From: a virus | IMG/VR virus record: IMGVR_UViG_3300036770_008700 | Span: 58,896 to 122,895 of that record | Direction: 5' to 3' (one strand) | DNA length: 64,000 bases | Shown here: in pieces, positions 1-64,000 of the stretch | Layout of the letters: every line of letters starts with the position of its first letter | Position numbering within the stretch: the stretch's first letter is position 1 | Program-made: the position numbers and the translations under genes | The notes under the pieces: generated by a model | What the model saw: the letters and a program-made list of their open reading frames with translations, nothing else | Told to the model about the DNA's origin: nothing | The model's database searches: none

Positions 1-1015
1 CTTTACCAACAAAGTAAACATGAATTTTTGTTGTGGCTGTTACAAGGTCTGGATTTAAAGGCGTCGGTATAGCATCTGGAAACAATGGAAGTAATGGTGA
101 GTTGTTGGCTACGCTAAACACACCAAAGTCAACAACGTCCAGCTTTGTTACTTTACCGTTTGCCATCTCAAACATTTGTCCAACAATTCTGTTGGTGATT
201 GTTGTTTCACTAAATCCAATTGTTGTGCGTTGTAGTTGAACACGCTCTTGAACTGTACCATTCGCAACAACAATGTTGTTAAACTCGTTCTTTAAATCAC
301 TGAATGTTAAGATCTGACGGTTACCGTTAATGGCACCTGCATAGTTTCCTATAGGTTGTGTAGCTGCGCTAGCACCATCTGCTCTATTAACAGGAGGCAA
401 ATAGGAAAAGTTGTCTATGTGAGATAACCTGCGGTCAAAGAAAAGGTTTTCTGTACCCTCTAAATTACCAACTGTTACACCTCCAGCTAATATAGAGTTG
501 TTTGTTATATGGTAGGTTACCGAACTAGTGGTAACGATAAACTCATCACGATTGGTATAAAGCAAGTCAGGACTTTTCAATATCATTAACTTGCGAAAGT
601 TGTTGGTGTTGTCTCCAAGAACCGTTGATGCAACAGAAGCAAAAGTCGCAGAACTTGATAGAATCTCTGGCGTGCCATTCTCCCAGCCCTTAACAAGTTG
701 TCCACCTATAACACGAACTGTACCTTGAGAGCTTGTAAAATAGTTGTTGTTGCCGGAAACTCTTAAACCACCACTATCATCTGCTTCAAAGGTAATTTGA
801 TCTTGTGGAAGTGGAAAAGCTTCAAAGGTTAAAATGGTTCTTATGCTGGAATCTGGAACTGTACCTGTGACGTATGTATCTAATGATGAATACACAGCAC
901 TAGAATCACCAAACGAATAAAATGCTGGGATAAACTGACCTGTTCCTAGTTGTCTTCTACCTTCATCTGTGATGATGGTATCTAAGATTCTTGTTTTGTT
1001 GTCAATAAGTCCCAT
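1..1015 (-). CDS. Phage virion structural protein, C-terminus cut by window edge
   Basis: Reading the minus strand from the ATG at 1015, the frame stays open to base 1, giving about 338 codons with no stop. The protein starts MGLIDNKTRILDTIITDEG, an opening I associate with virion structural proteins of large myoviruses. The rest is Ser/Thr/Asn-rich and beta-strand-like, without catalytic motifs. The start follows the upstream stop by a single base (TAAAATG), so the gene is translationally linked to the tail genes before it. The family assignment rests on recall of the N-terminus and on context. The C-terminal end lies outside the window. Confidence 0.8.
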   Translation of the reverse strand, partial: MGLIDNKTRILDTIITDEGRRQLGTGQFIPAFYSFGDSSAVYSSLDTYVTGTVPDSSIRTILTFEAFPLPQDQITFEADDSGGLRVSGNNNYFTSSQGTVRVIGGQLVKGWENGTPEILSSSATFASVASTVLGDNTNNFRKLMILKSPDLLYTNRDEFIVTTSSVTYHITNNSILAGGVTVGNLEGTENLFFDRRLSHIDNFSYLPPVNRADGASAATQPIGNYAGAINGNRQILTFSDLKNEFNNIVVANGTVQERVQLQRTTIGFSETTITNRIVGQMFEMANGKVTKLDVVDFGVFSVANNSPLLPLFPDAIPTPLNPDLVTATTKIHVYFVGK

Positions 1016-1016
1016 T

Positions 1017-2243
1017 TTATGTTCCTACTCTTGGATCATCGTCATGCCACGGTTGAGATGCACGATATTCCTTATCGAATATACCTGATCCATATGGATT
1101 AACTGTGTAAGCTGCTGTAACATTTGTAGATTGATATATTGATGCTGTAAGATAGTTGTTGCTTTCGCCGGATAAAGCACTTCCAGAGATGAAGTTTATA
1201 CCTCCATCTGTATCCATTGGTCCACCGATTTCTTTGTTGTTATATGTTTTTGTGTATGGCCTACCTTCAAGCATGTCTCTTGGTTGACCATAATGGTTTT
1301 GACGAAACACACAAGAAAAGTTGGTTGGAACACCGTTGTACAACCCATACTTCCAGCCTTCACAGTCTACTGTATAAGAAAGTTGATAGGAATAGTTTTC
1401 ATATGTACCAAGCGTTGAAGGCGCAGGAACAATTAAATCTACATAACTAGGCTTGATACCATAAACTAGTTTTCTGCCGAAATTATTCGTCATTGATCCG
1501 AAAAATAAGCCATAGGAATATTCATGCCAATCTTCTGGGAACAAAGGGTCAGTATATCCAGGGTCATAGTAACCAGGAATGTCCAGAAGGAGATCTAAGC
1601 TTTTTGTATATGGCGAGACTGTATCAATATATGCACTTCCAACTATGATACTCCTTTTGTTGAATGAAATATTTTGATTAGCAACTGTTTGAAATATGTT
1701 CTCAAATGAATAGTCTACTTCATAATAGTCAACTGTCAATTCGTATGTGTCACGATCAACACTTCTTGGTACGTAATTGTATTTCTTCTCAAACGGATAT
1801 GAATTAATCCATTCATAATTGCTAACAACACCGCTATCACTTCCAGTAATAGCTGGAAAAGAGCTAGTTGCGAATAAAATCCACAAAAAATCTACACCGG
1901 CCCCAGCAAAGTCTCGATCTACAGCTGGTTTACCTGCGCCATATGTGCCTGTTGCATGCAAACTGATGACATCAGGAACAAAACTATCTTCTATTTGTTG
2001 TGTGCTGCTTGCGATTCGCAAGTATCGAACTTCGCCGGACTTATAGAAAGGATGTGTCCGCTGGTATACGAAATCGCTTGCAACAGTCGCAGCTTTAAAT
2101 TCTTCCGAACCACTTACAACACTCCCAGAAACTGCTCTAAGCCATGTTGTATCACCCATTTTTGGTTTTGGTGGACCAACAAGAATATTATCTGAGTAGC
2201 TTTTATAGTAAGAGAATCTATTTTCTACGTCGTAGATTGGCAT
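1017..2243 (-). CDS. Putative tail/baseplate structural protein
   Basis: The product has 408 residues, is rich in Tyr, Ser, Asn and Asp, and has no signal peptide, membrane segment or catalytic motif that I can see. The composition and the many short beta-prone stretches fit a virion surface protein. It lies between two other long structural genes on the same strand, with gaps of 8 bases upstream and 1 base downstream, so it is part of the tail operon. I do not recognise a named family. A tail fibre or baseplate-attached decoration role is inferred from position only. Confidence 0.65.
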   Translation of the reverse strand: MPIYDVENRFSYYKSYSDNILVGPPKPKMGDTTWLRAVSGSVVSGSEEFKAATVASDFVYQRTHPFYKSGEVRYLRIASSTQQIEDSFVPDVISLHATGTYGAGKPAVDRDFAGAGVDFLWILFATSSFPAITGSDSGVVSNYEWINSYPFEKKYNYVPRSVDRDTYELTVDYYEVDYSFENIFQTVANQNISFNKRSIIVGSAYIDTVSPYTKSLDLLLDIPGYYDPGYTDPLFPEDWHEYSYGLFFGSMTNNFGRKLVYGIKPSYVDLIVPAPSTLGTYENYSYQLSYTVDCEGWKYGLYNGVPTNFSCVFRQNHYGQPRDMLEGRPYTKTYNNKEIGGPMDTDGGINFISGSALSGESNNYLTASIYQSTNVTAAYTVNPYGSGIFDKEYRASQPWHDDDPRVGT

Positions 2244-2251
2244 GATAGTAA

Positions 2252-4528
2252 CTATTCTCCAATCACTTCATGAACGCTGTTTGAAGAAAGAAGCTGATTT
2301 AATGTATCATGATATTCTTCAAGTTGATTTGTTTCTGGATTAAGTCTTAATGTTGATCCGTAAAGAATGATTTTGTTGACACCAGTTGTGAGAAAACTTA
2401 AACTGTTACTGCTTATAGCATTATCATTATCCCAAGGTAGTTGAAATCCGAATGTGAGCTTATCTGTTGGTAGCAATATATAAGGATTGGGTTTTGTATA
2501 TACGTTGTTGATTGCGATGGGATTATCATAGTTATTTATGAAATACGAGCCGTTGCCTATGATATTTGGTGAACTAAATGTGCTAACCCAATCCCGACCG
2601 TTCGCTGGTTCAATTTGATTTCTACCTGATAGATTAAGTGTTGGAATGACATATCTGCTGTTTGGGAACGAGATAGTAGAGCCAGAAAAAATATAAGCAA
2701 CGCCTTCTTCAAAAGCTACAGAGGATTTAACAGAAGAACTCATTATCCACTGGCCATTAAAAAATGTTCCATTATCATTCGGAATTATAAGTTCTCTTTT
2801 TAAGTATCCTGCACTGTCTCCAGAGGCTGAGAGAGCCATTTGAATGATATCAACCACATCATTTATGGTTGATGTTGTCAATGACGACGTAGTAAAAGTG
2901 GAAGGAGCACTGGAGCCACCAAATTGATACTGTATATTTTGAGGAAGAGAAGGCTTGTTTTGCAAATAAGGTCTTTGGTTTAAAAGAAAAAATGTCCAAA
3001 TAGCTGGAGAAAACGGCGATTTACCTGGTAAATAGATTGAACTGCTTATTTCTAAGCATATTTTTTCCAACATGAATGGTTCAGACAAATAATCACTCAT
3101 GTTTATTTGCTGTGAACTGGTTGCTTGGAATTTTGGATGATATGGAAAACCAAAATTGCTGATCTGCCTACCATACAAATTGTATTGCTGCGGTAAACCC
3201 GATACAACGCCACCATAATCAATCGAACTATGAAAACCAAAAGTTTGCTCATCTAAAGAATTCTTTAAACCGTTTAAATCTCCCGAGTAACTATCAATAC
3301 CTTTCCCTGTTCCTATGCCCTCATAAAGCTTTGTGTTAGGATTCCAATATCCCATTGGATAACTTCCAACACTTGCGCTCTTGTAAAGAGTAAATGTTTG
3401 TTCTGCGGCTGGAGTTATATCAATCTCTATTCTATTCTTGCTCCAAAGAGGCTGTTGAAATCCTAAACCTGTTGTTTCAACCAAGCTACCTGTTGCAAAA
3501 AACTGATAATTCGAACTTGTTACGTTCGATATTTTTGCATCAACTTCTGGATTTGCAAAGTCTTGAAAAGGTTCTATGTCTTGTCCTGGTGTAAACGTAA
3601 CAAACGTATCAGATACGTCTTTCTTCATACTCCCAGAAGCTACAATAGGTCGATTAAAGATCTCAGAACCAGAGAAGTATGGCTGTTTGTATAAGTCATT
3701 CTTAGCTTCTTCTGATAGTCCTGCATCAATAGCTTGAGGAGTCATAACAAGGGGATAAACAATACCCTTTACATCAACACTTGCAGTTGTTGGACCAAAA
3801 CCCATGTACTGCAAAGTTATAATGCCATTTACAGTTGAACTGCCAGTAACTTGAATTGATGTGTTTGTACTACCACTTAAACTAGAAGATATATCAGCTA
3901 GATTACTGTTCGTCGAATCATAAAACGTCACATAATTGTTTGTTGGTATCGTTCCAAAATCTGAAAACGTAACGTATGCGTTATTGGTATCTTTAAATTG
4001 AACATTTTGATTAACGACCAATGAGTATTGGTCGGTATATCTTGGAGAACGAAGTACGTTTACCGGTGTTCCTGCGGTTGACTGATAAATCGCACGATAT
4101 GCAAAGGTTCCTTCGAACGGTGCAGAAAAATTAACGTATGACCCAGTAACAGTTTGATCCTTTATGAAAGCATTTACAGTTGGTGTGTTAGGATTGCTTG
4201 TTAATTCTGTGATAACAACTGTGGGTAAACCAACAAAAGGATTGTCAAAAACAATACTATAAGACGAGGATGGATATCCCAGAGAACCAACAGTTACAAC
4301 CTTCTCTTCATAGTCTGGATAAGTTGTAACAAAAATTCCAGCATCTGTAACAGGTTGATTGAATCGTATAACCTTGTCATCATTAAAGAAAACAGGATAA
4401 CGACCTGTACGGTTATCACTTGATGTTCTCCATACTGTTGGAAAGCTACCTGTTGCATCTTGTCTTTGTGACAATAATACTTTGGAAGGTAATCCTCTCG
4501 CTCTTGTTCCTTTAAGAGTTCTTGCCAT
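2252..4528 (-). CDS. Putative large tail structural protein
   Basis: The product has 758 residues and opens MARTLKGTRARGLPSKVLLS. It is dominated by Ser, Thr, Gly, Asn and aromatic residues with repeated beta-type patterns, as in fibre and adhesin proteins. No enzyme motif is visible. It sits 8 bases from the downstream gene and 8 from the upstream one, inside the minus-strand tail operon. A tail fibre, whisker or baseplate periphery protein is the most likely role, but this comes from context and composition. Confidence 0.65.
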   Translation of the reverse strand: MARTLKGTRARGLPSKVLLSQRQDATGSFPTVWRTSSDNRTGRYPVFFNDDKVIRFNQPVTDAGIFVTTYPDYEEKVVTVGSLGYPSSSYSIVFDNPFVGLPTVVITELTSNPNTPTVNAFIKDQTVTGSYVNFSAPFEGTFAYRAIYQSTAGTPVNVLRSPRYTDQYSLVVNQNVQFKDTNNAYVTFSDFGTIPTNNYVTFYDSTNSNLADISSSLSGSTNTSIQVTGSSTVNGIITLQYMGFGPTTASVDVKGIVYPLVMTPQAIDAGLSEEAKNDLYKQPYFSGSEIFNRPIVASGSMKKDVSDTFVTFTPGQDIEPFQDFANPEVDAKISNVTSSNYQFFATGSLVETTGLGFQQPLWSKNRIEIDITPAAEQTFTLYKSASVGSYPMGYWNPNTKLYEGIGTGKGIDSYSGDLNGLKNSLDEQTFGFHSSIDYGGVVSGLPQQYNLYGRQISNFGFPYHPKFQATSSQQINMSDYLSEPFMLEKICLEISSSIYLPGKSPFSPAIWTFFLLNQRPYLQNKPSLPQNIQYQFGGSSAPSTFTTSSLTTSTINDVVDIIQMALSASGDSAGYLKRELIIPNDNGTFFNGQWIMSSSVKSSVAFEEGVAYIFSGSTISFPNSRYVIPTLNLSGRNQIEPANGRDWVSTFSSPNIIGNGSYFINNYDNPIAINNVYTKPNPYILLPTDKLTFGFQLPWDNDNAISSNSLSFLTTGVNKIILYGSTLRLNPETNQLEEYHDTLNQLLSSNSVHEVIGE

Positions 4529-4536
4529 GTTGTTAG

Positions 4537-5574
4537 TTATGCTCCACGATAATATCCACCAAATGCAACAGAATCCGTGCCATACAAAGCAACGTTACCA
4601 TATGTGAATCCTGCTGTTGCACTTTTTTGATCTCTGGTTTGTAAGTTTGAATCACTTAAGCTATAATTTTCACTAAAAAATGGTTGTATAATGGAACCAA
4701 CAACTTCACCGCTTAAATTAACAACACTGGAAGTAACTTGAACACTCAATAAATCGGTTGTGTTTGTTAGTTCTGGAAAGAATGCACCATTAGGTTGATC
4801 AACCCAAGGTTCCATTTTTGGCTGAACTGTTTGATCCATAACGGCGTTAGGTCTTGTATCAATCACTCCAACAACACTGCCATTGCTAGCTGTAACAAGT
4901 ATGTATCCAGCACCATATTCCAAAAACGAACGAACCATTTTAGGTTCTTCACGATAAACCATTTGCTCAACAATATCGGTACCGAATCTACGTTCATCAC
5001 CAACGTTACCAGCTTCTAGAAAAGCATAGACACCACGGATTTGCTCTTGTGGACTTTCGTTGGTTGCAAGACGAAAAGGCATAGGAAACGGTTCTATAAT
5101 CGATTCCTCATAAAACTGTGGGCCACCATTCATGTAAATCGGATAAACATCATCTGCGTTCAAATAACCTTCAACAATAAGTCCAGATTCAATCAAGTAG
5201 TTTGTTGTTTTACTTATTCTTTTTCCATCAACCAATATAGTTCCGTCAACACCAACATGTGAATCGTTGAATATGGTATTGGAAGTGTATTGGATATAGT
5301 CTCCAGCTTGACCATATGTGATAAATGCAGACTGATGAGTTAACTCACCATTTGGCTTAACTTCATGGTCTTGTGTTCCATCTTCAAATATAGCCTTGAT
5401 TTGATTAGAGCTGTATATGTCTTGTATTGTTCGTAGGTTGACGCCTTCACGATATATGTCGATTTCTTTGGTTGGCATTCCTCCAGACACAACAAGGTTA
5501 CGATTGGTTTTACCGTAATAGTTTGCTATGTCAAAAAACGGTTTAAAAGATGTATCGTTAACCCAGTATGGCAT
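4537..5574 (-). CDS. Putative virion structural protein
   Basis: The product has 345 residues and opens MPYWVNDTSFKPFFDIANYYG. It has mixed alpha/beta character, no transmembrane segment and no catalytic motif. It lies between two very large tail proteins with 8- and 12-base gaps. The tail operon position makes it a probable baseplate or tail-tip component. I do not recognise a family. Confidence 0.6.
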   Translation of the reverse strand: MPYWVNDTSFKPFFDIANYYGKTNRNLVVSGGMPTKEIDIYREGVNLRTIQDIYSSNQIKAIFEDGTQDHEVKPNGELTHQSAFITYGQAGDYIQYTSNTIFNDSHVGVDGTILVDGKRISKTTNYLIESGLIVEGYLNADDVYPIYMNGGPQFYEESIIEPFPMPFRLATNESPQEQIRGVYAFLEAGNVGDERRFGTDIVEQMVYREEPKMVRSFLEYGAGYILVTASNGSVVGVIDTRPNAVMDQTVQPKMEPWVDQPNGAFFPELTNTTDLLSVQVTSSVVNLSGEVVGSIIQPFFSENYSLSDSNLQTRDQKSATAGFTYGNVALYGTDSVAFGGYYRGA

Positions 5575-5586
5575 GGTTGGTTATCC

Positions 5587-8500
5587 TTAGTATTTCTTAA
5601 GTACACCAGTGAAAAGTTGCAGCAAAAGAACTTCTTTTTGACGGTTTCTATTGTTTTCTCCAAGATAGATATCCTCAAAGTGATATTCAAGCTTTGGACG
5701 TTCGAGCATGTGAGATTGAATCACATAGTTGATACCTTGAAACTTTGTTTTTCTTGGTAACAACTGTGCAATAAATCTACCCATGTTTGTGTTAAACCAT
5801 TGATAAAAATCAAAGAAACCACGAACATTCAACTTGTCTGTTAAACGGTTGAAATATATGTCTCTTAAGGATTCTAAATCTGGATAATCTGGAGAAAACA
5901 TCATGTTGGGGTCACCAAGTATGTTGTTAAACACCTCAAGAGAAGAAAACATTCCAATCATGTCTTGGTTAAGAGAATCAACAATAGAGAAATCAATGCT
6001 GAACTTTGCATTGTCTTGTGGGATTTGTTCTTGTTGAATTTCGTACACTGGAGCCATTTGAGAGTACATTCCAACGTCTTGGTCTACGAAGTCCAAGCTT
6101 TGATAGCTTCTTACACGAACCTTTTGATCGGTAACAGCTTCGTCAAAGTTTGGTGAGATAAACGAGTAATAAAAACGTTCGGGAACAATTACGTCTTTAG
6201 AGTTTGGAAACAATGTACCAGTAGCATGTAGCTCATGCTGAGAGAAATCAAATATTTGAATCCCGCCTGTTACATCAGTTTTTAGCTCGATTTGATCGGT
6301 ATTCCAATCAGCTCTTAGTTTCTCAAATGAACCGCTTCTAAAGTTTTCGAAGTTAAAGTTAACTCTTGGGTCTTCAACACCAAGAGACTTGTAATCTCTA
6401 ACGTGTTCTCTCCATTCATCTAGTGTTAAAGCTTTGCTCCACCAACGTAGCTGTGTAACTTTACCATCAAACGTTTGAAGTGAGTTTTCATTAACAAAAT
6501 CTGTGGTTGTTGCAATTGTTGTGCTACCACTACCAATAGCTAAAAATGAACCTGATGTGTTGTATGTTGCACTGCGAACTTGCCATAAGTTGTTTGCTGA
6601 GTTTGTTCCAAAGTTATCATCAAACAAAGAACTGGTAACATATTCTTCAACAATACTTCCAAGGTTATTTCTACCAATGCGAAGAAAGTATGAAGAAGAA
6701 ACTTGGCTTATGGAGTCTCCACGTTCTCTACCAAAGCTGATGTTCCAAGCTTGACCACTCAATATGTCTGGTGTTGTTATGCTCATGGTAAGAGCGGTTG
6801 CACCAATCGTAGAGTTTGGACGAACATATAACGTTACACCAGAACCACTTGTAGCATACAAGTTAGCTAACACGTTTTCTGTATTCCCAGAACCAGAACT
6901 CACAATGCGTACAAGACTTTGAATAGAAGATGTACTAGGCAAACCAGCGTAGTTGTATATGCCTTCGTATGTCCATGAACCACTGGTAAATAAACCATCG
7001 TTAACGTCTGTGGTATCTATATTATGACCTGTAGTTGGATCTACAACGAACGTTCCCACAGGTGTTGGATAGCCTGGTTCTACTCTACTTCCAGAAAGAT
7101 AAGGAGACTTAAAGTAACCACCGCTAACAAAGCTTAACGCTGTACCTATTTCATTTCTTGACTCTCTTAAAGAATCAAGAGTGCGTTGTGTTGGCCCACC
7201 ATATTCCTTAAATCTAAAGATGTTGTCACCATCAATGCCAACAGCACGTAACAAAGCTTTAATACTGTGAATGGTACCTTTGCTTTTAAGAATATCGTTA
7301 GCGTTAATCAATATTCTGCGCCAGATTTGGTTTTGAAGGTATTGAAGAGTGTATTCGCTGTTAACAATGTTTGGTGTTACGTTGTTACCATTAACAAACT
7401 GACTAACATCTGAACCAATAAACAAAGGTGGAAGATCCAAACCATAAAAGTCAGCAAGTTGTTTTAGGAATGCATCTGGCACTGTATCATATTGATCGTA
7501 ATCAACATGTCTTATTGTTGAAAAGGCATCAAGAAACAACTTGATTTCATCAAAAAAGCTTGCCCACATATAAAGCAAGCTTAGTAAAGTTTGTGTACTA
7601 CCAAGAGCTACTGTGTTTGGTTCTGAACCATATTGCAGCTCATTGATTTGACCTTCTTCGGAGTCTAGTGCAGCTTGTTCTTGTCCGTATGTAAAGTATT
7701 GTTTTGGTACAAGTTTAGTAATAATGTTTGGATTAAAAGAGTCGTATGAAGCTCCGTCAGATATAAGGTTTTCACGGTATGTTATGACTTCTGGTTGATC
7801 TGGAAACAATATCGGGCACATTCTTATATCTTCGTAAATCATTGGGCTGGAGCCCATGTAAGAACCAGTGTTAATGTTTCTTACCTTAAGAGTGTTTAAT
7901 GCATAGCTGTTTAGGGTACCATGCATACCTTTACCAGAGTGATCCAACACAAGGTTGCTTGCTGATCCACTAGGCTCATTAAACTTAAAGTAAAGAGCTA
8001 AATCTGGTTCAGCATATATGCTGCTGCTTTGGTATGATATCATTTCATTTGTTGAAACAATTCGTTTAAAGTAACGCAGTTCATCCAAAGCACCAGAAAA
8101 GGTTGTTTCTGGGACAAATAGTGGAGAAGTTATGTTGCTACCGGTACCTACGAACAAGCTTGCTGTTGCAAAGTTCAAGCTTTTTATTGTTACTTGGCTA
8201 CTTGTTGCAACCAATGAACCGCTAACATAGCCGTATAACTGGTTGACTCCACTTGTACGATCCCAAGTAAACGTAACAGGTGTCCAATTGCCTTTAACAA
8301 GGCTTATAGAGGCCGACATTACATCTGTTGACCCAGACACCACAAAGAAAGTTAAGGGCGCTGTAGCCCCCGTAGAACTCGATAGAAAGCATCCAAAGCC
8401 ATGCTGTTCGGTTCCTGTTACTGTGTTAAGTTTTTGAAATACTATTTGGTTGGTGTTTGAGCCTGTAGCAGCATAGATTTGAAACTGAAAGCTTATTGAA

Positions 8501-9042
8501 CTGCTTGTTGGATCAAGCCTGCTAGCACCGTTTGGATTCTTGGTGAGAAATGGAAACGTTGTTCCAGCAGAATCTTTTACTGTAATCCAAGTTCCTTTTG
8601 TTGTTGTATCACCAACGTTGCTACCAGAAAAAAAGAGATAACCCTTGTTTTTTGGCATGTTGTCGTAAACATAACGTTCAAAACCTGTCATTTGGTCAAA
8701 AAACAATTCGGTTTCTTTTTTGGTTCCATCAAAAGGATATCTATCAAAGATTTTGTTAAACGCTGAGTTAACTTTTACTTGAGCACTGTTGAAAAACACA
8801 TGGTTTTCAAACAAACTCCAATCAACATTTAACTGTTGAGTGCTTTTGATACCAGAACCAATAGGATCATAACGAAAACTACCTGTTTCTGCAACAGGTG
8901 CATTTGCTAAAAACTCTGCGTTTTCTGTTGAAAACGATGTTAAACCACCATCTGGATTTGTTATTCCACGAACAAGCGTTGGACTAAAAACCCCTGGTCT
9001 AACACGAACCAGTCTTTGAGTTGGTGACAATAATGTTGTCAT
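5587..9042 (-). CDS. Large baseplate/tail protein with two LamG-like domains and a tail-protein-I-like core
   Basis: The product has 1151 residues. Residues about 150-350 look like a concanavalin/LamG beta-sandwich, ending in a typical GALDELRYFKR-type strand. Residues about 505-600 resemble phage P2 tail protein I (baseplate wedge), with LKSKGTIHSIKALLRAVG near residue 584. Residues about 690-880 form a second LamG-like domain with DGKVTQLRWWSKALT. The C-terminal quarter is conserved-looking and helical. LamG domains bind carbohydrate or protein, so a wedge component carrying glycan-binding modules is plausible. The start ATG at 9042 overlaps the stop of the gene before it (ATGA), which indicates translational coupling. 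Domain calls are by eye. Confidence 0.75.
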   Translation of the reverse strand: MTTLLSPTQRLVRVRPGVFSPTLVRGITNPDGGLTSFSTENAEFLANAPVAETGSFRYDPIGSGIKSTQQLNVDWSLFENHVFFNSAQVKVNSAFNKIFDRYPFDGTKKETELFFDQMTGFERYVYDNMPKNKGYLFFSGSNVGDTTTKGTWITVKDSAGTTFPFLTKNPNGASRLDPTSSSISFQFQIYAATGSNTNQIVFQKLNTVTGTEQHGFGCFLSSSTGATAPLTFFVVSGSTDVMSASISLVKGNWTPVTFTWDRTSGVNQLYGYVSGSLVATSSQVTIKSLNFATASLFVGTGSNITSPLFVPETTFSGALDELRYFKRIVSTNEMISYQSSSIYAEPDLALYFKFNEPSGSASNLVLDHSGKGMHGTLNSYALNTLKVRNINTGSYMGSSPMIYEDIRMCPILFPDQPEVITYRENLISDGASYDSFNPNIITKLVPKQYFTYGQEQAALDSEEGQINELQYGSEPNTVALGSTQTLLSLLYMWASFFDEIKLFLDAFSTIRHVDYDQYDTVPDAFLKQLADFYGLDLPPLFIGSDVSQFVNGNNVTPNIVNSEYTLQYLQNQIWRRILINANDILKSKGTIHSIKALLRAVGIDGDNIFRFKEYGGPTQRTLDSLRESRNEIGTALSFVSGGYFKSPYLSGSRVEPGYPTPVGTFVVDPTTGHNIDTTDVNDGLFTSGSWTYEGIYNYAGLPSTSSIQSLVRIVSSGSGNTENVLANLYATSGSGVTLYVRPNSTIGATALTMSITTPDILSGQAWNISFGRERGDSISQVSSSYFLRIGRNNLGSIVEEYVTSSLFDDNFGTNSANNLWQVRSATYNTSGSFLAIGSGSTTIATTTDFVNENSLQTFDGKVTQLRWWSKALTLDEWREHVRDYKSLGVEDPRVNFNFENFRSGSFEKLRADWNTDQIELKTDVTGGIQIFDFSQHELHATGTLFPNSKDVIVPERFYYSFISPNFDEAVTDQKVRVRSYQSLDFVDQDVGMYSQMAPVYEIQQEQIPQDNAKFSIDFSIVDSLNQDMIGMFSSLEVFNNILGDPNMMFSPDYPDLESLRDIYFNRLTDKLNVRGFFDFYQWFNTNMGRFIAQLLPRKTKFQGINYVIQSHMLERPKLEYHFEDIYLGENNRNRQKEVLLLQLFTGVLKKY

Positions 9043-10634
9043 GCTGTTACAACCTTAAACTTAAAACCTTGATTTTCAATCAAGTAACTTTCATTGTTTT
9101 CTTTGATTAAGAACTGTATTTCTAAAGGTTTGTTGATTGGAAGGTCTTGCATGTACAAAGTAAAGTACATACCACCACCATCAGCCGACAACTTTGTACC
9201 AACATCATCAAATGGAATCAATATTTCCTTTGTAAATGGATCAATTAATCTCCAATACATTTTCTTAAACACTTTTGGTTTAGCGTTATATGGCAAGTAA
9301 AAGCTTTGAAGTGTTGGATCAAAGTCATACACAAAAACTTGAAGAGTTGTTGGTGCCGTGTTGATATAAGTTTCTTCAAGGTTGGTGATGTTAATACCAT
9401 AGTTTTGTGTGTTCACAATGGTCTTGTTACCTTGAAGCGCTCTTAGAGTTATACTTGACCCTGTAGCGAATATAACAGTATTATCCAGCGACTTCCAAAC
9501 AGATTTAAACTCTACGGAGTTGTCTGATCGTAACACCCCAGATAATCCTGCTATATTCAAAGGAATAAACACATCAGCATAATAACTTCCGGTTTGATAT
9601 AAACCACCGAAACTTATTTGAGAACCAGTAAAGCTTTGAGAAAAATAGTTCCAACTTGCTGAAGTGTAACTTATCGACATTGAATGACTGAAACTGTATG
9701 TTGTTGCTGTAACATACACACTCTTAGATGCAATAAGCTCAAGCTGAATGCTTCCAGAACCAGATACCTCAGTGCTGCCAGACATAAAGTTTGATTCAAC
9801 ACCAAATGGCGAATAATAGTAGCCTATTTTGTTTGGATAATCAAAAAACGATTGAACTTGGTTGTCGAAAAAGCTATCGTTGTATTTTACCACAAGTGCT
9901 GGATGTATATTCGTGTTTCTACTTTGTCTTGAGGAAAAACGTTTAACAAATCGTGTAACTGTGTCTGTTTCTTGTGAACCAGAATAAGCTATACGAAAAC
10001 CATAATCAGGTATTTCTCCTGTTATTGCAGCAGAAACTGCTGCTGTAACGTCAATAAAAAGGTCTTCGTCCCCTCTTGGAAAGCTTTGAGAGAATGATAG
10101 TGGAACATAACCAAGAATAGAAGAACCAGATAGATAATAGTCAGCATTAACGTCTGATGTGTCTCCAGCATATGTTATTCCACCACTTGTCCATGTGGTT
10201 ATGTTTGCACCATCAATAGAAGCTGTAAACCAGTTAACTGCATCTAAATCACGGTATCCAATAACGTCGTTACCTCTTCCTTCAGTAAAATCTTTTCCAA
10301 GAGGATTAACAACAAGCACAAAGTTTGATGGAACTGTTTGTCCACCATAAACGTTTTTCATGGACAAATAAGCTTTAAAACTTGGGTCTGTAACATCTAA
10401 CAAAGAACTTGTAAGAGCTTTAAGGGTAGTTAAATCAAAGTGAATAACACCACGACTTATCTCTATTCCAGATGTTCCACTAGCAACAGGAGTTACGTTG
10501 TACAACTTGAATAAATCAATTGTTCCAGCTTGACCTACATTAGCATCAGTACTGCGGGACAAAGCTGTTTTGCTGCTGAAAATAAGCTTGTTAGTAACGT
10601 AACTGTCTTTGTCAGCTTTAAGAATGCGATACAT
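9039..10634 (-). CDS. Tail structural protein with DNRLRE-like N-terminal region
   Basis: The product has 531 residues. The N-terminal 230 residues show the pattern of DNRLRE-type beta domains: a DSYVTNK start, a TDANVGQAG stretch, and then RGVIHFDL. These domains occur in surface and adhesive proteins. The rest is Ser/Tyr-rich and beta-prone. The gene overlaps the 1151-residue gene by four bases and follows the gp6-like gene by 8 bases, so it belongs to the baseplate operon. A role as a connector or fibre-like baseplate protein is inferred. Confidence 0.65.
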   Translation of the reverse strand: MYRILKADKDSYVTNKLIFSSKTALSRSTDANVGQAGTIDLFKLYNVTPVASGTSGIEISRGVIHFDLTTLKALTSSLLDVTDPSFKAYLSMKNVYGGQTVPSNFVLVVNPLGKDFTEGRGNDVIGYRDLDAVNWFTASIDGANITTWTSGGITYAGDTSDVNADYYLSGSSILGYVPLSFSQSFPRGDEDLFIDVTAAVSAAITGEIPDYGFRIAYSGSQETDTVTRFVKRFSSRQSRNTNIHPALVVKYNDSFFDNQVQSFFDYPNKIGYYYSPFGVESNFMSGSTEVSGSGSIQLELIASKSVYVTATTYSFSHSMSISYTSASWNYFSQSFTGSQISFGGLYQTGSYYADVFIPLNIAGLSGVLRSDNSVEFKSVWKSLDNTVIFATGSSITLRALQGNKTIVNTQNYGINITNLEETYINTAPTTLQVFVYDFDPTLQSFYLPYNAKPKVFKKMYWRLIDPFTKEILIPFDDVGTKLSADGGGMYFTLYMQDLPINKPLEIQFLIKENNESYLIENQGFKFKVVTA

Positions 10635-10642
10635 GGTGTCTC

Positions 10643-12508
10643 CTAAGCAGCTGTGCGACCTATCAGATCGAAGTTAACATATTTGATTTCAAACATGCCT
10701 CCAGGTGGAGGAATAAGAATAGAGTTGTTGATTAAGTTGGTTGTAATATCGTATCTAACGCTGCTATAAACTCTGTCACCAACTGTTCCAGTAACATTAG
10801 TTGCAGTTATACCTCTAACACCCAAAACACCAACGTTGTTGTAAACAATGTTTCTTACGTCGTCAAGAATTAAAGGTTGATCCATTTGATAGTTTCCAAC
10901 ATCGAAATAGTCTACCAATTTTGCTTGCACGTTTTGCAATACTTGTTGACGGTTAAACGTTGGGTCAACTGTTATGTCATAGTTGATTTGCAGGTTGATG
11001 ATTCTACCATCCAGAATGTCAATAGCATCTGAAATCATACGATATTGATTGAGATAAACTTGCAAGTTCTTTTTAAGAAGGTCTGGGGCAAGGATAAGTT
11101 GATTTAAGTCATTTCGGCAAAGAACGTAAAGCAATGCACTGTTTGGGTTGTCGGGATTGTTTTTTATACTAGCACGATAAACACGGCCAAAGTTTGCTGG
11201 CAGCGAGTATATTCTTGCCATTAAATCTTCTTTGCTTACAATACGGCTTTGTGCTGCTCTGGCTGAAGGTATTTGTAAGCGCAGTTCATCTAGAGTTGGA
11301 GGGTCTGCACCACCAGCACCAGGAGCATTATTGTTTGCATCGGCTGAAGCACGTACATCGCTGGCTACTGTGGAGGTTGGTCCGTTTGGAAACTCTGTAA
11401 TCAGCGTTGCTATCTCTGTTATACTTTGATTTGGAACGTTGTGATTTAAACCACCACCAGCACGATATGTTACATAAACAACTACATCTGGAGCTATAGC
11501 ACCTAGCGTAGATGTTCTTAACAAGTTGTTTGGGTCGATAGTAAATCTGGAAAAGTTCTTACGACCATACAAAGGCAAAGCTGCTTCGGATGGATCGGGC
11601 ACAAGGTCATCATTCATTGTTTGACCAGAACCACCACCGAATGTTAAAGTTGTTAGTCTTGTTGCTAAAGAAGTTGTTTTATAGAATCTAAACGGAGCAG
11701 GTTGAATTTCTAGGTTAGCTTCCACGTATTGTTCTGTTGGTGGTGATGCAGAAGCTGGATTTCGATTCTGAACAAGTTTAAAAACTGTATCTTGCGTTAG
11801 ATACTCTACTTCGTAGTAATTGTTGCCATCACTATCAACAACAGAGATAATATCGGTTACGTCTCTGTTTTGCAGCGTATAACGTTTAAACTGTTCGAAA
11901 CCATTAACTGTAAATGATTCGTTGTACGTAATGTTACTTAAACAGTTTCCAGTTGCTGAGAAAATGTAGTTTGCTGGATTGTTGTTGTTATCAACATCAC
12001 CAACTGTGTATGTGATATTGTTTGCTGGTTCTCCATTGCTTTTCGTAACGGTGAAATTAACATCTTCAATTAGTTGAAACTGTATTGCACGATTTGAGTT
12101 AACAACTGTTCCTTGTTTAACAACAGGTAAAGCAGTTGTGTCAAATTTTCCTTGTGAATTAACTGGAATACGAAAGTAAAAAGTAACAGGAAGAACGGCT
12201 GGTGCAGCTCCAACAATCTGCACCCCAGCTTCTCTTAGTAGCTTTTCTAGGTTCTTTGATTCAACAGCTGTTTCGGCATTTAGCTCACCAAACTGATGGT
12301 CCAAATAAAAGCTTTGAACGTCACCAACATATGATGCCAGTTCTAGCAGCAAGCCTCCAAAGCCGTTTGCAGAAAAGTCTTGCAAGCGATCTGGAAAGAA
12401 TGTTCGTGCGTATTCTTCTAAGTCGTTTCTGAAAGCATCAAAGTCTTTGTTAAGATACTTCCTTGCTTTAACGATTTGGTTTACTGTTCGTCTGGAATCA
12501 ACCGGCAT
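10643..12508 (-). CDS. Baseplate wedge protein, gp6 / baseplate-J-like
   Basis: The product has 621 residues, similar in size to T4 gp6. The N-terminus has the pattern typical of the gp6/baseplate-J family: an FPDRLQDFSANGFGGLLLE-like segment, then a long helix with YVGDVQSFYLDHQ, and then a LEKLLREAGV turn. The C-terminal third carries the LNQYRMISDAIDILDGR and LDDVRNIVYNNVGVLGV segments also seen in these proteins. The role would be to form the inner ring of baseplate wedges. It sits directly beside a gp25-like gene, the usual partner in contractile injection systems. Confidence 0.85.
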   Translation of the reverse strand: MPVDSRRTVNQIVKARKYLNKDFDAFRNDLEEYARTFFPDRLQDFSANGFGGLLLELASYVGDVQSFYLDHQFGELNAETAVESKNLEKLLREAGVQIVGAAPAVLPVTFYFRIPVNSQGKFDTTALPVVKQGTVVNSNRAIQFQLIEDVNFTVTKSNGEPANNITYTVGDVDNNNNPANYIFSATGNCLSNITYNESFTVNGFEQFKRYTLQNRDVTDIISVVDSDGNNYYEVEYLTQDTVFKLVQNRNPASASPPTEQYVEANLEIQPAPFRFYKTTSLATRLTTLTFGGGSGQTMNDDLVPDPSEAALPLYGRKNFSRFTIDPNNLLRTSTLGAIAPDVVVYVTYRAGGGLNHNVPNQSITEIATLITEFPNGPTSTVASDVRASADANNNAPGAGGADPPTLDELRLQIPSARAAQSRIVSKEDLMARIYSLPANFGRVYRASIKNNPDNPNSALLYVLCRNDLNQLILAPDLLKKNLQVYLNQYRMISDAIDILDGRIINLQINYDITVDPTFNRQQVLQNVQAKLVDYFDVGNYQMDQPLILDDVRNIVYNNVGVLGVRGITATNVTGTVGDRVYSSVRYDITTNLINNSILIPPPGGMFEIKYVNFDLIGRTAA

Positions 12509-12546
12509 CGTGTTTCACCTTATGTTAGATATAGTTCAGCAATATT

Positions 12547-13023
12547 TTATGTTACTGCAAACGTTATTTGTAATCTTGCTGTGGGAATAGAAGCTCTTGG
12601 TATGCTGTAATCAATTGTTATTGTTACAGAACCTAAACCTGGATCTTCTGTAAATGACCTTTGAGAACTATCAAATCCCTCTAGTTCAACGTATGGCATA
12701 TATTTTGCAACAGCATTCATAATACGCTGCATAGCCGCTTCATCAAACGCATCTTTTCCTATTTCATATTCAGTTACTAGTGGACCAAGATTAGCTCCAT
12801 AATCGTACAATGCTAATCTTTCACCCCAGTTGGTCATGATTAAATCACGAAGATTGTTTTTCATGGTTTCACCAACTGTATAGTGCATACCAAGTAAACC
12901 TTCGTTGCTGTTACCAAGCCTTAAAGGAGTAACGATTCCTATGGGAATAGGAGTTGATTGTACGGCTCTTTCTTGTTCAGCTAGTTCGGCTGATGTAATA
13001 CCTACGCTTTTAAAGCTTCTCAT
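12547..13023 (-). CDS. Baseplate wedge protein, gp25/GPW-like
   Basis: The product has 158 residues, compared with about 130 in T4 gp25. It shows the gp25-like signature: a GLLGMHYTVGETMKNNLRDL helix, then a TNWGERLALYDYGANL segment, and a C-terminal beta region. In contractile tails this protein sits at the sheath-baseplate junction and nucleates sheath assembly. It is next to the gp6-like gene and close to the gp5-like hub gene, as expected for a baseplate core cluster. Confidence 0.85.
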   Translation of the reverse strand: MRSFKSVGITSAELAEQERAVQSTPIPIGIVTPLRLGNSNEGLLGMHYTVGETMKNNLRDLIMTNWGERLALYDYGANLGPLVTEYEIGKDAFDEAAMQRIMNAVAKYMPYVELEGFDSSQRSFTEDPGLGSVTITIDYSIPRASIPTARLQITFAVT

Positions 13024-13032
13024 GCTTTATAA

Positions 13033-13815
13033 CTATAGACCAAACAACTTACGGTATTCTTGATATGTAATAGGTTCATTTGAACGTTCGCTTGGCTGCC
13101 ATTCTGGTTGAGCAACTGTTTGTGCTGGAATATTTGCGCTTGTTTGTCCTTGATTTGCAGCCTGAGAAGTTTGACTTTTGAGTTCGTTTGTTATGTCCAA
13201 ACCTGTTGTTGTAACACCAGCGGTATTTGCTGTTTTTGCTACAAACTGATCAAATGTGATACCCTCACCAGTGTCGGTTTCACTTTCTGTTGTTTGTTGC
13301 GGCTGTGTGTCAGGTTGTTGTACATTGACAATGTTAGATAAGTTCACTGCCACTGTGGAATTAAAACTAGATATTTGATTGTTTAAAGCTCGATTGTCCG
13401 AATCTTCTGCGGCTTCTGCCGCTTCTCTGGTGCCTTGCTGCAACTGCTCGTCGTTCGAACACAAAGGAAAAAAAGAACCTACAATTGGAAGAGGGTTAAG
13501 CAAGCTTTTAATAAAACACCAAATAGCTTTTATGATTGCAAACGCAATTGCGAGAGCAACTAATTTAACAGGATTGTTGCTACCGTCTGGGCTTGGGTTT
13601 TTGACGCCTAAAAGCGATATATTTAAAGCTGCAAATGTTCCTTCGCCCAAAGCAGTGGCAGCAGCGTTCAAAGGCGGTGGTAATGCCCTAATAATTTGTT
13701 GCAATACAACTATTTGGGCAGCCGTTGCGGTTTTATTGGCCTCGTTTTCAGCATCAGCTCGACGAGAAGCCGTTTCGCTATCAGCAACTCGACGAAGATC
13801 TTCTACGCTACTCAT
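13033..13815 (-). CDS. Hypothetical baseplate-cluster protein with one hydrophobic segment
   Basis: The product has 260 residues. A charged helical N-terminus (1-45) is followed by a Pro/Ala stretch, a hydrophobic segment at about 84-105 that could cross a membrane or pack in the tail, a small Cys-containing turn, and then a Gln/Thr-rich C-terminal half. It lies between the gp25-like and gp5-like genes with gaps of 9 and 12 bases. I do not recognise the family. Position suggests a hub or membrane-contacting tail-tip component. Confidence 0.55.
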   Translation of the reverse strand: MSSVEDLRRVADSETASRRADAENEANKTATAAQIVVLQQIIRALPPPLNAAATALGEGTFAALNISLLGVKNPSPDGSNNPVKLVALAIAFAIIKAIWCFIKSLLNPLPIVGSFFPLCSNDEQLQQGTREAAEAAEDSDNRALNNQISSFNSTVAVNLSNIVNVQQPDTQPQQTTESETDTGEGITFDQFVAKTANTAGVTTTGLDITNELKSQTSQAANQGQTSANIPAQTVAQPEWQPSERSNEPITYQEYRKLFGL

Positions 13816-13827
13816 GTTTTGTAGTTC

Positions 13828-15600
13828 CTATTGACCAAAAATTTTTGAGGATCTACTCTTATATACAGCTTCATTTGTTTTTACTCTTGATCTCTGCACT
13901 CTAGTATTCAATGCTTCTTTGTTTGACGCACAGGTTGCATATAGACCAGCCCAAGCTGCATCGGGTCCACCTGGAGCACAGCTAGTTTGTACAGTGGCTC
14001 TATTTAAATTGTCAACCAGTTGATTATAAGAAGTTTGCAGAGCATCAATTTGATTTTGTAAACCTTCTACAACTTTTTTAAACTCACTCCATTTGATATA
14101 AGGTTCCGCACCAGCAAATGTGTTTTGTTGACCAACACTTAGTTCTGCGGTTGATCCATCTTTGTTTCTTGGACGATCAGGTGCTGGTGCTTGTGGATTA
14201 GCTGGAGCGGGGTCAGTATTAATCGCCGCACCACCAAGAAATATCTGCATTCCATCTACTTGAACCCTGCCTTCAGGAGACATGTACAAATAAGCTAAAT
14301 GATCTGTTGCAGCAGAACCAGCGTTTAAATCCTCTGGTGTACGGTTTCTACCTTCCTTAACAATCAACACAGAACCAGATATAACTGGATCAAGACTGTC
14401 TTCTGCTGGCACAGAACGTCTTGCAATCAATCTTATATGGTCAGCTTTGGTTACAACATATGACGATCCAACATTTGCACTAGAAGAAGCAAACTGTATT
14501 GGATACAAGCTGGTAGGAGAGTAATTTATCCCTGAAGATTGCAATGCGTCGTTAACAGTTCCTTGTGTTGTTCTTGCTGTTTTAAAGTTGACATCACCAA
14601 GAGTTTTCATGCTCATGTATATGCGTGCAGCATCACGAACAAAATCTGGATCACCTTCTTTTATTTGCTCAACTCTATTGTTTAGTCTAGGAACTTTATC
14701 AACTTCATTAAGGCTTCTAGAGTTTGTTACAACAAACGGACTTGTTCTCTTATGCTCTGTTGTTCTACTGTCTTCTGGTGTTAACAAATAGCGACTACGA
14801 CCTGTTACGATATCAATAGTTCCAGCATAGCTTGTTTGTTCTGGTGCTGAACTTGTAACATATCCCACTCTATCTCTTCCAAGCATAATAAGAGAGTTAT
14901 TCATGCCTTGAATAACAAATTCTTGTGGTCGTTTTGTCCAGCGTGGCACTACCTCATATGCGTGTTGCAAACTACCAGAACGAGATTGTTGATATAACCT
15001 ATCGTATGGATTTGTTGTTGTATCTTGTGGAAGAGTGTTGGTGTTGTTACTGCCACCACCGTTAGGAAAGCCAGGAGTATAGCTATTACGATTTAATGAT
15101 TGACTGATACGTGTCTCAGCAAAATATTCGGCATTAAATCTTCGGTCATTATGAGTAAAGTTTGGATCTTCAACAGGCAAACCTTCTGACGCTCTAGTAA
15201 TCCATTTACCACCCTTAAAACCGTACTTTTGAAAGTCTTCAAACACAACTGTAACTTGTTCACCAATTTGCACAGGCAACATGAAGTGACTTTGGAAAAA
15301 TGGAGATAAAAGTACTTTTGTTGGTGTAGAGTCGCTTACACCATCAGAAATAACTGTTGCAATAACACTGTTTGATGCTGCTTGATCTACTTCTTCTTGG
15401 TTGACAACTAAAGATTTTAATCTATCTCGGTCTTGTGTTGTTAGTTCTTTTGGGTTATAGATAACTTCTTCAACGGTTGCACGTTGAAAAGTTGGTGGTG
15501 AACCAGCCATTTGGCTGTTCAATATTAGTTTTGTTGGGTTTAAAGTTGGCTCTGTTGCACCAGCTAAAATTCTGCCAACGTTAAGGTTTTCATTAGGCAT
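13828..15600 (-). CDS. Baseplate hub protein with gp5-like OB-fold
   Basis: The product has 590 residues. Residues about 75-136 fit the OB-fold found in T4 gp5 and VgrG-like spike proteins, including FMLPVQIGEQVTVVFEDF and a GFKGGKWITR ending. The rest is low in recognisable motifs. I see no lysozyme domain like that of T4 gp5. The C-terminal region has a coiled stretch (LQNQIDALQTSYNQLVDNL) and several Cys residues. The role would be the central hub or spike base. It follows the gp25-like cluster on the same strand. Confidence 0.7.
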   Translation of the reverse strand: MPNENLNVGRILAGATEPTLNPTKLILNSQMAGSPPTFQRATVEEVIYNPKELTTQDRDRLKSLVVNQEEVDQAASNSVIATVISDGVSDSTPTKVLLSPFFQSHFMLPVQIGEQVTVVFEDFQKYGFKGGKWITRASEGLPVEDPNFTHNDRRFNAEYFAETRISQSLNRNSYTPGFPNGGGSNNTNTLPQDTTTNPYDRLYQQSRSGSLQHAYEVVPRWTKRPQEFVIQGMNNSLIMLGRDRVGYVTSSAPEQTSYAGTIDIVTGRSRYLLTPEDSRTTEHKRTSPFVVTNSRSLNEVDKVPRLNNRVEQIKEGDPDFVRDAARIYMSMKTLGDVNFKTARTTQGTVNDALQSSGINYSPTSLYPIQFASSSANVGSSYVVTKADHIRLIARRSVPAEDSLDPVISGSVLIVKEGRNRTPEDLNAGSAATDHLAYLYMSPEGRVQVDGMQIFLGGAAINTDPAPANPQAPAPDRPRNKDGSTAELSVGQQNTFAGAEPYIKWSEFKKVVEGLQNQIDALQTSYNQLVDNLNRATVQTSCAPGGPDAAWAGLYATCASNKEALNTRVQRSRVKTNEAVYKSRSSKIFGQ

Positions 15601-15601
15601 A

Positions 15602-16018
15602 CTATCCTCTGCTGTTGCGCTTTATTCTATCAAATATTGCTTTACTATCTGGAACCTCATCTGCTTCTTGTTTATCTTTGGCTTTGTAAACTAACTCTGC
15701 AAGCTTTAAAAGTTGTGTGTTAGCTTTTTCCATACGTTCCATATACTTGGACAAATGATCGCCGTGAATAACGTGTTGTTCTGGATTGCCGTGAACAGTT
15801 AGGTATAAGTCTGTCCAAATCATATAAGCATTACGTCTGTCAATTAATGCATTCTCATAGATTTGTTTCCAAAGAAGCTTTAAACGTTCGTCAATAGTGG
15901 TGATGCTATTTAGTAAATCAACAAAAGTAGCAAGGTCTTCGTCTGTTTTCTTGATAAGTTGTTGCCCAGTTGGATTGCTATCCATCTGACTTATTTCTTC
16001 TTCAAAAGATTGACTCAT
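15602..16018 (-). CDS. Hypothetical helical protein next to late sigma factor
   Basis: The product has 138 residues, almost entirely predicted helix, acidic at the N-terminus and basic at the C-terminus. The ATG at 16018 overlaps the sigma factor stop by four bases, so the two are co-translated. I do not recognise a family. Because it is coupled to a gp55-like sigma factor, a transcription-related partner (the position a gp33-like co-activator could take) is one possibility, and a structural chaperone another. Neither is shown by sequence. Confidence 0.6.
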   Translation of the reverse strand: MSQSFEEEISQMDSNPTGQQLIKKTDEDLATFVDLLNSITTIDERLKLLWKQIYENALIDRRNAYMIWTDLYLTVHGNPEQHVIHGDHLSKYMERMEKANTQLLKLAELVYKAKDKQEADEVPDSKAIFDRIKRNSRG

Positions 16019-16752
16019 TCTGTTTGCTCATATTCTTGCTTGGAAAGTTTGTAATGCTTTTTCATGAGGGAAAGCACAACAGAAAGTTGTTTAGGTGAAA
16101 GGTTGGTTATTTCTCTCAAGTAAAGCATTACCGCACGCTTGTTAAGAAAATCAAGTTCATTAATGTTACTGAACAACAAGTTGATTCCTTTAAGGCATTC
16201 AACTTCGTTTTCTGTTACAGCTTTAGCTGCAACTAATTCCAATAACTTCTCAATTTTCTCTTTATTGGTGTAGCTAATCATTACTTCTTCTGGTGATGGT
16301 GATACACTATGATTTTCTATTGTTTCTAAATCATGTTGGCTTAAAGACTCTGTATCATCAAGAGAAGTAAACACATGAACATTACGAACGCTTTGTTTGC
16401 TTTTGATTATTAGCCAGTGTTTTGCAACAACATTGAAGTAAGAAAAAGCTTTGGTGCCTTTACTAGCATCAAACTTAGTGATTACTCCATAAAGAAACTC
16501 AATACATTCGTTTTGTAAATCTGCTTTGCTTTCATACTGGATTTGAAAACCATAAACATTGATTAGGTTTTCAACCAACTTGGAAAAAGCAGGAAGTATT
16601 TCACGAACGTATATGTCGTTTCGTTTTGCTGAGTTTGTTTCGGCTTTATAGTCAACAATGGCTTGTTGAGTACCTGCATTAAAATAAAACTCTTGTGGTG
16701 TTGCACCACCTTTAGGCTTGCGTTTGATAAGTTTTTTACCGTTAGGAATCAT
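16015..16752 (-). CDS. Late-transcription sigma factor, T4 gp55-like
   Basis: The product has 245 residues, compared with 185 in T4 gp55. Residues about 78-115 carry a sigma region 2 pattern: DLQNECIEFLYGVITKFD followed by KGTKAFSYFNVVAKHWLI. This matches the -10 recognition and core-binding helix of gp55 and bacterial sigma factors. A helical C-terminal part could replace region 4 or contact a co-activator. It should direct host RNA polymerase to late phage promoters. It overlaps the genes on both sides by four bases. Confidence 0.8.
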   Translation of the reverse strand: MIPNGKKLIKRKPKGGATPQEFYFNAGTQQAIVDYKAETNSAKRNDIYVREILPAFSKLVENLINVYGFQIQYESKADLQNECIEFLYGVITKFDASKGTKAFSYFNVVAKHWLIIKSKQSVRNVHVFTSLDDTESLSQHDLETIENHSVSPSPEEVMISYTNKEKIEKLLELVAAKAVTENEVECLKGINLLFSNINELDFLNKRAVMLYLREITNLSPKQLSVVLSLMKKHYKLSKQEYEQTE

Positions 16753-17072
16753 TCGTCCTCATCTTGATCTACAAGCCGTATATAGCGTTGCTTGCTGCGC
16801 TGCGTAAAGTTCTGAATAAGCTTATGTGTTGCTGTTTGACAAACTTTAACGTTTTCCATTGCTTCATCAACCGCAGCTTTTATTTGTGGGTTGTCAAAAA
16901 ACATAGGAGTTTTAACGATAGCTTCCAAAGCTTTCGCAGTGCGCTCGTGAATTTCAATTGCCTCAGCTAAGTCATCCTCCAAGATAAAGATGATTTTAGC
17001 CCAGCGTACTGCATAAAAACAAACAGTACAAAGAGCAGCTAAAAGTAGAAGCGATAAAATATAACCAAACAT
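16749..17072 (-). CDS. Small membrane-anchored coiled-coil protein
   Basis: The product has 107 residues. Residues 3-22 form a hydrophobic membrane segment, followed by a charged helical cytoplasmic domain ending in an acidic tail. It overlaps the sigma gene by four bases and the glycosyltransferase gene by one, so the three are coupled. Function unknown. It is an N-terminally anchored inner-membrane protein by appearance. Confidence 0.6.
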   Translation of the reverse strand: MFGYILSLLLLAALCTVCFYAVRWAKIIFILEDDLAEAIEIHERTAKALEAIVKTPMFFDNPQIKAAVDEAMENVKVCQTATHKLIQNFTQRSKQRYIRLVDQDEDE

Positions 17073-18247
17073 TACTCAGCTTTCAAATGTTCATCAAACA
17101 ATGATGAATAAGTACGTGCCACAGTTTCAAACGAATAAAGCTCGTGTACTTTTGTAGCTAAATCTTTGGCCCATTGCTGTGGCATCTGTGAAGCTTCATA
17201 AAACTTCTTTAGTCTACGTTTAACATCTAACTCGGTTGGGTTTGCCCATTTAACTCCCTTGACAAAAATTTGATTATCAACACGACTTTCTGGGATATTC
17301 GCAAGTGTATATTCTACTGGAATAAACTTTCCATGCTTAAGAAAGTCTAGGTGACCACTCCAGTTGGTTGCAATAACAGGTAGTCCACAAGCAGCAGCTT
17401 CTAGAATAGGCAAGCCATAACCTTCACCGTGAGTAAATGTTACAAGAGCCTTAATGTCTTTGTGAGTGTATAAACCATGCATTTCTTCATCTGACATATG
17501 ACCGTGAAGAAGATAAAACTTTGGACCATTTGGTTTTGTCACTTCTCCAACTAACTTTGAAAAGATTCCTGTTATGTTACGTTTATCAAGCTGTGTTTGT
17601 GCTCCGCTGTTTGTTTTTACTACAATTCCAACATCAGGGCAACCAGCAAAAGTTTCTGCTAACCACTTCAATGTATATGGAAGATTCTTGCGATCATTTT
17701 CCGTGTTATTGCCCGTTAATTGCCCTACAACAAGAAAGTTAAACTTGGTACTCAATCCCAAATCAACTGGCACAGGAGAGGCTGTAAAAGCCTCTGGGAA
17801 GCATTCTGGAATAACAACGAGAGGAACAGTTACTTCTCCTGTACTTAGAAAAGTTTGCTTTGTAAACTCGCTTGGTACAACAACCATATCCATGCGGTTA
17901 ATGCATTCAATCCAAGCTGGATTGCACTTGTCTGTCTCTACCCCAGCAGTAACACCAATATTAAAGTTACCAAGAAAAGGATTCCATTCGTTTGGCAACT
18001 GAAGTTGAATGGTTACATCGTAAAAGTTCTTTTTATTGTTTGTTGCTTGAAGAATTTGACCGATAAGACCATCTTCGGCTTCTGGATCAACAATAAGATG
18101 ACACTTGCCCCATGGAAGAGGTTCTGTGGTAATGTCTAGTTGATGTGTTTCTGTTGCAACACGGAAAAGCCATTTAGCGATTTGACGGGCATGCACACCG
18201 TAGCCTGAGTGAGTAAGAAGAGGAGCACGTAGTAATACTGATTTCAT
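17072..18247 (-). CDS. GT4-type glycosyltransferase
   Basis: The product has 391 residues and a GT-B fold layout. The N-terminal domain has the THSGYGVHARQ loop at 12-22 that is typical of retaining GT4 enzymes. The C-terminal domain has the EGYGLPILEAAACGLPVIA nucleotide-sugar motif with both Glu of the EX7E pair (E275, E283). It would transfer a sugar from a nucleotide-sugar donor. It is the first gene of the glycan cassette and overlaps the upstream membrane-protein ORF boundary by one base. Donor and acceptor cannot be told from sequence. Confidence 0.85.
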   Translation of the reverse strand: MKSVLLRAPLLTHSGYGVHARQIAKWLFRVATETHQLDITTEPLPWGKCHLIVDPEAEDGLIGQILQATNNKKNFYDVTIQLQLPNEWNPFLGNFNIGVTAGVETDKCNPAWIECINRMDMVVVPSEFTKQTFLSTGEVTVPLVVIPECFPEAFTASPVPVDLGLSTKFNFLVVGQLTGNNTENDRKNLPYTLKWLAETFAGCPDVGIVVKTNSGAQTQLDKRNITGIFSKLVGEVTKPNGPKFYLLHGHMSDEEMHGLYTHKDIKALVTFTHGEGYGLPILEAAACGLPVIATNWSGHLDFLKHGKFIPVEYTLANIPESRVDNQIFVKGVKWANPTELDVKRRLKKFYEASQMPQQWAKDLATKVHELYSFETVARTYSSLFDEHLKAE

Positions 18248-18266
18248 TGTTTATCCTTTCTGCCTA

Positions 18267-19559
18267 TCATTTACCAAATGGACGAAGTTGTTCACAAGTC
18301 CAACTCTTTGGCTTGCTTGTTTTCCAAGCAGTAATACACTTGTCTAGAGTTTCATCCCATGCCTTAATCATATTACCATAATCAAACTCAAAATCGGTGT
18401 ATGCACGAGCTTTTTCACCAAGAGCGTTACGTTCTTCTGGTGACATTTTGTAAAGCTTGTAATAAGCCTCAGCAATATCGAGATAGTTTACATGGTCATC
18501 ATAGATGTAAGGAACCATTTGTGAACCAACCAATGTACGGGCTGCTGGTTCGATAGCAATACCATTTTCTGAATCATCACGGTGATCTACCACTTGACGT
18601 GTCATACCACCGGTTTTAAGAGCAATAATAGGTCTACCAACCATCATGGTTGATAGAGTTGCAAGGCCAAAACCTTCTGCCTTGGAAACGTTAATAGTAT
18701 AATCAGAGATATTGTAAAGAGCATTCATATCATTGAAATCAACTTTTTGAGTTGAGAACATAACATTTTGTGCAATGCCTAGCATTTCAGATACAGCAAG
18801 AAGGTTTGGACCTTCTGTGTCTTGTGGATCTGTGTGCATGATAATCATTGCTTTACGGTGACCTTCTTCTTTTTCTAGACGTTCTAGGAATACCTTGAAT
18901 CCATTTAGCACATCGTTTGGCATTTTGCGGGTAGCATTGCGGTTAACCCATGTACCAACAAACCAATCTGCTCTATCTCCAAAGTTTTTCTTACGCAGTT
19001 CTGTTTTTGTTGCTTCTGGAAGAGGGAAATAAACTTGTTTTGGAAAAGCGTGTGGAATATAGTGTGTACGTTCTGGAAAGTGTGGCTTAACAAGCTCGTA
19101 TGTTTTGTAAGAAAGACAGTTGATAAGGTCTGTTGAACGATACCAAACATCGTTAAAGGCTGGATATGGATCATTGTCCCATACGTGCCAGTAGGTTATT
19201 GGACAGATTTGATGAATTTCGTCTTCGATTTCCCAGAGCCACATAAACTGACGAGGATCGGTAAAGAGAAGGATAGCATCTGGACGTTCATTGATTAAGA
19301 GGCTACGGATAATGTCATGGTTTCCGAATCCATCAACAGGTTTGATGATAAAGTCTGGATTAACCATGATTGTTTCGTAGTTTGGATGCTTAACAGCCCC
19401 ACCAAGGCAACGAAAACTATATTTGCCTGTGTTTATTAGTCCTTGAATAAGGAATCTTGCTTGAACACCTACACCAGAGGTGCAGAGAGGGTGATCAGAC
19501 AACATCAGAATTTTGTGCTTGCGTTGAGGGACTACCGGGGCTACGTCGTTTGAACTCAT
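18267..19559 (-). CDS. GT4-like glycosyltransferase with altered EX7E motif
   Basis: The product has 430 residues and a GT-B layout. An SGVGVQARF loop lies near 28-36, and a C-terminal KAEGFGLATLSTMMVGRP motif near 293-310. The first Glu of EX7E is present (E295), but the second position is Ser303, not Glu. The enzyme may have changed donor handling or reduced activity. It is adjacent to another GT4 gene on the same strand with a 19-base gap. A 58-base gap separates it from gmd upstream. Confidence 0.8.
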   Translation of the reverse strand: MSSNDVAPVVPQRKHKILMLSDHPLCTSGVGVQARFLIQGLINTGKYSFRCLGGAVKHPNYETIMVNPDFIIKPVDGFGNHDIIRSLLINERPDAILLFTDPRQFMWLWEIEDEIHQICPITYWHVWDNDPYPAFNDVWYRSTDLINCLSYKTYELVKPHFPERTHYIPHAFPKQVYFPLPEATKTELRKKNFGDRADWFVGTWVNRNATRKMPNDVLNGFKVFLERLEKEEGHRKAMIIMHTDPQDTEGPNLLAVSEMLGIAQNVMFSTQKVDFNDMNALYNISDYTINVSKAEGFGLATLSTMMVGRPIIALKTGGMTRQVVDHRDDSENGIAIEPAARTLVGSQMVPYIYDDHVNYLDIAEAYYKLYKMSPEERNALGEKARAYTDFEFDYGNMIKAWDETLDKCITAWKTSKPKSWTCEQLRPFGK

Positions 19560-19617
19560 TTAACGGTTCTCCTTAGTAACCAGTTATCGTAGCACAAACA
19601 CAAGGTTATGTTTTTGC

Positions 19618-20589
19618 TTATCGAATCTTTTCTTTCCAATGCTCGATCATTTCATCAAGCAATGTTTCAAACGTATATTCTGGTTTCCAACCCAACACAG
19701 TTCTTGCTTTTGTTGAGTCGCCCTTAAGGTACTTAAGTTCTTCTGGACGCATGAACGCAGGATTTTGTACAACATAATCTTGATAATTCATATCAAGTCT
19801 GCGAAAGACATAATCAACCATTTCTCTAACTGAATGGGTTTCTCCAGTTGAAACAACAAAATCATCTGGAGTTTCATGGTTAATGATTTTGTGCATGGCT
19901 TTCACATAATCTTTTGAGTGACCCCAATCACGATATGAGTCTAGATTACCAAGCTCAAGCTTATCAGTTACACCACGGTAGATTTGTACGGCTGTTTTAA
20001 CCACCTTATTGGTAACAAAGTTAGAGCCTCTACGTGGAGACTCATGGTTAAACAATATTCCATTAACAGCGTGCAAGCCATAAGCTTTGCGATAGTTTCT
20101 AACAATAGAATATCCAAAGAGTTTAGAACAGCCATATGGGCTTACTGGATGCATTGGTGTTGTTTCTCTTTGAAACCCATCTGAATCTTGGCTGTTTCCA
20201 AACATCTCTGAGGAGCTGGCTTGATAAAACTTTGCGTTAGGGCAAAATCTACGATAAGCCTCAAGCATATTCAACACTCCAAGAGCGTTGGTTTTTACTG
20301 TGAACTGTGGGATTTCAAAACTGATCTTAACGTGACTTTGAGCCCCGATATTGTAGATTTCATCTGGTTTAAGATCAAACAAAAGCCGATCAATAGAGCT
20401 TTCATCAAGCAAATCTCCATAGTGAGTTACGATTTTATTGCTGATATTAGCGATACGAATATCTTGATTTTCAGCCATAGAATTTCTACGAACCATACCA
20501 TGAACTTCATATCCCAAAGACAAAAGATATTCGGCTAGATAACTGCCGTCTTGCCCATTAATTCCAGTGATAAATGCTTTTTTGCTCAT
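19618..20589 (-). CDS. gmd: GDP-mannose 4,6-dehydratase
   Basis: The product has 323 residues, a normal length for the family. It is an extended short-chain dehydrogenase with the NAD(P)-binding GINGQDGSYLAEYLL at 9-23, the SSSEMFG catalytic loop at 125-131 and the YxxxK pair Y152/K156. The family converts GDP-D-mannose to GDP-4-keto-6-deoxymannose, the precursor of GDP-fucose, GDP-rhamnose, GDP-colitose and GDP-perosamine. Its start overlaps nothing upstream except the four-base overlap with the cupin gene. The neighbouring aminotransferase makes GDP-perosamine the best guess for the product pathway. Confidence 0.93.
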   Translation of the reverse strand: MSKKAFITGINGQDGSYLAEYLLSLGYEVHGMVRRNSMAENQDIRIANISNKIVTHYGDLLDESSIDRLLFDLKPDEIYNIGAQSHVKISFEIPQFTVKTNALGVLNMLEAYRRFCPNAKFYQASSSEMFGNSQDSDGFQRETTPMHPVSPYGCSKLFGYSIVRNYRKAYGLHAVNGILFNHESPRRGSNFVTNKVVKTAVQIYRGVTDKLELGNLDSYRDWGHSKDYVKAMHKIINHETPDDFVVSTGETHSVREMVDYVFRRLDMNYQDYVVQNPAFMRPEELKYLKGDSTKARTVLGWKPEYTFETLLDEMIEHWKEKIR

Positions 20590-21011
20590 GTGTTATCTCC
20601 AATGAATGTTTTGTCTAGTTTCTGACCATAATATGGTCCGTTTTTGTGCTCACAGATGATCGTATTATCTTCTAAACACTCAAGACTATGCCCACCTTCT
20701 AATGTTATGTGTATCTCACCTTCAGAAAGATCGTGTGTTCCCATAAATGAGTCGTCAATATCGTAATGATACACCTTTATCTTACCTTTAAAGACCAACC
20801 AAGATTCTTGTGCGATTTGATTGGTAACATTTAGCGGTTTAGATATATGTTTGTGTGGACGAAATTTTGTGTTCTTTGGCTTTTTTATTACAGCGCACTG
20901 CAAGAACTCATTATCATCAACCAAATCAACTCTATCAGTAACTACGTTTAAGTCATACATCACAAATAAAAGCTTTTCTTTGTCTACGTTTGAATAAATT
21001 TTTCTTATCAC
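20586..21011 (-). CDS. Cupin-fold sugar-pathway protein
   Basis: The product has 141 residues. It shows a cupin-like pattern with FRPHKHISKPLN (two His) and a later strand with EGEIHITLEGGHSLECLED. Small cupins of this type in sugar clusters act as isomerases, epimerases or sugar-binding regulators. It overlaps gmd by four bases and the methyltransferase by four bases, so the three genes are translated together. The exact reaction cannot be given. Confidence 0.65.
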   Translation of the reverse strand: MIRKIYSNVDKEKLLFVMYDLNVVTDRVDLVDDNEFLQCAVIKKPKNTKFRPHKHISKPLNVTNQIAQESWLVFKGKIKVYHYDIDDSFMGTHDLSEGEIHITLEGGHSLECLEDNTIICEHKNGPYYGQKLDKTFIGDNT

Positions 21012-21766
21012 GCTATTTTCCTACATGTGTAAACCAAACGATAATCATTAATCGTTGCTGGTGTGTTAATCATAACATTTGGTGATACTGCCTCTAAAAC
21101 AAAACCACTATTTTTTAGTAAATCTTTAAAAACGTGATTAGACCAAAGTATATGTCGCAGCTTATATGAGAAACAATCAATAACTTCATTGTTTTCCTTG
21201 ATAGAAACTGTTGTTTCCATTGTGGATAGAGAATCGAACAGGTTTGTCTGTGTAGAAGTGGTTATGTCATATGTTTTATTGTTTACTTTTCTTGTTCTGA
21301 AAGAGTTTTCCTTGGGCTTATCGATGGTACATGCAACACCATTCCAGCAATCAAAGACAAACTTAGCGTTCGGTTTCAATTGATTACTGATAGCTTTAAA
21401 GAATTCTTGCAAACCAACAATGGTTTCAATATGGTTAACCACATTGAACATCGATATAGCACAATCGGCTTTTTCCTGTATTTTTAATTCAGCAACATCA
21501 CAGCACAAACCTAATACGTTTGATATATTACGTTTTTTGAGCTTTGATATACCAACATCAACCATTGATTTAGACAAGTCAACAGCAAAAACTTGCTCAA
21601 ACTTTGCTGAGAGCAAAATGGTGTGTGTCATTGTACCACAACCAACATCAAGCAGAATATTGTGATTGTTGGCAACGTTTGCTATGTACTCAGCTTCTTT
21701 TGTGTAATCCTTGTCAAGATAAAGATCATCATAATATTCCGCTAGTTTATCGTTGTATGTACTCAT
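21008..21766 (-). CDS. SAM-dependent methyltransferase (class I)
   Basis: The product has 252 residues. Motif I LLDVGCGT is at 38-45, an acidic loop follows (FAVDLSKSM), and a post-I region AISMFNVVNHIE completes a Rossmann-type SAM fold. The C-terminal domain resembles sugar N- or O-methyltransferases found with deoxysugar genes. It overlaps the aminotransferase gene by 20 bases and the cupin by four. A reasonable inference is methylation of the amino sugar made by the neighbouring enzymes. Confidence 0.8.
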   Translation of the reverse strand: MSTYNDKLAEYYDDLYLDKDYTKEAEYIANVANNHNILLDVGCGTMTHTILLSAKFEQVFAVDLSKSMVDVGISKLKKRNISNVLGLCCDVAELKIQEKADCAISMFNVVNHIETIVGLQEFFKAISNQLKPNAKFVFDCWNGVACTIDKPKENSFRTRKVNNKTYDITTSTQTNLFDSLSTMETTVSIKENNEVIDCFSYKLRHILWSNHVFKDLLKNSGFVLEAVSPNVMINTPATINDYRLVYTCRKIA

Positions 21767-22844
21767 TCATTTTCTCACAAACATACAATATCTGTTCGTT
21801 TGTTATTCCAACAAATGATGGCAAACAAACTCCTTCTTTGTATTTCGTAATCGATATATCAAACGATGCCTTTGATGATTTCTTTAGATTGGAAAAACAA
21901 GGTTGCATATGCAACGGATAAAAGAATGTTCTGGTTTCGATATTATTCTCTTTAAGGTGATGCATCAATCCTTCAGAACCACCAGATACAGTTGTGCAAA
22001 CTCTAAATGGTATATGATTGGATTTATCATTTTTTGGAGTAATAATTTTGTATCTGCTATCTAGGTTTTCTTGATATGTTTTCAATATGCAAGCTTTTTT
22101 GTTTATAATAGTTGAAAGCTTTTTTAGTTGAACCAAACCAATTGCAGACTGAATATCTGTCATTCGAAAGTTGTACCCAATTTCTGGGTGTATAAAACTT
22201 CCTCTGTCTATTCTTCCTTGATTTCGTATGTAAAGTAATGCTTCATATGTTTCTTTACTGTTTGTTACAAGCAACCCACCCTCGCCTGTTGTAATTGTTT
22301 TGTCCGCAAAAAATGAAAAACTGCCAATATCTCCATAGGTACCAACATGTTTGTTATTCCATGTTATTCCAATACCTTGTGCAGCATCTTCAATAATTTT
22401 CAATTTGTGTGCTTCTGCAAAAGAAACAACTTGCTCCATGTCACAAGCCATGCCATATATGTGTACAGGCATAATTGCTTTTGTTTTTTTGTTAACAAGT
22501 TTTTTAGCCATATCAATGTTGATATGTAAATCCTCATTGATGTCAACAAAAACAGGTTTTGCACCACACATTTCAACCGCATTAGCACTTGCAATAAATG
22601 TAAAGTTTGGCACTAGCACTTCATCACCACGGCCAATACCCAAAGCTCTTAATGCCATATAAAGCGATAGAGTGCCATTAGGAGCTAGTACTCCGTACTC
22701 AACATTCATAAGTTCACATAATTTTTCAACAAATTCTTTTGATTTCGGTCCCTCAGTTATCCAGTTTGATTCAAAACATTGTTTAATAGCAATGTATTCT
22801 TGCTCATCAAAATATGGTTGAAATTGCGGAATTCTTGCTTGCAT
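21747..22844 (-). CDS. DegT/DnrJ/EryC1 sugar aminotransferase, perosamine-synthase-like
   Basis: The product has 365 residues, a typical family length. The PLP sites are visible: EDAAQ at 152-156 (D153) and a Schiff-base lysine K182 in SFFADKTITTGEGG. A lysine here argues against ColD-type dehydratases, which have His. The KTITTGEGG context resembles GDP-perosamine synthases. With gmd in the same operon, GDP-4-keto-6-deoxymannose to GDP-perosamine is the likely step. It is the first gene after a 184-base gap that may hold the promoter. Confidence 0.85.
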   Translation of the reverse strand: MQARIPQFQPYFDEQEYIAIKQCFESNWITEGPKSKEFVEKLCELMNVEYGVLAPNGTLSLYMALRALGIGRGDEVLVPNFTFIASANAVEMCGAKPVFVDINEDLHINIDMAKKLVNKKTKAIMPVHIYGMACDMEQVVSFAEAHKLKIIEDAAQGIGITWNNKHVGTYGDIGSFSFFADKTITTGEGGLLVTNSKETYEALLYIRNQGRIDRGSFIHPEIGYNFRMTDIQSAIGLVQLKKLSTIINKKACILKTYQENLDSRYKIITPKNDKSNHIPFRVCTTVSGGSEGLMHHLKENNIETRTFFYPLHMQPCFSNLKKSSKASFDISITKYKEGVCLPSFVGITNEQILYVCEKMNEYIQR

Positions 22845-23028
22845 GTAACCTCTTCACTTTGGAGTTATTCTAACATAACTTACATCAATTATCCAATAAA
22901 TTGTTTGTTCACAAAAACAACTTTGGTGTCTTTGAAGTTAAATTTTTTTCAAGGTGTTGACAACACTGTCAATTCCTTCATCTTTTTTTCTTGAAGAACA
23001 AAATTCGTTAATTTGCATTGCATTGACT
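22845..23028 (-). promoter_or_regulatory. 184-base gap with possible minus-strand promoter
   Basis: This is the longest intergenic stretch in the glycan cassette. On the minus strand it contains TTGACA within a perfect inverted repeat TTGACA-ACAC-TGTCAA at 22957-22972, and an AT-rich segment with TAGAATAA about 20 bases before the aminotransferase start. The repeat could be an operator or just a -35-like box. It may start a transcript for the aminotransferase to GT4 genes. This is inference; no transcription data. Confidence 0.35.
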
Positions 23029-23757
23029 CTACTGTAGTTTGCTAAGTTTTTGAAGAATTTTCATTCCTTTTTCACTTACCATTTTATGTCCTGTTGCGAA
23101 TCTTGGCTTCAAAAGTTTAACGATAGAATTCTCGTTCAAAGAATAAGAATGATGGTTAAACGCACGATTTGACCACTCTACATCTTCACCTTGTCCCCAA
23201 AACAATCTTTCATTCAGAGGAAAATTTTCCATAACATGTTTTTTAGCTATCCAGAAACCTCCACTGGCATATTGGAGTTTTTTCATGTTTCTAATGTCAT
23301 ATGGCAAAAATGTTTCCATGTTATTTTCAATCAGAGCTGGATGCTTGAAGGGATCAATAATCCAATCATGAAACCTATTGCCATTTATATCTAAGATTTG
23401 ATTCATCATGATTTCAAATGGCTCAGAATAATTTACCATATTCTTATACCATTCTGAGTCTAGGGAAAAATAATCATGCATAAACACAATATTTTCATAT
23501 TGTGCATTTTGCGTAATCAAATTCTTTTTTCTAGTTATCCATCCTTTGTATTTCAAATCATTGAATGGTATGTGTAGGGTATTTTCACAATCAGAGTAAT
23601 CATTGTCCCCACCGACAACTATAATTTCATATTTCGGTATTTTCTGATCAAATATAGTTTTTATGATCTTCTTTACTCTGTCAGATGCTTCACTGTTGGT
23701 TATAGTCTCTCTATGATTATTGGACCCACCCGTAATTATCCCAAATGTAAAATTCAT
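23029..23757 (-). CDS. GT-A type glycosyltransferase-like protein
   Basis: The product has 242 residues from the ATG at 23757. A TTG start 15 bases upstream is possible but would overlap the preceding stop. It resembles a GT2-like fold: an N-terminal beta strand with GIITGGSNNH, a YEIIVVGGDND stretch, FMHDYFSLDSEW in the place of a DXD region, and a GEDVEWSNR acidic motif near the C-terminus. The stop-start junction is TAACATG, so it is coupled to the upstream fucosyltransferase-like gene. Donor unknown. Confidence 0.7.
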   Translation of the reverse strand: MNFTFGIITGGSNNHRETITNSEASDRVKKIIKTIFDQKIPKYEIIVVGGDNDYSDCENTLHIPFNDLKYKGWITRKKNLITQNAQYENIVFMHDYFSLDSEWYKNMVNYSEPFEIMMNQILDINGNRFHDWIIDPFKHPALIENNMETFLPYDIRNMKKLQYASGGFWIAKKHVMENFPLNERLFWGQGEDVEWSNRAFNHHSYSLNENSIVKLLKPRFATGHKMVSEKGMKILQKLSKLQ

Positions 23758-23758
23758 G

Positions 23759-24649
23759 TTAACCTTTATCAATCACAGATTTGATTGTTGGCCAAAAGTT
23801 ATACTTATTTAAGATCAAATCTCTTGCCTCTTCTATCGCTGATATCCTTTTTTCATAATCATCATTTTCAATCAGTTCGATTATTCTTGGTATTTCTGTT
23901 GCTGGCTTTCTTGCATCAAACTGGATAAACGATCCTTCTGGAAAATATCTTGAAAGATCTGTTCCGCACCAAAATATTGGTACACACCAGCAAAGTAAAG
24001 AATCACTTAGCTGAGTACCAAAAAAGTCTTTAATGAAATCTTGATTGTCAAATCCTAGACAATATTTGTAGTCTTGCAAAGCTTGCATCTTATCATTGTT
24101 GGGAATCGTTTTATTATGAAACTCTATTGAGCCGTATAAATCCAATCTTGAATATTGCTTCAGAAACTGTTTTGTAAACAGTTTTCTTAGCTGATGCCCT
24201 TCATTCATTACTTTATTGGAAACAATGCTAGTAATGTGTTTTGTCTTAGGATATGGCTTGGTGGCTATTAGTTGATCGTATGTTTTTGCGATTCCGCTAT
24301 AACCCTGAGCAGAAGCTTGCACGTTTGTACCATACCACCAACGTATTGGCAAATAACCAGTACCATCCCAGAAAGAAAATCGTTTAAACTGGCTAGTTGG
24401 ATATTGATCCTTTAAATGTAACGATAAAGCTTCCCTGTTAAAATAGAGTCGATTCTCCGGTTTAAACATGTTGAGCAGCAAATTGTTATCAATCTCGTCT
24501 TGTATAACAATAAACTCTGCTTGCTTTGGATCTCTTACGGCTACAATATCCTCCCAAACACCTTTGGCATTAGGTGTTTGATGCCGGTAATCTTCTAGTA
24601 TTTGTTCACTCGAAGCCCAAGGTGTAGAAGCAAAGTATATTTTTCTCAT
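23759..24649 (-). CDS. GT10 (alpha-1,3-fucosyltransferase)-like glycosyltransferase
   Basis: The product has 296 residues. The C-terminal half has the GT10 signature order: YKYCLGFDNQ, then a GTQLSDSLLCWCVPIFWCG segment, then YFPEGSFIQFD. GT10 enzymes use GDP-fucose or a related GDP-6-deoxyhexose as donor, which fits a cluster with gmd. It is followed at once by another glycosyltransferase gene. A 41-base gap separates it from the gene upstream. Confidence 0.75.
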   Translation of the reverse strand: MRKIYFASTPWASSEQILEDYRHQTPNAKGVWEDIVAVRDPKQAEFIVIQDEIDNNLLLNMFKPENRLYFNREALSLHLKDQYPTSQFKRFSFWDGTGYLPIRWWYGTNVQASAQGYSGIAKTYDQLIATKPYPKTKHITSIVSNKVMNEGHQLRKLFTKQFLKQYSRLDLYGSIEFHNKTIPNNDKMQALQDYKYCLGFDNQDFIKDFFGTQLSDSLLCWCVPIFWCGTDLSRYFPEGSFIQFDARKPATEIPRIIELIENDDYEKRISAIEEARDLILNKYNFWPTIKSVIDKG

Positions 24650-24690
24650 GATGCTAAAAGCATAGCACGAAGATCACAAATTGGTGAGTA

Positions 24691-25506
24691 TCATTCACCA
24701 AAAATAATATCTAACCAGTTATCTCCACAATATTCTCCGTAACCCCAACGTGGATCTTTCACTTCAACAAATTCTGTCACTCTGTCGGTGTTTTTTTTAA
24801 GCTTTTCCATTTCCTCAACATCTTGTTTGCGCAAACCTGTGATGTTGATTACATTCGGCCAGCCATTGTTGCTTAATAGCTCTAGCTTTCTGATTGCCCA
24901 ACGATCTACAGAACCAACAATTTTATAGCCGCTGAACTCTGTAAGCTGACTTCCTTTTGTTTCCCAGTCCCAAGGTGACCAATCACGCTTCATATACTTC
25001 ATGAAAAACGTTTTGTTCCATATTGAGAACGCTCCAGCTAGTTGATACAAGTTTCTGCCATAACCAGATTGATTGAGCTGAATGAACTTGATATCGTTTT
25101 GTGTTTTATATGGCTTTACATCCTTTGGATTTCTTCCATATTGCAATGAGCATTGCAAGTCAATCCTGCCAATGCTGGGATTTAGAATGACCTTTGCGGC
25201 TTGATACGCTTCTTCATCAACTGGTCTAGCAATCATAAAATCGTCGATGCCAAAAATAAAATAGTCGTCTTGCACATTAGCAAAATAGTCTAGCAAATGA
25301 TTCGACCATCCAGCCGCACCATTCATTTGTTTCGGTCCAAGAGACACAAATTCAAAGTTGGAGTCAAACTCAAAATCCGGCTTGTTAAAGCCTAAGATTT
25401 TAACTTGCATATGCTTACCCCAATATTTGTTGAAGAAATACTGAAAGTATTTTATTATGAAGATGTTGGGGTCACAAGTTGTAACATATACGGTGAGTTC
25501 TTTCAT
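24691..25506 (-). CDS. Putative GT-A type glycosyltransferase
   Basis: The product has 271 residues. The N-terminus TVYVTTCDPN and the FIFGIDDFMIARPVDE segment (an acidic DD where GT-A enzymes bind metal and nucleotide) suggest a GT-A fold. A WSPWDWETKGS motif near the middle also occurs in LPS-type glycosyltransferases. It lies three bases after a methyltransferase gene on the same strand. Family assignment is by motif only. Confidence 0.65.
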   Translation of the reverse strand: MKELTVYVTTCDPNIFIIKYFQYFFNKYWGKHMQVKILGFNKPDFEFDSNFEFVSLGPKQMNGAAGWSNHLLDYFANVQDDYFIFGIDDFMIARPVDEEAYQAAKVILNPSIGRIDLQCSLQYGRNPKDVKPYKTQNDIKFIQLNQSGYGRNLYQLAGAFSIWNKTFFMKYMKRDWSPWDWETKGSQLTEFSGYKIVGSVDRWAIRKLELLSNNGWPNVINITGLRKQDVEEMEKLKKNTDRVTEFVEVKDPRWGYGEYCGDNWLDIIFGE

Positions 25507-25509
25507 ATG

Positions 25510-26121
25510 TTATCTATTCTTTTTCGTTACGATACAAGCTGCTTGTTCACCGTGAGGCAAGTAACCTAGCCACTTATACTCAACTTGACATTCCTGTACA
25601 AACTCCATAAACGCTTTGTACTCATGGTCTGCCCAATCGGTATAAATCCCATCTCCGTTGTGCAGTTCGTCAAATATAATCACCGTACCTTCAACAATGT
25701 TGTTCTTACAATTATCGAATATTGTTTTGGTTGAAGAATACAAGTCACAGTCAACAACCAATACCGATATATCTTTTTTCTGTTTTGATATAAAGCCTGG
25801 TAATGTTTCAGAGAACAAACCATCAATCATCACAGCACCTTCGATTGCTGGCACTACTCCACCAACAGAAAATGCTCCTGCACTATGACTGGCCCAATTT
25901 TCTGGTAAACCATTAAACCAATCAAATCCATATAAAGGTTTTTGGTCTTCTGGCATATAACTAACGTATTTTCTTGTGGTGCCTCCTGTGGCAACACCAA
26001 ACTCAAGCCAAAGCCCATCAACCTTAGCAAAAGATAACGCATGTTTTATGAAAGTTTCGTAGCGTTCATCAAAACTTGATGGGTAGAACTCCACAGCCCC
26101 AGAAAAATCGATTGTTGACAT
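25510..26121 (-). CDS. TylF-like SAM methyltransferase
   Basis: The product has 203 residues. It shows a compact SAM-binding pattern with LWLEFGVATGGTTRKY at 37-52, LYGFDWFNGLPENW, and a VLVVDCDLYSSTKTI metal-site region. TylF/MycF-like enzymes O-methylate sugars or sugar-like metabolites, and similar proteins are common in phage and surface-glycan clusters. The second methyltransferase of the cassette, it is 3 bases from the next glycosyltransferase gene. Confidence 0.8.
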   Translation of the reverse strand: MSTIDFSGAVEFYPSSFDERYETFIKHALSFAKVDGLWLEFGVATGGTTRKYVSYMPEDQKPLYGFDWFNGLPENWASHSAGAFSVGGVVPAIEGAVMIDGLFSETLPGFISKQKKDISVLVVDCDLYSSTKTIFDNCKNNIVEGTVIIFDELHNGDGIYTDWADHEYKAFMEFVQECQVEYKWLGYLPHGEQAACIVTKKNR

Positions 26122-26137
26122 GATTTGTGTTTTTCTC

Positions 26138-27502
26138 TCATTGGTGAGCTTGCAAATAAATGTTTAAATCTTCTGGGGTTCCTAAACCCCACATTTTTTC
26201 TACATTGAACGTTGCAATCTTTTTATTGTCTTGTATTGCTTCATTAAAAACAGGACAAACATAAAACTCGTTGTTGGTTCTTATGTTCTTTGAAATCATT
26301 TGTTCGGCATATTTGACATAATCACTACCTTTATTCCAATAGTAGATGCCGGTTGTAGCAAGATCGCTTATTGGATTTTTTTCTGCTACTTCTGTAACAA
26401 ATCCACTTTCTCCAAGTTTAGCAAAGCTCCATTTTGGATGATTTGCTTTAAAGGTCACGATGCCACCGTCGATTTCTTGATCGGTCATTTGATAATAAAA
26501 ACGTGTGCTATCCCACTCCAAAAATTGATCTGAGTTAGCCAATAGCAAATGCTTGTCGTTATCGATATATTCTTTTGCAAGAAGAGTAGTACAAGCTGCT
26601 CCCTCGGTTACTGAATCCACATAAACAAGTCTACATTTTGGTGCAATTCGTTGTAGGGTTTGTGTGATGCTGTATTTTTCGTGCTCTCTTTGAAGCACAA
26701 AAATAAACTGTGCATCGATATTCAAGTTCCGTACTACCTTTTCAATCATCGGTATACCTTGAACATCAATCAATGGTTTAGGCAGAGAATATCCAGCTTT
26801 TTGAAATCTACTTCCATGGCCTGCCATTGGAATCAATACATTAAAATCGTTTCCAATCCAAACCATTTGCTTTTTTTGGCCACTAAATTTTTTAATGTGG
26901 TCTTCCACGTTTTGAATTGTTACATCGTTTGTGTCTTTTACTTTCATAATATTTGCACCACTTTCAAAAGCTGCTTCTAAGCCGTATGGACTATCTTCGA
27001 CAATCATTGTTTCTTTTGGAGTTAATCCAAAGTGACTGATAGATTTGAAGTATAACTCTGGATTGGGTTTTGGGTATCTAACCTCTTCGTTTGAAAATAC
27101 TTTATTCACATATTGCAATAATTCCATTTTTACCAATACCGAATAAACGGTATTAGCAACACTGTTTGTTGCTATGCCAATCTTAAATCCGTTTTGTTTA
27201 AGCTTTTTGAACAGTTCAGAGATATGCGGCAGTGGATTAATAAACTTATAAATGTACTCTAGAGTATACAATTGCTTTCTTTTGCTGATTGACTCATATT
27301 CTTCAGGGTCTAAGCTTTTATACCTTGTAAGAAGCTTAAGCTTTTCTTTTGTTGGTAGCCCATCGTATATCTTATAATGTTCTTCTTTTGTGATGACGTA
27401 TTTTGGATCTAAGTCTTCTAATGCTTTGTTCAAACAATCATAGTGTGATTCTTTCAAATCAACCAAAACACCGTCCAAATCGAATATCACCAACTTAATC
27501 AT
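26138..27502 (-). CDS. HAD phosphatase - sugar nucleotidyltransferase fusion
   Basis: The product has 454 residues and two enzyme domains. Residues 1-205 form a HAD phosphatase with FDLDGVLVDL at 7-16 (D8, D10), ATNS near 111, K145 and VEDS at 168-171. Residues about 220-454 form a nucleotidyltransferase with IPMAGHGSRF at 224-233 and LPKPLIDVQGIP at 240-251. The order dephosphorylate then activate recalls heptose-type pathways, but the substrate is unknown. The start overlaps the GDPD-like gene stop by four bases. The two domains are joined by a short charged linker. Confidence 0.85.
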   Translation of the reverse strand: MIKLVIFDLDGVLVDLKESHYDCLNKALEDLDPKYVITKEEHYKIYDGLPTKEKLKLLTRYKSLDPEEYESISKRKQLYTLEYIYKFINPLPHISELFKKLKQNGFKIGIATNSVANTVYSVLVKMELLQYVNKVFSNEEVRYPKPNPELYFKSISHFGLTPKETMIVEDSPYGLEAAFESGANIMKVKDTNDVTIQNVEDHIKKFSGQKKQMVWIGNDFNVLIPMAGHGSRFQKAGYSLPKPLIDVQGIPMIEKVVRNLNIDAQFIFVLQREHEKYSITQTLQRIAPKCRLVYVDSVTEGAACTTLLAKEYIDNDKHLLLANSDQFLEWDSTRFYYQMTDQEIDGGIVTFKANHPKWSFAKLGESGFVTEVAEKNPISDLATTGIYYWNKGSDYVKYAEQMISKNIRTNNEFYVCPVFNEAIQDNKKIATFNVEKMWGLGTPEDLNIYLQAHQ

Positions 27503-27939
27503 AAGCTGCCTTTTTCCCTTAATTTTTCAACTATATCGCTGCATACACCAAATGCGTTAGAATAATCTTGATTTGTTTGTTCCGGCAAAAGACAAATCGA
27601 TCTTTCTGTTAAAGGCGATTGTGGAAACGCCCAAATATAACCTTTTGATGTAAGAGTGTATTTATCATTTTCGTGCCAAAAACAATGAATTCCATTCTGC
27701 AACATCACATCAAACGCTTCAATATTTTTGGCATGACACCAGAGTTTTGTATTGCGTAAAAAATCAATACCTACTTCATAGTCTGGACTATCATGCCCCA
27801 AAAACCAACAATTCCCAACAAGTCTTACATCGATCTCCACATCATAACCAAGTTTTATTGCGTCGTGAATATATTGTGGGTGATTCTCTAGATTTTTATT
27901 GATGCCTTTTGTATTTCCACGATGAGCAATGTATATCAT
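27499..27939 (-). CDS. Glycerophosphodiester phosphodiesterase-like protein
   Basis: The product has 146 residues, shorter than full GDPD enzymes (about 240). The first half keeps the active-site pattern: IAHRGN (H6, R7), LENHP (E18), VEIDVR (E35, D37) and LGHD (H49). The rest of a TIM barrel is compressed. Such mini-GDPD proteins occur beside HAD/nucleotidyltransferase genes in glycan clusters. It could act on a phosphodiester in the glycan pathway. It overlaps both neighbours by four bases. Confidence 0.7.
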   Translation of the reverse strand: MIYIAHRGNTKGINKNLENHPQYIHDAIKLGYDVEIDVRLVGNCWFLGHDSPDYEVGIDFLRNTKLWCHAKNIEAFDVMLQNGIHCFWHENDKYTLTSKGYIWAFPQSPLTERSICLLPEQTNQDYSNAFGVCSDIVEKLREKGSL

Positions 27940-28733
27940 TTTTGTCTGCTTTCAATTTTTTGAGGAATCATGATATCACCGTTTGGTCTTCCCCAAGGAT
28001 TGTTACGTTGATTGTATCTTCTCATGAGTCCATAAGTTTCGTACTCTAAACCATAACAGTATATACGATCTTCTAATCCTAGCTCCTTAAGCCTATAACG
28101 CCATACTGGATGTCCTGATCCAATGCTTTTTTCGTCCAACTTCCTTGATTTTAGAAACTTAATATACTCACCTTTTTGAATGTCCAGATACTCACTATAA
28201 CGATCATGTATGTTACCATATTCTTTCATTATACTTGCACCAGACAAAAACCAAACGTCATTGAAGCCCCAACCTTCGTGATTCAGATTCCAATGGCTTA
28301 CGTAAAAGTTGTTCGGGTCAAAAAGCTCAAAGCGAAACGGTTCATAGTAAACAGCGTCAAACCTAGAAATTAAAATCAAATCGTATAGCGAAGCGTCAAC
28401 AAGACTCAATGATTTCTGTAAAGAATAAAACCTAGAATAGTTGTTGCGGATAGATATCTGAGTACTATAAGGTCCGTCAGGTACAAAATTATAGTGCTTG
28501 TAAGGATGATCAAAAACAATCTGCTTTTCCAAGATATAATCTTTTGGTTTCATTTTACTAAGAAGCTTTTCAGATTCTTTACTGTCATCATCCCAACCGT
28601 GTAAAAACAAGTCAACGTTATATTTCGCTTTAACGGTTACCTTAAAATGTTGATAAGGTATTTCAAACGATTGAGTATCGCCATTTGCGTTTTTACCGCA
28701 GAACTTACCGTAAAAACAAGCTGCTATTTTCAT
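27936..28733 (-). CDS. Putative glycosyltransferase-like protein
   Basis: The product has 265 residues. It has an N-terminal IAACFYGKFC strand, a LFLHGWDDD segment and a LILISRFDAVYYEPF segment, which together look like an unclassified glycosyltransferase-like fold common in viral glycan clusters. There is no clear EX7E motif. It overlaps the GDPD-like gene by four bases and lies 8 bases after the large GT2 fusion. Substrate unknown. Confidence 0.55.
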   Translation of the reverse strand: MKIAACFYGKFCGKNANGDTQSFEIPYQHFKVTVKAKYNVDLFLHGWDDDSKESEKLLSKMKPKDYILEKQIVFDHPYKHYNFVPDGPYSTQISIRNNYSRFYSLQKSLSLVDASLYDLILISRFDAVYYEPFRFELFDPNNFYVSHWNLNHEGWGFNDVWFLSGASIMKEYGNIHDRYSEYLDIQKGEYIKFLKSRKLDEKSIGSGHPVWRYRLKELGLEDRIYCYGLEYETYGLMRRYNQRNNPWGRPNGDIMIPQKIESRQK

Positions 28734-28741
28734 GTTTCTTC

Positions 28742-30745
28742 CTAAAGTGAATCGATAAGTTTAATGTCTTCTATGTCTTTTGGTTCGTTTCTTCTTGCTT
28801 TTAAGGCACGAATAAAAGCCAGAGAAACAAACTTAACACCTTTGGTGTAAAAATAATTTTGCGGATCAAGAACTAGCTCGTCAGCAGTTACGCCATACAA
28901 GGATTCAAGATATTGGTTGTGACAATCAATCAAATCATCCTTAACAATTACGTTGCTTCTTGTAATGTAATCTAAATCCTTACCTTCTCTTAAACCATAG
29001 GCAGACAAAACAGAGCTTACTGTTACAGCGTAATCATCTATATTAGGAACTTGTTGTTTAAACTTAACAAGAAGTTGATCAAATTTTGGAAACGAAACCT
29101 TTTTGGCATAGACCAAATGATGCAAACTGTTGTTGTTAAATACAACGTTAGCTAGTCGGATGGTTTGCTCATGTGTATCGTTGATATGAATAGTATGATT
29201 ACCAAGCTTAAACACTTCTCTAATCTCACGTTTAGCTCTCACAGAGCTTTCCAAGTTTTCAAACTCAACCAAAAAGAAAAACGTAGGATACTCAGAGGTA
29301 AAACACAAATTGGCCTTGTCTCTGTACCCAGCATAATTGTTGTGAGGCCCACCAGCCCATGCTTCGTTCTCATAAAACTCTGCCATTAGATTTAATGGAC
29401 CATTTCTATCAAGCTTGACAGGCTTGTAATAAACAACCTTGCCATGCTTGTTAAGCACGTCATATGCTAGTTGACCATTTCCCTTCGCAGAAGGAAACAA
29501 AGTAGCAATAAAAGTATTTGATTTTAGCTTGGCATATTCAACAGCTGCACGATCAGCATATTTTACTGGGTACTTTAGCTGGTTAAACATCAACCAACCA
29601 CAATCTTTTTGACCATCAACAGTGTTTTGTCCGTTTTTACAAGCTACTTTTCTACCTGTTGCCATGGCAGCAGCAACTCTGTGAGAACCATTTAGAATGT
29701 ATTTTGAATCTTCAACAGGAACAAGAGAAATATTTGAATCAAATCCTGTTGTTTGCATTGAATCAATCAAAGCTTTAAAGTCATTGTCAAAAGCTTCAAA
29801 AGTGTTTTTCTGTGGTTTATCATACTCCTTGAAACCATTCCAAACCCTGAGATGTTCCTTATACATCTCTTTGTAAAAACCAGTTTGCCAATTTTCCACA
29901 ATCGCTTTTGCATAAAGATATTTGATTGGAAGATCAAATCTAAAACCAGTTAAAAGACTAGTCGGCTCAACCCCTTGTTGAGTTGATGATTTGTTAAAAT
30001 CAACAACTTCTTTTCTTGGAAGTTTACGGATATATTGATCTGTCTCCCATTGTTCTTTTTGACGTATGTAACCATCACTGATTGGATTAGAACGATTATA
30101 AAGATACAAAGTTTGATCAATAAATTGAAAATTCTTACCTGCCATTTCAAGCATTGGCATCATGAAAGCCAAATCCCAAGCAACAGAATAATGCTTGCCT
30201 ACTCTTGGATCGATTAGGTCTTGTTCGTTCAAACAATCCCAAAGTTTACTTTTAAACGTACGCAAATGTGAAGTAACAAACTTTGGATAAGTTCTGTAAG
30301 AGCGAGCATTGATAACTTCTTGTGGAAAAGCCTCGCAAATTCCCTTAGCACCACCAGGAGAATCAACATAACTACCATATGTTAGTAAGCAACTGGGAAC
30401 TTTTGTATATACACGATTTATTACTGTTAGTGATGTAGGGCTAGCTAACCTGTCATCCCCATCAATCGCCATAAGCACGCTTTCTGGCTCCTTGGTTGTT
30501 TCTAGTCGTTTAAAACCATCAACAATGTTGAACAATGCACCTTTGTTTGAAGGATTATGTAGCTTTTGAAACCTGCTATCAAGTTGCAAGCTATCAATAA
30601 CTTCTCCGGTTTTATCCTTAGAGGCGTCGTTAATGATAATACAGTCAAAATTCTTGTGCTGTTGGCTGGCAATAGATTCAATACAGTCTTTGATCCAAGC
30701 TTCTGCATTATACACAGGAACAACGATTTTCATTTTAATAGTCAT
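28742..30745 (-). CDS. GT2 glycosyltransferase fused to ParB/Srx-like domain
   Basis: The product has 667 residues. Residues 1-230 are a GT2 domain with VVPVYNAEAWI, IINDASKDKT and the acidic AIDGDD motif. Residues about 300-380 look like a ParB/sulfiredoxin-type domain with VPVEDSKYILNGSHRVAAA near 335-353. A C-terminal region (about 430-667) has a conserved IHINDTHEQTIRLAN segment also found in marine glycan clusters. The start overlaps the epimerase gene by four bases. Fusion of a ParB-like fold to a glycosyltransferase is unusual; the ParB-like part may phosphorylate a small molecule. Confidence 0.75.
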   Translation of the reverse strand: MTIKMKIVVPVYNAEAWIKDCIESIASQQHKNFDCIIINDASKDKTGEVIDSLQLDSRFQKLHNPSNKGALFNIVDGFKRLETTKEPESVLMAIDGDDRLASPTSLTVINRVYTKVPSCLLTYGSYVDSPGGAKGICEAFPQEVINARSYRTYPKFVTSHLRTFKSKLWDCLNEQDLIDPRVGKHYSVAWDLAFMMPMLEMAGKNFQFIDQTLYLYNRSNPISDGYIRQKEQWETDQYIRKLPRKEVVDFNKSSTQQGVEPTSLLTGFRFDLPIKYLYAKAIVENWQTGFYKEMYKEHLRVWNGFKEYDKPQKNTFEAFDNDFKALIDSMQTTGFDSNISLVPVEDSKYILNGSHRVAAAMATGRKVACKNGQNTVDGQKDCGWLMFNQLKYPVKYADRAAVEYAKLKSNTFIATLFPSAKGNGQLAYDVLNKHGKVVYYKPVKLDRNGPLNLMAEFYENEAWAGGPHNNYAGYRDKANLCFTSEYPTFFFLVEFENLESSVRAKREIREVFKLGNHTIHINDTHEQTIRLANVVFNNNSLHHLVYAKKVSFPKFDQLLVKFKQQVPNIDDYAVTVSSVLSAYGLREGKDLDYITRSNVIVKDDLIDCHNQYLESLYGVTADELVLDPQNYFYTKGVKFVSLAFIRALKARRNEPKDIEDIKLIDSL

Positions 30746-31692
30746 TTGATATTTTCCTTATACCAATCAAAGGTTTTGTAAAAAGCTTCTGCTGTAACAT
30801 CTGTTGGAATGAAACCTAGTGTTTGCTCTGCAAGAGTAACGTCAGCTTGTGTTTTGATCGGATCACCAACTCTTGCCTGTGCTTCTGCAATATCTACAGT
30901 TTGAAAACAATTCTTAAAATATTCAAGTATTTCAGAAATGCGAACAGACTTACCAGAGCCAATGTTGTAACAACCAAACTCTATACTTTCATTCTCAACA
31001 GCCAATGTATTAGCGTTTGCTACATCGTATACATGCACAAAATCTCTGTAAGCTTTACCTCCGCCATCCAATCTGATTTTGTTTTCACGAATACCTTTTT
31101 CACACCAGGAAGATATTACATTAGCGTATGGACCCGAACCTGCTTGCCTTGGACCAAAAACATTAAAGTAACGCAAACAAATCACTTTTAATCCATAGAG
31201 TTCATTGTATAACTTGCAGTAATCTTCTATGATGCTTTTTTGTAAGGCATATGGTGACATTGGATTCTTGATTGATCGCTCATTCGTTGGAAACGTTTTA
31301 GGGTCACCATAAACCGCTGAAGAAGAAGAAAACACAAACTTTCTAACGTTACCAACCTTACAAGCTTCCAATAAAGCAAGAGTTTTTGATACATTGTTAT
31401 CATTAGACTCAACAGGCTTATCAACAGAAAAAGGAACACTTGCCTTAGCAGCAAGATGCAACACATACTGATATTTACCCGATCTAACCTCTGTTAGTGT
31501 TTTAAACCCAACAAAATCATCTACATATACTTCCAGCTTTGAATTGCTGTGAGGATTTAAGTGTTCAAGATTTTTAAGTTTACCTGTGTCTAAATTGTCA
31601 ACAACAGTTACATGATAACCTTTATTCAAAAATGCATCAACAACATGACTACCAATAAAACCATAACCACCAGTTACCAATACTCTACTCAT
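30742..31692 (-). CDS. NAD-dependent epimerase/dehydratase, UDP-glucose 4-epimerase-like
   Basis: From the ATG at 31692 the product has 316 residues. I prefer it over a frame start at 31722 because it gives an ATGA overlap with the upstream nuclease stop. The extended SDR motifs are clear: VTGGYGFIGSHVV, the catalytic SSSSAVYG loop and YALQK for the Tyr-Lys pair. YFNVFGPRQ is typical of sugar epimerases. It probably interconverts a UDP-sugar or another NDP-sugar. It is the first sugar gene after the nuclease gene. Confidence 0.85.
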   Translation of the reverse strand: MSRVLVTGGYGFIGSHVVDAFLNKGYHVTVVDNLDTGKLKNLEHLNPHSNSKLEVYVDDFVGFKTLTEVRSGKYQYVLHLAAKASVPFSVDKPVESNDNNVSKTLALLEACKVGNVRKFVFSSSSAVYGDPKTFPTNERSIKNPMSPYALQKSIIEDYCKLYNELYGLKVICLRYFNVFGPRQAGSGPYANVISSWCEKGIRENKIRLDGGGKAYRDFVHVYDVANANTLAVENESIEFGCYNIGSGKSVRISEILEYFKNCFQTVDIAEAQARVGDPIKTQADVTLAEQTLGFIPTDVTAEAFYKTFDWYKENIK

Positions 31693-32627
31693 GGACAATG
31701 CTCCGTTCCCGCATACGGACAAAACTTACATGATTCTCTGCTCTTTGGAAACATACGCTTTTGAATATATCCAAGCATAGTATCAATCGTTCCCATAGCC
31801 TTTTCAACAGCCTTGTCTCCTACACTCACCGTAACTAGCTCGCAGTTCCCCTTCTTCTTGCTCCTACGCAACAAAACAAAACCACACTTAACATCCTTCA
31901 AAGTTAAATTGTGCTTGCGTGCATAAAAATGCTTGTAAAAAGCTAGCTGCATCGTCTTCTTAGGATCAATACGCTTGGCTAATGGCCAAAAATAACTGCA
32001 AGTCTTCCAGTCAATAATCCAAACAATAGGCTCACCCTTCTTGTTTACTCCCTCAATAACACCATCAATAAATCCCTTGAACATATGATTGTGCTTGTCC
32101 AGAGATTCCATCAAAGGAAGTTCAGCAGCAACAAACTTCCAATCACCAAAAGTTTCTTCCATAAAGGCTGGAACTTCGGAAAGGATAGGTTCAATGGTAT
32201 CATGCCAATCCGATTCCTTTAAATCAGCTGCATTTGGAAGCTTTGAGAAATACTCAGTAAGTTGAGCCTTTACTTGCTCAATAGGTGGCATCACCTTGGT
32301 TGCAAGATATTGCTCAAGAGCATCGTGAATAACTTGACCAAACTCTGTATGCTCGGATGGTCCATCGTTTTCAGTCTTTACTTCGTCAAGATACTTGAGC
32401 TTGTGCTTGAATGCACAATCCATCCAAGTAGCAATCTCAGAGTAAGAAACATGCTTGCGAAGTTGAATGTATTCCACATTGGTTGGTGTGGACAAATCGA
32501 TATCAGTTGTAATTGTCATTTTGCCATCTAAAAGGTTGTCTATACTGTTAGAGTATAACACGTCTTTTTTGGCATTCTCAAGTATATTTAGATGTTTTTT
32601 GGTTAGGTTTAATGGACTTTTACTCAT
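31689..32627 (-). CDS. PD-(D/E)XK nuclease, Cas4/RecB-like, with Cys cluster
   Basis: The product has 312 residues. The nuclease core has H101, GFIDGVIE (D188) and IIDWKT (D206, K208), followed by a MQLAFYKHFY helix. Four Cys (C71, C300, C303, C311) fit an iron-sulfur cluster as in Cas4 and AddB-type exonucleases. Such proteins act in phage recombination or DNA processing. No CRISPR array or cas1 is nearby, so it is not part of a CRISPR system here. It lies upstream of the epimerase with an ATGA overlap. Confidence 0.85.
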   Translation of the reverse strand: MSKSPLNLTKKHLNILENAKKDVLYSNSIDNLLDGKMTITTDIDLSTPTNVEYIQLRKHVSYSEIATWMDCAFKHKLKYLDEVKTENDGPSEHTEFGQVIHDALEQYLATKVMPPIEQVKAQLTEYFSKLPNAADLKESDWHDTIEPILSEVPAFMEETFGDWKFVAAELPLMESLDKHNHMFKGFIDGVIEGVNKKGEPIVWIIDWKTCSYFWPLAKRIDPKKTMQLAFYKHFYARKHNLTLKDVKCGFVLLRRSKKKGNCELVTVSVGDKAVEKAMGTIDTMLGYIQKRMFPKSRESCKFCPYAGTEHCP

Positions 32628-32667
32628 GAAACTGAGTATAGAACCATAGTTTTTGGAAGGCTAAGTA

Positions 32668-33042
32668 TTAAACTTTTTCAACTGAAGGAGCTGGAAGTTG
32701 TGGTGCAGGTGAGGTAACCACATCACCATATTGAATCTCCAAAACTTCTACCTTCTCATTAGTTGCTTGGATACCATGCTTTACTCCAGCTGTAATAAGT
32801 GGATTGGTGCCAGGAAGAATCTTTTTCTTCATTGCTCCAAGAGTGTAGTCACCACTACCCTTCAAAAACAACCAACTCTTAACACCAAAATCTTGTGTGG
32901 TATAAGTTTCTGTTGCTCTTCCAGCTTCAACCCAAATATACTTCACTTTTACAAATGAAGTTTCCCACAATACTTTTGAACCGCCCCAAGATTGCTTAAC
33001 ACCAACCTTGAAAAGCTTTTTAAACCAAGATATCATAAGCAT
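32668..33042 (-). CDS. Small cupin-like protein
   Basis: From the ATG at 33042 the product has 124 residues. This start shares a base with the upstream stop (TGATG); a TTG three bases further up is less likely. The pattern of short beta strands (VKYIWVEAGRATETYTTQD, LFLKGSGDYTLG, LPGTNPLITAGVKHGIQA) is that of a cupin, as in type II mannose-6-phosphate isomerase. His ligands are few. The role may be sugar binding or isomerisation. It ends with a Pro/Ala tail. Confidence 0.55.
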   Translation of the reverse strand: MLMISWFKKLFKVGVKQSWGGSKVLWETSFVKVKYIWVEAGRATETYTTQDFGVKSWLFLKGSGDYTLGAMKKKILPGTNPLITAGVKHGIQATNEKVEVLEIQYGDVVTSPAPQLPAPSVEKV

Positions 33043-33515
33043 CAACTGCCTTTCTTCTTCTTAGTTGCAACAGCTTTTACTGCTTTTGCTGGTAACAACT
33101 TTCCCTTTTTGAAAGGTGATGGTGGAGGAGGAGGAAGTTCTTCCTCTTCATCATCTTCAAAATCGCAAACACATTCATCTTCATATTCTTCACAGTCTGG
33201 ACAACGATCCACATCATCGTCCACACGACCACAAGAACATGGATCACATTCACACTCGCTGCAATAATCTTCTTCACAAGATTTATCACAAGCACCATGA
33301 GCTTCACCATGCTCACAACAACGAACTGTAACCTTACCAAACTCCTTAAGTGTTAAATCAATTGCTGATTTAACATCTCCAAGACATTCAATGAACTTAT
33401 TAGATACACTTCCAGTCTTTTCAATTTCTTCGATATCGTTTACAACATCGATCAACAATGATTTTAGGCCACCAACAAACATTCTTGCCTTGAGAGGATG
33501 ATTTACTTTTTGCAT
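33042..33515 (-). CDS. Cys-rich acidic protein of unknown function
   Basis: From the ATG at 33515 the product has 157 residues. This start has a clear AGGAGA ribosome-binding site, while a frame extension to 33569 would overlap the upstream gene. The N-terminal half is helical. The central part is packed with Cys, His and Asp/Glu and may bind zinc or another metal. It is followed by a run of six Pro and a Lys-rich tail. I do not recognise a family. Confidence 0.6.
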   Translation of the reverse strand: MQKVNHPLKARMFVGGLKSLLIDVVNDIEEIEKTGSVSNKFIECLGDVKSAIDLTLKEFGKVTVRCCEHGEAHGACDKSCEEDYCSECECDPCSCGRVDDDVDRCPDCEEYEDECVCDFEDDEEEELPPPPPSPFKKGKLLPAKAVKAVATKKKKGS

Positions 33516-33535
33516 CTTTTTTCTCCTGTTAATAA

Positions 33536-34534
33536 CTAGCGGCGATATCCAAACGTTACCTTGCTCCAAAACTCATTGGTTGTTCTTGCTCCAACATAAG
33601 AATATGCTGAACGCAAACCACCAGCAATCTCTTCAACAACAACCCTTGCACTAGGCTTCAAATTGGTTGTAGTGCTTCTACCTTCTGGTGTTGGTAGACC
33701 CTTTACAGTTTCACGAATAACTGCCATTGCATCCCTTGAAGCCATTCCACGATAAATAGGTCGGTAACTGTGAGTTGTTGCATCATAAATTCTTGAACGC
33801 TCTGGATTCTCTGGACAACCAGCAAAGAAATATCCACTCATAACCGCTGTTGCTCCAGCACCAATAGCCTTAGCAACATCACCATAAGCCCTTGCACCAC
33901 CATCAGCAATAATAGGCTTGTCCGTTGCCTCTGCACAACGTTGCACTGCTGTAAACATTGGTGTATTAACACCCGTTACATTCTTTGTCTCACAGACAAA
34001 CCCACCACCAATACCAACCTTGATAGCATCAGCACCCCATGAATCAAGATCTTTAACAGCTTGTGCTGTTCCTACATTCCCTGCCATAATAAAAATATCA
34101 CGACCATAACGCTCTCTTAGCCATTCAATGGTATTCCTCATCATTTGACTGTGACCGTGAGCAATATCAACAACAAAAAAACGTGCTCCAGCACTGTAAA
34201 GAGCTTGAGTGCGCTCCTGCCAATCACGACTTGTTCCAATAGCTACAAAACATTCTAAACCCTTGTTAGAAGCTACTTGAAGATATGAAAGAACATTGTC
34301 AGCAATAGGAAGAAAACGATGAATAGCTCCACAGGCTCCAGACTCAAATAGAACCTTTGCCATCTCACCTTCTGTTACTGTATCCATGTTAGCAGAAATA
34401 ACAGGAACTTGCAACTTCAGCTTTGCATTCGAATCACTGCTTTCTAGTGTAACACTAGTATCTACCTCAGAACGAGTAAAAATATCAGAAAAACTTGGAT
34501 GAATAAAAACGTCGTCATACTCGTAATGAATCAT
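33536..34534 (-). CDS. GMP reductase / IMP dehydrogenase family protein without CBS domains
   Basis: The product has 332 residues forming one TIM barrel, with no inserted CBS pair. Motifs are SANMDTVT at 48-55, VVDIAHGHS at 121-129, IMAGNVGT at 149-156, and the active-site loop KVGIGGGFVCETKNVTG with Cys181. The family either oxidises IMP or reduces GMP with the Cys as nucleophile. The loop has GGGFVCE where cellular enzymes have GPGS-CxT, so specificity is uncertain. It may feed the guanine nucleotide pool used for GDP-sugars. The start has an AAAGGAT site. Confidence 0.85.
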   Translation of the reverse strand: MIHYEYDDVFIHPSFSDIFTRSEVDTSVTLESSDSNAKLKLQVPVISANMDTVTEGEMAKVLFESGACGAIHRFLPIADNVLSYLQVASNKGLECFVAIGTSRDWQERTQALYSAGARFFVVDIAHGHSQMMRNTIEWLRERYGRDIFIMAGNVGTAQAVKDLDSWGADAIKVGIGGGFVCETKNVTGVNTPMFTAVQRCAEATDKPIIADGGARAYGDVAKAIGAGATAVMSGYFFAGCPENPERSRIYDATTHSYRPIYRGMASRDAMAVIRETVKGLPTPEGRSTTTNLKPSARVVVEEIAGGLRSAYSYVGARTTNEFWSKVTFGYRR

Positions 34535-34592
34535 GTATAATCCTTTCTATCCAACACTACCAGAACTTAAAAAAGAAGTCTAGTTATTTGAT
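34535..34592. promoter_or_regulatory. Divergent gap between minus and plus transcription units
   Basis: The 58-base gap separates the minus-strand GMPR/IMPDH gene from the plus-strand peptidase gene, so promoters for both directions should lie in or near it. It holds an AAAGGAT-type ribosome-binding site for the minus gene and AT-rich sequence. No clear -35/-10 pair can be fixed by eye. Confidence 0.35.
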
Positions 34593-35006
34593 ATGAAACT
34601 CACAAAAGAAAACGTTGAAAAAATCACTAAATTCGCAAAACATTGCATTAAAGAACTTGGCCTTAAAGGTAAAATCAAAATCACTTTAGCTAAACGTCAA
34701 ACAGGCATGCCAACAGCAGGATATTTTGATCCTAATACCTGCGAAGTATTTGTGGCTGTGAATAATCGTGCTATAGCAGATGTTATGCGTACAATAGCTC
34801 ACGAACTAACTCACTGCCGCCAACAACAACAAGGAGCAGATTTCCCTCATGATGATGAAGGTCTTCAACCGCTGGAGGATGAAGCAAACACCATGAGCGG
34901 GCGTCTAGTGAGGTTTTATGGAAGAAAAAACCGTGACATATACGCAGATCTTATTACTGAAAGTCTAAAAAGACTCCTATACTCCAATCGCTCTCCAAAA
35001 TTTTAA
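34593..35006 (+). CDS. SprT-like zinc metallopeptidase
   Basis: The product has 137 residues. It carries the gluzincin-type HELTH motif (H70, E71, H74), preceded by a helix RTIAHELTHCRQQQ, with E95/E97 as possible third metal ligands (LQPLEDEAN). The layout resembles small SprT-like or WLM-like proteases. The C-terminal end has LITES, a possible prohead-protease site. It starts a plus-strand island of tagged genes. Confidence 0.75.
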   Translation: MKLTKENVEKITKFAKHCIKELGLKGKIKITLAKRQTGMPTAGYFDPNTCEVFVAVNNRAIADVMRTIAHELTHCRQQQQGADFPHDDEGLQPLEDEANTMSGRLVRFYGRKNRDIYADLITESLKRLLYSNRSPKF

Positions 35007-35026
35007 AGAATCATCAATAAAATATT

Positions 35027-35053
35027 CTTTCCATAAAAAGTATTTATGGAAAG
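35027..35053. terminator. Perfect 11-base-pair hairpin between peptidase genes
   Basis: CTTTCCATAAA at 35027-35037 and TTTATGGAAAG at 35043-35053 are exact reverse complements separated by a 5-base loop. It lies 20 bases after the SprT-like stop and 24 bases before the next start. No T-run follows on the plus strand, so it may be an RNA stability or processing element rather than a strong terminator. Confidence 0.5.
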
Positions 35054-35076
35054 ACTTTAAATAGGAAAATAGTCAA

Positions 35077-36732
35077 ATGAAAAAAATAAAACTATTACAT
35101 ATTCTTTTTGAAGGTGAAGTTAAACCTTTCGGTGGTAACGAATTAGTTGAAAAAATTTATAAAGATGCTATTGCTTGGAGAGAAAAAAATCAACAAAATT
35201 ACGAAACAATGCCAGTTGAAACGGATAGACTAAAACCGACTCAAAAAGAAACTGAAGAGAAAAAATATAACACCACTCTTGGTCAAGTTTTAAACTTGCA
35301 AAGCAGAGATATTTTAAATGGCGCTGTAGCACTAAACTTTTTGAATCTTCAAAATTCCAAAATTCCAGATTGGGCACAAAAAAGTTTTGATTTGAGAACA
35401 AGGAGTTTCACACAGCAATTTCTTCAGAATTATACTAATGTTCTAAATGAAAGTCAATTGTCGTTGACGGTTATTTTTGCAAAACTAAGTGCCAATAAAA
35501 CTTCAATGGGTGCGTTTTACACGAATTTTTTTAAATCCGACTCAGGTTTTATAATGCAAATTGATCCTGGGATTGAAGAGACGGAGATAAAACCAACAAT
35601 TCGTCACGAATTGCAACACGGATCGCAAAATATAAATGGCATGGCATTACAATACGCTAGAGCTCTAAAAAATCCAAAACTTACAGATATATCACAACTG
35701 CAAGTTATTGATACGAAAGGCGATGCTAAAGGAGCTTATGGGGTTGCAAAGGCTGTAACGGGTTTAAGACAAGGAAGAGAAGCCGAAGCTTCTGCTCAAA
35801 GATTTGCAGCCTCAAAAGAAGCCTCAAGTGATGCTGGAATGCAAGAATTTATTGCTAGTTTAAAACAAAATCCAAAATATCTTGCTTATCTTGGAGATGA
35901 TTTTGAATATACAACTTGGAAAAGTGATATTTTAGATCAAGTTATGAAAACTGTTAGAACATATGAAAGTCTTTTTCTTCAAAAATTGCAAAAAATCAAT
36001 ATTAATCTAACTGGAAAAGTTTTGGCAAAGCCGCAGGTTTATAGGAACTTGTCTTCCGATGAGAGGCAGTCTTACAAACCATTAATCCAACAATCGATAA
36101 AATTACAAGAATCATCAGGTTTTAATTTTTTAACAAGAGAATCAACTAGCATCAATGATTTAGCAAATCTGTTAACAAAAGACTTGATTGAAAATGCTGA
36201 AGCATTAACAGGTAATCGAGCTTCGGCATTTTTTGTTAGCACTATAATGAAACTTAAACCAAGAGAGTTTGCAAAAAATATCTCAATAGATTTAACAAAA
36301 CGTTTGGTTGATTATGCTAAAGAAAAAGGATTAAACTTAGCAGCAAATTCTGATACTGTTACTCCACAACAAAGAGGTTTGGGGCAACAAGCTGTATCAA
36401 AACAACAAGCAGCACAACAAAGAGCACAACAACAAGCAGCCCAACAAAGAGCACAAACTGTAGCTCAACAGCAAAAAGTCGCTTCTGCTAATCTTCAAAA
36501 ACAAAAAGAAGAAGCTTTTAGAGAACAAATGAATATGGTTCCTAGAAATACAAGAAAACATGCACCTAACGATAATTTTGATGAGGATACAGGACGACGA
36601 ATCGTTGAACCAGAACAGTACAGACAACAATTTCAACAATGGCTACAAACTCAAAATAATCAATCTGTTACACCTTCAGCATTGGCAGAAGGAAGAATGA
36701 AGAATTTCGTAAGGTATCTTTTTGATTTATAA
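35077..36732 (+). CDS. Putative HExxH metallopeptidase with capsid-targeting-like N-terminus
   Basis: The product has 551 residues. The N-terminus MKKIKLLHILFEGE looks like a capsid-targeting tag with LFE-G as a possible cleavage site. A zincin motif RHELQHGSQ gives H177, E178 and H181. Residues about 430-475 are Gln/Ala-rich and low in complexity. The protein ends in RYLFDL, similar to the end of the product at 44092. No signal peptide is seen. A likely role is an internal head protein with peptidase activity, but only the motif supports this. Confidence 0.65.
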   Translation: MKKIKLLHILFEGEVKPFGGNELVEKIYKDAIAWREKNQQNYETMPVETDRLKPTQKETEEKKYNTTLGQVLNLQSRDILNGAVALNFLNLQNSKIPDWAQKSFDLRTRSFTQQFLQNYTNVLNESQLSLTVIFAKLSANKTSMGAFYTNFFKSDSGFIMQIDPGIEETEIKPTIRHELQHGSQNINGMALQYARALKNPKLTDISQLQVIDTKGDAKGAYGVAKAVTGLRQGREAEASAQRFAASKEASSDAGMQEFIASLKQNPKYLAYLGDDFEYTTWKSDILDQVMKTVRTYESLFLQKLQKININLTGKVLAKPQVYRNLSSDERQSYKPLIQQSIKLQESSGFNFLTRESTSINDLANLLTKDLIENAEALTGNRASAFFVSTIMKLKPREFAKNISIDLTKRLVDYAKEKGLNLAANSDTVTPQQRGLGQQAVSKQQAAQQRAQQQAAQQRAQTVAQQQKVASANLQKQKEEAFREQMNMVPRNTRKHAPNDNFDEDTGRRIVEPEQYRQQFQQWLQTQNNQSVTPSALAEGRMKNFVRYLFDL

Positions 36733-36743
36733 GTCTTGATGAA

Positions 36744-37661
36744 CTAACAAATTTTTTCTACTGCTCTCCAAAAACGGCTTGGTCCGTCCAACAAATATTC
36801 TTCTATTTTACTAATTTCCTGATTAATCCAAGCTTCTTTTGCGTGAAGTACATTGTCATTTACTATTGGGGTACCTCCTAAAAGTTTAGATTCAGTATAG
36901 ATACGGCTGCCCACATCCATATCTCTAGGAAAAAATACTAATCCCTTACTCCTGGCTAGCTCTTCCAAAAACTGTTCGTTCGAAAGATTCTTTAAAAGAA
37001 CATATTCCATATTACGTTCCTTGCAATACTTCACCGCATCCTCTGTGCCTTTAATCCAACTGTCTGAATCAAGAATAGCCCAACGATCTTGAACTTCTAA
37101 TTCTCCTCGTTCTTTACGCTCTCTAACCTTGCGAACATTCAAGATAGTTTCTGGATAAAACGTAGAGCTTTGAGTAAAGTCTTGTGTTCTACCCTTGAAC
37201 TCTGGATATAACCGATAAAACTTGTCACGCTGACCATCACTACACCAAAACAAAACCTTTGCGTTGGTCATCCAGTTGGCCATAAACCTTCCATGTGCAG
37301 TGCTCTCACACCCACACTTCCCAGCCTGTAACTCATGCTTTCTCGTTGAACGCATAACACAAGGCTTAAAGTCATATTCAAAGAAGTAATAACGTATGTT
37401 AAGGTCGATAAATTTTTGAAGAAGATGTGGTGGTGTCATGGTTTGATTGCCAAACACCCATATCTTGTCTTTGTTTTTTTGAATCATGCCTTCTGTGATG
37501 CTATGTGCATGAAGCTCGAACAAAGGCATTGGGCAAGCTTTAATGATAGCATCAGAAGTTAGCTCCGCCCCGCCAACCAACTCCTTGGCAAAAAAGTCTT
37601 GAACAAAAATAACTTGTGTTTTTGTAGGAATGTAAAACTCTTTGGGTAAGTTTGTGATCAT
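36744..37661 (-). CDS. GT-B-like glycosyltransferase outside the main cassette
   Basis: The product has 305 residues. The layout of an N-terminal Rossmann-like part with FVQDFFAKELVGGAELTSD, a middle segment CSDGQRDKFY, and a C-terminal SKGLVFFPRDMDVGSR followed by ESKLLGGTPIVND resembles GT4-like enzymes, with E as part of the donor loop. It lies on the minus strand between plus-strand genes, about 3.6 kb from the GMPR gene. It is probably part of the same glycan programme. A possible start is the ATG at 37661. Confidence 0.7.
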   Translation of the reverse strand: MITNLPKEFYIPTKTQVIFVQDFFAKELVGGAELTSDAIIKACPMPLFELHAHSITEGMIQKNKDKIWVFGNQTMTPPHLLQKFIDLNIRYYFFEYDFKPCVMRSTRKHELQAGKCGCESTAHGRFMANWMTNAKVLFWCSDGQRDKFYRLYPEFKGRTQDFTQSSTFYPETILNVRKVRERKERGELEVQDRWAILDSDSWIKGTEDAVKYCKERNMEYVLLKNLSNEQFLEELARSKGLVFFPRDMDVGSRIYTESKLLGGTPIVNDNVLHAKEAWINQEISKIEEYLLDGPSRFWRAVEKIC

Positions 37662-37700
37662 GTGTGTTATTCTAGCAACACTATACTTATTTGTAATTCC

Positions 37701-38387
37701 ATGGCAAAAAAATACACACTTTACAAATTATTGTACGAAGACGCAGCTTTGGCAGCTAAACTAACAAATGCTCCTTTAAGCAAGCAAGCTAAAACAATGA
37801 GTTTTGATCCAAAAGAACTCATTAAGGGCATGCAAGGTGGACTTAAAAAGGAAATTGAAACTGTAGCGAAACTTACTGATAAACCAGAGATAGATAAAAA
37901 AGACGTTGACAATGCTAAAAAAGCTTCTGATGAAGTTGAAAAACTCATTGGTAGCATTGCAGCTGTTTCAGGACATTCTGTAAAAGATGAACAGCCACAA
38001 CCAAAAGTTTCAAAAACACAGGAAATTCCAAGGCTGGACCAAGAACAAATAAGACAACTAAGCCAACAGTCCAAAGCTCCAACAACATCTACTGATATTG
38101 GTACGGCCAGAACAGAACCAGCTCTACGTCGTCCTTCAACACAACCTGTACCACAAGCTGAAATTGAATCTGCAATGGAAGCTGAAAGATTGCGGCAGCA
38201 GCGTGAAGCTAATTTAGCTGCTTATCCAGAAGCTGAACGTCAAAGGCAACAAGCATTGGCTAGAGCACAATCTGCACGCACACAGCAACTACCAGTAACA
38301 AAACCAGGTATGTTTCAACGTTTAAGACAACGTATTGGACTAGAAGAAGAAATTAAGAAAGCAGTAAAGTCTGGATTGAAACGTTAG
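37701..38387 (+). CDS. Tagged helical protein, unknown function
   Basis: From the ATG at 37701 the product has 228 residues. I prefer this start because the next residues, KKYTLYKLLYEDAA, form a tag like those of neighbouring genes; the longer frame would begin at 37662 in the upstream region. The rest is helical, charged and rich in Gln and Arg, with a basic C-terminal segment. A possible cleavage point is LYE-D. It may be an internal head protein. No family recognised. Confidence 0.6.
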   Translation: MAKKYTLYKLLYEDAALAAKLTNAPLSKQAKTMSFDPKELIKGMQGGLKKEIETVAKLTDKPEIDKKDVDNAKKASDEVEKLIGSIAAVSGHSVKDEQPQPKVSKTQEIPRLDQEQIRQLSQQSKAPTTSTDIGTARTEPALRRPSTQPVPQAEIESAMEAERLRQQREANLAAYPEAERQRQQALARAQSARTQQLPVTKPGMFQRLRQRIGLEEEIKKAVKSGLKR

Positions 38388-38428
38388 TTTAATTGTGTAG
38401 AATATAGTTATTCTCAATCAGAGGTACC

Positions 38429-38701
38429 ATGAAAAATCGAAACACACTAAAAAATCTCAAGCAAGTTATCTACGAAGCAATTAAAGAAGCTAGTGTTGGT
38501 CGCAGTAGAATGATTCTTGAACCTGGAACACCAGAATGGGAAGAGTTGCAAAAAGCTCTAAGCAGCTATAACCTGCCAAAAAGAGTTGAACCAGAAGAGA
38601 TTCCAGTTCAACGCTCAAAACATCCAGTTAAAATAATTTCTCCAGAGGAAATGGATGTGCTACGTAAAGCGGCAGAGATATTGCATAACAAAGGCAAATA
38701 G
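38429..38701 (+). CDS. Small tagged protein, unknown function
   Basis: The product has 90 residues and begins MKNRNTLKNLKQVIYEAIKEAS. It is a clear example of the tag: an amphipathic helix followed by IYE-A and IKE-A, both matching a [L/I]-x-E-A cut site. The remaining 65 residues are charged and helical with several Pro. An AGAGGT ribosome-binding site is 7 bases before the ATG. The role may be an internal head protein. Confidence 0.65.
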   Translation: MKNRNTLKNLKQVIYEAIKEASVGRSRMILEPGTPEWEELQKALSSYNLPKRVEPEEIPVQRSKHPVKIISPEEMDVLRKAAEILHNKGK

Positions 38702-38706
38702 CTAAA

Positions 38707-39123
38707 TCATTTCTCTTCTTTCTTTGTATGGTCAATAATCTTAACCTTGACTTGTTTTTCTGTTTCAATTCCATAGGGCTTTCCATCCCTGTATAGAATC
38801 TCACAAAATCCCGAACCAAGTCCCATTGTTAGATCTTCAACACTAACAGTTTGTGACTGCTTGGATAGGATATTGATTCCAATAAAACTATCTTCTTGTA
38901 CTTCTTCTACTCTATATTGGTTATGTTCCACACCTACAAAATCACCAACACAGACTGTCTTAAGAAATGTGCTTACTCTTTCCACATCTGGAAATGTTTT
39001 CTTTGAAGCCATATATTGCATCATTCCATTAAGATGGTCCCTTGTTTGTCGTCCACTGTAAAAGATATCCCTGGGATGGTTCTTAACCTTTATTGTGACC
39101 GTTTTCTCTGTTACTTCACTCAT
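38707..39123 (-). CDS. Hypothetical protein
   Basis: The product has 138 residues. It contains an N-terminal TVTIKVKNHPRDIF strand, a helix with RDHLNGMMQYMAS, a small beta-barrel-like middle (GDFVGVEHNQYRVEEV) and a basic C-terminus. The middle part recalls SH3-like folds. Gap to the next minus-strand gene upstream is 49 bases. No family recognised. Confidence 0.55.
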   Translation of the reverse strand: MSEVTEKTVTIKVKNHPRDIFYSGRQTRDHLNGMMQYMASKKTFPDVERVSTFLKTVCVGDFVGVEHNQYRVEEVQEDSFIGINILSKQSQTVSVEDLTMGLGSGFCEILYRDGKPYGIETEKQVKVKIIDHTKKEEK

Positions 39124-39172
39124 TGTATCTTCCTAACCTTTCTTGACCGTATAATGCCTTTAAAAGCGTTTG

Positions 39173-39439
39173 TTATTCTGAAAGCATTGGTTCCCAATCA
39201 TCCCACAGCATTCCCCTTGTCCAGCCAAGGTTGCCGGTTTTTGTAAGCACATACAAATCGTATACGTTTGAATCACTTACTTGATGTACTTCCAACACCA
39301 CCACAGGATCGCCGTATAACGCTAGCTCTTTTTTAGAATCTAGATTGAATAGATTTGTTCTATCTTCCAAATAGATTGCTCGGTGAGTACCGGTAGATCG
39401 ATACATCTTACCAGCGGTCATTCTGTTATCAGTTGCCAT
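39173..39439 (-). CDS. Small SH3-like accessory protein
   Basis: The product has 88 residues. The layout is a short N-terminal GKMYR strand, then a DPVVVLEVHQVSD strand, and near the end TKTGNLGWTRGMLWDD. The same order (GKxY start, hydrophobic VVxLE strand, G-x-x-GW turn) occurs in other small genes of the 39-45 kb region. Function unknown. It lies upstream of nothing obviously enzymatic. Confidence 0.55.
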   Translation of the reverse strand: MATDNRMTAGKMYRSTGTHRAIYLEDRTNLFNLDSKKELALYGDPVVVLEVHQVSDSNVYDLYVLTKTGNLGWTRGMLWDDWEPMLSE

Positions 39440-39468
39440 TTGTAATACTCATGTTTGGAGCACTCAGT

Positions 39469-39672
39469 TCAACAAAAGATTCCATTAGCCGACAGAATAA
39501 CCAGTTTAATATCACCATTATTAGATTTTTCTTCTTTGATTAGAACTACTTCACTGCCTCTAGGTAATTCAATTCCTGAGACTCTCTCTTTCAATCCAAC
39601 TATACGTGCTCCCCATGCCGGTCCTTCGCTGTTTATTCTATAAATTTTTCCAATCTGGAAATGAGTTGTCAT
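39469..39672 (-). CDS. Small SH3-like accessory protein
   Basis: The product has 67 residues, starting FQIGKIYRINSEG after MTTH. It has the GKIY start and a PRGSEVVLIKEE strand of the small SH3-like family here, but ends soon after and lacks the GW turn. The overlapping plus-strand frame is judged spurious. It is 5 bases from the deaminase stop. Function unknown. Confidence 0.5.
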   Translation of the reverse strand: MTTHFQIGKIYRINSEGPAWGARIVGLKERVSGIELPRGSEVVLIKEEKSNNGDIKLVILSANGIFC

Positions 39673-39677
39673 ATAGG

Positions 39678-40094
39678 TTAAATCCTTGGATCAACAACAC
39701 GCATGACCCCAAACTCGTTATTGCTAATGGTGTAGATGGCTTTCTTGACACCATAAGCGTACAAAACAGCTTGGCACATGGTACAAGGTTTTGCAAGCGC
39801 CAGGGCAAGATTTTTTTCATGGTCGGCCCGAAGTCTACGCACAACAACAATCTTGCTTCCTGTAAGATCAACCTTGCGACGGATATTTAGAACTGCATTA
39901 ACTTCTGCATGTACGCTATTGCAAAAAGGGTTGGTTTTGTAACGCTCCTGCAATCCACTGTTAGCACGAGAATTATATCCCACAGACAAAACCCTGCCAC
40001 CAGAAACAATCATGGCTGTAAGCCATGCTGGCATGTTATCGTCATGCTTATGAGCCCTTGCGAAGCCTAGAGTAGCTTCAATGAGCCTATTCAT
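39678..40094 (-). CDS. Cytidine/deoxycytidylate deaminase-fold protein
   Basis: The product has 138 residues. The zinc and catalytic motifs are HAEVNAVL at 62-69 (H62, E64) and PCTMCQAVL at 103-111 (C104, C107). The length and motif spacing fit the CDA-fold family that includes dCMP deaminases. It may supply dUMP for the phage nucleotide pool, or act on another base or nucleoside. It is in a row of small accessory genes on the minus strand. Confidence 0.8.
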   Translation of the reverse strand: MNRLIEATLGFARAHKHDDNMPAWLTAMIVSGGRVLSVGYNSRANSGLQERYKTNPFCNSVHAEVNAVLNIRRKVDLTGSKIVVVRRLRADHEKNLALALAKPCTMCQAVLYAYGVKKAIYTISNNEFGVMRVVDPRI

Positions 40095-40102
40095 GATTTA
40101 AT

Positions 40103-40285
40103 TCATTCTTCGTTGGAGTAATCAATAAGAAGGTCGTAATCGTTTTCTGGTAGTGGACGTAGATTCCCTCGTTCAAGCTTCCTTTGCAACTGTCGCTCCA
40201 ACTGTTCCGAGCCTACCATTCGAGCCTTGCGTACAGGCTGAAAGTTATCACCACTAAAACGCTTGTTCTTGTTATGATTAGCCAT
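40103..40285 (-). CDS. Small basic hypothetical protein
   Basis: The product has 60 residues, basic in the first two thirds and acidic at the end, with no recognisable domain. It is 8 bases from the deaminase gene, which suggests co-transcription. The small size limits confidence that it is real. Confidence 0.5.
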   Translation of the reverse strand: MANHNKNKRFSGDNFQPVRKARMVGSEQLERQLQRKLERGNLRPLPENDYDLLIDYSNEE

Positions 40286-40320
40286 TTTCTTGTTTTCTAT
40301 TGTTTGTTAGATATAGTGAA

Positions 40321-40569
40321 TCAGGCAGAATATGAAACGGTGTAATCAGAAAGATAGTACATACCAGTCTCGGCTGCACGCTGATGGATGGTAGTAGTCA
40401 CACTGTACTTGCGAGGATTAATCGTAACAACCTTGTTAACACGATCAACCGTAGCGATTACGGTGTTATAGCTCCGAACCTCGTTACCCTTCATGGTGAG
40501 AGCACCAAACTTAAAGCTCTTGCCAGTGTTAACGAACGTGACGAACTCATTGGAACGAATGCGACCCAT
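40321..40569 (-). CDS. Small phage protein, possibly DUF8033-like
   Basis: From the ATG at 40569 the product has 82 residues. A GAGAGAGAGG ribosome-binding region lies just before this start, so the longer frame from 40608 is less likely. The text of EFVTFVNTGKSFKFG, a NTVIATVD strand and RKYSVTTTIHQRA looks like a small phage family annotated as DUF8033, from memory. No function known. Confidence 0.6.
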   Translation of the reverse strand: MGRIRSNEFVTFVNTGKSFKFGALTMKGNEVRSYNTVIATVDRVNKVVTINPRKYSVTTTIHQRAAETGMYYLSDYTVSYSA

Positions 40570-40643
40570 TTGTTTTTCCTCTCTCTCTTTCTGAAACCAG
40601 AATACCATATGACTGAGATTATCTAAAGCAATATCTACGATTT

Positions 40644-40919
40644 TTATTTTTGCTGGATATCGTGGTGTTTTGCGGGTTGAATTTCATTTTCCCAGAATGT
40701 TGAGTATCCGATTTTTCCGTCGTTGGTTAGAATCTTCATTTTCAGAATGATTTTTGTTTTTGTTGAAGATGTTGTTAACCCTTCTACCAAGAAATCTCCG
40801 AGATATTCTAACACAACAAAGGTTGAAAACTGTTTTAGTGTTGCTATAACTTGGAAGTTATCATCTAACACATGATGTTCAGTTGGTGATCCCACCAATT
40901 CGTAAATTTTACCAATCAT
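40644..40919 (-). CDS. Small SH3-like accessory protein
   Basis: The product has 91 residues. It starts GKIYELVGSPTEH and has FSTFVVLEYLGDF and NDGKIGYSTFWENE segments, the same order of blocks as the other small SH3-like genes here, with GY in place of GW. The gene begins 2 bases after the stop of the gene before it. Function unknown. Confidence 0.55.
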   Translation of the reverse strand: MIGKIYELVGSPTEHHVLDDNFQVIATLKQFSTFVVLEYLGDFLVEGLTTSSTKTKIILKMKILTNDGKIGYSTFWENEIQPAKHHDIQQK

Positions 40920-40921
40920 GA

Positions 40922-41206
40922 TTAGTTTAGAGTTGTTTTACCAAACAAGCCCAACTTAAACAATGCAGCGACAAAAGCTTCCTCGCTGTGAGATGGAATG
41001 TATCCATCATATTTTTCCTTAAAGTTGGAAACAATCAATTCCATATACTCTTGATTGCTTCCAATCTCGTAGGTTTGATAGTTTCTTTCACGAATATATG
41101 TGATCAAATCCTTTGCGTTGGTGAATTCAATTACATCACGGTCATAATCATTCCGACCGTAAATAACAACAACGTCACCGGTCTTTACAACTTGCTGTGT
41201 TTGCAT
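40922..41206 (-). CDS. Hypothetical protein
   Basis: From the ATG at 41206 the product has 94 residues. This start has a GGAAGGA ribosome-binding site, while the longer frame to 41254 would overlap the upstream gene. A beta start (TGDVVVIYGRNDYD) is followed by helices. No family recognised. Confidence 0.55.
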   Translation of the reverse strand: MQTQQVVKTGDVVVIYGRNDYDRDVIEFTNAKDLITYIRERNYQTYEIGSNQEYMELIVSNFKEKYDGYIPSHSEEAFVAALFKLGLFGKTTLN

Positions 41207-41235
41207 CTTAGAATCCTTCCTATTCTTCATGGCTA

Positions 41236-41469
41236 TCACTTGATGCTTTCGCATCTCAAAAGACGCTTGATTGGAATTAATTCATAATCATTCGTAACAC
41301 TGTCATACACAACAAATGTTTGCTTGTTTTTATCAACTTCACAAACAACACCTATACAACTTATCTTGTGTGTAAAAGCAAACTTGTAACGCTTGCCAAC
41401 GAACAAAGTGTCAAACAATCGTACACTGTTATTGTTCGTGCTGCTAATACATAGTGTGCTCGGTTTCAT
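41236..41469 (-). CDS. Small hypothetical protein
   Basis: The product has 77 residues, with a LFVGKRYKF segment and several short strands (ISCIGVVCEV, TFVVYDSVTN) like a small SH3-like barrel. An AAGAG site lies before the ATG. Function unknown. Confidence 0.5.
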   Translation of the reverse strand: MKPSTLCISSTNNNSVRLFDTLFVGKRYKFAFTHKISCIGVVCEVDKNKQTFVVYDSVTNDYELIPIKRLLRCESIK

Positions 41470-41499
41470 TTTACTCTTGTTTTCTAGTTATTTTTGAAT

Positions 41500-41694
41500 T
41501 TAATCCCAACAATCACGAAGATCCTCGACATAAGATTCATTTTCAATGAATTCAAGCTCGTTTTCATATTCTTCAAGATATTCACGCTGAATGTTACGTT
41601 GACCACCACGAGGCTCGTTGGTAGATCGTGCATGAATACCACCATTACGGTTCCAAGCACTAACAGCAATCCAGTTCCTCACTTTGTACCTCAT
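41500..41694 (-). CDS. Small hypothetical protein
   Basis: The product has 64 residues: an N-terminal part with several Arg and Asn and a strongly acidic C-terminal half (EEYENELEFIENE). An AAGGA lies only two bases before the ATG, which is short for a ribosome-binding site. Another frame overlaps it, so confidence is limited. No family recognised. Confidence 0.4.
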   Translation of the reverse strand: MRYKVRNWIAVSAWNRNGGIHARSTNEPRGGQRNIQREYLEEYENELEFIENESYVEDLRDCWD

Positions 41695-41736
41695 ATCCTT
41701 ATAATACCAACCTTTATGAATAATCTAAACTATATT

Positions 41737-42030
41737 TTACTGAATAAGATCAAACAGCATGATGTGTGAGTCGTCTATCTCTATCCATCCAATATTTCCC
41801 TCATAATCAAGTACTTTCTTCAAAACTTCATGTTCTTCAAGTATAATAAGGTATGTGTTTTCTGGGATGATAGTGATATTGCAGTTGTATTTTGAGTTAT
41901 AATAAGCTGCCCACCAAGCTGCTGCTGATCGTTGTGGCAAAGCAGGTCCAGGCAATGCCTCAACAGCCATTTCCATTGAAGGATAAAGGAGCCAAAAACA
42001 CTTGGTTATGTATAAGCCACCTATTACCAC
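41737..42030 (-). CDS. Small SH3-like accessory protein
   Basis: The product has 97 residues. It starts VIGGLYITK, contains LLYPSMEMAVEA, a NTYLIILEEHE strand, and DYEGNIGWIEID near the end. The next gene upstream shares this block order, so the two look like a tandem pair of paralogues. Start and stop overlap by one base (TAATG). Function unknown. Confidence 0.6.
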   Translation of the reverse strand: MVIGGLYITKCFWLLYPSMEMAVEALPGPALPQRSAAAWWAAYYNSKYNCNITIIPENTYLIILEEHEVLKKVLDYEGNIGWIEIDDSHIMLFDLIQ

Positions 42031-42317
42031 TAATAATAAGTATCTTTTACTAAATGAAAGTCTTTGCTTCCTGATTCATGTAAACTAATCCATCCAACAA
42101 TTCCACACGTCGTAAGAATCTTTTTATAGTTTCCATCTTCTTCAATCAAAACAACATAACTGCCTTTTATTGCAAGACGAGTTTTGTCACAAAACTCAGC
42201 CATAAACTGATTCCAGGTAGCCAAATCAAAATTTCTACATTTAGCAGCTAAATCCTTCGAAGGATAAACAACCCAACTATTAGAGTTAATCAAATACATC
42301 CCACCAATTTTATTCAT
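42030..42317 (-). CDS. Small SH3-like accessory protein
   Basis: The product has 95 residues. It starts KIGGMYLINS and has WVVYPSKDLAAK, a GSYVVLIEEDG strand and a CGIVGWISLHE turn. These blocks match the neighbouring downstream gene in order and spacing. Its start overlaps the mnmA stop by four bases, so it is co-translated with the tRNA enzyme. Function unknown. Confidence 0.6.
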   Translation of the reverse strand: MNKIGGMYLINSNSWVVYPSKDLAAKCRNFDLATWNQFMAEFCDKTRLAIKGSYVVLIEEDGNYKKILTTCGIVGWISLHESGSKDFHLVKDTYY

Positions 42318-43345
42318 GAAATCACTCCACCTCCAATAACTTCATCACCACGATAAAACACACAACTCTGACCTTTAGCTGCTCCAAACACAGCACTGCC
42401 AAGAGTAACGTGCAAACCATTTTCAGAAGCCCTAATAGCCTCTACAGTGACAGGAGATGAGTGATACCGGGTAACTGCCACAACCCCATTTACATCGCCT
42501 TCAAAATCAATCCTAGCGTTTGTAAGAAACATGTTGCGAGTGCTAGCTTGCTCCCGTGAACCAACTACCACGTTTCCAGTAGAAGGTACAACGTTAAGCA
42601 CATAACGACTACCACCACTACCACCAACACTAGCTCGTTGACCAGTAACATACTTCGTAAATCCGTTGTGCCTGCCTACAACGTTTCCATCAACATCAAC
42701 AAAATCACCAGAAGAGGAAACAACATCGTTTCTATCCAAAAACTCTTGCTTGGTTCCTCCACCAAGAAAACACAAATCCGTTGAATCCTTCTTGTCAGCA
42801 ACGTGTAAGCCAAACTCACGGGCAAGAGCCCTAGTGTCATCTTTGCTATCAAAATCTCCAAGGGGAAACAAAAGTCTTGAAACAACCGCTGCTGGAGTCT
42901 CCCATAGAAAGTAACTCTGATCCTTCTTGAGATTTTTTGCTTTCGTGATTCGTCCATTTCTCACCCTCGCATAATGTCCAGTAGCAATATACTCACAACC
43001 AAAATGATTGGCAACAGCAGCCAATACAGGAAGCTTAATCGTGCTATTGCAAGTTACACATGGATTGTATGCAATACCTTGCTTGGCACCATCAATGTAA
43101 CGATCAATAACATTCTTCTTAAATACCTGCTTCCAGTTTGTTACAAGATATTCAATGCCCATCTTGTCGCAAACCATGCGAGCATCACGAATGTCTTTGA
43201 ATGTGCAGCAACCTTCACCTTCATCACTGTCAAGAGTTTCCAGAAGCTTTAGTGTGTAACCATATACTTCATGCCCTTGTCGCTTAAGCAATCCAGCAAC
43301 AACAGCAGAATCAACTCCACCAGAAAGACCAACAAGAACCCTCAT
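42314..43345 (-). CDS. mnmA: tRNA-specific 2-thiouridylase
   Basis: The product has 343 residues, compared with about 368 in E. coli MnmA. All key parts are present: the PP-loop SGGVDS at 8-13; the first catalytic Cys in NPCVTCN (C99, with C96 nearby); ATGHYARV at 121-128; the KDQSYFLW segment; the second Cys in DLCFLG (C192); and a C-terminal beta domain ending VIGGGVIS. The family thiolates U34 of Lys, Glu and Gln tRNAs using a sulfur relay. A GGAAG ribosome-binding site precedes the ATG. A phage copy is uncommon and suggests control of translation. The sulfur donor proteins would come from the host. Confidence 0.92.
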   Translation of the reverse strand: MRVLVGLSGGVDSAVVAGLLKRQGHEVYGYTLKLLETLDSDEGEGCCTFKDIRDARMVCDKMGIEYLVTNWKQVFKKNVIDRYIDGAKQGIAYNPCVTCNSTIKLPVLAAVANHFGCEYIATGHYARVRNGRITKAKNLKKDQSYFLWETPAAVVSRLLFPLGDFDSKDDTRALAREFGLHVADKKDSTDLCFLGGGTKQEFLDRNDVVSSSGDFVDVDGNVVGRHNGFTKYVTGQRASVGGSGGSRYVLNVVPSTGNVVVGSREQASTRNMFLTNARIDFEGDVNGVVAVTRYHSSPVTVEAIRASENGLHVTLGSAVFGAAKGQSCVFYRGDEVIGGGVIS

Positions 43346-43401
43346 ACTTCCTTTACTCCTCTTAATAAGAGTATCAGATTTAAAATGGATTATAAAGGCT
43401 A

Positions 43402-43797
43402 TTATCTATGTGGCTTTAGTGTGGATTTAGTTTGAAAGCAATCTGCGCAACAGGTTAGTATCCAACCCCTTATTGCTTGTAACTTTGAATTATCTTTAGT
43501 ACCACAAATAGAACATGTTTTTAACGACATATTCTCGTATTTGCGAATTGTGTATAAGATAGGATATACGGGCTCGTCGTTGATAAACCCACCCTCATAA
43601 TACACTCTTAAACCACCATACTTTTCCTTAACTTGTGAAAACACAACTGGCTCATATTGAGGAATTTGATACAAAGTTTCACATTTGATTATATCCATGC
43701 ACAAGTCATTGACTAGATCTTTCCAGCCTTCTGGCACATTCATATAATCTAGCTTTTCAAACAAAGCAGGAAACTTTTGTTTAAATTCCTCAAACAT
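43402..43797 (-). CDS. Hypothetical zinc-binding protein
   Basis: The product has 131 residues. The C-terminal part carries CSICGTKDNS and CCADC, which give a possible zinc ribbon. The N-terminal part is helical with KEKYGGLRVYYEGG. No family recognised. It sits 56 bases upstream of the mnmA gene start region on the same strand. Confidence 0.5.
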   Translation of the reverse strand: MFEEFKQKFPALFEKLDYMNVPEGWKDLVNDLCMDIIKCETLYQIPQYEPVVFSQVKEKYGGLRVYYEGGFINDEPVYPILYTIRKYENMSLKTCSICGTKDNSKLQAIRGWILTCCADCFQTKSTLKPHR

Positions 43798-43823
43798 GAG
43801 TTTAACCTATACTAAATGGGGTT

Positions 43824-43997
43824 TTATTGTTCTACTGCTGCGTCTTGCACTGGTTGCACTGCTGCATCTACTGATGCTTCTGCTGTTACAGTTGCATCTG
43901 TACCTGCTTCTGTTGCAGTTTGTGATTTACATGAATTGCAAACTGTTGCAGTTAGTGCGAGTGTGATAGCTAGAACGATTGAACGAATGTTAAACAT
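43824..43997 (-). CDS. Small exported/lipoprotein-like peptide
   Basis: From the ATG at 43997 the product has 57 residues. This start has a clear AGGAGA ribosome-binding site; the 173-residue extension of the frame upstream overlaps a plus-strand gene and has no such site. Residues 4-20 form a signal-peptide-like hydrophobic segment (FNIRSIVLAITLALTATVC) followed by CNSC, with two Cys that could act as a lipidation site although the lipobox is weak. The rest is Ala/Thr/Val-rich and acidic. A phage lipoprotein could act in superinfection or lysis; this is inference. Confidence 0.6.
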   Translation of the reverse strand: MFNIRSIVLAITLALTATVCNSCKSQTATEAGTDATVTAEASVDAAVQPVQDAAVEQ

Positions 43998-44091
43998 GAT
44001 TGATTTCTCCTTGTTGCCTTTACTGGCATTTATTATGCTATCATAGTCATAATCAAATGCCAATATATTTATGTGTAAAGAAAGGTTAGTT

Positions 44092-44394
44092 ATGAAAAAA
44101 TATATCAGAGAAAATACTGCTGCTCCTGCGGTGGCAACACCTGCTGCGCCTGCTTCAACAACAACAAAGGCTGTAGATAAAGCACTTGGAGCTAATAAAG
44201 CAACACAAACAGCTTTCGGCAAAGTAGACAATGTTCCAAAAGCAAAAGATGCAATAATGGTTACAATAAATAACTTAAAAGATGTAGGTAATGAAGAGAA
44301 AATCAGAGCATTAGGACTAGCAATAAAAGATTTGAAGCAACTCAACGAATCTTTTAATTCGGTTGATCATTTCATTGACTATTTGTTTGAGTGA
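44092..44394 (+). CDS. Small tagged protein, unknown function
   Basis: From the ATG at 44092 the product has 100 residues. AAAGGT precedes the start, so I prefer it over a frame start at 44071. The N-terminus MKKYIRENTAAP has IRE-N in the tag position. The middle is Ala-rich and the C-terminal half helical, ending DYLFE, close to the RYLFDL end of the 551-residue peptidase-like protein. It is probably another internal head protein candidate. Confidence 0.55.
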   Translation: MKKYIRENTAAPAVATPAAPASTTTKAVDKALGANKATQTAFGKVDNVPKAKDAIMVTINNLKDVGNEEKIRALGLAIKDLKQLNESFNSVDHFIDYLFE

Positions 44395-44673
44395 TTATCG
44401 TTTGTAAAGCGGCAACAAGTACTCACAAATAAAATCGCTTACAACCAAAACACGATATATCTCTTTGGAGGAATCAATACGATAAACAATCTCGACAAGT
44501 TCGTTGTCATACTTCTTTATGAAAGTAACTTCTGCACCTTTAGGCACACGAGTTGAAGTTAATTCGTTTGAATGTGAATACTCAGGTTGCCTAACAGGCA
44601 AACAAGGAATATACTCAACAGTTTGAGTAACCATGTACTTGCGCCAATTAAAAACAGGCTCCTTGATTGCCAT
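44395..44673 (-). CDS. Small accessory protein, SH3-like
   Basis: From the ATG at 44673 the product has 92 residues. An AAGGAG lies upstream of this start, so the longer frame is less likely. The layout PEYSHSNELTSTRVPKGAEVTFIKKY followed by a LVEIVYR strand and DFICEYLLP suggests a small beta protein like its neighbours. The stop abuts the end of the plus-strand gene at 44394, so the two are convergent. Function unknown. Confidence 0.5.
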   Translation of the reverse strand: MAIKEPVFNWRKYMVTQTVEYIPCLPVRQPEYSHSNELTSTRVPKGAEVTFIKKYDNELVEIVYRIDSSKEIYRVLVVSDFICEYLLPLYKR

Positions 44674-44748
44674 GATTGCTTGTTGCTCCTTCAAACATAG
44701 GATAACACAAAACAATCAAAATCTCAAGCAATTATTTTATGGCTTAAA

Positions 44749-45162
44749 TCAAGCTGCTGGAGCGGCTGGTGTTGGTGCAGGAGCGGGCGGTGCTGCTTCG
44801 GGTGCAGGTTCAGTTGGTGGTGGTGCACCACCTTCGGGAGTTGTTGCCATACTTACAGGAATTTGATTTTGAACAACAGCACCAATGTTGCGAAGTTGTT
44901 GGTTGAGCTTAATCTTTTCTTCTGGTGCCATTGATTTGAAAAGTGTTGTAAGCTTACCATAAACTTCTGGGTCTTGAAAGCTTTTACCAGAACGAATTGT
45001 ATTAAACCGATCAAGAATGTGATCAAGAGTTATTGCCTCTCCGGTTTCTTCATCTGTTGGAACATTTTCTGCTGGTGCAGCAGCAGCTTGTTCAGCTTGT
45101 TCCTTAAGAGTTTTAGCGGCTTCAAACAAAGATAATGCAAGAATGTTTTTTCGCATGGACAT
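44749..45162 (-). CDS. Tagged protein with Pro/Ala-rich tail
   Basis: The product has 137 residues. The N-terminus MSMRKNILALSLFEAAKTL has an amphipathic helix and LFE-A in the tag position. The middle is helical with IRSGKSFQDPEVYG, and the end is rich in Pro and Ala. A GGAG lies about 11 bases before the ATG. Candidate internal head protein. Confidence 0.55.
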   Translation of the reverse strand: MSMRKNILALSLFEAAKTLKEQAEQAAAAPAENVPTDEETGEAITLDHILDRFNTIRSGKSFQDPEVYGKLTTLFKSMAPEEKIKLNQQLRNIGAVVQNQIPVSMATTPEGGAPPPTEPAPEAAPPAPAPTPAAPAA

Positions 45163-45182
45163 AATGAGTTATTCTCCAACTT

Positions 45183-45599
45183 CTAAATATACTTCTTAAG
45201 AGAAAGATGCACGTTTGCTGTTGTAGCGTTTAAATCTTTTCCCAAGATACGTTTGATGGCAATAGGGCCGCTAGCAACCTTATACGCTCGTTCAGCAGTT
45301 CTAATTTCCAAGTAAGAGATTTCCTCAAACCTGTTTTCTAACAGCCAAACATAATCATTTAAAAGCATTGTTCCAACAAGCTTTAGCTTTATATCGCAAA
45401 CAACAAACAAACTTGTTTGAATAGGAATAGTTGGATATTCGTTGCTAAAATAAACAAGAACATTTACCGGTTCAACAACTGGTATTGCTTCTGTTGTTGC
45501 TTTGGTTGAACTACTAAATCCAGTTTCTTCGATATCCTCTGGAACGTCGTCGCTTACAAGCATACGAGAACCATCTTTATTTACGATGAATTTTGCCAT
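45183..45599 (-). CDS. Hypothetical protein
   Basis: The product has 138 residues. Short N-terminal strands (KFIVNKDGSRMLV) lead to a helical-beta region with VNVLVYFSNEYPTIP and LFVVCDIKLKLV. A GAGGTGATC site precedes the ATG. It overlaps the next gene upstream by 23 bases. No family recognised. Confidence 0.55.
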   Translation of the reverse strand: MAKFIVNKDGSRMLVSDDVPEDIEETGFSSSTKATTEAIPVVEPVNVLVYFSNEYPTIPIQTSLFVVCDIKLKLVGTMLLNDYVWLLENRFEEISYLEIRTAERAYKVASGPIAIKRILGKDLNATTANVHLSLKKYI

Positions 45600-45903
45600 T
45601 GATCACCTCTACTGCTTTTCTATCAATTTTGTCAACAAAATCGATTACACTATCATGATCGGCATCAATGTTGTGTTGTATAGAAACTGATAACGATGTT
45701 TTTTCTATACGCATAATGGTATGCACAGTTTTTTTGTGCTCCATATTCAATATGAAGAACATCATTGAGTTGGCGGTGTCGGAAGAGTCAAAGTCAATAT
45801 AAAAATTGCAAAACGGCCCCTCGAAAGTCAAGTTGCGAAGGGCTGTTTTGATTGGCTCAGTTGAGTTGGGTGTGTAAAATAGTTTTGATAGTGAGGAGAA
45901 CAT
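45577..45903 (-). CDS. Hypothetical protein
   Basis: The product has 108 residues with alternating strand and helix patterns (CNFYIDFDSSD, MMFFILNMEHKK, LSVSIQHNIDAD). It overlaps the gene after it by 23 bases. No family recognised. The position in an unbroken minus-strand run supports it as real. Confidence 0.5.
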   Translation of the reverse strand: MFSSLSKLFYTPNSTEPIKTALRNLTFEGPFCNFYIDFDSSDTANSMMFFILNMEHKKTVHTIMRIEKTSLSVSIQHNIDADHDSVIDFVDKIDRKAVEVINGKIHRK

Positions 45904-45932
45904 TTGGTAGCGATTTAGCTGTTGGAGCTAAA

Positions 45933-47222
45933 TCACTTCTTCTTACCAGCAGCAACCTTCTTTGCTGCAAGTACTTCCTTGGTTGAACCCTTCTTACGTC
46001 CACGCTTGGAAAGCGTGTTAAAGATGTTTTGACGAATTTCCTTGGTGGCAGGAAGGGTGTCAGTAAAATCACCAAGAGTGTTGAAGTTTGTTTGCTTGTC
46101 CTGTTCTTCGAGAAACACATCCTTTGCAGCAGTAACAGCTTCATCACGAAAAAGATCAGCTTGCTCTGGCTTCTTTGCTGCAATAACAATCATACCATGA
46201 ATATCAAACCGACCTTCTTGAGTGTCAAGAACCTTATCGAAAACATCGATTTCAGCAGGATTAATCTTTCCACGATTAACCGCAGTAGAAAACACATCAG
46301 CCCTCTTGAGAGCATCGATAAACTTCTTGTTACCTACCTCACGAGCCTTTTCAAGTTGATCAAAATCCTCAACATCCTTGATATTCTTGGCAGCAGCAAT
46401 ATGTGCATCAACAAACATCTCAGTATACTTCTGAGCAGCATTGGCAACGCTACTGTTAAGCTTGGTAAGATTACTAACAAGCTCCTTCTTTTCAGAAGAA
46501 TCCATATCAGGGTCTTTGATAAACTCCATGATAGCAAGGTTTTGATCGTTAGTAAGATGCTCCATAGCCTTCTTAAGACGATTAACCACACTCATTTCAG
46601 TGGTAGTCTCGGTAGGATCAGAAGAAAGCATTCGAGAAATATCAGCCTTGCTGGTAGCACCAGGAATGATATCATATTCTCCAGCTTCTCCAGCCTTGCT
46701 AGTATCAGCAGCAGGAGCATCAGGCTCAATATGCTCCATGCTCTTAAGCACATCCTTGTCAGAAATATACTGGGTAAGCATATAAGCTACAGGATCAGGA
46801 TGTGTGCGAAGCTTCCCACCCTCTGAAGGTCCAAAAGCTTGACCAAAAATAAGACCACGCTGTTTATTAAGAGTTTCTACGAATTCATCTGGATCATTAG
46901 CAAGAGGCTTAAGAAGCGCAAGTGCTTCTGCTTTCTGTTCAGGCTCAAGATAAATCGAAGCGGTAGTGCGCTCTTTATCTGCCTTGTTAAGAAGCGAAAG
47001 AATACGACGAACAAAATCAAACTTGGTTGCTTCTGGTGTAACTACAAGTGTAGGCACTCCCTTGTCAAGGTCATTCCACATATCAATGTACTTGCTTGAA
47101 CGGTATACCGACTTTGAATCATAACCCTTCTTTTTAGAGGATTCCTTCTTGGCTTCCTCAATCATACGTGCAGCGAACTCATTTCGAACCATCGTGCGAA
47201 TCGTGTTGCGGAGTTGACCCAT
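45933..47222 (-). CDS. Tagged helical protein, possible internal structural protein
   Basis: The product has 429 residues, almost all helical. The N-terminus QLRNTIRTMVRNEFAARMIEEA includes IEE-A, the same kind of tag as other genes here. The C-terminus is very basic (KKGSTKEVLAAKKVAAGKKK). The middle has repeated acidic and Lys/Asp-rich helices. It looks like a scaffold or internal protein. No enzyme motif seen. A long antisense frame lies on the other strand and is not supported. Confidence 0.6.
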   Translation of the reverse strand: MGQLRNTIRTMVRNEFAARMIEEAKKESSKKKGYDSKSVYRSSKYIDMWNDLDKGVPTLVVTPEATKFDFVRRILSLLNKADKERTTASIYLEPEQKAEALALLKPLANDPDEFVETLNKQRGLIFGQAFGPSEGGKLRTHPDPVAYMLTQYISDKDVLKSMEHIEPDAPAADTSKAGEAGEYDIIPGATSKADISRMLSSDPTETTTEMSVVNRLKKAMEHLTNDQNLAIMEFIKDPDMDSSEKKELVSNLTKLNSSVANAAQKYTEMFVDAHIAAAKNIKDVEDFDQLEKAREVGNKKFIDALKRADVFSTAVNRGKINPAEIDVFDKVLDTQEGRFDIHGMIVIAAKKPEQADLFRDEAVTAAKDVFLEEQDKQTNFNTLGDFTDTLPATKEIRQNIFNTLSKRGRKKGSTKEVLAAKKVAAGKKK

Positions 47223-47284
47223 TGTGTTTGCCTTTTCTTTCTCTGGAGTGTTATTGTGATTAAATATCTTGTTACTTTAGATTT

Positions 47285-47839
47285 TTAATCTTGAAACCAT
47301 TCTTGAGTGTTCTGCTCAAAGTCAGTATGGACATACCGGTCATACCGGTTTACCATGCTGTTTGTTACAAACTTATCATTATCTGGCATAAGGTAAATCC
47401 ACGCTTCAACAACATCTGTGCCATTATACACAGAAACAAGTTGTCGTGTATACAATACACCATTCGACTCAAGCATATCAATTTGTTTCAACGTTTGATT
47501 ATCAATCTCGTACAACTCACCCGTTATTGAATAAGAATCGTCAGGGCCAATAGTCACAGCAGGAAACGAACCATGCAAAGGATGCATACAAAAATTGTGC
47601 TGCACTGTTACAGCGGTTCCAATAAACGTTGAATGTTCCAGAAACCTATGATTACCGAAACCACGCTTGAGCGAACCATACACAAAAACCATGTGCTTAG
47701 ATGGATACATGGCTTCAACCTCTGCATCGCTCATACTAAGCATCATTTCCATGGCTTCTTGGGTATGCTCGTCACACCACGAAAGAAACTCAGAATCGTT
47801 TGACAACTCTTGCATCAACTGCTCGTCGTCGTTCAACAT
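47285..47839 (-). CDS. Gamma-glutamylcyclotransferase-like protein
   Basis: From the ATG at 47839 the product has 184 residues. The C-terminal part has the GGCT/AIG2 fold signature VFVYGSLKRG (YGSL at about 54-57), GTAVTV, and DMLESNGVLYTRQLVSV with the conserved acidic pair. A 50-residue acidic helical N-terminal part is extra compared with usual family members. GGCT-like proteins cyclise gamma-glutamyl groups, but many phage members have no proven substrate. A longer frame to 47938 has no ribosome-binding site. Confidence 0.75.
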   Translation of the reverse strand: MLNDDEQLMQELSNDSEFLSWCDEHTQEAMEMMLSMSDAEVEAMYPSKHMVFVYGSLKRGFGNHRFLEHSTFIGTAVTVQHNFCMHPLHGSFPAVTIGPDDSYSITGELYEIDNQTLKQIDMLESNGVLYTRQLVSVYNGTDVVEAWIYLMPDNDKFVTNSMVNRYDRYVHTDFEQNTQEWFQD

Positions 47840-47930
47840 ACAACTAGAATAACATACAACCAGGATAATCTCAAGGTTATTTTTCTTTTTTTGTTTTTGC
47901 TGTAAAATAAGGGGTTCTATGAAATAGAAA

Positions 47931-47948
47931 GGCCCCAATAAAGGGGCC
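47931..47948 (-). terminator. Terminator hairpin after recA C-terminal gene
   Basis: On the minus strand, GGCCCC-TTTATT-GGGGCC is followed by TTTCTATTTC, 27 bases after the stop of the recA C-terminal gene. It has a 6-base GC-rich stem and a U-rich tail, so it should end the recA transcript. Confidence 0.65.
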
Positions 47949-47975
47949 AGATCTAAAATATGATGTGTAAAAGTG

Positions 47976-49010
47976 CTAGTCTAGCAAAAGACTTTTTCCA
48001 GTTTTGCCAAGCTTCTCAACCTTAACTGCTTCAACTTCACTAGCATTCCCAAGATCAATGCTCGCAACAGTTTTGTGACTGTCATCACCATTTACCATAA
48101 TAAATGCTGCATCCATTAGGGTGTTGATGTAATCTTCATACTCTGGATTGCGTAAAACTCTGCTCCCAAACTCGCTCTTGTAAAACTTCTCGTCAACAAC
48201 AAATGCTCCAGTTTTATTGTCAATCACTTGAAAATATTTCCACTGAGAAGCACCTTCTACGATAATACGCTTACCTTCAAACACAACTGGGTCTTTACAC
48301 TTAGCACAAAAGTCACGAAGCTCGTCAAAAAGGTTTTCATCCTCTCTCACTCCCTTGCCAAAGTGAATCTCAAAACTAACCTCACGCCATGGTCTTGCAA
48401 CCTTATTCTTAATAGTCTTACAAGTGACGTTAATCCCAATCACAGCTTCTTTACCGTTAATGCTTTGCTTGATTTGTTGACCACCTGTAAGCTTGATACG
48501 TGTTGAAGCATGATATGGAATAGCCATACCACCAGGAGTGGTTGAAGGGTCACCGTACATTGTGTTGTGTGAAAGAATACCGTTGCTTAGATAAGAATGT
48601 TCTCCTTCAACTTCAATGTCAGCAATATCAGTGAGTTCATCCTTAGATTCTATCACAAATTCACGCCACCCAGAGTCGGTTAGAACCACATACGAAGTAA
48701 ATATATTTTTTAGCAGACCAACTTCCTTGTACTTAGCTGTATCTGATTCTTTGGATTTGACAAAAATTTTGTGATCTGGGGAACAAGATAAACTCCTACC
48801 ATTCGATGATACAACCATATGTTCAGCTTGTTGTTTCCTAACAATGTTTAGGACAAGGTTCCACTCTTCTTTTCCTGTTTTTGCATTTAGTGTTTTTACC
48901 TCATAGCCGAGATGGCGCACATCTATTGGTTGGTTAACCTGCATTTTATCGAATTCGAATCCTAATTGACTGAACAGTGATCTCATTGTATTTTGCATTT
49001 TTTTATCCAT
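47976..49010 (-). CDS. recA: C-intein plus C-terminal half of RecA
   Basis: The product has 344 residues. Residues 1-149 are the C-terminal intein piece: a block-B-like SCSPDHKIF with a His, a TDIADIEVEGEHSYLSNG block F, and the terminal ILSHN with His-Asn before the +1 residue Thr150. Residues 150-344 are the RecA C-terminal core and tail, starting TMYGDPSTTPGG as in RecA proteins. It has no Walker A motif, which is on the partner gene at 49922-50647. Trans-splicing would join residue 225 of the partner to Thr150. The ATG at 49010 overlaps the endonuclease gene by 28 bases, and a terminator follows. Confidence 0.93.
   Translation of the reverse strand: MDKKMQNTMRSLFSQLGFEFDKMQVNQPIDVRHLGYEVKTLNAKTGKEEWNLVLNIVRKQQAEHMVVSSNGRSLSCSPDHKIFVKSKESDTAKYKEVGLLKNIFTSYVVLTDSGWREFVIESKDELTDIADIEVEGEHSYLSNGILSHNTMYGDPSTTPGGMAIPYHASTRIKLTGGQQIKQSINGKEAVIGINVTCKTIKNKVARPWREVSFEIHFGKGVREDENLFDELRDFCAKCKDPVVFEGKRIIVEGASQWKYFQVIDNKTGAFVVDEKFYKSEFGSRVLRNPEYEDYINTLMDAAFIMVNGDDSHKTVASIDLGNASEVEAVKVEKLGKTGKSLLLD
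48564..49010 (-). other. C-intein coding segment (149 residues)
   Basis: The reading frame from 49010 to 48564 codes for intein residues only; the last two are His and Asn (CAC AAC), then ACA for the +1 Thr of RecA. The size is large for a C-intein, because the break lies right after block A, leaving nearly all of the intein fold on this piece. Confidence 0.9.
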
Positions 49011-49888
49011 TCCTTGAGCGTCTTTTCAACGTTCTGTATGTTATTGACTATATCATGTTCCCAAATAGGAATCACGATATATCCAAGATTGTTTGCCAAT
49101 TCTTTTTTTACTAAATCTCGTTTTATCGACGCAGTTTGTACCGTATTAATTGGTCCATTTGGATATTTTCTTGAACTACAATGCCAATAATCTCCTTGTA
49201 CCTCTAATAGTAAATTTGTTCCTTTTATATGAAAATCAAACCGATATTTTCTTCTATCGGGTAGCTTGAATTCTTGAGTGTATTCAATATTATTTGAGCG
49301 TAGTAAATCTCTTACTGCACCTTCTGGCATGGAGGCAACACCATCATCGGTCGATAGGCACTGGATGTCCTTGTCTCGTTTCCCAAGATTGGTCAAAATA
49401 AGCTTAACTGTTTTATGATAAATTTTGGTTTGTGAGGCGATTGTGCGATAGGCCATCCTATTTTTGGCCATTCTAACTATCTCAGCAACGATCTCCGGTT
49501 CAATGTCTCGTTCTAGCCATTTGCACTGCCATGGGATTCCATTCGGATAAAGCTGCTGCTTATAACGTTTATAAACTCTTGTATTTAGAGGAAGTGCCTT
49601 TTGTACAAAACCATCAGGCATTCCAAGTTCAAGTAACTCTTTCATTTTCATAAGCTCAGAATCACTAAGAACCCTAAGACCAGCTATACCAATATTCGCA
49701 CGCCGTTGCGCAGAATAGGTTCTACCAATCATTGTTCGTCGTCGTTTTTCAATACAAACTTCTGATTGAGCTTTTCCAACCCTGGATTTGTGGAAACACT
49801 CCTTTGAGCAAAAAATACGTTTTGTACTCTTGTGCTTAAACAAGTTTTTGCATTGCTTACATGTATGTTGTGCCATACTAGTAAGCAT
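48983..49888 (-). CDS. Free-standing homing endonuclease, Vsr/EDxHD-like, with zinc finger
   Basis: The product has 301 residues. The N-terminus has a Cys4 zinc finger (C10, C13, C27, C31). A helix-turn-helix-like middle (about 75-180) is followed by a nuclease domain related to Vsr-type enzymes: FDFHIKGTNLLLEVQGDYWH (D218, E229, D233, W235, H236), a KRD segment near 256-258, and IPIWEHDI at 273-280. It sits exactly between the two recA gene pieces, 33 bases after the N-piece stop, and overlaps the C-piece start by 28 bases. Endonucleases of this family are linked to fractured genes. An ATG at 49876 is an alternative start. Confidence 0.88.
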   Translation of the reverse strand: MLTSMAQHTCKQCKNLFKHKSTKRIFCSKECFHKSRVGKAQSEVCIEKRRRTMIGRTYSAQRRANIGIAGLRVLSDSELMKMKELLELGMPDGFVQKALPLNTRVYKRYKQQLYPNGIPWQCKWLERDIEPEIVAEIVRMAKNRMAYRTIASQTKIYHKTVKLILTNLGKRDKDIQCLSTDDGVASMPEGAVRDLLRSNNIEYTQEFKLPDRRKYRFDFHIKGTNLLLEVQGDYWHCSSRKYPNGPINTVQTASIKRDLVKKELANNLGYIVIPIWEHDIVNNIQNVEKTLKEWIKKCKIQ

Positions 49889-49921
49889 GAACCAACCACG
49901 ATCTTTTGTATTGGTAGACGG

Positions 49922-50647
49922 TTATTGCTTAGAAATACAGCGATATTCGATAAAAGTATCGGGGTGGGCGCACCCGATCTTAACTCTTTGCTGATTTAAT
50001 AGAACCAAACAAACGTTCTTATCACCGATAATGTCAGTAATCTTACGGAAACCCTTGGAAAGAACACGGGCAGCTAGACCAATTGTATTCTGGTCATAAT
50101 CACCCTCAATCTCTGCCTTGGGCGCAGAAGCAGCAACAGAATCCCAAATAACTGTAACAGGAACATCTGCTTTAAGATTTCTTGCCTTTTCAATCGTACT
50201 TTCAATAACCTTGAAAATGTCTTCAATGCAAGTTTCTTGAATAAAGACAAAACGTTTACGAATGTCGATACCAAGACCTTCAAGGTTTTCAACCGATGTA
50301 GCGTTCTCGGTATCAATATAAACAACGATACCATTCATACGTTGAGTTGATTTAGCAATTTCATATGCGATGTGTGATTTACCAGAGCTAGGTGGTCCTT
50401 GGATTTCTACGATACGTCCTTCTGCTACACCACCATTTCGGCGGTTAGAGATAATGTAGTCGAGTTGTTTTGAACCCGTAGATATCCAGCGTTTAACAGT
50501 TGTTGGAGCTTCATCGGTTCCAAGGTTGAATGCGATTTTATTTCCTGCTTCTTTGTTGATTTGCTTGATTAGTTCAGCAGAAAAGTCTGTGTCTTCATTT
50601 GCTGCTGGTTCATCTAATAAAGGCTTTTTAGTTGATTTGATTGCCAT
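49922..50647 (-). CDS. recA: N-terminal half of RecA with 16-residue N-intein
   Basis: The product has 241 residues. Residues 1-225 are RecA-like: Walker A GPPSSGKS at 84-91, YIDTENA (the RecA adenine/Mg region), Walker B VIWDS at 166-170 and NQQR of loop L2 at 218-221. At Cys226 the intein begins and runs only 16 residues, CAHPDTFIEYRCISKQ, to the TAA stop. The break in the RecA frame is exactly after KIG. Together with the downstream piece, splicing would give a 420-residue recombinase. The start has a GGAGAG ribosome-binding site. Role: homologous recombination and replication fork repair. Confidence 0.93.
   Translation of the reverse strand: MAIKSTKKPLLDEPAANEDTDFSAELIKQINKEAGNKIAFNLGTDEAPTTVKRWISTGSKQLDYIISNRRNGGVAEGRIVEIQGPPSSGKSHIAYEIAKSTQRMNGIVVYIDTENATSVENLEGLGIDIRKRFVFIQETCIEDIFKVIESTIEKARNLKADVPVTVIWDSVAASAPKAEIEGDYDQNTIGLAARVLSKGFRKITDIIGDKNVCLVLLNQQRVKIGCAHPDTFIEYRCISKQ
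49925..49972 (-). other. N-intein coding segment (16 residues)
   Basis: The segment encodes 16 residues starting with Cys (TGC at 49970-49972) and ending at the codon before the stop TAA at 49922-49924. It contains the block A pattern C-x3-DT only. This is one of the shortest N-intein types; split inteins with short N-parts of about 16-25 residues have been described from lake metagenomes. Confidence 0.9.
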
Positions 50648-50693
50648 ATATAGGTTTGCTCTCCTTCTTCAAACAAGGTAACACATAACAAAA

Positions 50694-50766
50694 CATGGGT
50701 AAATGGAATAAAAGATTTTCTTGAAAAAAATGTTCGGGTGGGGGGGGTATATATATTGTTATTGGG
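50694..50766 (+). repeat. Direct repeat copy A, promoter-proximal, with G-run
   Basis: The 73-base stretch starting CATGGGTAAATGGAATAAAAG is repeated nearly exactly at 51259-51328. It ends in ATATATATTGTTATTGGG before the start of a small tagged gene. A run of G (three, T, then eight) sits between two AT-rich parts. It probably contains the promoter of the gene at 50804, and overlaps the divergent region upstream of the recA gene. Confidence 0.75.
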
Positions 50767-50803
50767 CAAAGTATACAACCCCAGAACAACAGGAGAAAGT
50801 TTT

Positions 50804-51169
50804 ATGAGAATAACAGTAAGACAACTAAAACGTTTGATCAAAGAAGCTATTGAAGACGTTGCAAGCGGTGGATTGCCTCCACTCAGTCCAAGAACAAAAG
50901 CAAGAATTAAAACTTTAGCTAAAAGGTATTATGCACACGTCTCATCATCTGGAGCTGGGGACGTTCTTGATTCGATTGCTCAGGGAGTGCAGAGATTACC
51001 CGGAGGAAAATCATTGTCTGGTACGTTTGCTTATGTTGAAATGGTTATGGACGAAATAAGTAAACTACCCGATGGAGATTTTACTTACAAAGATATGATG
51101 GAAGAATTCCCTAATTGGAAAGAAGAATGGCAACAACAGCTTAAGGATGACGAAAATCTATATGCTTAA
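50804..51169 (+). CDS. Small tagged protein (copy A of duplicated cassette)
   Basis: From the ATG at 50804 the product has 121 residues. AGGAGA lies 7 bases before this start; the longer frame to 50738 runs through the promoter region. The N-terminus MRITVRQLKRLIKEAIEDVA is the clearest capsid-targeting-like tag in the window, with IKE-A. A helix-rich middle and an acidic end follow. The gene at 51358 has the same tag and alignable helices. Candidate internal head protein. Confidence 0.7.
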   Translation: MRITVRQLKRLIKEAIEDVASGGLPPLSPRTKARIKTLAKRYYAHVSSSGAGDVLDSIAQGVQRLPGGKSLSGTFAYVEMVMDEISKLPDGDFTYKDMMEEFPNWKEEWQQQLKDDENLYA

Positions 51170-51192
51170 CATATAGCTCAACAGAAAAAGAG

Positions 51193-51226
51193 AAAACCCT
51201 GGAGGAGATAATCCTGCCAGGGTTTT
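51193..51226. terminator. Hairpin terminator after copy A gene
   Basis: The stem AAAACCCTGG (51193-51202) pairs with CCAGGGTTTT (51217-51226), with an inner AGGA/TCCT pair in the loop. A T-tract follows on the plus strand. It lies 23 bases after the stop at 51169. The matching structure after the second gene has one base pair changed on both sides (T-A to C-G). Confidence 0.75.
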
Positions 51227-51258
51227 CCATTTTGAGAAGAGGAGGAGAGATTACAAAG
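51221..51258 (+). repeat. Direct repeat (short), copy A end
   Basis: The stretch from GGTTTTCCATTTTGAGAAG through GATTACAAAG (51221-51258) is repeated at 51654-51691, after the second terminator. Together with the repeat before each gene this marks the ends of a tandem duplication unit. Confidence 0.7.
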
Positions 51259-51328
51259 CATGGGTAAATGGAATAAAAGATTTTCTTGAAAAAAATGTTC
51301 GGGGGGGGGGATATATATTGTTATTGGG
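51259..51328 (+). repeat. Direct repeat copy B, promoter-proximal, with G-run
   Basis: This is the second copy of the 50694-50766 repeat, 70 bases long. It has a run of ten G instead of three-T-eight. It ends at ATATATATTGTTATTGGG, 29 bases before the ATG of the second tagged gene. The two copies are about 565 bases apart. Confidence 0.75.
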
Positions 51329-51357
51329 TAGAACTATAATCCCATACAGGTGTTTAA

Positions 51358-51600
51358 ATGAAGATTACAGTAAAACAACTAAAAGGTTTGATTAAAGAAG
51401 CGATTATGGGTGGACAAGAATCTTATTTCGATGAAGATCAAAAAGAAGAAATAAGAAGACTAGCTGCTGAGTTTGCAGAAAATTACGCAAACTCAGGGAA
51501 AATCGATGACCTAAGAGATTTTGTAGACGCTATCAAAAATATCGAAAAATCTAACTTCGAAGACTTGGCAAGTGCCGGTGATAAAAAGTATCGATTCTAA
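51358..51600 (+). CDS. Small tagged protein (copy B of duplicated cassette)
   Basis: The product has 80 residues, starting MKITVKQLKGLIKEAIMGG. The tag is nearly identical to the one in the gene at 50804 (IKE-A). Residues about 26-60 align in pattern with the 26-60 region of the first copy (LAAEFAENYANSGKIDDL against LAKRYYAHVSSSGAGDVL). The rest is shorter. A CAGGTG lies before the ATG. It is a diverged tandem paralogue of the first gene. Confidence 0.7.
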   Translation: MKITVKQLKGLIKEAIMGGQESYFDEDQKEEIRRLAAEFAENYANSGKIDDLRDFVDAIKNIEKSNFEDLASAGDKKYRF

Positions 51601-51624
51601 ATCTTATTAAGCCTAGAAAACAAG

Positions 51625-51659
51625 AAAACCCCGGAGGAAATAAATCCTGCCGGGGTTTT
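51625..51659. terminator. Hairpin terminator after copy B gene, bidirectional
   Basis: AAAACCCCGG pairs with CCGGGGTTTT with a loop that contains AGGA and TCCT. T-rich tracts lie on both sides, so it can end the plus-strand gene and, from the other side, the minus-strand gp32-like gene that ends at 51708. Compared with the first copy the change T to C on one arm is matched by A to G on the other. Confidence 0.75.
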
Positions 51660-51691
51660 CCATTTTGAGAAGAGGAGGAGAGATTACAAAG
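51654..51691 (+). repeat. Direct repeat (short), copy B end
   Basis: This is the second copy of the 51221-51258 stretch, identical by eye. It closes the tandem duplication just before the end of the gp32-like gene. Confidence 0.7.
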
Positions 51692-51707
51692 CTAAGTTAT
51701 TCTAATA

Positions 51708-52553
51708 TCAGAATGAAGCCAAATCAGCGAATGCATCATCAAGTTTATCTGCTACTGGATTAGTTTGCTTTTTACCTGTTCGTGTTTCTGTTACATCGGT
51801 CCCAGATTCACGAGTGGACGCACTAGGAGTTCCACCAGTAAGAGTTGCAACAAACTGCTCCAATACCTCTACAAGTTCTTCTGGAGCTTTACACTGACGC
51901 TTAAACATATCTTCAAGATTAGGTACAGCATCCAACCACTTCTTTGCTTGAGCCTTATCCTTGCTCAATGGAGATGGCTTTTTACGAGCTTGCAAGTTAA
52001 CTTGCTTAACAGGCGATCCCTTGAAAAGACGGGGCTTTCCACCCTCAATAACTTGAGTTACTGAACATGTAAAGTCATATCCAACATCGGGTGAAAGCAT
52101 GTCCTCGTCAATGTTATCCTTGTGGGTTAGAATACCATAAACTTGGTCACGGGTTTCTTTCGAAAACTCCCATACTTGTGGACCCTTATCTTCTTCACCA
52201 CGAACCATGATAACCGCATAAAAGCGTTCCTTGGAACGAAGGTGCTTGGCAATAGTCCACCCATCAGGGTGCTTCTTACTGTTACGAAGTTCTTCAAATT
52301 GATCCTTGATGGGATCAGGCATACCAAATGAATACGGTGCAACAAGACGTTGTGCAGTTAGAGGCTCACTGTAATACGCCACAGTTTGAAATGGCTCATT
52401 GGAAGAATTCTGAATGGGAAGAAAACGAATGTCGTGTTCACCAATAGTAGGCTTCCAATATACTTGCTTTTGGGTTGCTCCCTTGGTTGTTGCTGAGCTT
52501 TTGTCGTTCTTTGAGAGAGCTGCTTTGATTGCGTCGAGGTTGTAGCTTGCCAT
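51708..52553 (-). CDS. Single-stranded DNA-binding protein, T4 gp32-like
   Basis: From the ATG at 52553 the product has 281 residues, near T4 gp32 length (301). I reject the longer frame to 52607 because the real N-terminus ASYNLDAIKAALS follows a purine-rich leader. The text KQVYWKPTIGEHDIRFLPI, then PYSFGMPDPIKDQFEELR and FYAVIMVRGEEDKGPQVW matches gp32-like core proteins. I do not see the zinc-binding His/Cys set of T4 gp32. The end DKLDDAFADLASF is an acidic tail like gp32, which binds replication partners. It is near recA and the polymerase. Confidence 0.85.
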   Translation of the reverse strand: MASYNLDAIKAALSKNDKSSATTKGATQKQVYWKPTIGEHDIRFLPIQNSSNEPFQTVAYYSEPLTAQRLVAPYSFGMPDPIKDQFEELRNSKKHPDGWTIAKHLRSKERFYAVIMVRGEEDKGPQVWEFSKETRDQVYGILTHKDNIDEDMLSPDVGYDFTCSVTQVIEGGKPRLFKGSPVKQVNLQARKKPSPLSKDKAQAKKWLDAVPNLEDMFKRQCKAPEELVEVLEQFVATLTGGTPSASTRESGTDVTETRTGKKQTNPVADKLDDAFADLASF

Positions 52554-52652
52554 GATATTTGCTCTTTTCTTTCTTAACCACTGTTGTTTGTTTGTGTGAA
52601 ATAACACCTAATAGGGTGGTCTACCTACTAAGTATTATATGAGAGAATAATA

Positions 52653-53261
52653 CTATTGAACAGAAACAGCCTTTTCTTTGCCTTTTCCTTGAACACAAGC
52701 AGCCTTAACAGCCTGTGAAAGAATAACAGAAATCCAAGGTTCACTCTGGGTTGGAAGATCTTCTCTCGCTGCTTTATTCCCAACCACAGACATAGCATAC
52801 CATTCATCAATATCAATCTCAACGTTATTCTTGGAAAGAATAAAAAGACTTAGTTGAGATACTGGAATATGCTGAAAACGTTCAGCAACGTTGTAATAAA
52901 TACCAAGCTTGTCACGATGCCAATCTGATGCGTTATCTACGTAATATTCTTTGTTTTCCGTTCCAACCTTGCCAATGTCGTGAAACAAAGAACAGAGAAT
53001 AACGCTTGAAGTAGCAACAGAATCCGTAAGATTGTATACTTGACGAAGCTTGGCGACGTTCTGCAACACTCGAAGAGAATGCTCCACAAGCCCACCGGGA
53101 TGACAACAAGTGTAATCCCGCTTTGTTGAAGCAGGTGCAAGCATGATCCGTTCTGAATTGTTGTCAACATATGATAGAATCGCTCCTCCCTTAGCACCAA
53201 GCTTCGCTACCTGAGTCTTGAAAAGCTCAAAGTTCTTGATAATGATTTGTTCCTGGTTCAT
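52653..53261 (-). CDS. HD-domain phosphohydrolase
   Basis: The product has 202 residues. Metal-binding HD residues are HPGGLVEHSLRV (H54, H61) and LFHDIGK (H94, D95). These proteins often act on nucleotides or RNA, or as metal-dependent nucleases; specificity is not clear. It starts in an ATGA overlap with the polymerase gene, a common position in phage replication operons. Confidence 0.8.
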   Translation of the reverse strand: MNQEQIIIKNFELFKTQVAKLGAKGGAILSYVDNNSERIMLAPASTKRDYTCCHPGGLVEHSLRVLQNVAKLRQVYNLTDSVATSSVILCSLFHDIGKVGTENKEYYVDNASDWHRDKLGIYYNVAERFQHIPVSQLSLFILSKNNVEIDIDEWYAMSVVGNKAAREDLPTQSEPWISVILSQAVKAACVQGKGKEKAVSVQ

Positions 53262-54379
53262 CTTGAAAACCCTTTGTCTGAGGACATGTAAAACGTAGTT
53301 GATTCTAAATTCTTAATGTCTACACTCCCCAGCTTACATAAACCATTAATCAAGCTAAAACAATTCTCGTGAATATCCAAAATCAATGCATCGTGAAGAA
53401 TGAATATCGGAACAATATACTCCTGATTATCTAGCTCTTCAACATACTGCAATATATTCAAGAAACCTAACATGGCAACGTCTACCGCTGTGCTCTGAAC
53501 ATAATGATTTACAAGAGTATGAGCTGTTTCTGTTTTAACTCTTCTACCATAAAAATTTGTGATATACCTAAATCCAGTTTCTTTCCATTGCTCATATAGC
53601 TTTGCTCTCAAACCTTCCAAACCAAACCATTCAGATATCTCTCCAACAACAGATTCTAAATCCCTAACGTTGGGTATACGTTGACGTAATGACTCTATTC
53701 CTGCTCCATATAGCTCAGATAACACAATCTTTTTTACCGCATCACGATCTACTTCTGGATTATCTTGGAACAATGAAAGCTTAACAGCATCATATATGTC
53801 TCGTTGTATCTCTTCTCTTGGTTGTGTTCCACTAGTAGACAACAACACTCTTGGTTCCAGTGATTTATAGTCAAGAGATACAATAGCTCCTTTATTCTTC
53901 CAACGGCTTTCTAACACGCTTCTATAAACCTTTGGAAGATGTAGCAACATTGGTCCAGAAACAGTCTTAAAACGTCCTGTAACGTTGCTAACACGGTCAT
54001 ATTCAACTGTTTGAGCATAACCATCTACATTAGGTTTAAACGATTGAATATGTCCTGTTGAATCCAGTTGAGAATATTGGTGGTATATTTCAATGTTAAT
54101 CTTTGCTGGTTGAATATATTCAAACACTTTTTCTGTTGGAACATATACGTTTTCCAGGTAAGACAAATCAAGATTATTGAGTTCTTGCTTGAACCTTTCT
54201 TGATCGTTCTCAATCGCTCTACAAAGCTTTTCTGGTAAGGTTAAATGCCAAGGTACACCAGAGCCTTGCAACCTTGGAGACAAGCCCTTATAAGCCCGTA
54301 TAAAGCGTTCTGGGGCTTGTTGAGGTTGCTTAACAAGGTATAGCTGCGAAACAAGTTTATCAATATAATCCATGACCAT
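53258..54379 (-). CDS. Family-A DNA polymerase core without exonuclease domain
   Basis: The product has 373 residues, less than half of full-length Pol I-type proteins (about 900) and smaller than T7 polymerase (704). Visible motifs are: GRFKTVSGPMLLHLP (residues 135-149, motif 1); SLDYKSLEPRVLL at 168-180 (motif A, D170); RDAVKKIVLSELYGAG at 212-227 (O-helix, motif B); NHYVQSTAVDV at 291-301; and LHDALILDIHE at 328-338 (motif C). In motif C, the usual HDE is HDA, so the Glu after Asp330 is replaced by Ala331. There is no 3'-5' exonuclease domain. It could pair with a separate exonuclease gene outside the window. Alternative start ATG at 54373. Confidence 0.85.
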   Translation of the reverse strand: MVMDYIDKLVSQLYLVKQPQQAPERFIRAYKGLSPRLQGSGVPWHLTLPEKLCRAIENDQERFKQELNNLDLSYLENVYVPTEKVFEYIQPAKINIEIYHQYSQLDSTGHIQSFKPNVDGYAQTVEYDRVSNVTGRFKTVSGPMLLHLPKVYRSVLESRWKNKGAIVSLDYKSLEPRVLLSTSGTQPREEIQRDIYDAVKLSLFQDNPEVDRDAVKKIVLSELYGAGIESLRQRIPNVRDLESVVGEISEWFGLEGLRAKLYEQWKETGFRYITNFYGRRVKTETAHTLVNHYVQSTAVDVAMLGFLNILQYVEELDNQEYIVPIFILHDALILDIHENCFSLINGLCKLGSVDIKNLESTTFYMSSDKGFSR

Positions 54380-54410
54380 ATGTTACCATATGATAAGATT
54401 AAACTATAGA

Positions 54411-57400
54411 TTATGGTTGCCCACTTACTGGTGCTGGTGCTGGCGGCGCTGATTGTTGCGTTCCTCCTGAGCCTCCTGAGCCTGGTCTGACAGTAGCAGA
54501 GCGACGACGATGGCGTCGAGGCGGAGTTTGAGGAGTTGCTGGGCTTTGTTGCGTTCCTGTTGTTGATGTCATTCTAGCAAGTGTTTCCGCAGCATTGTCT
54601 AGTTGAGTTATTAGGTTTCGGTAACGACCAAAAGCATCAACTGCTGTAAACTTAATTGTTGTTTCAAAACTACCAGCTTCAATTTTATGTTGCAACCCCG
54701 TAATGAAATACATGTTGTCAATAGAAGTGTTGGTGTTATAATCAACAAATATTTCTTGTCCGTAACGTAGAATTGGACAACCTAAACTTGTCATGCTTAG
54801 TTCAACTGGGTAAACACTTAAAGGAACACCACCGGCTTGTTGGCCGTTTGGTTGAACAGGTGAAGCGTTAAGAGAACGTTGAATGTTGATTGTGTTCAAT
54901 GCAGGGTCGCTTTGTGAACCAACAGCAGCTGTTTTAATAGCTGTTCCCATAGCACCATAAATGATGTGAGGCATTCCTTTCATAATATACTCTTTAAGTC
55001 TTTGTGGTCCACCAGAGAAACGATAAACTGGTTCACCATTAAGCCCTGTTCCAACTTCGTCAATCAATCTTAGACCTCTTGGACCAACTTCTTGTACTAC
55101 GGTATTATGTAAATTTCTCCAGTTTTGCTGTAAATCACTGATATTTTGGTTTCCACCCTCTTGAGTTCTTGCCAATTGTTCATTTGCTTCTCTTTGTTCA
55201 GTATTGCCTGGATAAGAACTTAAAGTTCCAAGAACATTGTCTGTTGCAAGAGTTAACAGTTCCCGATATGCATTATTAGGAGAACATGCTTTGTCAAAGA
55301 TATGAATCTTGAGAATGGTTTCACTGGCAGCTGACGGATCACTTCTTGTTGCTGGTAATGCTTCAGTTTCAAATGTAACTTGTGGAGGAACAAAATCTGG
55401 GTGTCCACTAATGTTTGCTCGTTCCATATTATATCGCATTTGACTATCAAAATTACGAGTAATGGCTTCTACTTGACCTTCGTTATTGATTCTGTATAAA
55501 GTGTTGATTCCGTAAGCTGGATTCATTACGTCGTCAACAATCTTTGATGTAATAAAGTTTAAAAACTCGTTGACGCTCAAGTTGACTGCTCTGCTTGCAT
55601 TTTCCATACGCATTCTTCCATACTCACGAATAAAGTAACTTACTTGAACTGGAAACTGAGATATGTTGCAGCGACTCATCCAACCTGCTTTGTTGTTGAA
55701 GTTGTAAAAGTACAATTGAACTTCTTTAAATTTTGGTGTACCATCAGAATTTTTTAAAGCAGCCAAAGGTTTAGCAACAAATGCCGTTATTAAGGTACCA
55801 AGAGAAAAAACATTAGTTGGACCTCCTGTAAGATTTTCAAGTGTTAGGCCAGCAGGAAGCGCACTACTTCTATTATTTCCAGTTGAAGGTAGTTGATTGT
55901 CTGTATTTGGATTTTCGGAAGAACCTCGTGCTGGTTCTCTAACTCTACCAATGTATGTTTTTATGTAATTCCAAGCCAGGATTGGTATACCAGCCAAAAA
56001 CACGTCGTTGTAGTAATTGTCTGCGGTTGGACGACTGTTATTGCTAACTTGATTAATTCTATTGAGAATTTGTCTTATTTCTGCATTAAGTGTTTGGGAT
56101 ACACTGGCTAACAATCTATCCTCTCCAGGCCCAGTTGGGTTTCTACCAGTTATTGGACCAATCAACCTGTCGATAGATGTTTGTAGTTCTGTGGATGGTC
56201 CACGAAGTCTTGCATTCTGGGCTCTGTCATTTAATGTAGCTCGCAAATCACGCAAATTTCTTAAAGTTTCTCCAGAAAGAACCAAGTTGTTTGTGGCGTC
56301 ACCAGCAGCACTTAAGCCTTGCAAACCACGAACTTCTCTTCTATGTGTAGAATTTTCAGAGTTACCATTTTGATTTGGGAAAACCACAGCACCCAATCTG
56401 TTAATGGTTTGAGATAGTCTTTCAATTTGCCTTATTTGAGTCTGAATGCGGCCAGAAGCTGCTTCACCAACAATAGAAAGTTCAGTGCTTTCAGCAGTTC
56501 CTCTGCCAATCAAATTCAAAGTTATGTTAACTTGTCCAACTTCGTCAAAGTTAAAGTTGCTTGTAATAATTGTAAAATGCTCAACAGAACGTGTTAGGTT
56601 TAAAAGATCTGCGTATGGATTAACATTCTCTTCTGTATCTGGATGTAACCAACCATATTCCACCTCAAGAAATGTTTCACCAAAACGGTCTGGTTTAACG
56701 AAATCAGCAAACTCTGCCATTCGTGAGCGGTCATGCAAAACTATTTCTAATGTTGCTGTTCGTGTTCCCTGTAAACCATACGCACTTCTAACTTCAACGC
56801 TGAATGATTTAATTGAAGCCAAAGGACGAAAAGGATCAATGATAGGCGCTAAATGGTTTTCTGTTTGTTTTGATCCTTCAACGTTTTGCATTGATTGAGG
56901 CATTCGAAACAACTCAAGACCTGTTACCGTGTATGTATCAAAGTTAACAGCAGATCTACGATTGCCATTCACAGAACCAGTTGGTATTTGATTCGAACGT
57001 GCAAAAGCATAAAGAGAAACGTTTGATGGAGTTGGTTGACCAATATCTCTTGCTCCTTCAACAAACTTTTGTAAAGTAATAGCACTAAGCTTTTGGTCCT
57101 GAATAGTTTGCCTTGTTGAGAAAAACTTAATGTTCAATACAGGGGTTGCTCTTGTAAATTCTAATGTTGGTACGCTGTTAAAAAACACAGTCAACAACTC
57201 AGCATTCTTCTCTCCAGACATTAACAAAGGATGGTCCATACGAAGAGCAACTATCCTATTCTTGAAATCAGCCTGTGACTGTTCTTCGGGTAATACAGGT
57301 ACAGCTCTTGATAAATTTGGAAAATAAACGTTGTTTTCAAGTCTTGCTTGTGGATTACTGCCACCTGGAGTGGATACTGCTTCATTGCAATAATGGATTT

Positions 57401-57839
57401 TCACGCAACGTGCAATGTCGGATATGTTAGCAGGATTTCCATTCGCAAGATTATTAAGTTCACTCATTACTGAACCTACTGAACCAGAAGTCTGTAGAAT
57501 AGGTTTCGTTGAGCTATTGTCCCCATCCATTAATATTTCAAAAACAGGAACCAATCTAGGATCGGATCTTAATCTTGCATCTATTGCTGCTTCACGAACA
57601 TCAGCAGCATTCGTTGCCGTTCGGCTACCAATAATTGATGTGGCGCCTGTCGCTGCTGGTGTTGTTTCTCTTTCTCGAATAACCTGACGCAAAGAAAGAG
57701 CCGTGGCTATGTCGCCAGTAGTAATAAATCCATAATATCTACGAAAATACCTTTTTAACTCACTTAATCGTTGATTTTTTCTTGCACGAAGAGCTGTTGG
57801 ATTTAAAGCTAAATCGTTTTCTGAGTCTAGATATAACAT
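54411..57839 (-). CDS. Very large virion protein, tail-associated
   Basis: The product has 1142 residues. A helical N-terminus (LNPTALRARKNQRLSELKRY) is followed by a long Asn/Thr/Ser-rich body. It contains SFSVEVRSAYGLQGTRTATLEIVL-like and FLEVEYGWLHPDTEENVNPY segments repeated in other large-phage structural proteins, and a C-terminal Pro/Gly/Arg tail. No catalytic motif is seen. It lies between the polymerase and a LysM-like tail gene. Role as a hub, tail-tip or baseplate component is inferred from position. Confidence 0.65.
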   Translation of the reverse strand: MLYLDSENDLALNPTALRARKNQRLSELKRYFRRYYGFITTGDIATALSLRQVIRERETTPAATGATSIIGSRTATNAADVREAAIDARLRSDPRLVPVFEILMDGDNSSTKPILQTSGSVGSVMSELNNLANGNPANISDIARCVKIHYCNEAVSTPGGSNPQARLENNVYFPNLSRAVPVLPEEQSQADFKNRIVALRMDHPLLMSGEKNAELLTVFFNSVPTLEFTRATPVLNIKFFSTRQTIQDQKLSAITLQKFVEGARDIGQPTPSNVSLYAFARSNQIPTGSVNGNRRSAVNFDTYTVTGLELFRMPQSMQNVEGSKQTENHLAPIIDPFRPLASIKSFSVEVRSAYGLQGTRTATLEIVLHDRSRMAEFADFVKPDRFGETFLEVEYGWLHPDTEENVNPYADLLNLTRSVEHFTIITSNFNFDEVGQVNITLNLIGRGTAESTELSIVGEAASGRIQTQIRQIERLSQTINRLGAVVFPNQNGNSENSTHRREVRGLQGLSAAGDATNNLVLSGETLRNLRDLRATLNDRAQNARLRGPSTELQTSIDRLIGPITGRNPTGPGEDRLLASVSQTLNAEIRQILNRINQVSNNSRPTADNYYNDVFLAGIPILAWNYIKTYIGRVREPARGSSENPNTDNQLPSTGNNRSSALPAGLTLENLTGGPTNVFSLGTLITAFVAKPLAALKNSDGTPKFKEVQLYFYNFNNKAGWMSRCNISQFPVQVSYFIREYGRMRMENASRAVNLSVNEFLNFITSKIVDDVMNPAYGINTLYRINNEGQVEAITRNFDSQMRYNMERANISGHPDFVPPQVTFETEALPATRSDPSAASETILKIHIFDKACSPNNAYRELLTLATDNVLGTLSSYPGNTEQREANEQLARTQEGGNQNISDLQQNWRNLHNTVVQEVGPRGLRLIDEVGTGLNGEPVYRFSGGPQRLKEYIMKGMPHIIYGAMGTAIKTAAVGSQSDPALNTINIQRSLNASPVQPNGQQAGGVPLSVYPVELSMTSLGCPILRYGQEIFVDYNTNTSIDNMYFITGLQHKIEAGSFETTIKFTAVDAFGRYRNLITQLDNAAETLARMTSTTGTQQSPATPQTPPRRHRRRSATVRPGSGGSGGTQQSAPPAPAPVSGQP

Positions 57840-57873
57840 GTTTTTACCCTAAGTAGGCGAAGGGAGGTTTCTT

Positions 57874-58167
57874 TCAACCTAAGAACTGAAGTGTTTGCTG
57901 TAGGTTTGGAATCACGATTCTTGTGTTTGGGGGCACTTGTAGTGACCAACCAATATTTGATGCGGCGGCTATTAACCAGTAGTATTTACCCTCACCGTAA
58001 TATTGCCCAGCTAACACATCAAGACGTATAATTTCCTTCAAAATTATTACTTCAGAACTTATAAGCCCATTTGCTATAGCACTGCGAATGTTTGCCACAG
58101 TTTCACTTGTGCCATATTGAAAATTAAAATCTAGCTTTGGTGTTAAAAGATATCTACTTGTTGCCAT
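57874..58167 (-). CDS. Baseplate protein, gp53/LysM-like
   Basis: The product has 97 residues. It carries the LysM-like tail pattern: DVLAGQYYGEGKYYWLIAAASNI and GWSLQVPPNTRIVIPN, as in T4 gp53 and phage tail protein X. Such proteins bind sugar backbones or help join the wedge and tail tube. It is next to two large tail genes on the same strand. Confidence 0.8.
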   Translation of the reverse strand: MATSRYLLTPKLDFNFQYGTSETVANIRSAIANGLISSEVIILKEIIRLDVLAGQYYGEGKYYWLIAAASNIGWSLQVPPNTRIVIPNLQQTLQFLG

Positions 58168-58175
58168 GGTTTTAT

Positions 58176-61100
58176 TTAACCCCTGCGGTTGTAGTACAAA
58201 GGATCTCCCTTGTCAACAGAAAAATAATCGTTTCCATCACCAGAGAAACTAGTAGGACCGTTACTTGGACTTGGTGAAGCTGGGATTCCTCTGTCTGGTG
58301 GATTGGTACCATTATTAACAAAGTGATTAGAAGTTTTACCAACAGGCCAGATTGGTGCCATCATGATACCCTTAGCATCAAGTCCAGGTGTAATGTCATG
58401 GATAACAGCCATTTGCAACTGCACAGTAACAAACATAGGAGCACGTAGAAACTCGCTGCTATCAATACCCCAACTACCTTTAGCTTCGCCATAATCAATC
58501 TTAAAACTTGTAATAACTCCAGCAAGACCTTTGCCGCCAGAAGAGTTGAAAGCTTTCATGACTGGGTTTTGGTTTTCGTCGTAAAAATTTTGAGGTGTTA
58601 TTAAGTTTAGTTCAGTAGATTGCTGTTGAGTAGATTGCTGTTGAGTAGATTGCTGTTCTGACGACGTTGCCTGATTCTCTAGTCTTCTTGATTGACGTTG
58701 AAGCAAAAAAACTGTAGATGATCTATCAAGGATTGAGTTTAGTTGATTAATTGTTATTGTTGTGTCATTAGTATTTCCTTGAGTAATTTTGTATTGTGGC
58801 AAATTCTGAACCTCTCTCTCTTCATTAAAAATGAAAAAATCAGGGAAATAAGTTACAGGTCTGACAGTTATACGATCTCTATCAACAGTTTGTATTGTGG
58901 CAAAAATTCTACCTTCGCTTCGAGAATCAGATCGAATTATTCCTTGTGTTGTGCGATAATTTGCAATATTAGGAAAACTACGTGCAACAAACATAACTTC
59001 ATCACCTGGGGCAAATAAATCACCTACAGCATAAGTTGCTACACTCGATGCGTTACGCCTTTGTCCTGAGCGTCTTCTAGGTTGCGCTTGTTGTTCCTGT
59101 GTGCTGGTTCCTATGACACGTCCTTCCTGCAATTTTTCTGCTCTTGTGGGCTGCACTCTCGACGCTGTTCCTCCTGCTGCTGGTGCTGCTGGTGCTGCTG
59201 CCGTTCCTCCTGCTGCTGGTGCTGCTGGTGCTGCTGCCGTTCGTGGCCTTGGGCTTCTTCTAGAATCTACATTGTAATCTTCTAAGGTAGAAATACCAAA
59301 CAATCTTGCAACAGCCATTTTGCTATAGTTAGACTTGAAAAGATCACCAAGACGTAAACGTATCACAGGAGTTGCACCAGGAATCTGAGAAAATGGTTGA
59401 ATAAATCTAAGGTTATCAACTGTTATCTTTCTGCCTTGTGTCCATTGTGGATATATCATCATTGCAAGACGATTTACTTTGTACCACATAATGTCGTGGT
59501 CTTCTGGATTCATTGCAACCATCTTAAAGTTTACAGAAACATTTCTTGTTGTTGATTTATAGATCTGAACTTTATCCATGCGCCCATAACCGTCTTGCGA
59601 AGTATATTCCACATTGAAATCTTCTGATGCTTCCTCCAAAAAAGCATGAAAAGAAAGTATTTCATTTGTTCTTAAGTCATGGATATAAAACGGCATGAAG
59701 TCGGATTCCAATTCATCTTCAACAGCCTTTACAACGGATGGATCAATTCTTCCGGTAGTTGCGGAATTGAAACGTTCTATTGGTGTCCCTGTAATTTGAG
59801 AGCTTTCATAATTCGCCGGGTAACCGACACTAATACCCATATCCCGCCAATTATCTCTACTTGATGAACCAACTGTTTCAAATCCTGCGTTGCCAAACGA
59901 ATTGGCAGCACCAAAAAGCGGTAAATTTAACATTCCAGCATTTTTGTTGCTCCAGATTAAACCGTTTTGATTGCTTAAACGAGATTTCGAAATGTAATTG
60001 TATCTATTATCTGGTAGACTATCAACATAGGATACGTTGCTTCCTGTTACCATCAATGAACTATTGTTTGGATTACCCTCTTTTATATTGCTCTGAACTC
60101 TTGATGCTATATCAACCTCAAATCTAATCTTGTCACCAATCCCTAATAAAACATTTATAAAGCGAACAATTTTAAGGTCACGAATCTTACGGAAAAGGTT
60201 TCCAATACCAGCAATAGAAGGTCCACCAGTGAAATCTAAAGCTGTGTTTTCAACCAATGTTATTCCGCTTCTTAAAAGTTCTCTAAGAATAACGTTTAAT
60301 CTTCCGCTTTCTGTTAGAACCTTTAATGATGCGTTTGCAGCCTGTTGTCCTGCTGTTACTGTAGTTGCTAAGTTTCCTCCAAAAAAACTAAAGCCAAAAA
60401 ACTCTTGGATACCTGCATTTAAGCAATCTTCTGTTCGGTGACGAGTGTAAGAAAATATACCTTGAGTACCAAGAAACTGTGATGCTATATCTCCACCATC
60501 AATCTTGCTTAAAGGATACACGCCAGAATCTTGCAAAACAGAAACACCTAAAAGTCTTTGTTTTTCATTATTATCGAGATTTGCAAATGAACTTGCAGCG
60601 TTATCACCTATAAGATCCCTGTTTCTGTTTATAATTCCAGTAAGAATGTTTAGCAAAATTACAAAAGCTAAAATCATTGCAACACACAACGCTATTTGTC
60701 CTAATGATATAAGAGAATCGAACTGGGAATAAACGTTGTAAAACGATCCATATGTCTGAATATCGTCTGTGTTGTCGATAAAGTTTGCGTTGTTTGGTTT
60801 CGAAACACCTGTTAGTTTTTGTATTTGATATGCTGGGGTGAACCTGCCAAGACTTACACGTTTACCGATTCTTTGCTCGGAAGGAATAGCCATTCTTGCT
60901 TCAACTTCAGCAGCACTATCTGTTGAGCGAACAGTATAATCAAGTCCTGCGCTACCTTGAACAGCTTCAAACATGATGTTAAGACCAATGTTTTTCATCT
61001 GTTCGATGGTCATTGAAGGAACACCAGTTTGTGTTTCCTCTGCTGATCTTACGTAACTACCAGTTACATAGTTGACGTTGTTTCCTATGTTTTTATAAAA

Positions 61101-61757
61101 GTAAGAGCCAAGAGTTATTTTACCATCATTTTTGTCTTGAGAGATTTCTGGGGTTACGGTTTTGTTAACACTGTTGTGACCTCTTGTTGCTAGCAACGTT
61201 TTGTCAACTATGCGCCCATGAGCAGCTGCATTGCCTGTGTTAATGAAAAGTTTTTGGTATAGGTTTAAGTTAAAGTTTCTTGGTCCTTCAGCGTTGTTGT
61301 TTTTGTAGTTAATACCAACTGGGTCTGGGGTTACATTAGCTATTATGGGAAACTGTGTGGGTTGACTATTGAATTCTATTTTGGCATTAGGAATACCGCT
61401 GATATCGATGTATTTCGGCTGTCTCGAATCTTCATCATTTTCAAAACCAACTTTTTGAACAGGTACCGCAACAACAGGAATGTTGTTTACCTGTGATCTT
61501 TCAGAGGCATACTCAGCAAATCTATCAAGTATTGGTTGTGCTATATCAACTTCTCGATCAATAACTGGTGCTGCTGGTATTGTATCTCCATTTTGATAGA
61601 AAATCGTTAAACGTCTTTGAGTTACAACTGGTGCTGTTGCGCTCGGAGCTAATGGTGTTGTTGAACTTGGAGCTAAAGGTGCACCTCCTTGTACTGTTGG
61701 TGTTGTTGGGCTAGGAGCATTTAAAAGATTTTCATCAATTGGAACAATAGGTGGCAT
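58176..61757 (-). CDS. Very large tail protein with a membrane-like segment and repeats
   Basis: The product has 1193 residues. The N-terminal 45 residues are Pro/Thr-rich. A hydrophobic segment at about 353-377 (QIALCVAMILAFVILLNILTG) could cross a membrane. The region near 720-790 has NVSVNFKMVAMNPEDHDIMWY and RLAMMIYPQWTQGRK, which I associate with large-phage tail proteins. Two exact 12-residue repeats of Ala/Pro/Gly (840-863) and three QQQST units (about 1034-1048) occur. Possible roles are central hub, or tail-tip protein. Not matched to a named family. Confidence 0.65.
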   Translation of the reverse strand: MPPIVPIDENLLNAPSPTTPTVQGGAPLAPSSTTPLAPSATAPVVTQRRLTIFYQNGDTIPAAPVIDREVDIAQPILDRFAEYASERSQVNNIPVVAVPVQKVGFENDEDSRQPKYIDISGIPNAKIEFNSQPTQFPIIANVTPDPVGINYKNNNAEGPRNFNLNLYQKLFINTGNAAAHGRIVDKTLLATRGHNSVNKTVTPEISQDKNDGKITLGSYFYKNIGNNVNYVTGSYVRSAEETQTGVPSMTIEQMKNIGLNIMFEAVQGSAGLDYTVRSTDSAAEVEARMAIPSEQRIGKRVSLGRFTPAYQIQKLTGVSKPNNANFIDNTDDIQTYGSFYNVYSQFDSLISLGQIALCVAMILAFVILLNILTGIINRNRDLIGDNAASSFANLDNNEKQRLLGVSVLQDSGVYPLSKIDGGDIASQFLGTQGIFSYTRHRTEDCLNAGIQEFFGFSFFGGNLATTVTAGQQAANASLKVLTESGRLNVILRELLRSGITLVENTALDFTGGPSIAGIGNLFRKIRDLKIVRFINVLLGIGDKIRFEVDIASRVQSNIKEGNPNNSSLMVTGSNVSYVDSLPDNRYNYISKSRLSNQNGLIWSNKNAGMLNLPLFGAANSFGNAGFETVGSSSRDNWRDMGISVGYPANYESSQITGTPIERFNSATTGRIDPSVVKAVEDELESDFMPFYIHDLRTNEILSFHAFLEEASEDFNVEYTSQDGYGRMDKVQIYKSTTRNVSVNFKMVAMNPEDHDIMWYKVNRLAMMIYPQWTQGRKITVDNLRFIQPFSQIPGATPVIRLRLGDLFKSNYSKMAVARLFGISTLEDYNVDSRRSPRPRTAAAPAAPAAGGTAAAPAAPAAGGTASRVQPTRAEKLQEGRVIGTSTQEQQAQPRRRSGQRRNASSVATYAVGDLFAPGDEVMFVARSFPNIANYRTTQGIIRSDSRSEGRIFATIQTVDRDRITVRPVTYFPDFFIFNEEREVQNLPQYKITQGNTNDTTITINQLNSILDRSSTVFLLQRQSRRLENQATSSEQQSTQQQSTQQQSTELNLITPQNFYDENQNPVMKAFNSSGGKGLAGVITSFKIDYGEAKGSWGIDSSEFLRAPMFVTVQLQMAVIHDITPGLDAKGIMMAPIWPVGKTSNHFVNNGTNPPDRGIPASPSPSNGPTSFSGDGNDYFSVDKGDPLYYNRRG
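58614..58658 (-). repeat. Three tandem copies of a 15-base unit
   Basis: The unit AGTAGATTGCTGTTG is repeated three times, the last with one changed base. On the coding strand it encodes QQQST repeats in the 1193-residue tail protein. It is prone to copy-number change by slippage. Confidence 0.75.
59167..59238 (-). repeat. Two exact tandem copies of a 36-base unit
   Basis: The 36-base unit starting GTTCCTCCTGCTGCTGGTG is present twice with no differences. On the coding strand it gives a 12-residue Ala/Pro/Gly repeat in the large tail protein. It looks like a recent duplication within a flexible linker. Confidence 0.8.
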
Positions 61758-61776
61758 GAGTTACCTTGTTAGATAA

Positions 61777-61974
61777 CTATTTAGAAGCTTGTTTTTTGGC
61801 TATTTCTTCGTATGCTTGTGAAAGACCATTAAACTTACCTTGAAGTTGATCAAGCATACCTTCAATAGCTATAACAGTTTTTTCTCTTTCTTTTGCATCT
61901 TCAATTTGCTCTAAAAGTCCTTTGATCACTTGATTTTTTAGTACTTGCTCACGTAGTTCTTTGTTTGTTAACAT
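61777..61974 (-). CDS. Small helical tail-module protein
   Basis: The product has 65 residues, almost all coiled-coil-like helix (NKELREQVLKNQVIKGLLEQ, then AKEREKTVIAIEGMLDQLQG). It may be an assembly chaperone or small tail component for the large protein gene next to it. The gap to the tape-measure-like gene is 25 bases. No family recognised. Confidence 0.6.
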   Translation of the reverse strand: MLTNKELREQVLKNQVIKGLLEQIEDAKEREKTVIAIEGMLDQLQGKFNGLSQAYEEIAKKQASK

Positions 61975-61999
61975 GTTTTATTGCCTATTAATTAGTTTA

Positions 62000-64000
62000 T
62001 TAACCACTACCGACTGGTGCAGTTACAAATAAACCTGGTAGGAATCTTGGAGTGTCTGTTATAGTAGTATTGCGTGATTGTGTTTCCAAAGCAGATACGA
62101 TTTCTTTTGTTTCAATTTTAACTTGTACATTGATTTGTGCATTGACAGCAGCATTTCTCACAGCCAAAGTTTGTCTGCCACCAAGAGTTGTACCAAGAGC
62201 CGTTAAAGCAACTTGTAATGGTTGATCTCCGCTAGATAGGTTACGCACCTCTGCAATGAAATCATTGTAAGCTGTTACCATTGCTCTCATTGGAACTAAA
62301 GCATGTTCTCTAATGTTTGTGGTTATTTGCTCGATTTGATTTCCTGTGGCTTGTGCATTAGCACCACTTCCAAACCGTGCATCCAATACCGATAAAACTG
62401 AATTACTTGAAACACCTGTTTGACCAAAGAAACTGTTTAGTCTTGTTGTCAGTGTTGTGCTTACGTTGGCTACATCCGGCAAATCACGCAAAGCTGTTGC
62501 TGCACTGAACATTTCCCTCAAGCTCCCTTGTATAGCAGTAAGTTTAGCAGGTTTTCCTCTAAGTCTTTCTGATATTCCACCAAGTTTGCTTAGTGGATTG
62601 TTTGAAGACTCATCCATCAAAGGATTAACTCCACGACCTCCAGAAGCATCTGTTCTTGTCAAACTACGAAGCACATTGTCAATGTTTTGGAGTGGAACGT
62701 CTAATACTGTTGGGGAAATTGTTGTGTTGTTCTCTCCAGCAAGCTCTTTTAAAGCCTTGGTTGCTTCTGCTACACTCTTAAGAGAATCAAACACTGTTTT
62801 TAAGGTTTTTACTTTGTCTGACATGCCGTGGGGAAATTGAATAGAATTTATTCCGTTCAAAACTGCTTCAAACGTTTCCTTGTGACCTTGCGCATTTGGA
62901 ATATCTACTAGACGGGAGCCTCTACTTAACCCAAAAAACGCTAACAAAGTCAATATAGGAACAAAAACTTCACTCCACATGTTCAATGTTCTTTGAGCAC
63001 CACCACCTACGTTAATATTGAATCCACTGATAATGCTACCAATATTTTTTACCATGTCAAAAATACTGCTAAGTGTTTTGATTTTACTATCAATACCAGA
63101 TGGTAATGATATTTGTGTTAAATTCGTTATCAGTGTAGGCAAATTCTGAAACAAACTTGTAAAATTTGTTGATATCGAAGTAATCACTCCAGAAATCTGA
63201 TTGCCAACAGCATTTATTTGACTTGTGTTTATACCTCCACCGGTTTTTATGTTTTTTGTCAAATTCCCAACAGCTTCAATAATAGGAGCAATAATACTGG
63301 TTACAGATTTAATGATTTCACTAACCGTAGAAAGAGCTTTAAGCTTTGTTGGCTCTGTTGGTAAACTGTCAACAATTTGTTTAATTCCACCAAGAATACC
63401 ACCCCTACCATCAGTTCCAGTCAACAGCCTACGAATAGAACCAGAGAAGGTTCCAATAAAATTCTGAACTGCAATCAACTTATCATTTATAACATTTGTT
63501 TGCGAGCCGCCACTAATCAAGGTGTTAAGAGCGTTGAGAAAACCGCCAGCACCTTCGTCACTTATAAGCCCAGAAACAGCAGTCAAAACACCTGTTATAA
63601 GCTGTGTTACAGCTGCCAATATTGGACCAATAGCTTTTAAACCTTCAACGTTGGTTATTGTATTGCTCATTGCAATAACTTCAGTCATCATAGATCTTAA
63701 CACAGTTTGTATAGCAGGTAACACTGTGTTGGTAACTTCCATTAATGCATGAATTTTAGCCAACATTGAAGCCATATTTCCCAACAGCGAAACAGGATTG
63801 AATGAAAATCCAGAGTCAAACTTGGATATAAGTTCAGCTACAGCTTTCATGATTTCAGACAATCCAGTTGCAATAACTGTGAACAATTCTGCTGCTGCTT
63901 TGAGTTTGGCTGGATCAACTGTGAGGTTTTCTGCCACTCCTTTGATTTGATCCATAAGTTTTGGAATAACACCTCGATCTTTGTCGGCCAAAACTTTGAT
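62000..64000 (-). CDS. Tape-measure-like tail protein, N-terminus cut by window edge
   Basis: The frame is open from 62000 to the right edge, at least 666 codons. The first Met-like codon in the window is a TTG at 63991 that is probably not the true start, since codons before it continue the frame. The protein is full of long hydrophobic and amphipathic helices (VISLITKVDSG-like repeats, IKGVAENLTVDPAKLK, LKTLSSIFDMVKNIG), as in tape-measure proteins that set tail length and help DNA entry. The C-terminal end is beta-like. It is probably much longer than what is seen. Confidence 0.7.
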   Translation of the reverse strand: MKVLADKDRGVIPKLMDQIKGVAENLTVDPAKLKAAAELFTVIATGLSEIMKAVAELISKFDSGFSFNPVSLLGNMASMLAKIHALMEVTNTVLPAIQTVLRSMMTEVIAMSNTITNVEGLKAIGPILAAVTQLITGVLTAVSGLISDEGAGGFLNALNTLISGGSQTNVINDKLIAVQNFIGTFSGSIRRLLTGTDGRGGILGGIKQIVDSLPTEPTKLKALSTVSEIIKSVTSIIAPIIEAVGNLTKNIKTGGGINTSQINAVGNQISGVITSISTNFTSLFQNLPTLITNLTQISLPSGIDSKIKTLSSIFDMVKNIGSIISGFNINVGGGAQRTLNMWSEVFVPILTLLAFFGLSRGSRLVDIPNAQGHKETFEAVLNGINSIQFPHGMSDKVKTLKTVFDSLKSVAEATKALKELAGENNTTISPTVLDVPLQNIDNVLRSLTRTDASGGRGVNPLMDESSNNPLSKLGGISERLRGKPAKLTAIQGSLREMFSAATALRDLPDVANVSTTLTTRLNSFFGQTGVSSNSVLSVLDARFGSGANAQATGNQIEQITTNIREHALVPMRAMVTAYNDFIAEVRNLSSGDQPLQVALTALGTTLGGRQTLAVRNAAVNAQINVQVKIETKEIVSALETQSRNTTITDTPRFLPGLFVTAPVGSG

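What the first reader, a model, noticed from the sequence alone, without database searches (positions are those of the whole stretch)
47976..50647. Fractured recA with an atypically split intein and an endonuclease gene between the pieces
One RecA protein is encoded by two separate genes on the minus strand. The first ends KIG then a Cys-started N-intein of only 16 residues, the second begins with a 149-residue C-intein ending His-Asn, then Thr and the rest of RecA. Codons at the junction were checked by hand: TGC at 49970-49972 and CAC AAC ACA at 48569-48561. Between them is a full gene for a zinc-finger Vsr/EDxHD-like endonuclease. Fractured genes with this layout (split intein plus Vsr-like endonuclease) are known in phage and metagenomes for helicase, IMPDH, ribonucleotide reductase and polymerase genes, and split inteins with very short N-parts are known for UvsX-type genes. 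Whether this exact recA case is described cannot be said here. RecA activity would depend on protein trans-splicing.
Basis: partly seen in the sequence, partly recalled or inferred. Interest (0 to 1): 0.95.

Follow-up and report, generated by a model that had tools for sequence, protein, structure and literature searches.

The report
Phage recA split by homing intein
A virus of bacteria makes its DNA-recombination protein RecA as two separate pieces that a self-cutting protein tag (a split intein) should stitch together, with a DNA-cutting "homing" gene lodged between the pieces; relatives show the same spot empty, filled by an unbroken intein, or left with a decaying cutter, so this one gene displays the stages by which split inteins come and go.

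Summary
On the minus strand, one phage RecA is encoded as an N-piece ending KIG|CAHPDTFIEYRCISKQ* and a C-piece ending its intein in SHN|TMYGDP. A complete EDxHD/Vsr-type homing endonuclease gene lies between them. It is the only recA in the 122.9-kb record. The best explanation is a "fractured gene": a class 1 split intein with a 16-residue N-part (S1 split site, as in VidaL) that rebuilds RecA by trans-splicing in the DNA-binding L2 loop. Splicing and homing are inferred, not measured.

New evidence: (1) an intact allele of the same recA exists at the exact insertion point. (2) The residue after the site is Val in 29/29 distinct empty alleles and Thr in 13/13 filled ones. (3) Related phages show contiguous, fractured, split-with-remnant and tandem states at this site. 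(4) In 7/7 split loci with endonuclease sequence, that gene's 3' end overlaps and supplies the start of the C-piece. (5) The same phage has a second fractured gene, DNA polymerase III alpha.

The arrangement is a known kind (Dassa 2009); I found no description of it in recA, but that paper was not readable here. Related contigs carry a RecA needing two trans-splicing events plus a group I intron.

The parts
49973..50647 (-). N-extein: RecA/UvsX-like recombinase residues 1-225 (Walker A GPPSSGKS), ending KIG
   Evidence: Pfam RecA E 2e-36, phrog_97 UvsX-like E 1.5e-50; dN/dS 0.04 against the intact allele L005
49925..49972 (-). IntN: 16-residue N-intein CAHPDTFIEYRCISKQ, nucleophile Cys1, followed by TAA 49924-49922
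   Evidence: aligned with contiguous inteins at the same site
48983..49876 (-). EDxHD/Vsr-like homing endonuclease gene (ORF opens at 49888; 49876 is the likelier start), N-terminal CxxC...CxxxC zinc-ribbon-like segment, C-terminal nuclease domain
   Evidence: Foldseek best PDB hit I-Bth0305I 3R3P (TMt 0.80), then 3HRL and Vsr; E189, D218, H236, D258 invariant in the five aligned site-A endonucleases (301-aa ORF numbering)
49011..49015 (-). AAGGA, possible ribosome-binding site of the C-piece, inside the endonuclease 3' end
   Evidence: similar placement in the other split loci
48983..48998 (-). 16-nt overlap of endonuclease 3' end with the start of the C-piece
   Evidence: overlap of 16-41 nt in 7/7 split loci that have endonuclease sequence
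48564..48998 (-). IntC: C-intein (145 residues from the likely start; 149 from the first ATG at 49010) with block B SPDH, block F DIADIEV...HSYLSNG, block G HN
   Evidence: TIGR01443 above cut-off, PF14890 E 8e-7 below cut-off; alignment A2
47976..48563 (-). C-extein: RecA from T(+1)MYGDP, 195 residues, TAG stop
   Evidence: Pfam RecA E 3e-13; dN/dS 0.16 against L005

Best explanation
This is a fractured recA. A mobile split intein of class 1 is inserted in the DNA-binding L2 loop of a phage RecA (KIG|V in intact alleles), cut after its second beta strand (S1 split site), with an EDxHD homing endonuclease gene sitting in the cut. Steps: (1) the three genes are transcribed together (inferred from same strand, short gap and overlap). 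(2) The C-piece is started from a site inside the 3' end of the endonuclease gene, by translational coupling (inferred from 7/7 overlaps). (3) IntN (16 aa) and IntC (about 145 aa) associate; Cys1, the block B His, the penultimate His, Asn and +1 Thr carry out trans-splicing, giving RecA with ...KIG-TMYGDP... (inferred; residues present). (4) The endonuclease cuts intein-less (KIG-V) recA alleles of co-infecting phages, and recombination repair copies in the whole element together with the Val-to-Thr change (inferred). That repair needs a RecA/UvsX-type recombinase, so the element sits in the gene its own spread depends on, and a defective element costs the phage RecA.
For: Exact junctions and all class 1 catalytic residues. 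RecA homology split exactly at the junction. Intact allele L005, 98.7% identical in the N-extein and colinear. +1 residue Val in 29/29 distinct empty and Thr in 13/13 filled alleles (Fisher p 4e-11, not corrected for relatedness). Both RecA halves under purifying selection, dN/dS 0.03-0.04 (N) and 0.07-0.16 (C). Endonuclease dN/dS about 0.10 in the L009/L037 pair. AlphaFold model of the contiguous homologue L003 (pLDDT 86.6) matches the atypically split inteins Aes123 PolB1 and VidaL first. Endonuclease model matches I-Bth0305I and Vsr. Homologous endonucleases at the same position in other fractured loci, E down to 1e-101. Insertion-state differences among recAs that are 98% identical, with inteins only 45% identical, show gain or replacement at this site. 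Only one recA in the record.
Against: No splicing, cleavage or transcription was measured. IntN is very short, and splicing rates of such inteins vary. Pfam's intein model scores below its curated cut-off. The endonuclease's target is unknown, and its active-site integrity is judged from five sequences and a model of moderate confidence (pLDDT 73). A tree test does not reject vertical descent of the window intein with those of L003/L004 (AU p 0.145).
Confidence: 0.92

Rival explanations
1. The RecA halves reassemble without splicing, as described for the endonuclease-split nrdA of phage Aeh1, and the intein remnants are inert.
For: Non-covalent reassembly of endonuclease-split phage genes is known (PMC2988022).
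Against: All splicing residues are kept across lineages with 30-60% intein identity. The +1 Thr, needed only for splicing, is fixed in 13/13 filled alleles. Contiguous inteins occupy the same site in relatives, where they must be spliced for RecA to have its normal L2 loop.
Confidence: 0.04
2. Decaying or dead locus: the break inactivated recA and the phage uses host RecA.
For: Host RecA could substitute; there is no second recA in the record.
Against: Strong purifying selection on both pieces; endonuclease and intein intact; the same layout persists in independent phages.
Confidence: 0.02
3. Assembly or frameshift artefact.
For: Single metagenomic record.
Against: An intact 300-codon gene lies between the pieces; the same layout occurs in contigs from other metagenomes (L006, L007, L009, L011, L015-L019).
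Confidence: 0.01

Closest known systems
Fractured genes with split inteins and Vsr-like homing endonucleases (Dassa et al. 2009, NAR gkp095; cited in PMC12350094 and PMC13014065, not readable here)
   Same: Conserved enzyme gene broken by a split intein with a free-standing Vsr/EDxHD endonuclease gene in between, in phage.
   Different: Here recA, split at S1 rather than the canonical position, at a site that also occurs empty, contiguous and tandem. Whether recA was among the enzymes of that paper could not be checked.
VidaL atypically split intein (16-aa IntN, S1; PMC13014065, structure 6VGV)
   Same: Same IntN length and split position; second-best structural match of the contiguous homologue (TMt 0.79).
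   Different: Only 17% identity in the structural alignment; by memory in a T4-like helicase gene.
I-Bth0305I, EDxHD homing endonuclease (3R3P; by memory in a group I intron of a Bacillus phage recA)
   Same: Same nuclease fold (TMt 0.80); by memory the same host gene.
   Different: Carried by an RNA intron, not a split intein. In relatives here, endonucleases of this family also sit in a group I intron in recA, 12 residues downstream of the intein site (L055).
Mycobacterial RecA inteins
   Same: Intein in RecA.
   Different: Contiguous and bacterial; the M. tuberculosis site is about 54 residues further on by NF007072 profile coordinates.

Membership tests
Fractured gene (split intein + endonuclease) | One conserved enzyme encoded by two co-oriented genes broken at one point | tested here: met
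Fractured gene (split intein + endonuclease) | Complementary split-intein halves at the break | tested here: met
Fractured gene (split intein + endonuclease) | Free-standing endonuclease gene between the halves | tested here: met
Class 1 intein | Cys/Ser1, block B His, penultimate His, terminal Asn, nucleophilic +1 residue | tested here: met
   Cys1, SPDH, HN, Thr+1
Class 1 intein | Protein splicing activity | not testable with these tools
   needs expression or mass spectrometry
Atypical S1 split intein | Split directly after beta strand 2, IntN of about 15-16 aa | tested here: met
   In the L003 model strand 17-22 is followed by a short strand 29-32 and helix 33-39; IntN aligns to model residues 11-26; definition from PMC13014065
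EDxHD/Vsr homing endonuclease | Vsr-like nuclease fold | tested here: met
   Foldseek 3R3P, 3HRL, 1CW0, 1VSR at the top; profile hit 3r3p E 0.012
EDxHD/Vsr homing endonuclease | Conserved E-D-x-H-D residues | tested here: met
   E189, D218, H236, D258 invariant in five site-A endonucleases; assignment of each to the named motif is by inference
EDxHD/Vsr homing endonuclease | Site-specific cleavage of the intein-less allele | not testable with these tools
   needs purified enzyme
RecA/UvsX recombinase | RecA core with Walker motifs and L2 loop after joining | tested here: met
VidaL intein family | Close sequence relationship to VidaL | tested here: not met
   17% identity in the structural alignment; VidaL not among the phmmer hits of the C-piece at E up to 1

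The most novel reading that the evidence does not exclude
At this recA site the split state with its endonuclease is ancestral, and contiguous mini-inteins arose from it at least three times by loss of the endonuclease and re-fusion of the two halves, the reverse of the usual split-from-contiguous story. The endonuclease's 3' end is kept in decayed loci because it carries the start site of the C-piece. In sister phages the process has stacked up to a RecA assembled by two trans-splicing events around a seven-residue middle extein plus a group I intron.
Probability: 0.4. Interest if true: 0.85.

Novelty: new member of a known kind. Interest (0 to 1): 0.62.

Why it matters
One insertion site in one phage gene shows empty, contiguous, fractured, split-with-decaying-endonuclease and tandem states, some among recA genes with 98% identical N-halves. 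That makes the origin and loss of split inteins directly testable instead of inferred across distant families. The element occupies the L2 loop of the recombinase that phage homing itself requires (UvsX/RecA dependence of homing: PMC2988022). The short-N split inteins found here, and the natural two-intein RecA, are candidate tools for protein ligation.

Tried and rejected
No RNA family match in the recA region of the window, so an intron was rejected there. No hit of the intein in one genome for each of 84,980 bacterial and archaeal species. In 50,697 phage records the C-piece found only RecA-like matches of partial coverage; the two annotated loci inspected (Kumao, QdP_Psa3) showed a single recombinase CDS at the match. 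No second copy of the endonuclease in the record. Phage 0305phi8-36, to compare the recA intron site of I-Bth0305I, was not in the collections. Dassa 2009 and the ssDNA-triggered RadA splicing paper were not held. A tree-based test of independent gain was inconclusive (AU p 0.145); the claim rests on divergence instead. Two further scans to enlarge the intein set found nothing new. A hairpin upstream of the endonuclease (-13.3 kcal/mol, z -1.5) is not above chance.

Full report
**What is there.** The window is bases 58,896-122,895 of a 122,895-base virus record. On the minus strand three genes follow one another. Gene 1 (50647-49922) encodes RecA residues 1-225, then KIG|CAHPDTFIEYRCISKQ and a stop. 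Gene 2 (ORF 49888-48983) is a complete endonuclease. Gene 3 (ORF 49010-47976) encodes an intein C-part ending SHN, then TMYGDP and the rest of RecA. Pfam RecA matches end at profile position 195 in gene 1 and resume at 194 in gene 3, so nothing of RecA is missing. The nearest family is the UvsX-like recombinase family phrog_97. No other recA is in the record. Relatives begin their endonuclease and C-piece at positions matching the second in-frame ATGs (49876 and 48998), so the likely C-intein length is 145, not 149.

**It is an intein, and it is atypically split.** Cys1, block B SPDH, block F DIADIEVEGEHSY, block G HN and Thr+1 are all present and conserved among twelve lineages at this site. 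The intein C-terminal model scores above its cut-off; Pfam's general intein model is significant but below cut-off. A naturally contiguous relative (L003) was modelled at pLDDT 86.6. Its best PDB matches are the Aes123 PolB1 and VidaL inteins, both atypically split. On that model the 16-residue IntN covers beta strands 1-2, and the break falls in the loop before helix 1. That is the S1 position, described for VidaL with the same 16-residue length (PMC13014065).

**The endonuclease.** With five sequences, the model's C-terminal domain matches the homing endonuclease I-Bth0305I first (TMt 0.80), then a Neisseria homologue and Vsr. A profile search also gives 3R3P first (E 0.012). E189, D218, H236 and D258 (301-aa ORF numbering) are invariant among the five site-A endonucleases. 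In the one close pair available (L009/L037) the gene is under purifying selection, dN/dS about 0.10.

**An intact allele.** L005, from another metagenome, has the same recA unbroken: KIGVMYGDP, N-extein 98.7% identical, gene neighbourhood colinear. The join falls between GGG and ACA in the window, and between GGC and GTG in L005. Across the fetched relatives, 29 of 29 distinct empty alleles have Val after KIG and 13 of 13 filled alleles have Thr (Fisher p 4e-11, not corrected for relatedness). Thr is the nucleophile splicing needs, so the element changes the host residue and leaves it in the spliced protein. Both halves of the broken gene are under strong purifying selection (dN/dS 0.03-0.04 for the N-extein, 0.07-0.16 for the C-extein). 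A dead gene would not show this.

**States at this one site.** Empty: L005 and many others. Contiguous mini-intein without endonuclease: L003, L004, L012, L111-L113. Fractured with endonuclease: window, L006/L007, L009, L011, L037, L015-L019. Split with a decayed endonuclease remnant: L008, L010. Split with almost no spacer: L014. The window, L003, L004 and L005 recAs are 98-99% identical in the N-extein protein but differ in state (fractured, contiguous, contiguous, empty). The window and L003 inteins are only 45% identical, with dN about 0.63 against 0.03 for the N-extein. Intein turnover at the site is therefore not simple vertical descent, although a tree test alone does not reject it (AU p 0.145). 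In L004 the last 15 bases before the insertion equal the window's, while the 45 bases before those equal the empty allele L005; this looks like a short co-conversion tract.

**How the C-piece is expressed.** In all seven split loci with any endonuclease sequence (window, L006, L008, L009, L010, L011, L015) the 3' end of the endonuclease gene overlaps the start of the C-piece by 16-41 bases. Most have a purine-rich, ribosome-binding-like stretch inside the endonuclease gene; it is weakest in L009 and L010. The two remnants keep exactly this 3' end. Inference: the endonuclease gene carries the start site of the RecA C-piece, which would make its complete loss costly unless the halves re-fuse.

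**Direction of evolution.** All endonucleases at this site are homologous, most along nearly their full length. Over 200 bootstrap trees of the intein, a split ancestor needs 3 (rarely 4) changes to contiguous, while a contiguous ancestor needs 5-8 changes to split. This favours repeated re-fusion after endonuclease loss. The inner branches are weak, sampling is small, and repeated invasion by mobile endonucleases could mimic it.

**Beyond this site.** In L015-L019 (five contigs) recA carries the fractured intein at KIG|T, a second split intein after TMYGDPT, and downstream an insertion like the group I introns of relatives, with its own endonuclease of the same family. The middle protein piece is intein-TMYGDPT-intein. 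L004 has a contiguous intein at the first site and a fractured one at the second. L055 has only the downstream intron, which matches the group I family (E 4.5e-8, below Rfam's gathering score). The same phage as the window has a second fractured gene outside the window: DNA polymerase III alpha, with Pfam PF07733 positions 3-98 in one gene and 99-260 in the other, a canonical-length N-intein of about 100 residues, and a different zinc-finger endonuclease gene between.

**Known or new.** The arrangement is the 'fractured gene' kind of Dassa 2009, which could not be read here, so I cannot exclude that recA was listed there. EDxHD endonucleases in group I introns are established (PMC3943268, PMC3984707), as are group I introns in Bacillus recA (PMC3984707); I-Bth0305I in a phage recA intron is from memory. 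No held paper combining split inteins and UvsX was found, and the papers read do not describe a fractured recA. For the window the fair grade is a new member of a known kind, in a gene and site I found no description of. The stacked recA of L015-L019 goes further.

**What is shown and what is inferred.** Shown: the sequence layout, homologies, model folds, intact allele, +1 pattern, overlaps and selection. Inferred: trans-splicing, co-transcription and coupling, homing, and the direction of evolution.

Noticed in passing
L107 (G000:C1:1-16000) 2389-7370, same record, outside the window: Second fractured gene in the same phage: DNA polymerase III alpha split at ..FLVKSKK|CLLPTTYV.. and ..FFLTHN|SFPDIDSDF.., canonical split, with a 320-aa multi-zinc-finger endonuclease gene (weak Phage_endo_I match) overlapping both pieces.
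   Followed up: partly
L015 582-4884 (also L016-L019): recA with two split inteins and a downstream insertion with its own endonuclease, like the group I introns of relatives; the middle extein is only seven residues (TMYGDPT) between IntC and IntN. A natural case for two successive trans-splicing events.
   Followed up: partly
L004 2627-5909: recA with a contiguous intein at KIG|T and a fractured intein with a different EDxHD endonuclease seven residues later.
   Followed up: partly
L055 5676-6806; also L014, L045, L049: Group I intron (Rfam E 4.5e-8 in L055, below gathering score) in recA at TTPGG|, 12 residues downstream of the intein site, with an endonuclease of the same EDxHD family in L055, L014 and L049. 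The L2 loop of these phage recAs is a hotspot with three insertion sites.
   Followed up: partly
window 48442-48533 against L005: 92 identical bases starting 31 bases downstream of the insertion, in genes otherwise about 79% identical here (permutation P < 5e-5), while the bases directly at the site are the most diverged; possible gene-conversion trace.
   Followed up: partly
L010 record (G004, 297,894 bases), around 202485-210809 and 259535-260503: Several further intein signals near and away from its split recA; a phage rich in inteins.
   Followed up: no
window 53258-54379: A 373-aa ORF matching only part of family A DNA polymerase (PF00476 94-345, just under cut-off), beside an 1142-aa ORF with no family; possibly a fragmentary or very divergent polymerase.
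   Followed up: no
window 47288-47821 and 42317-43345: Gamma-glutamyl cyclotransferase and QueC-like queuosine biosynthesis genes near recA.
   Followed up: no
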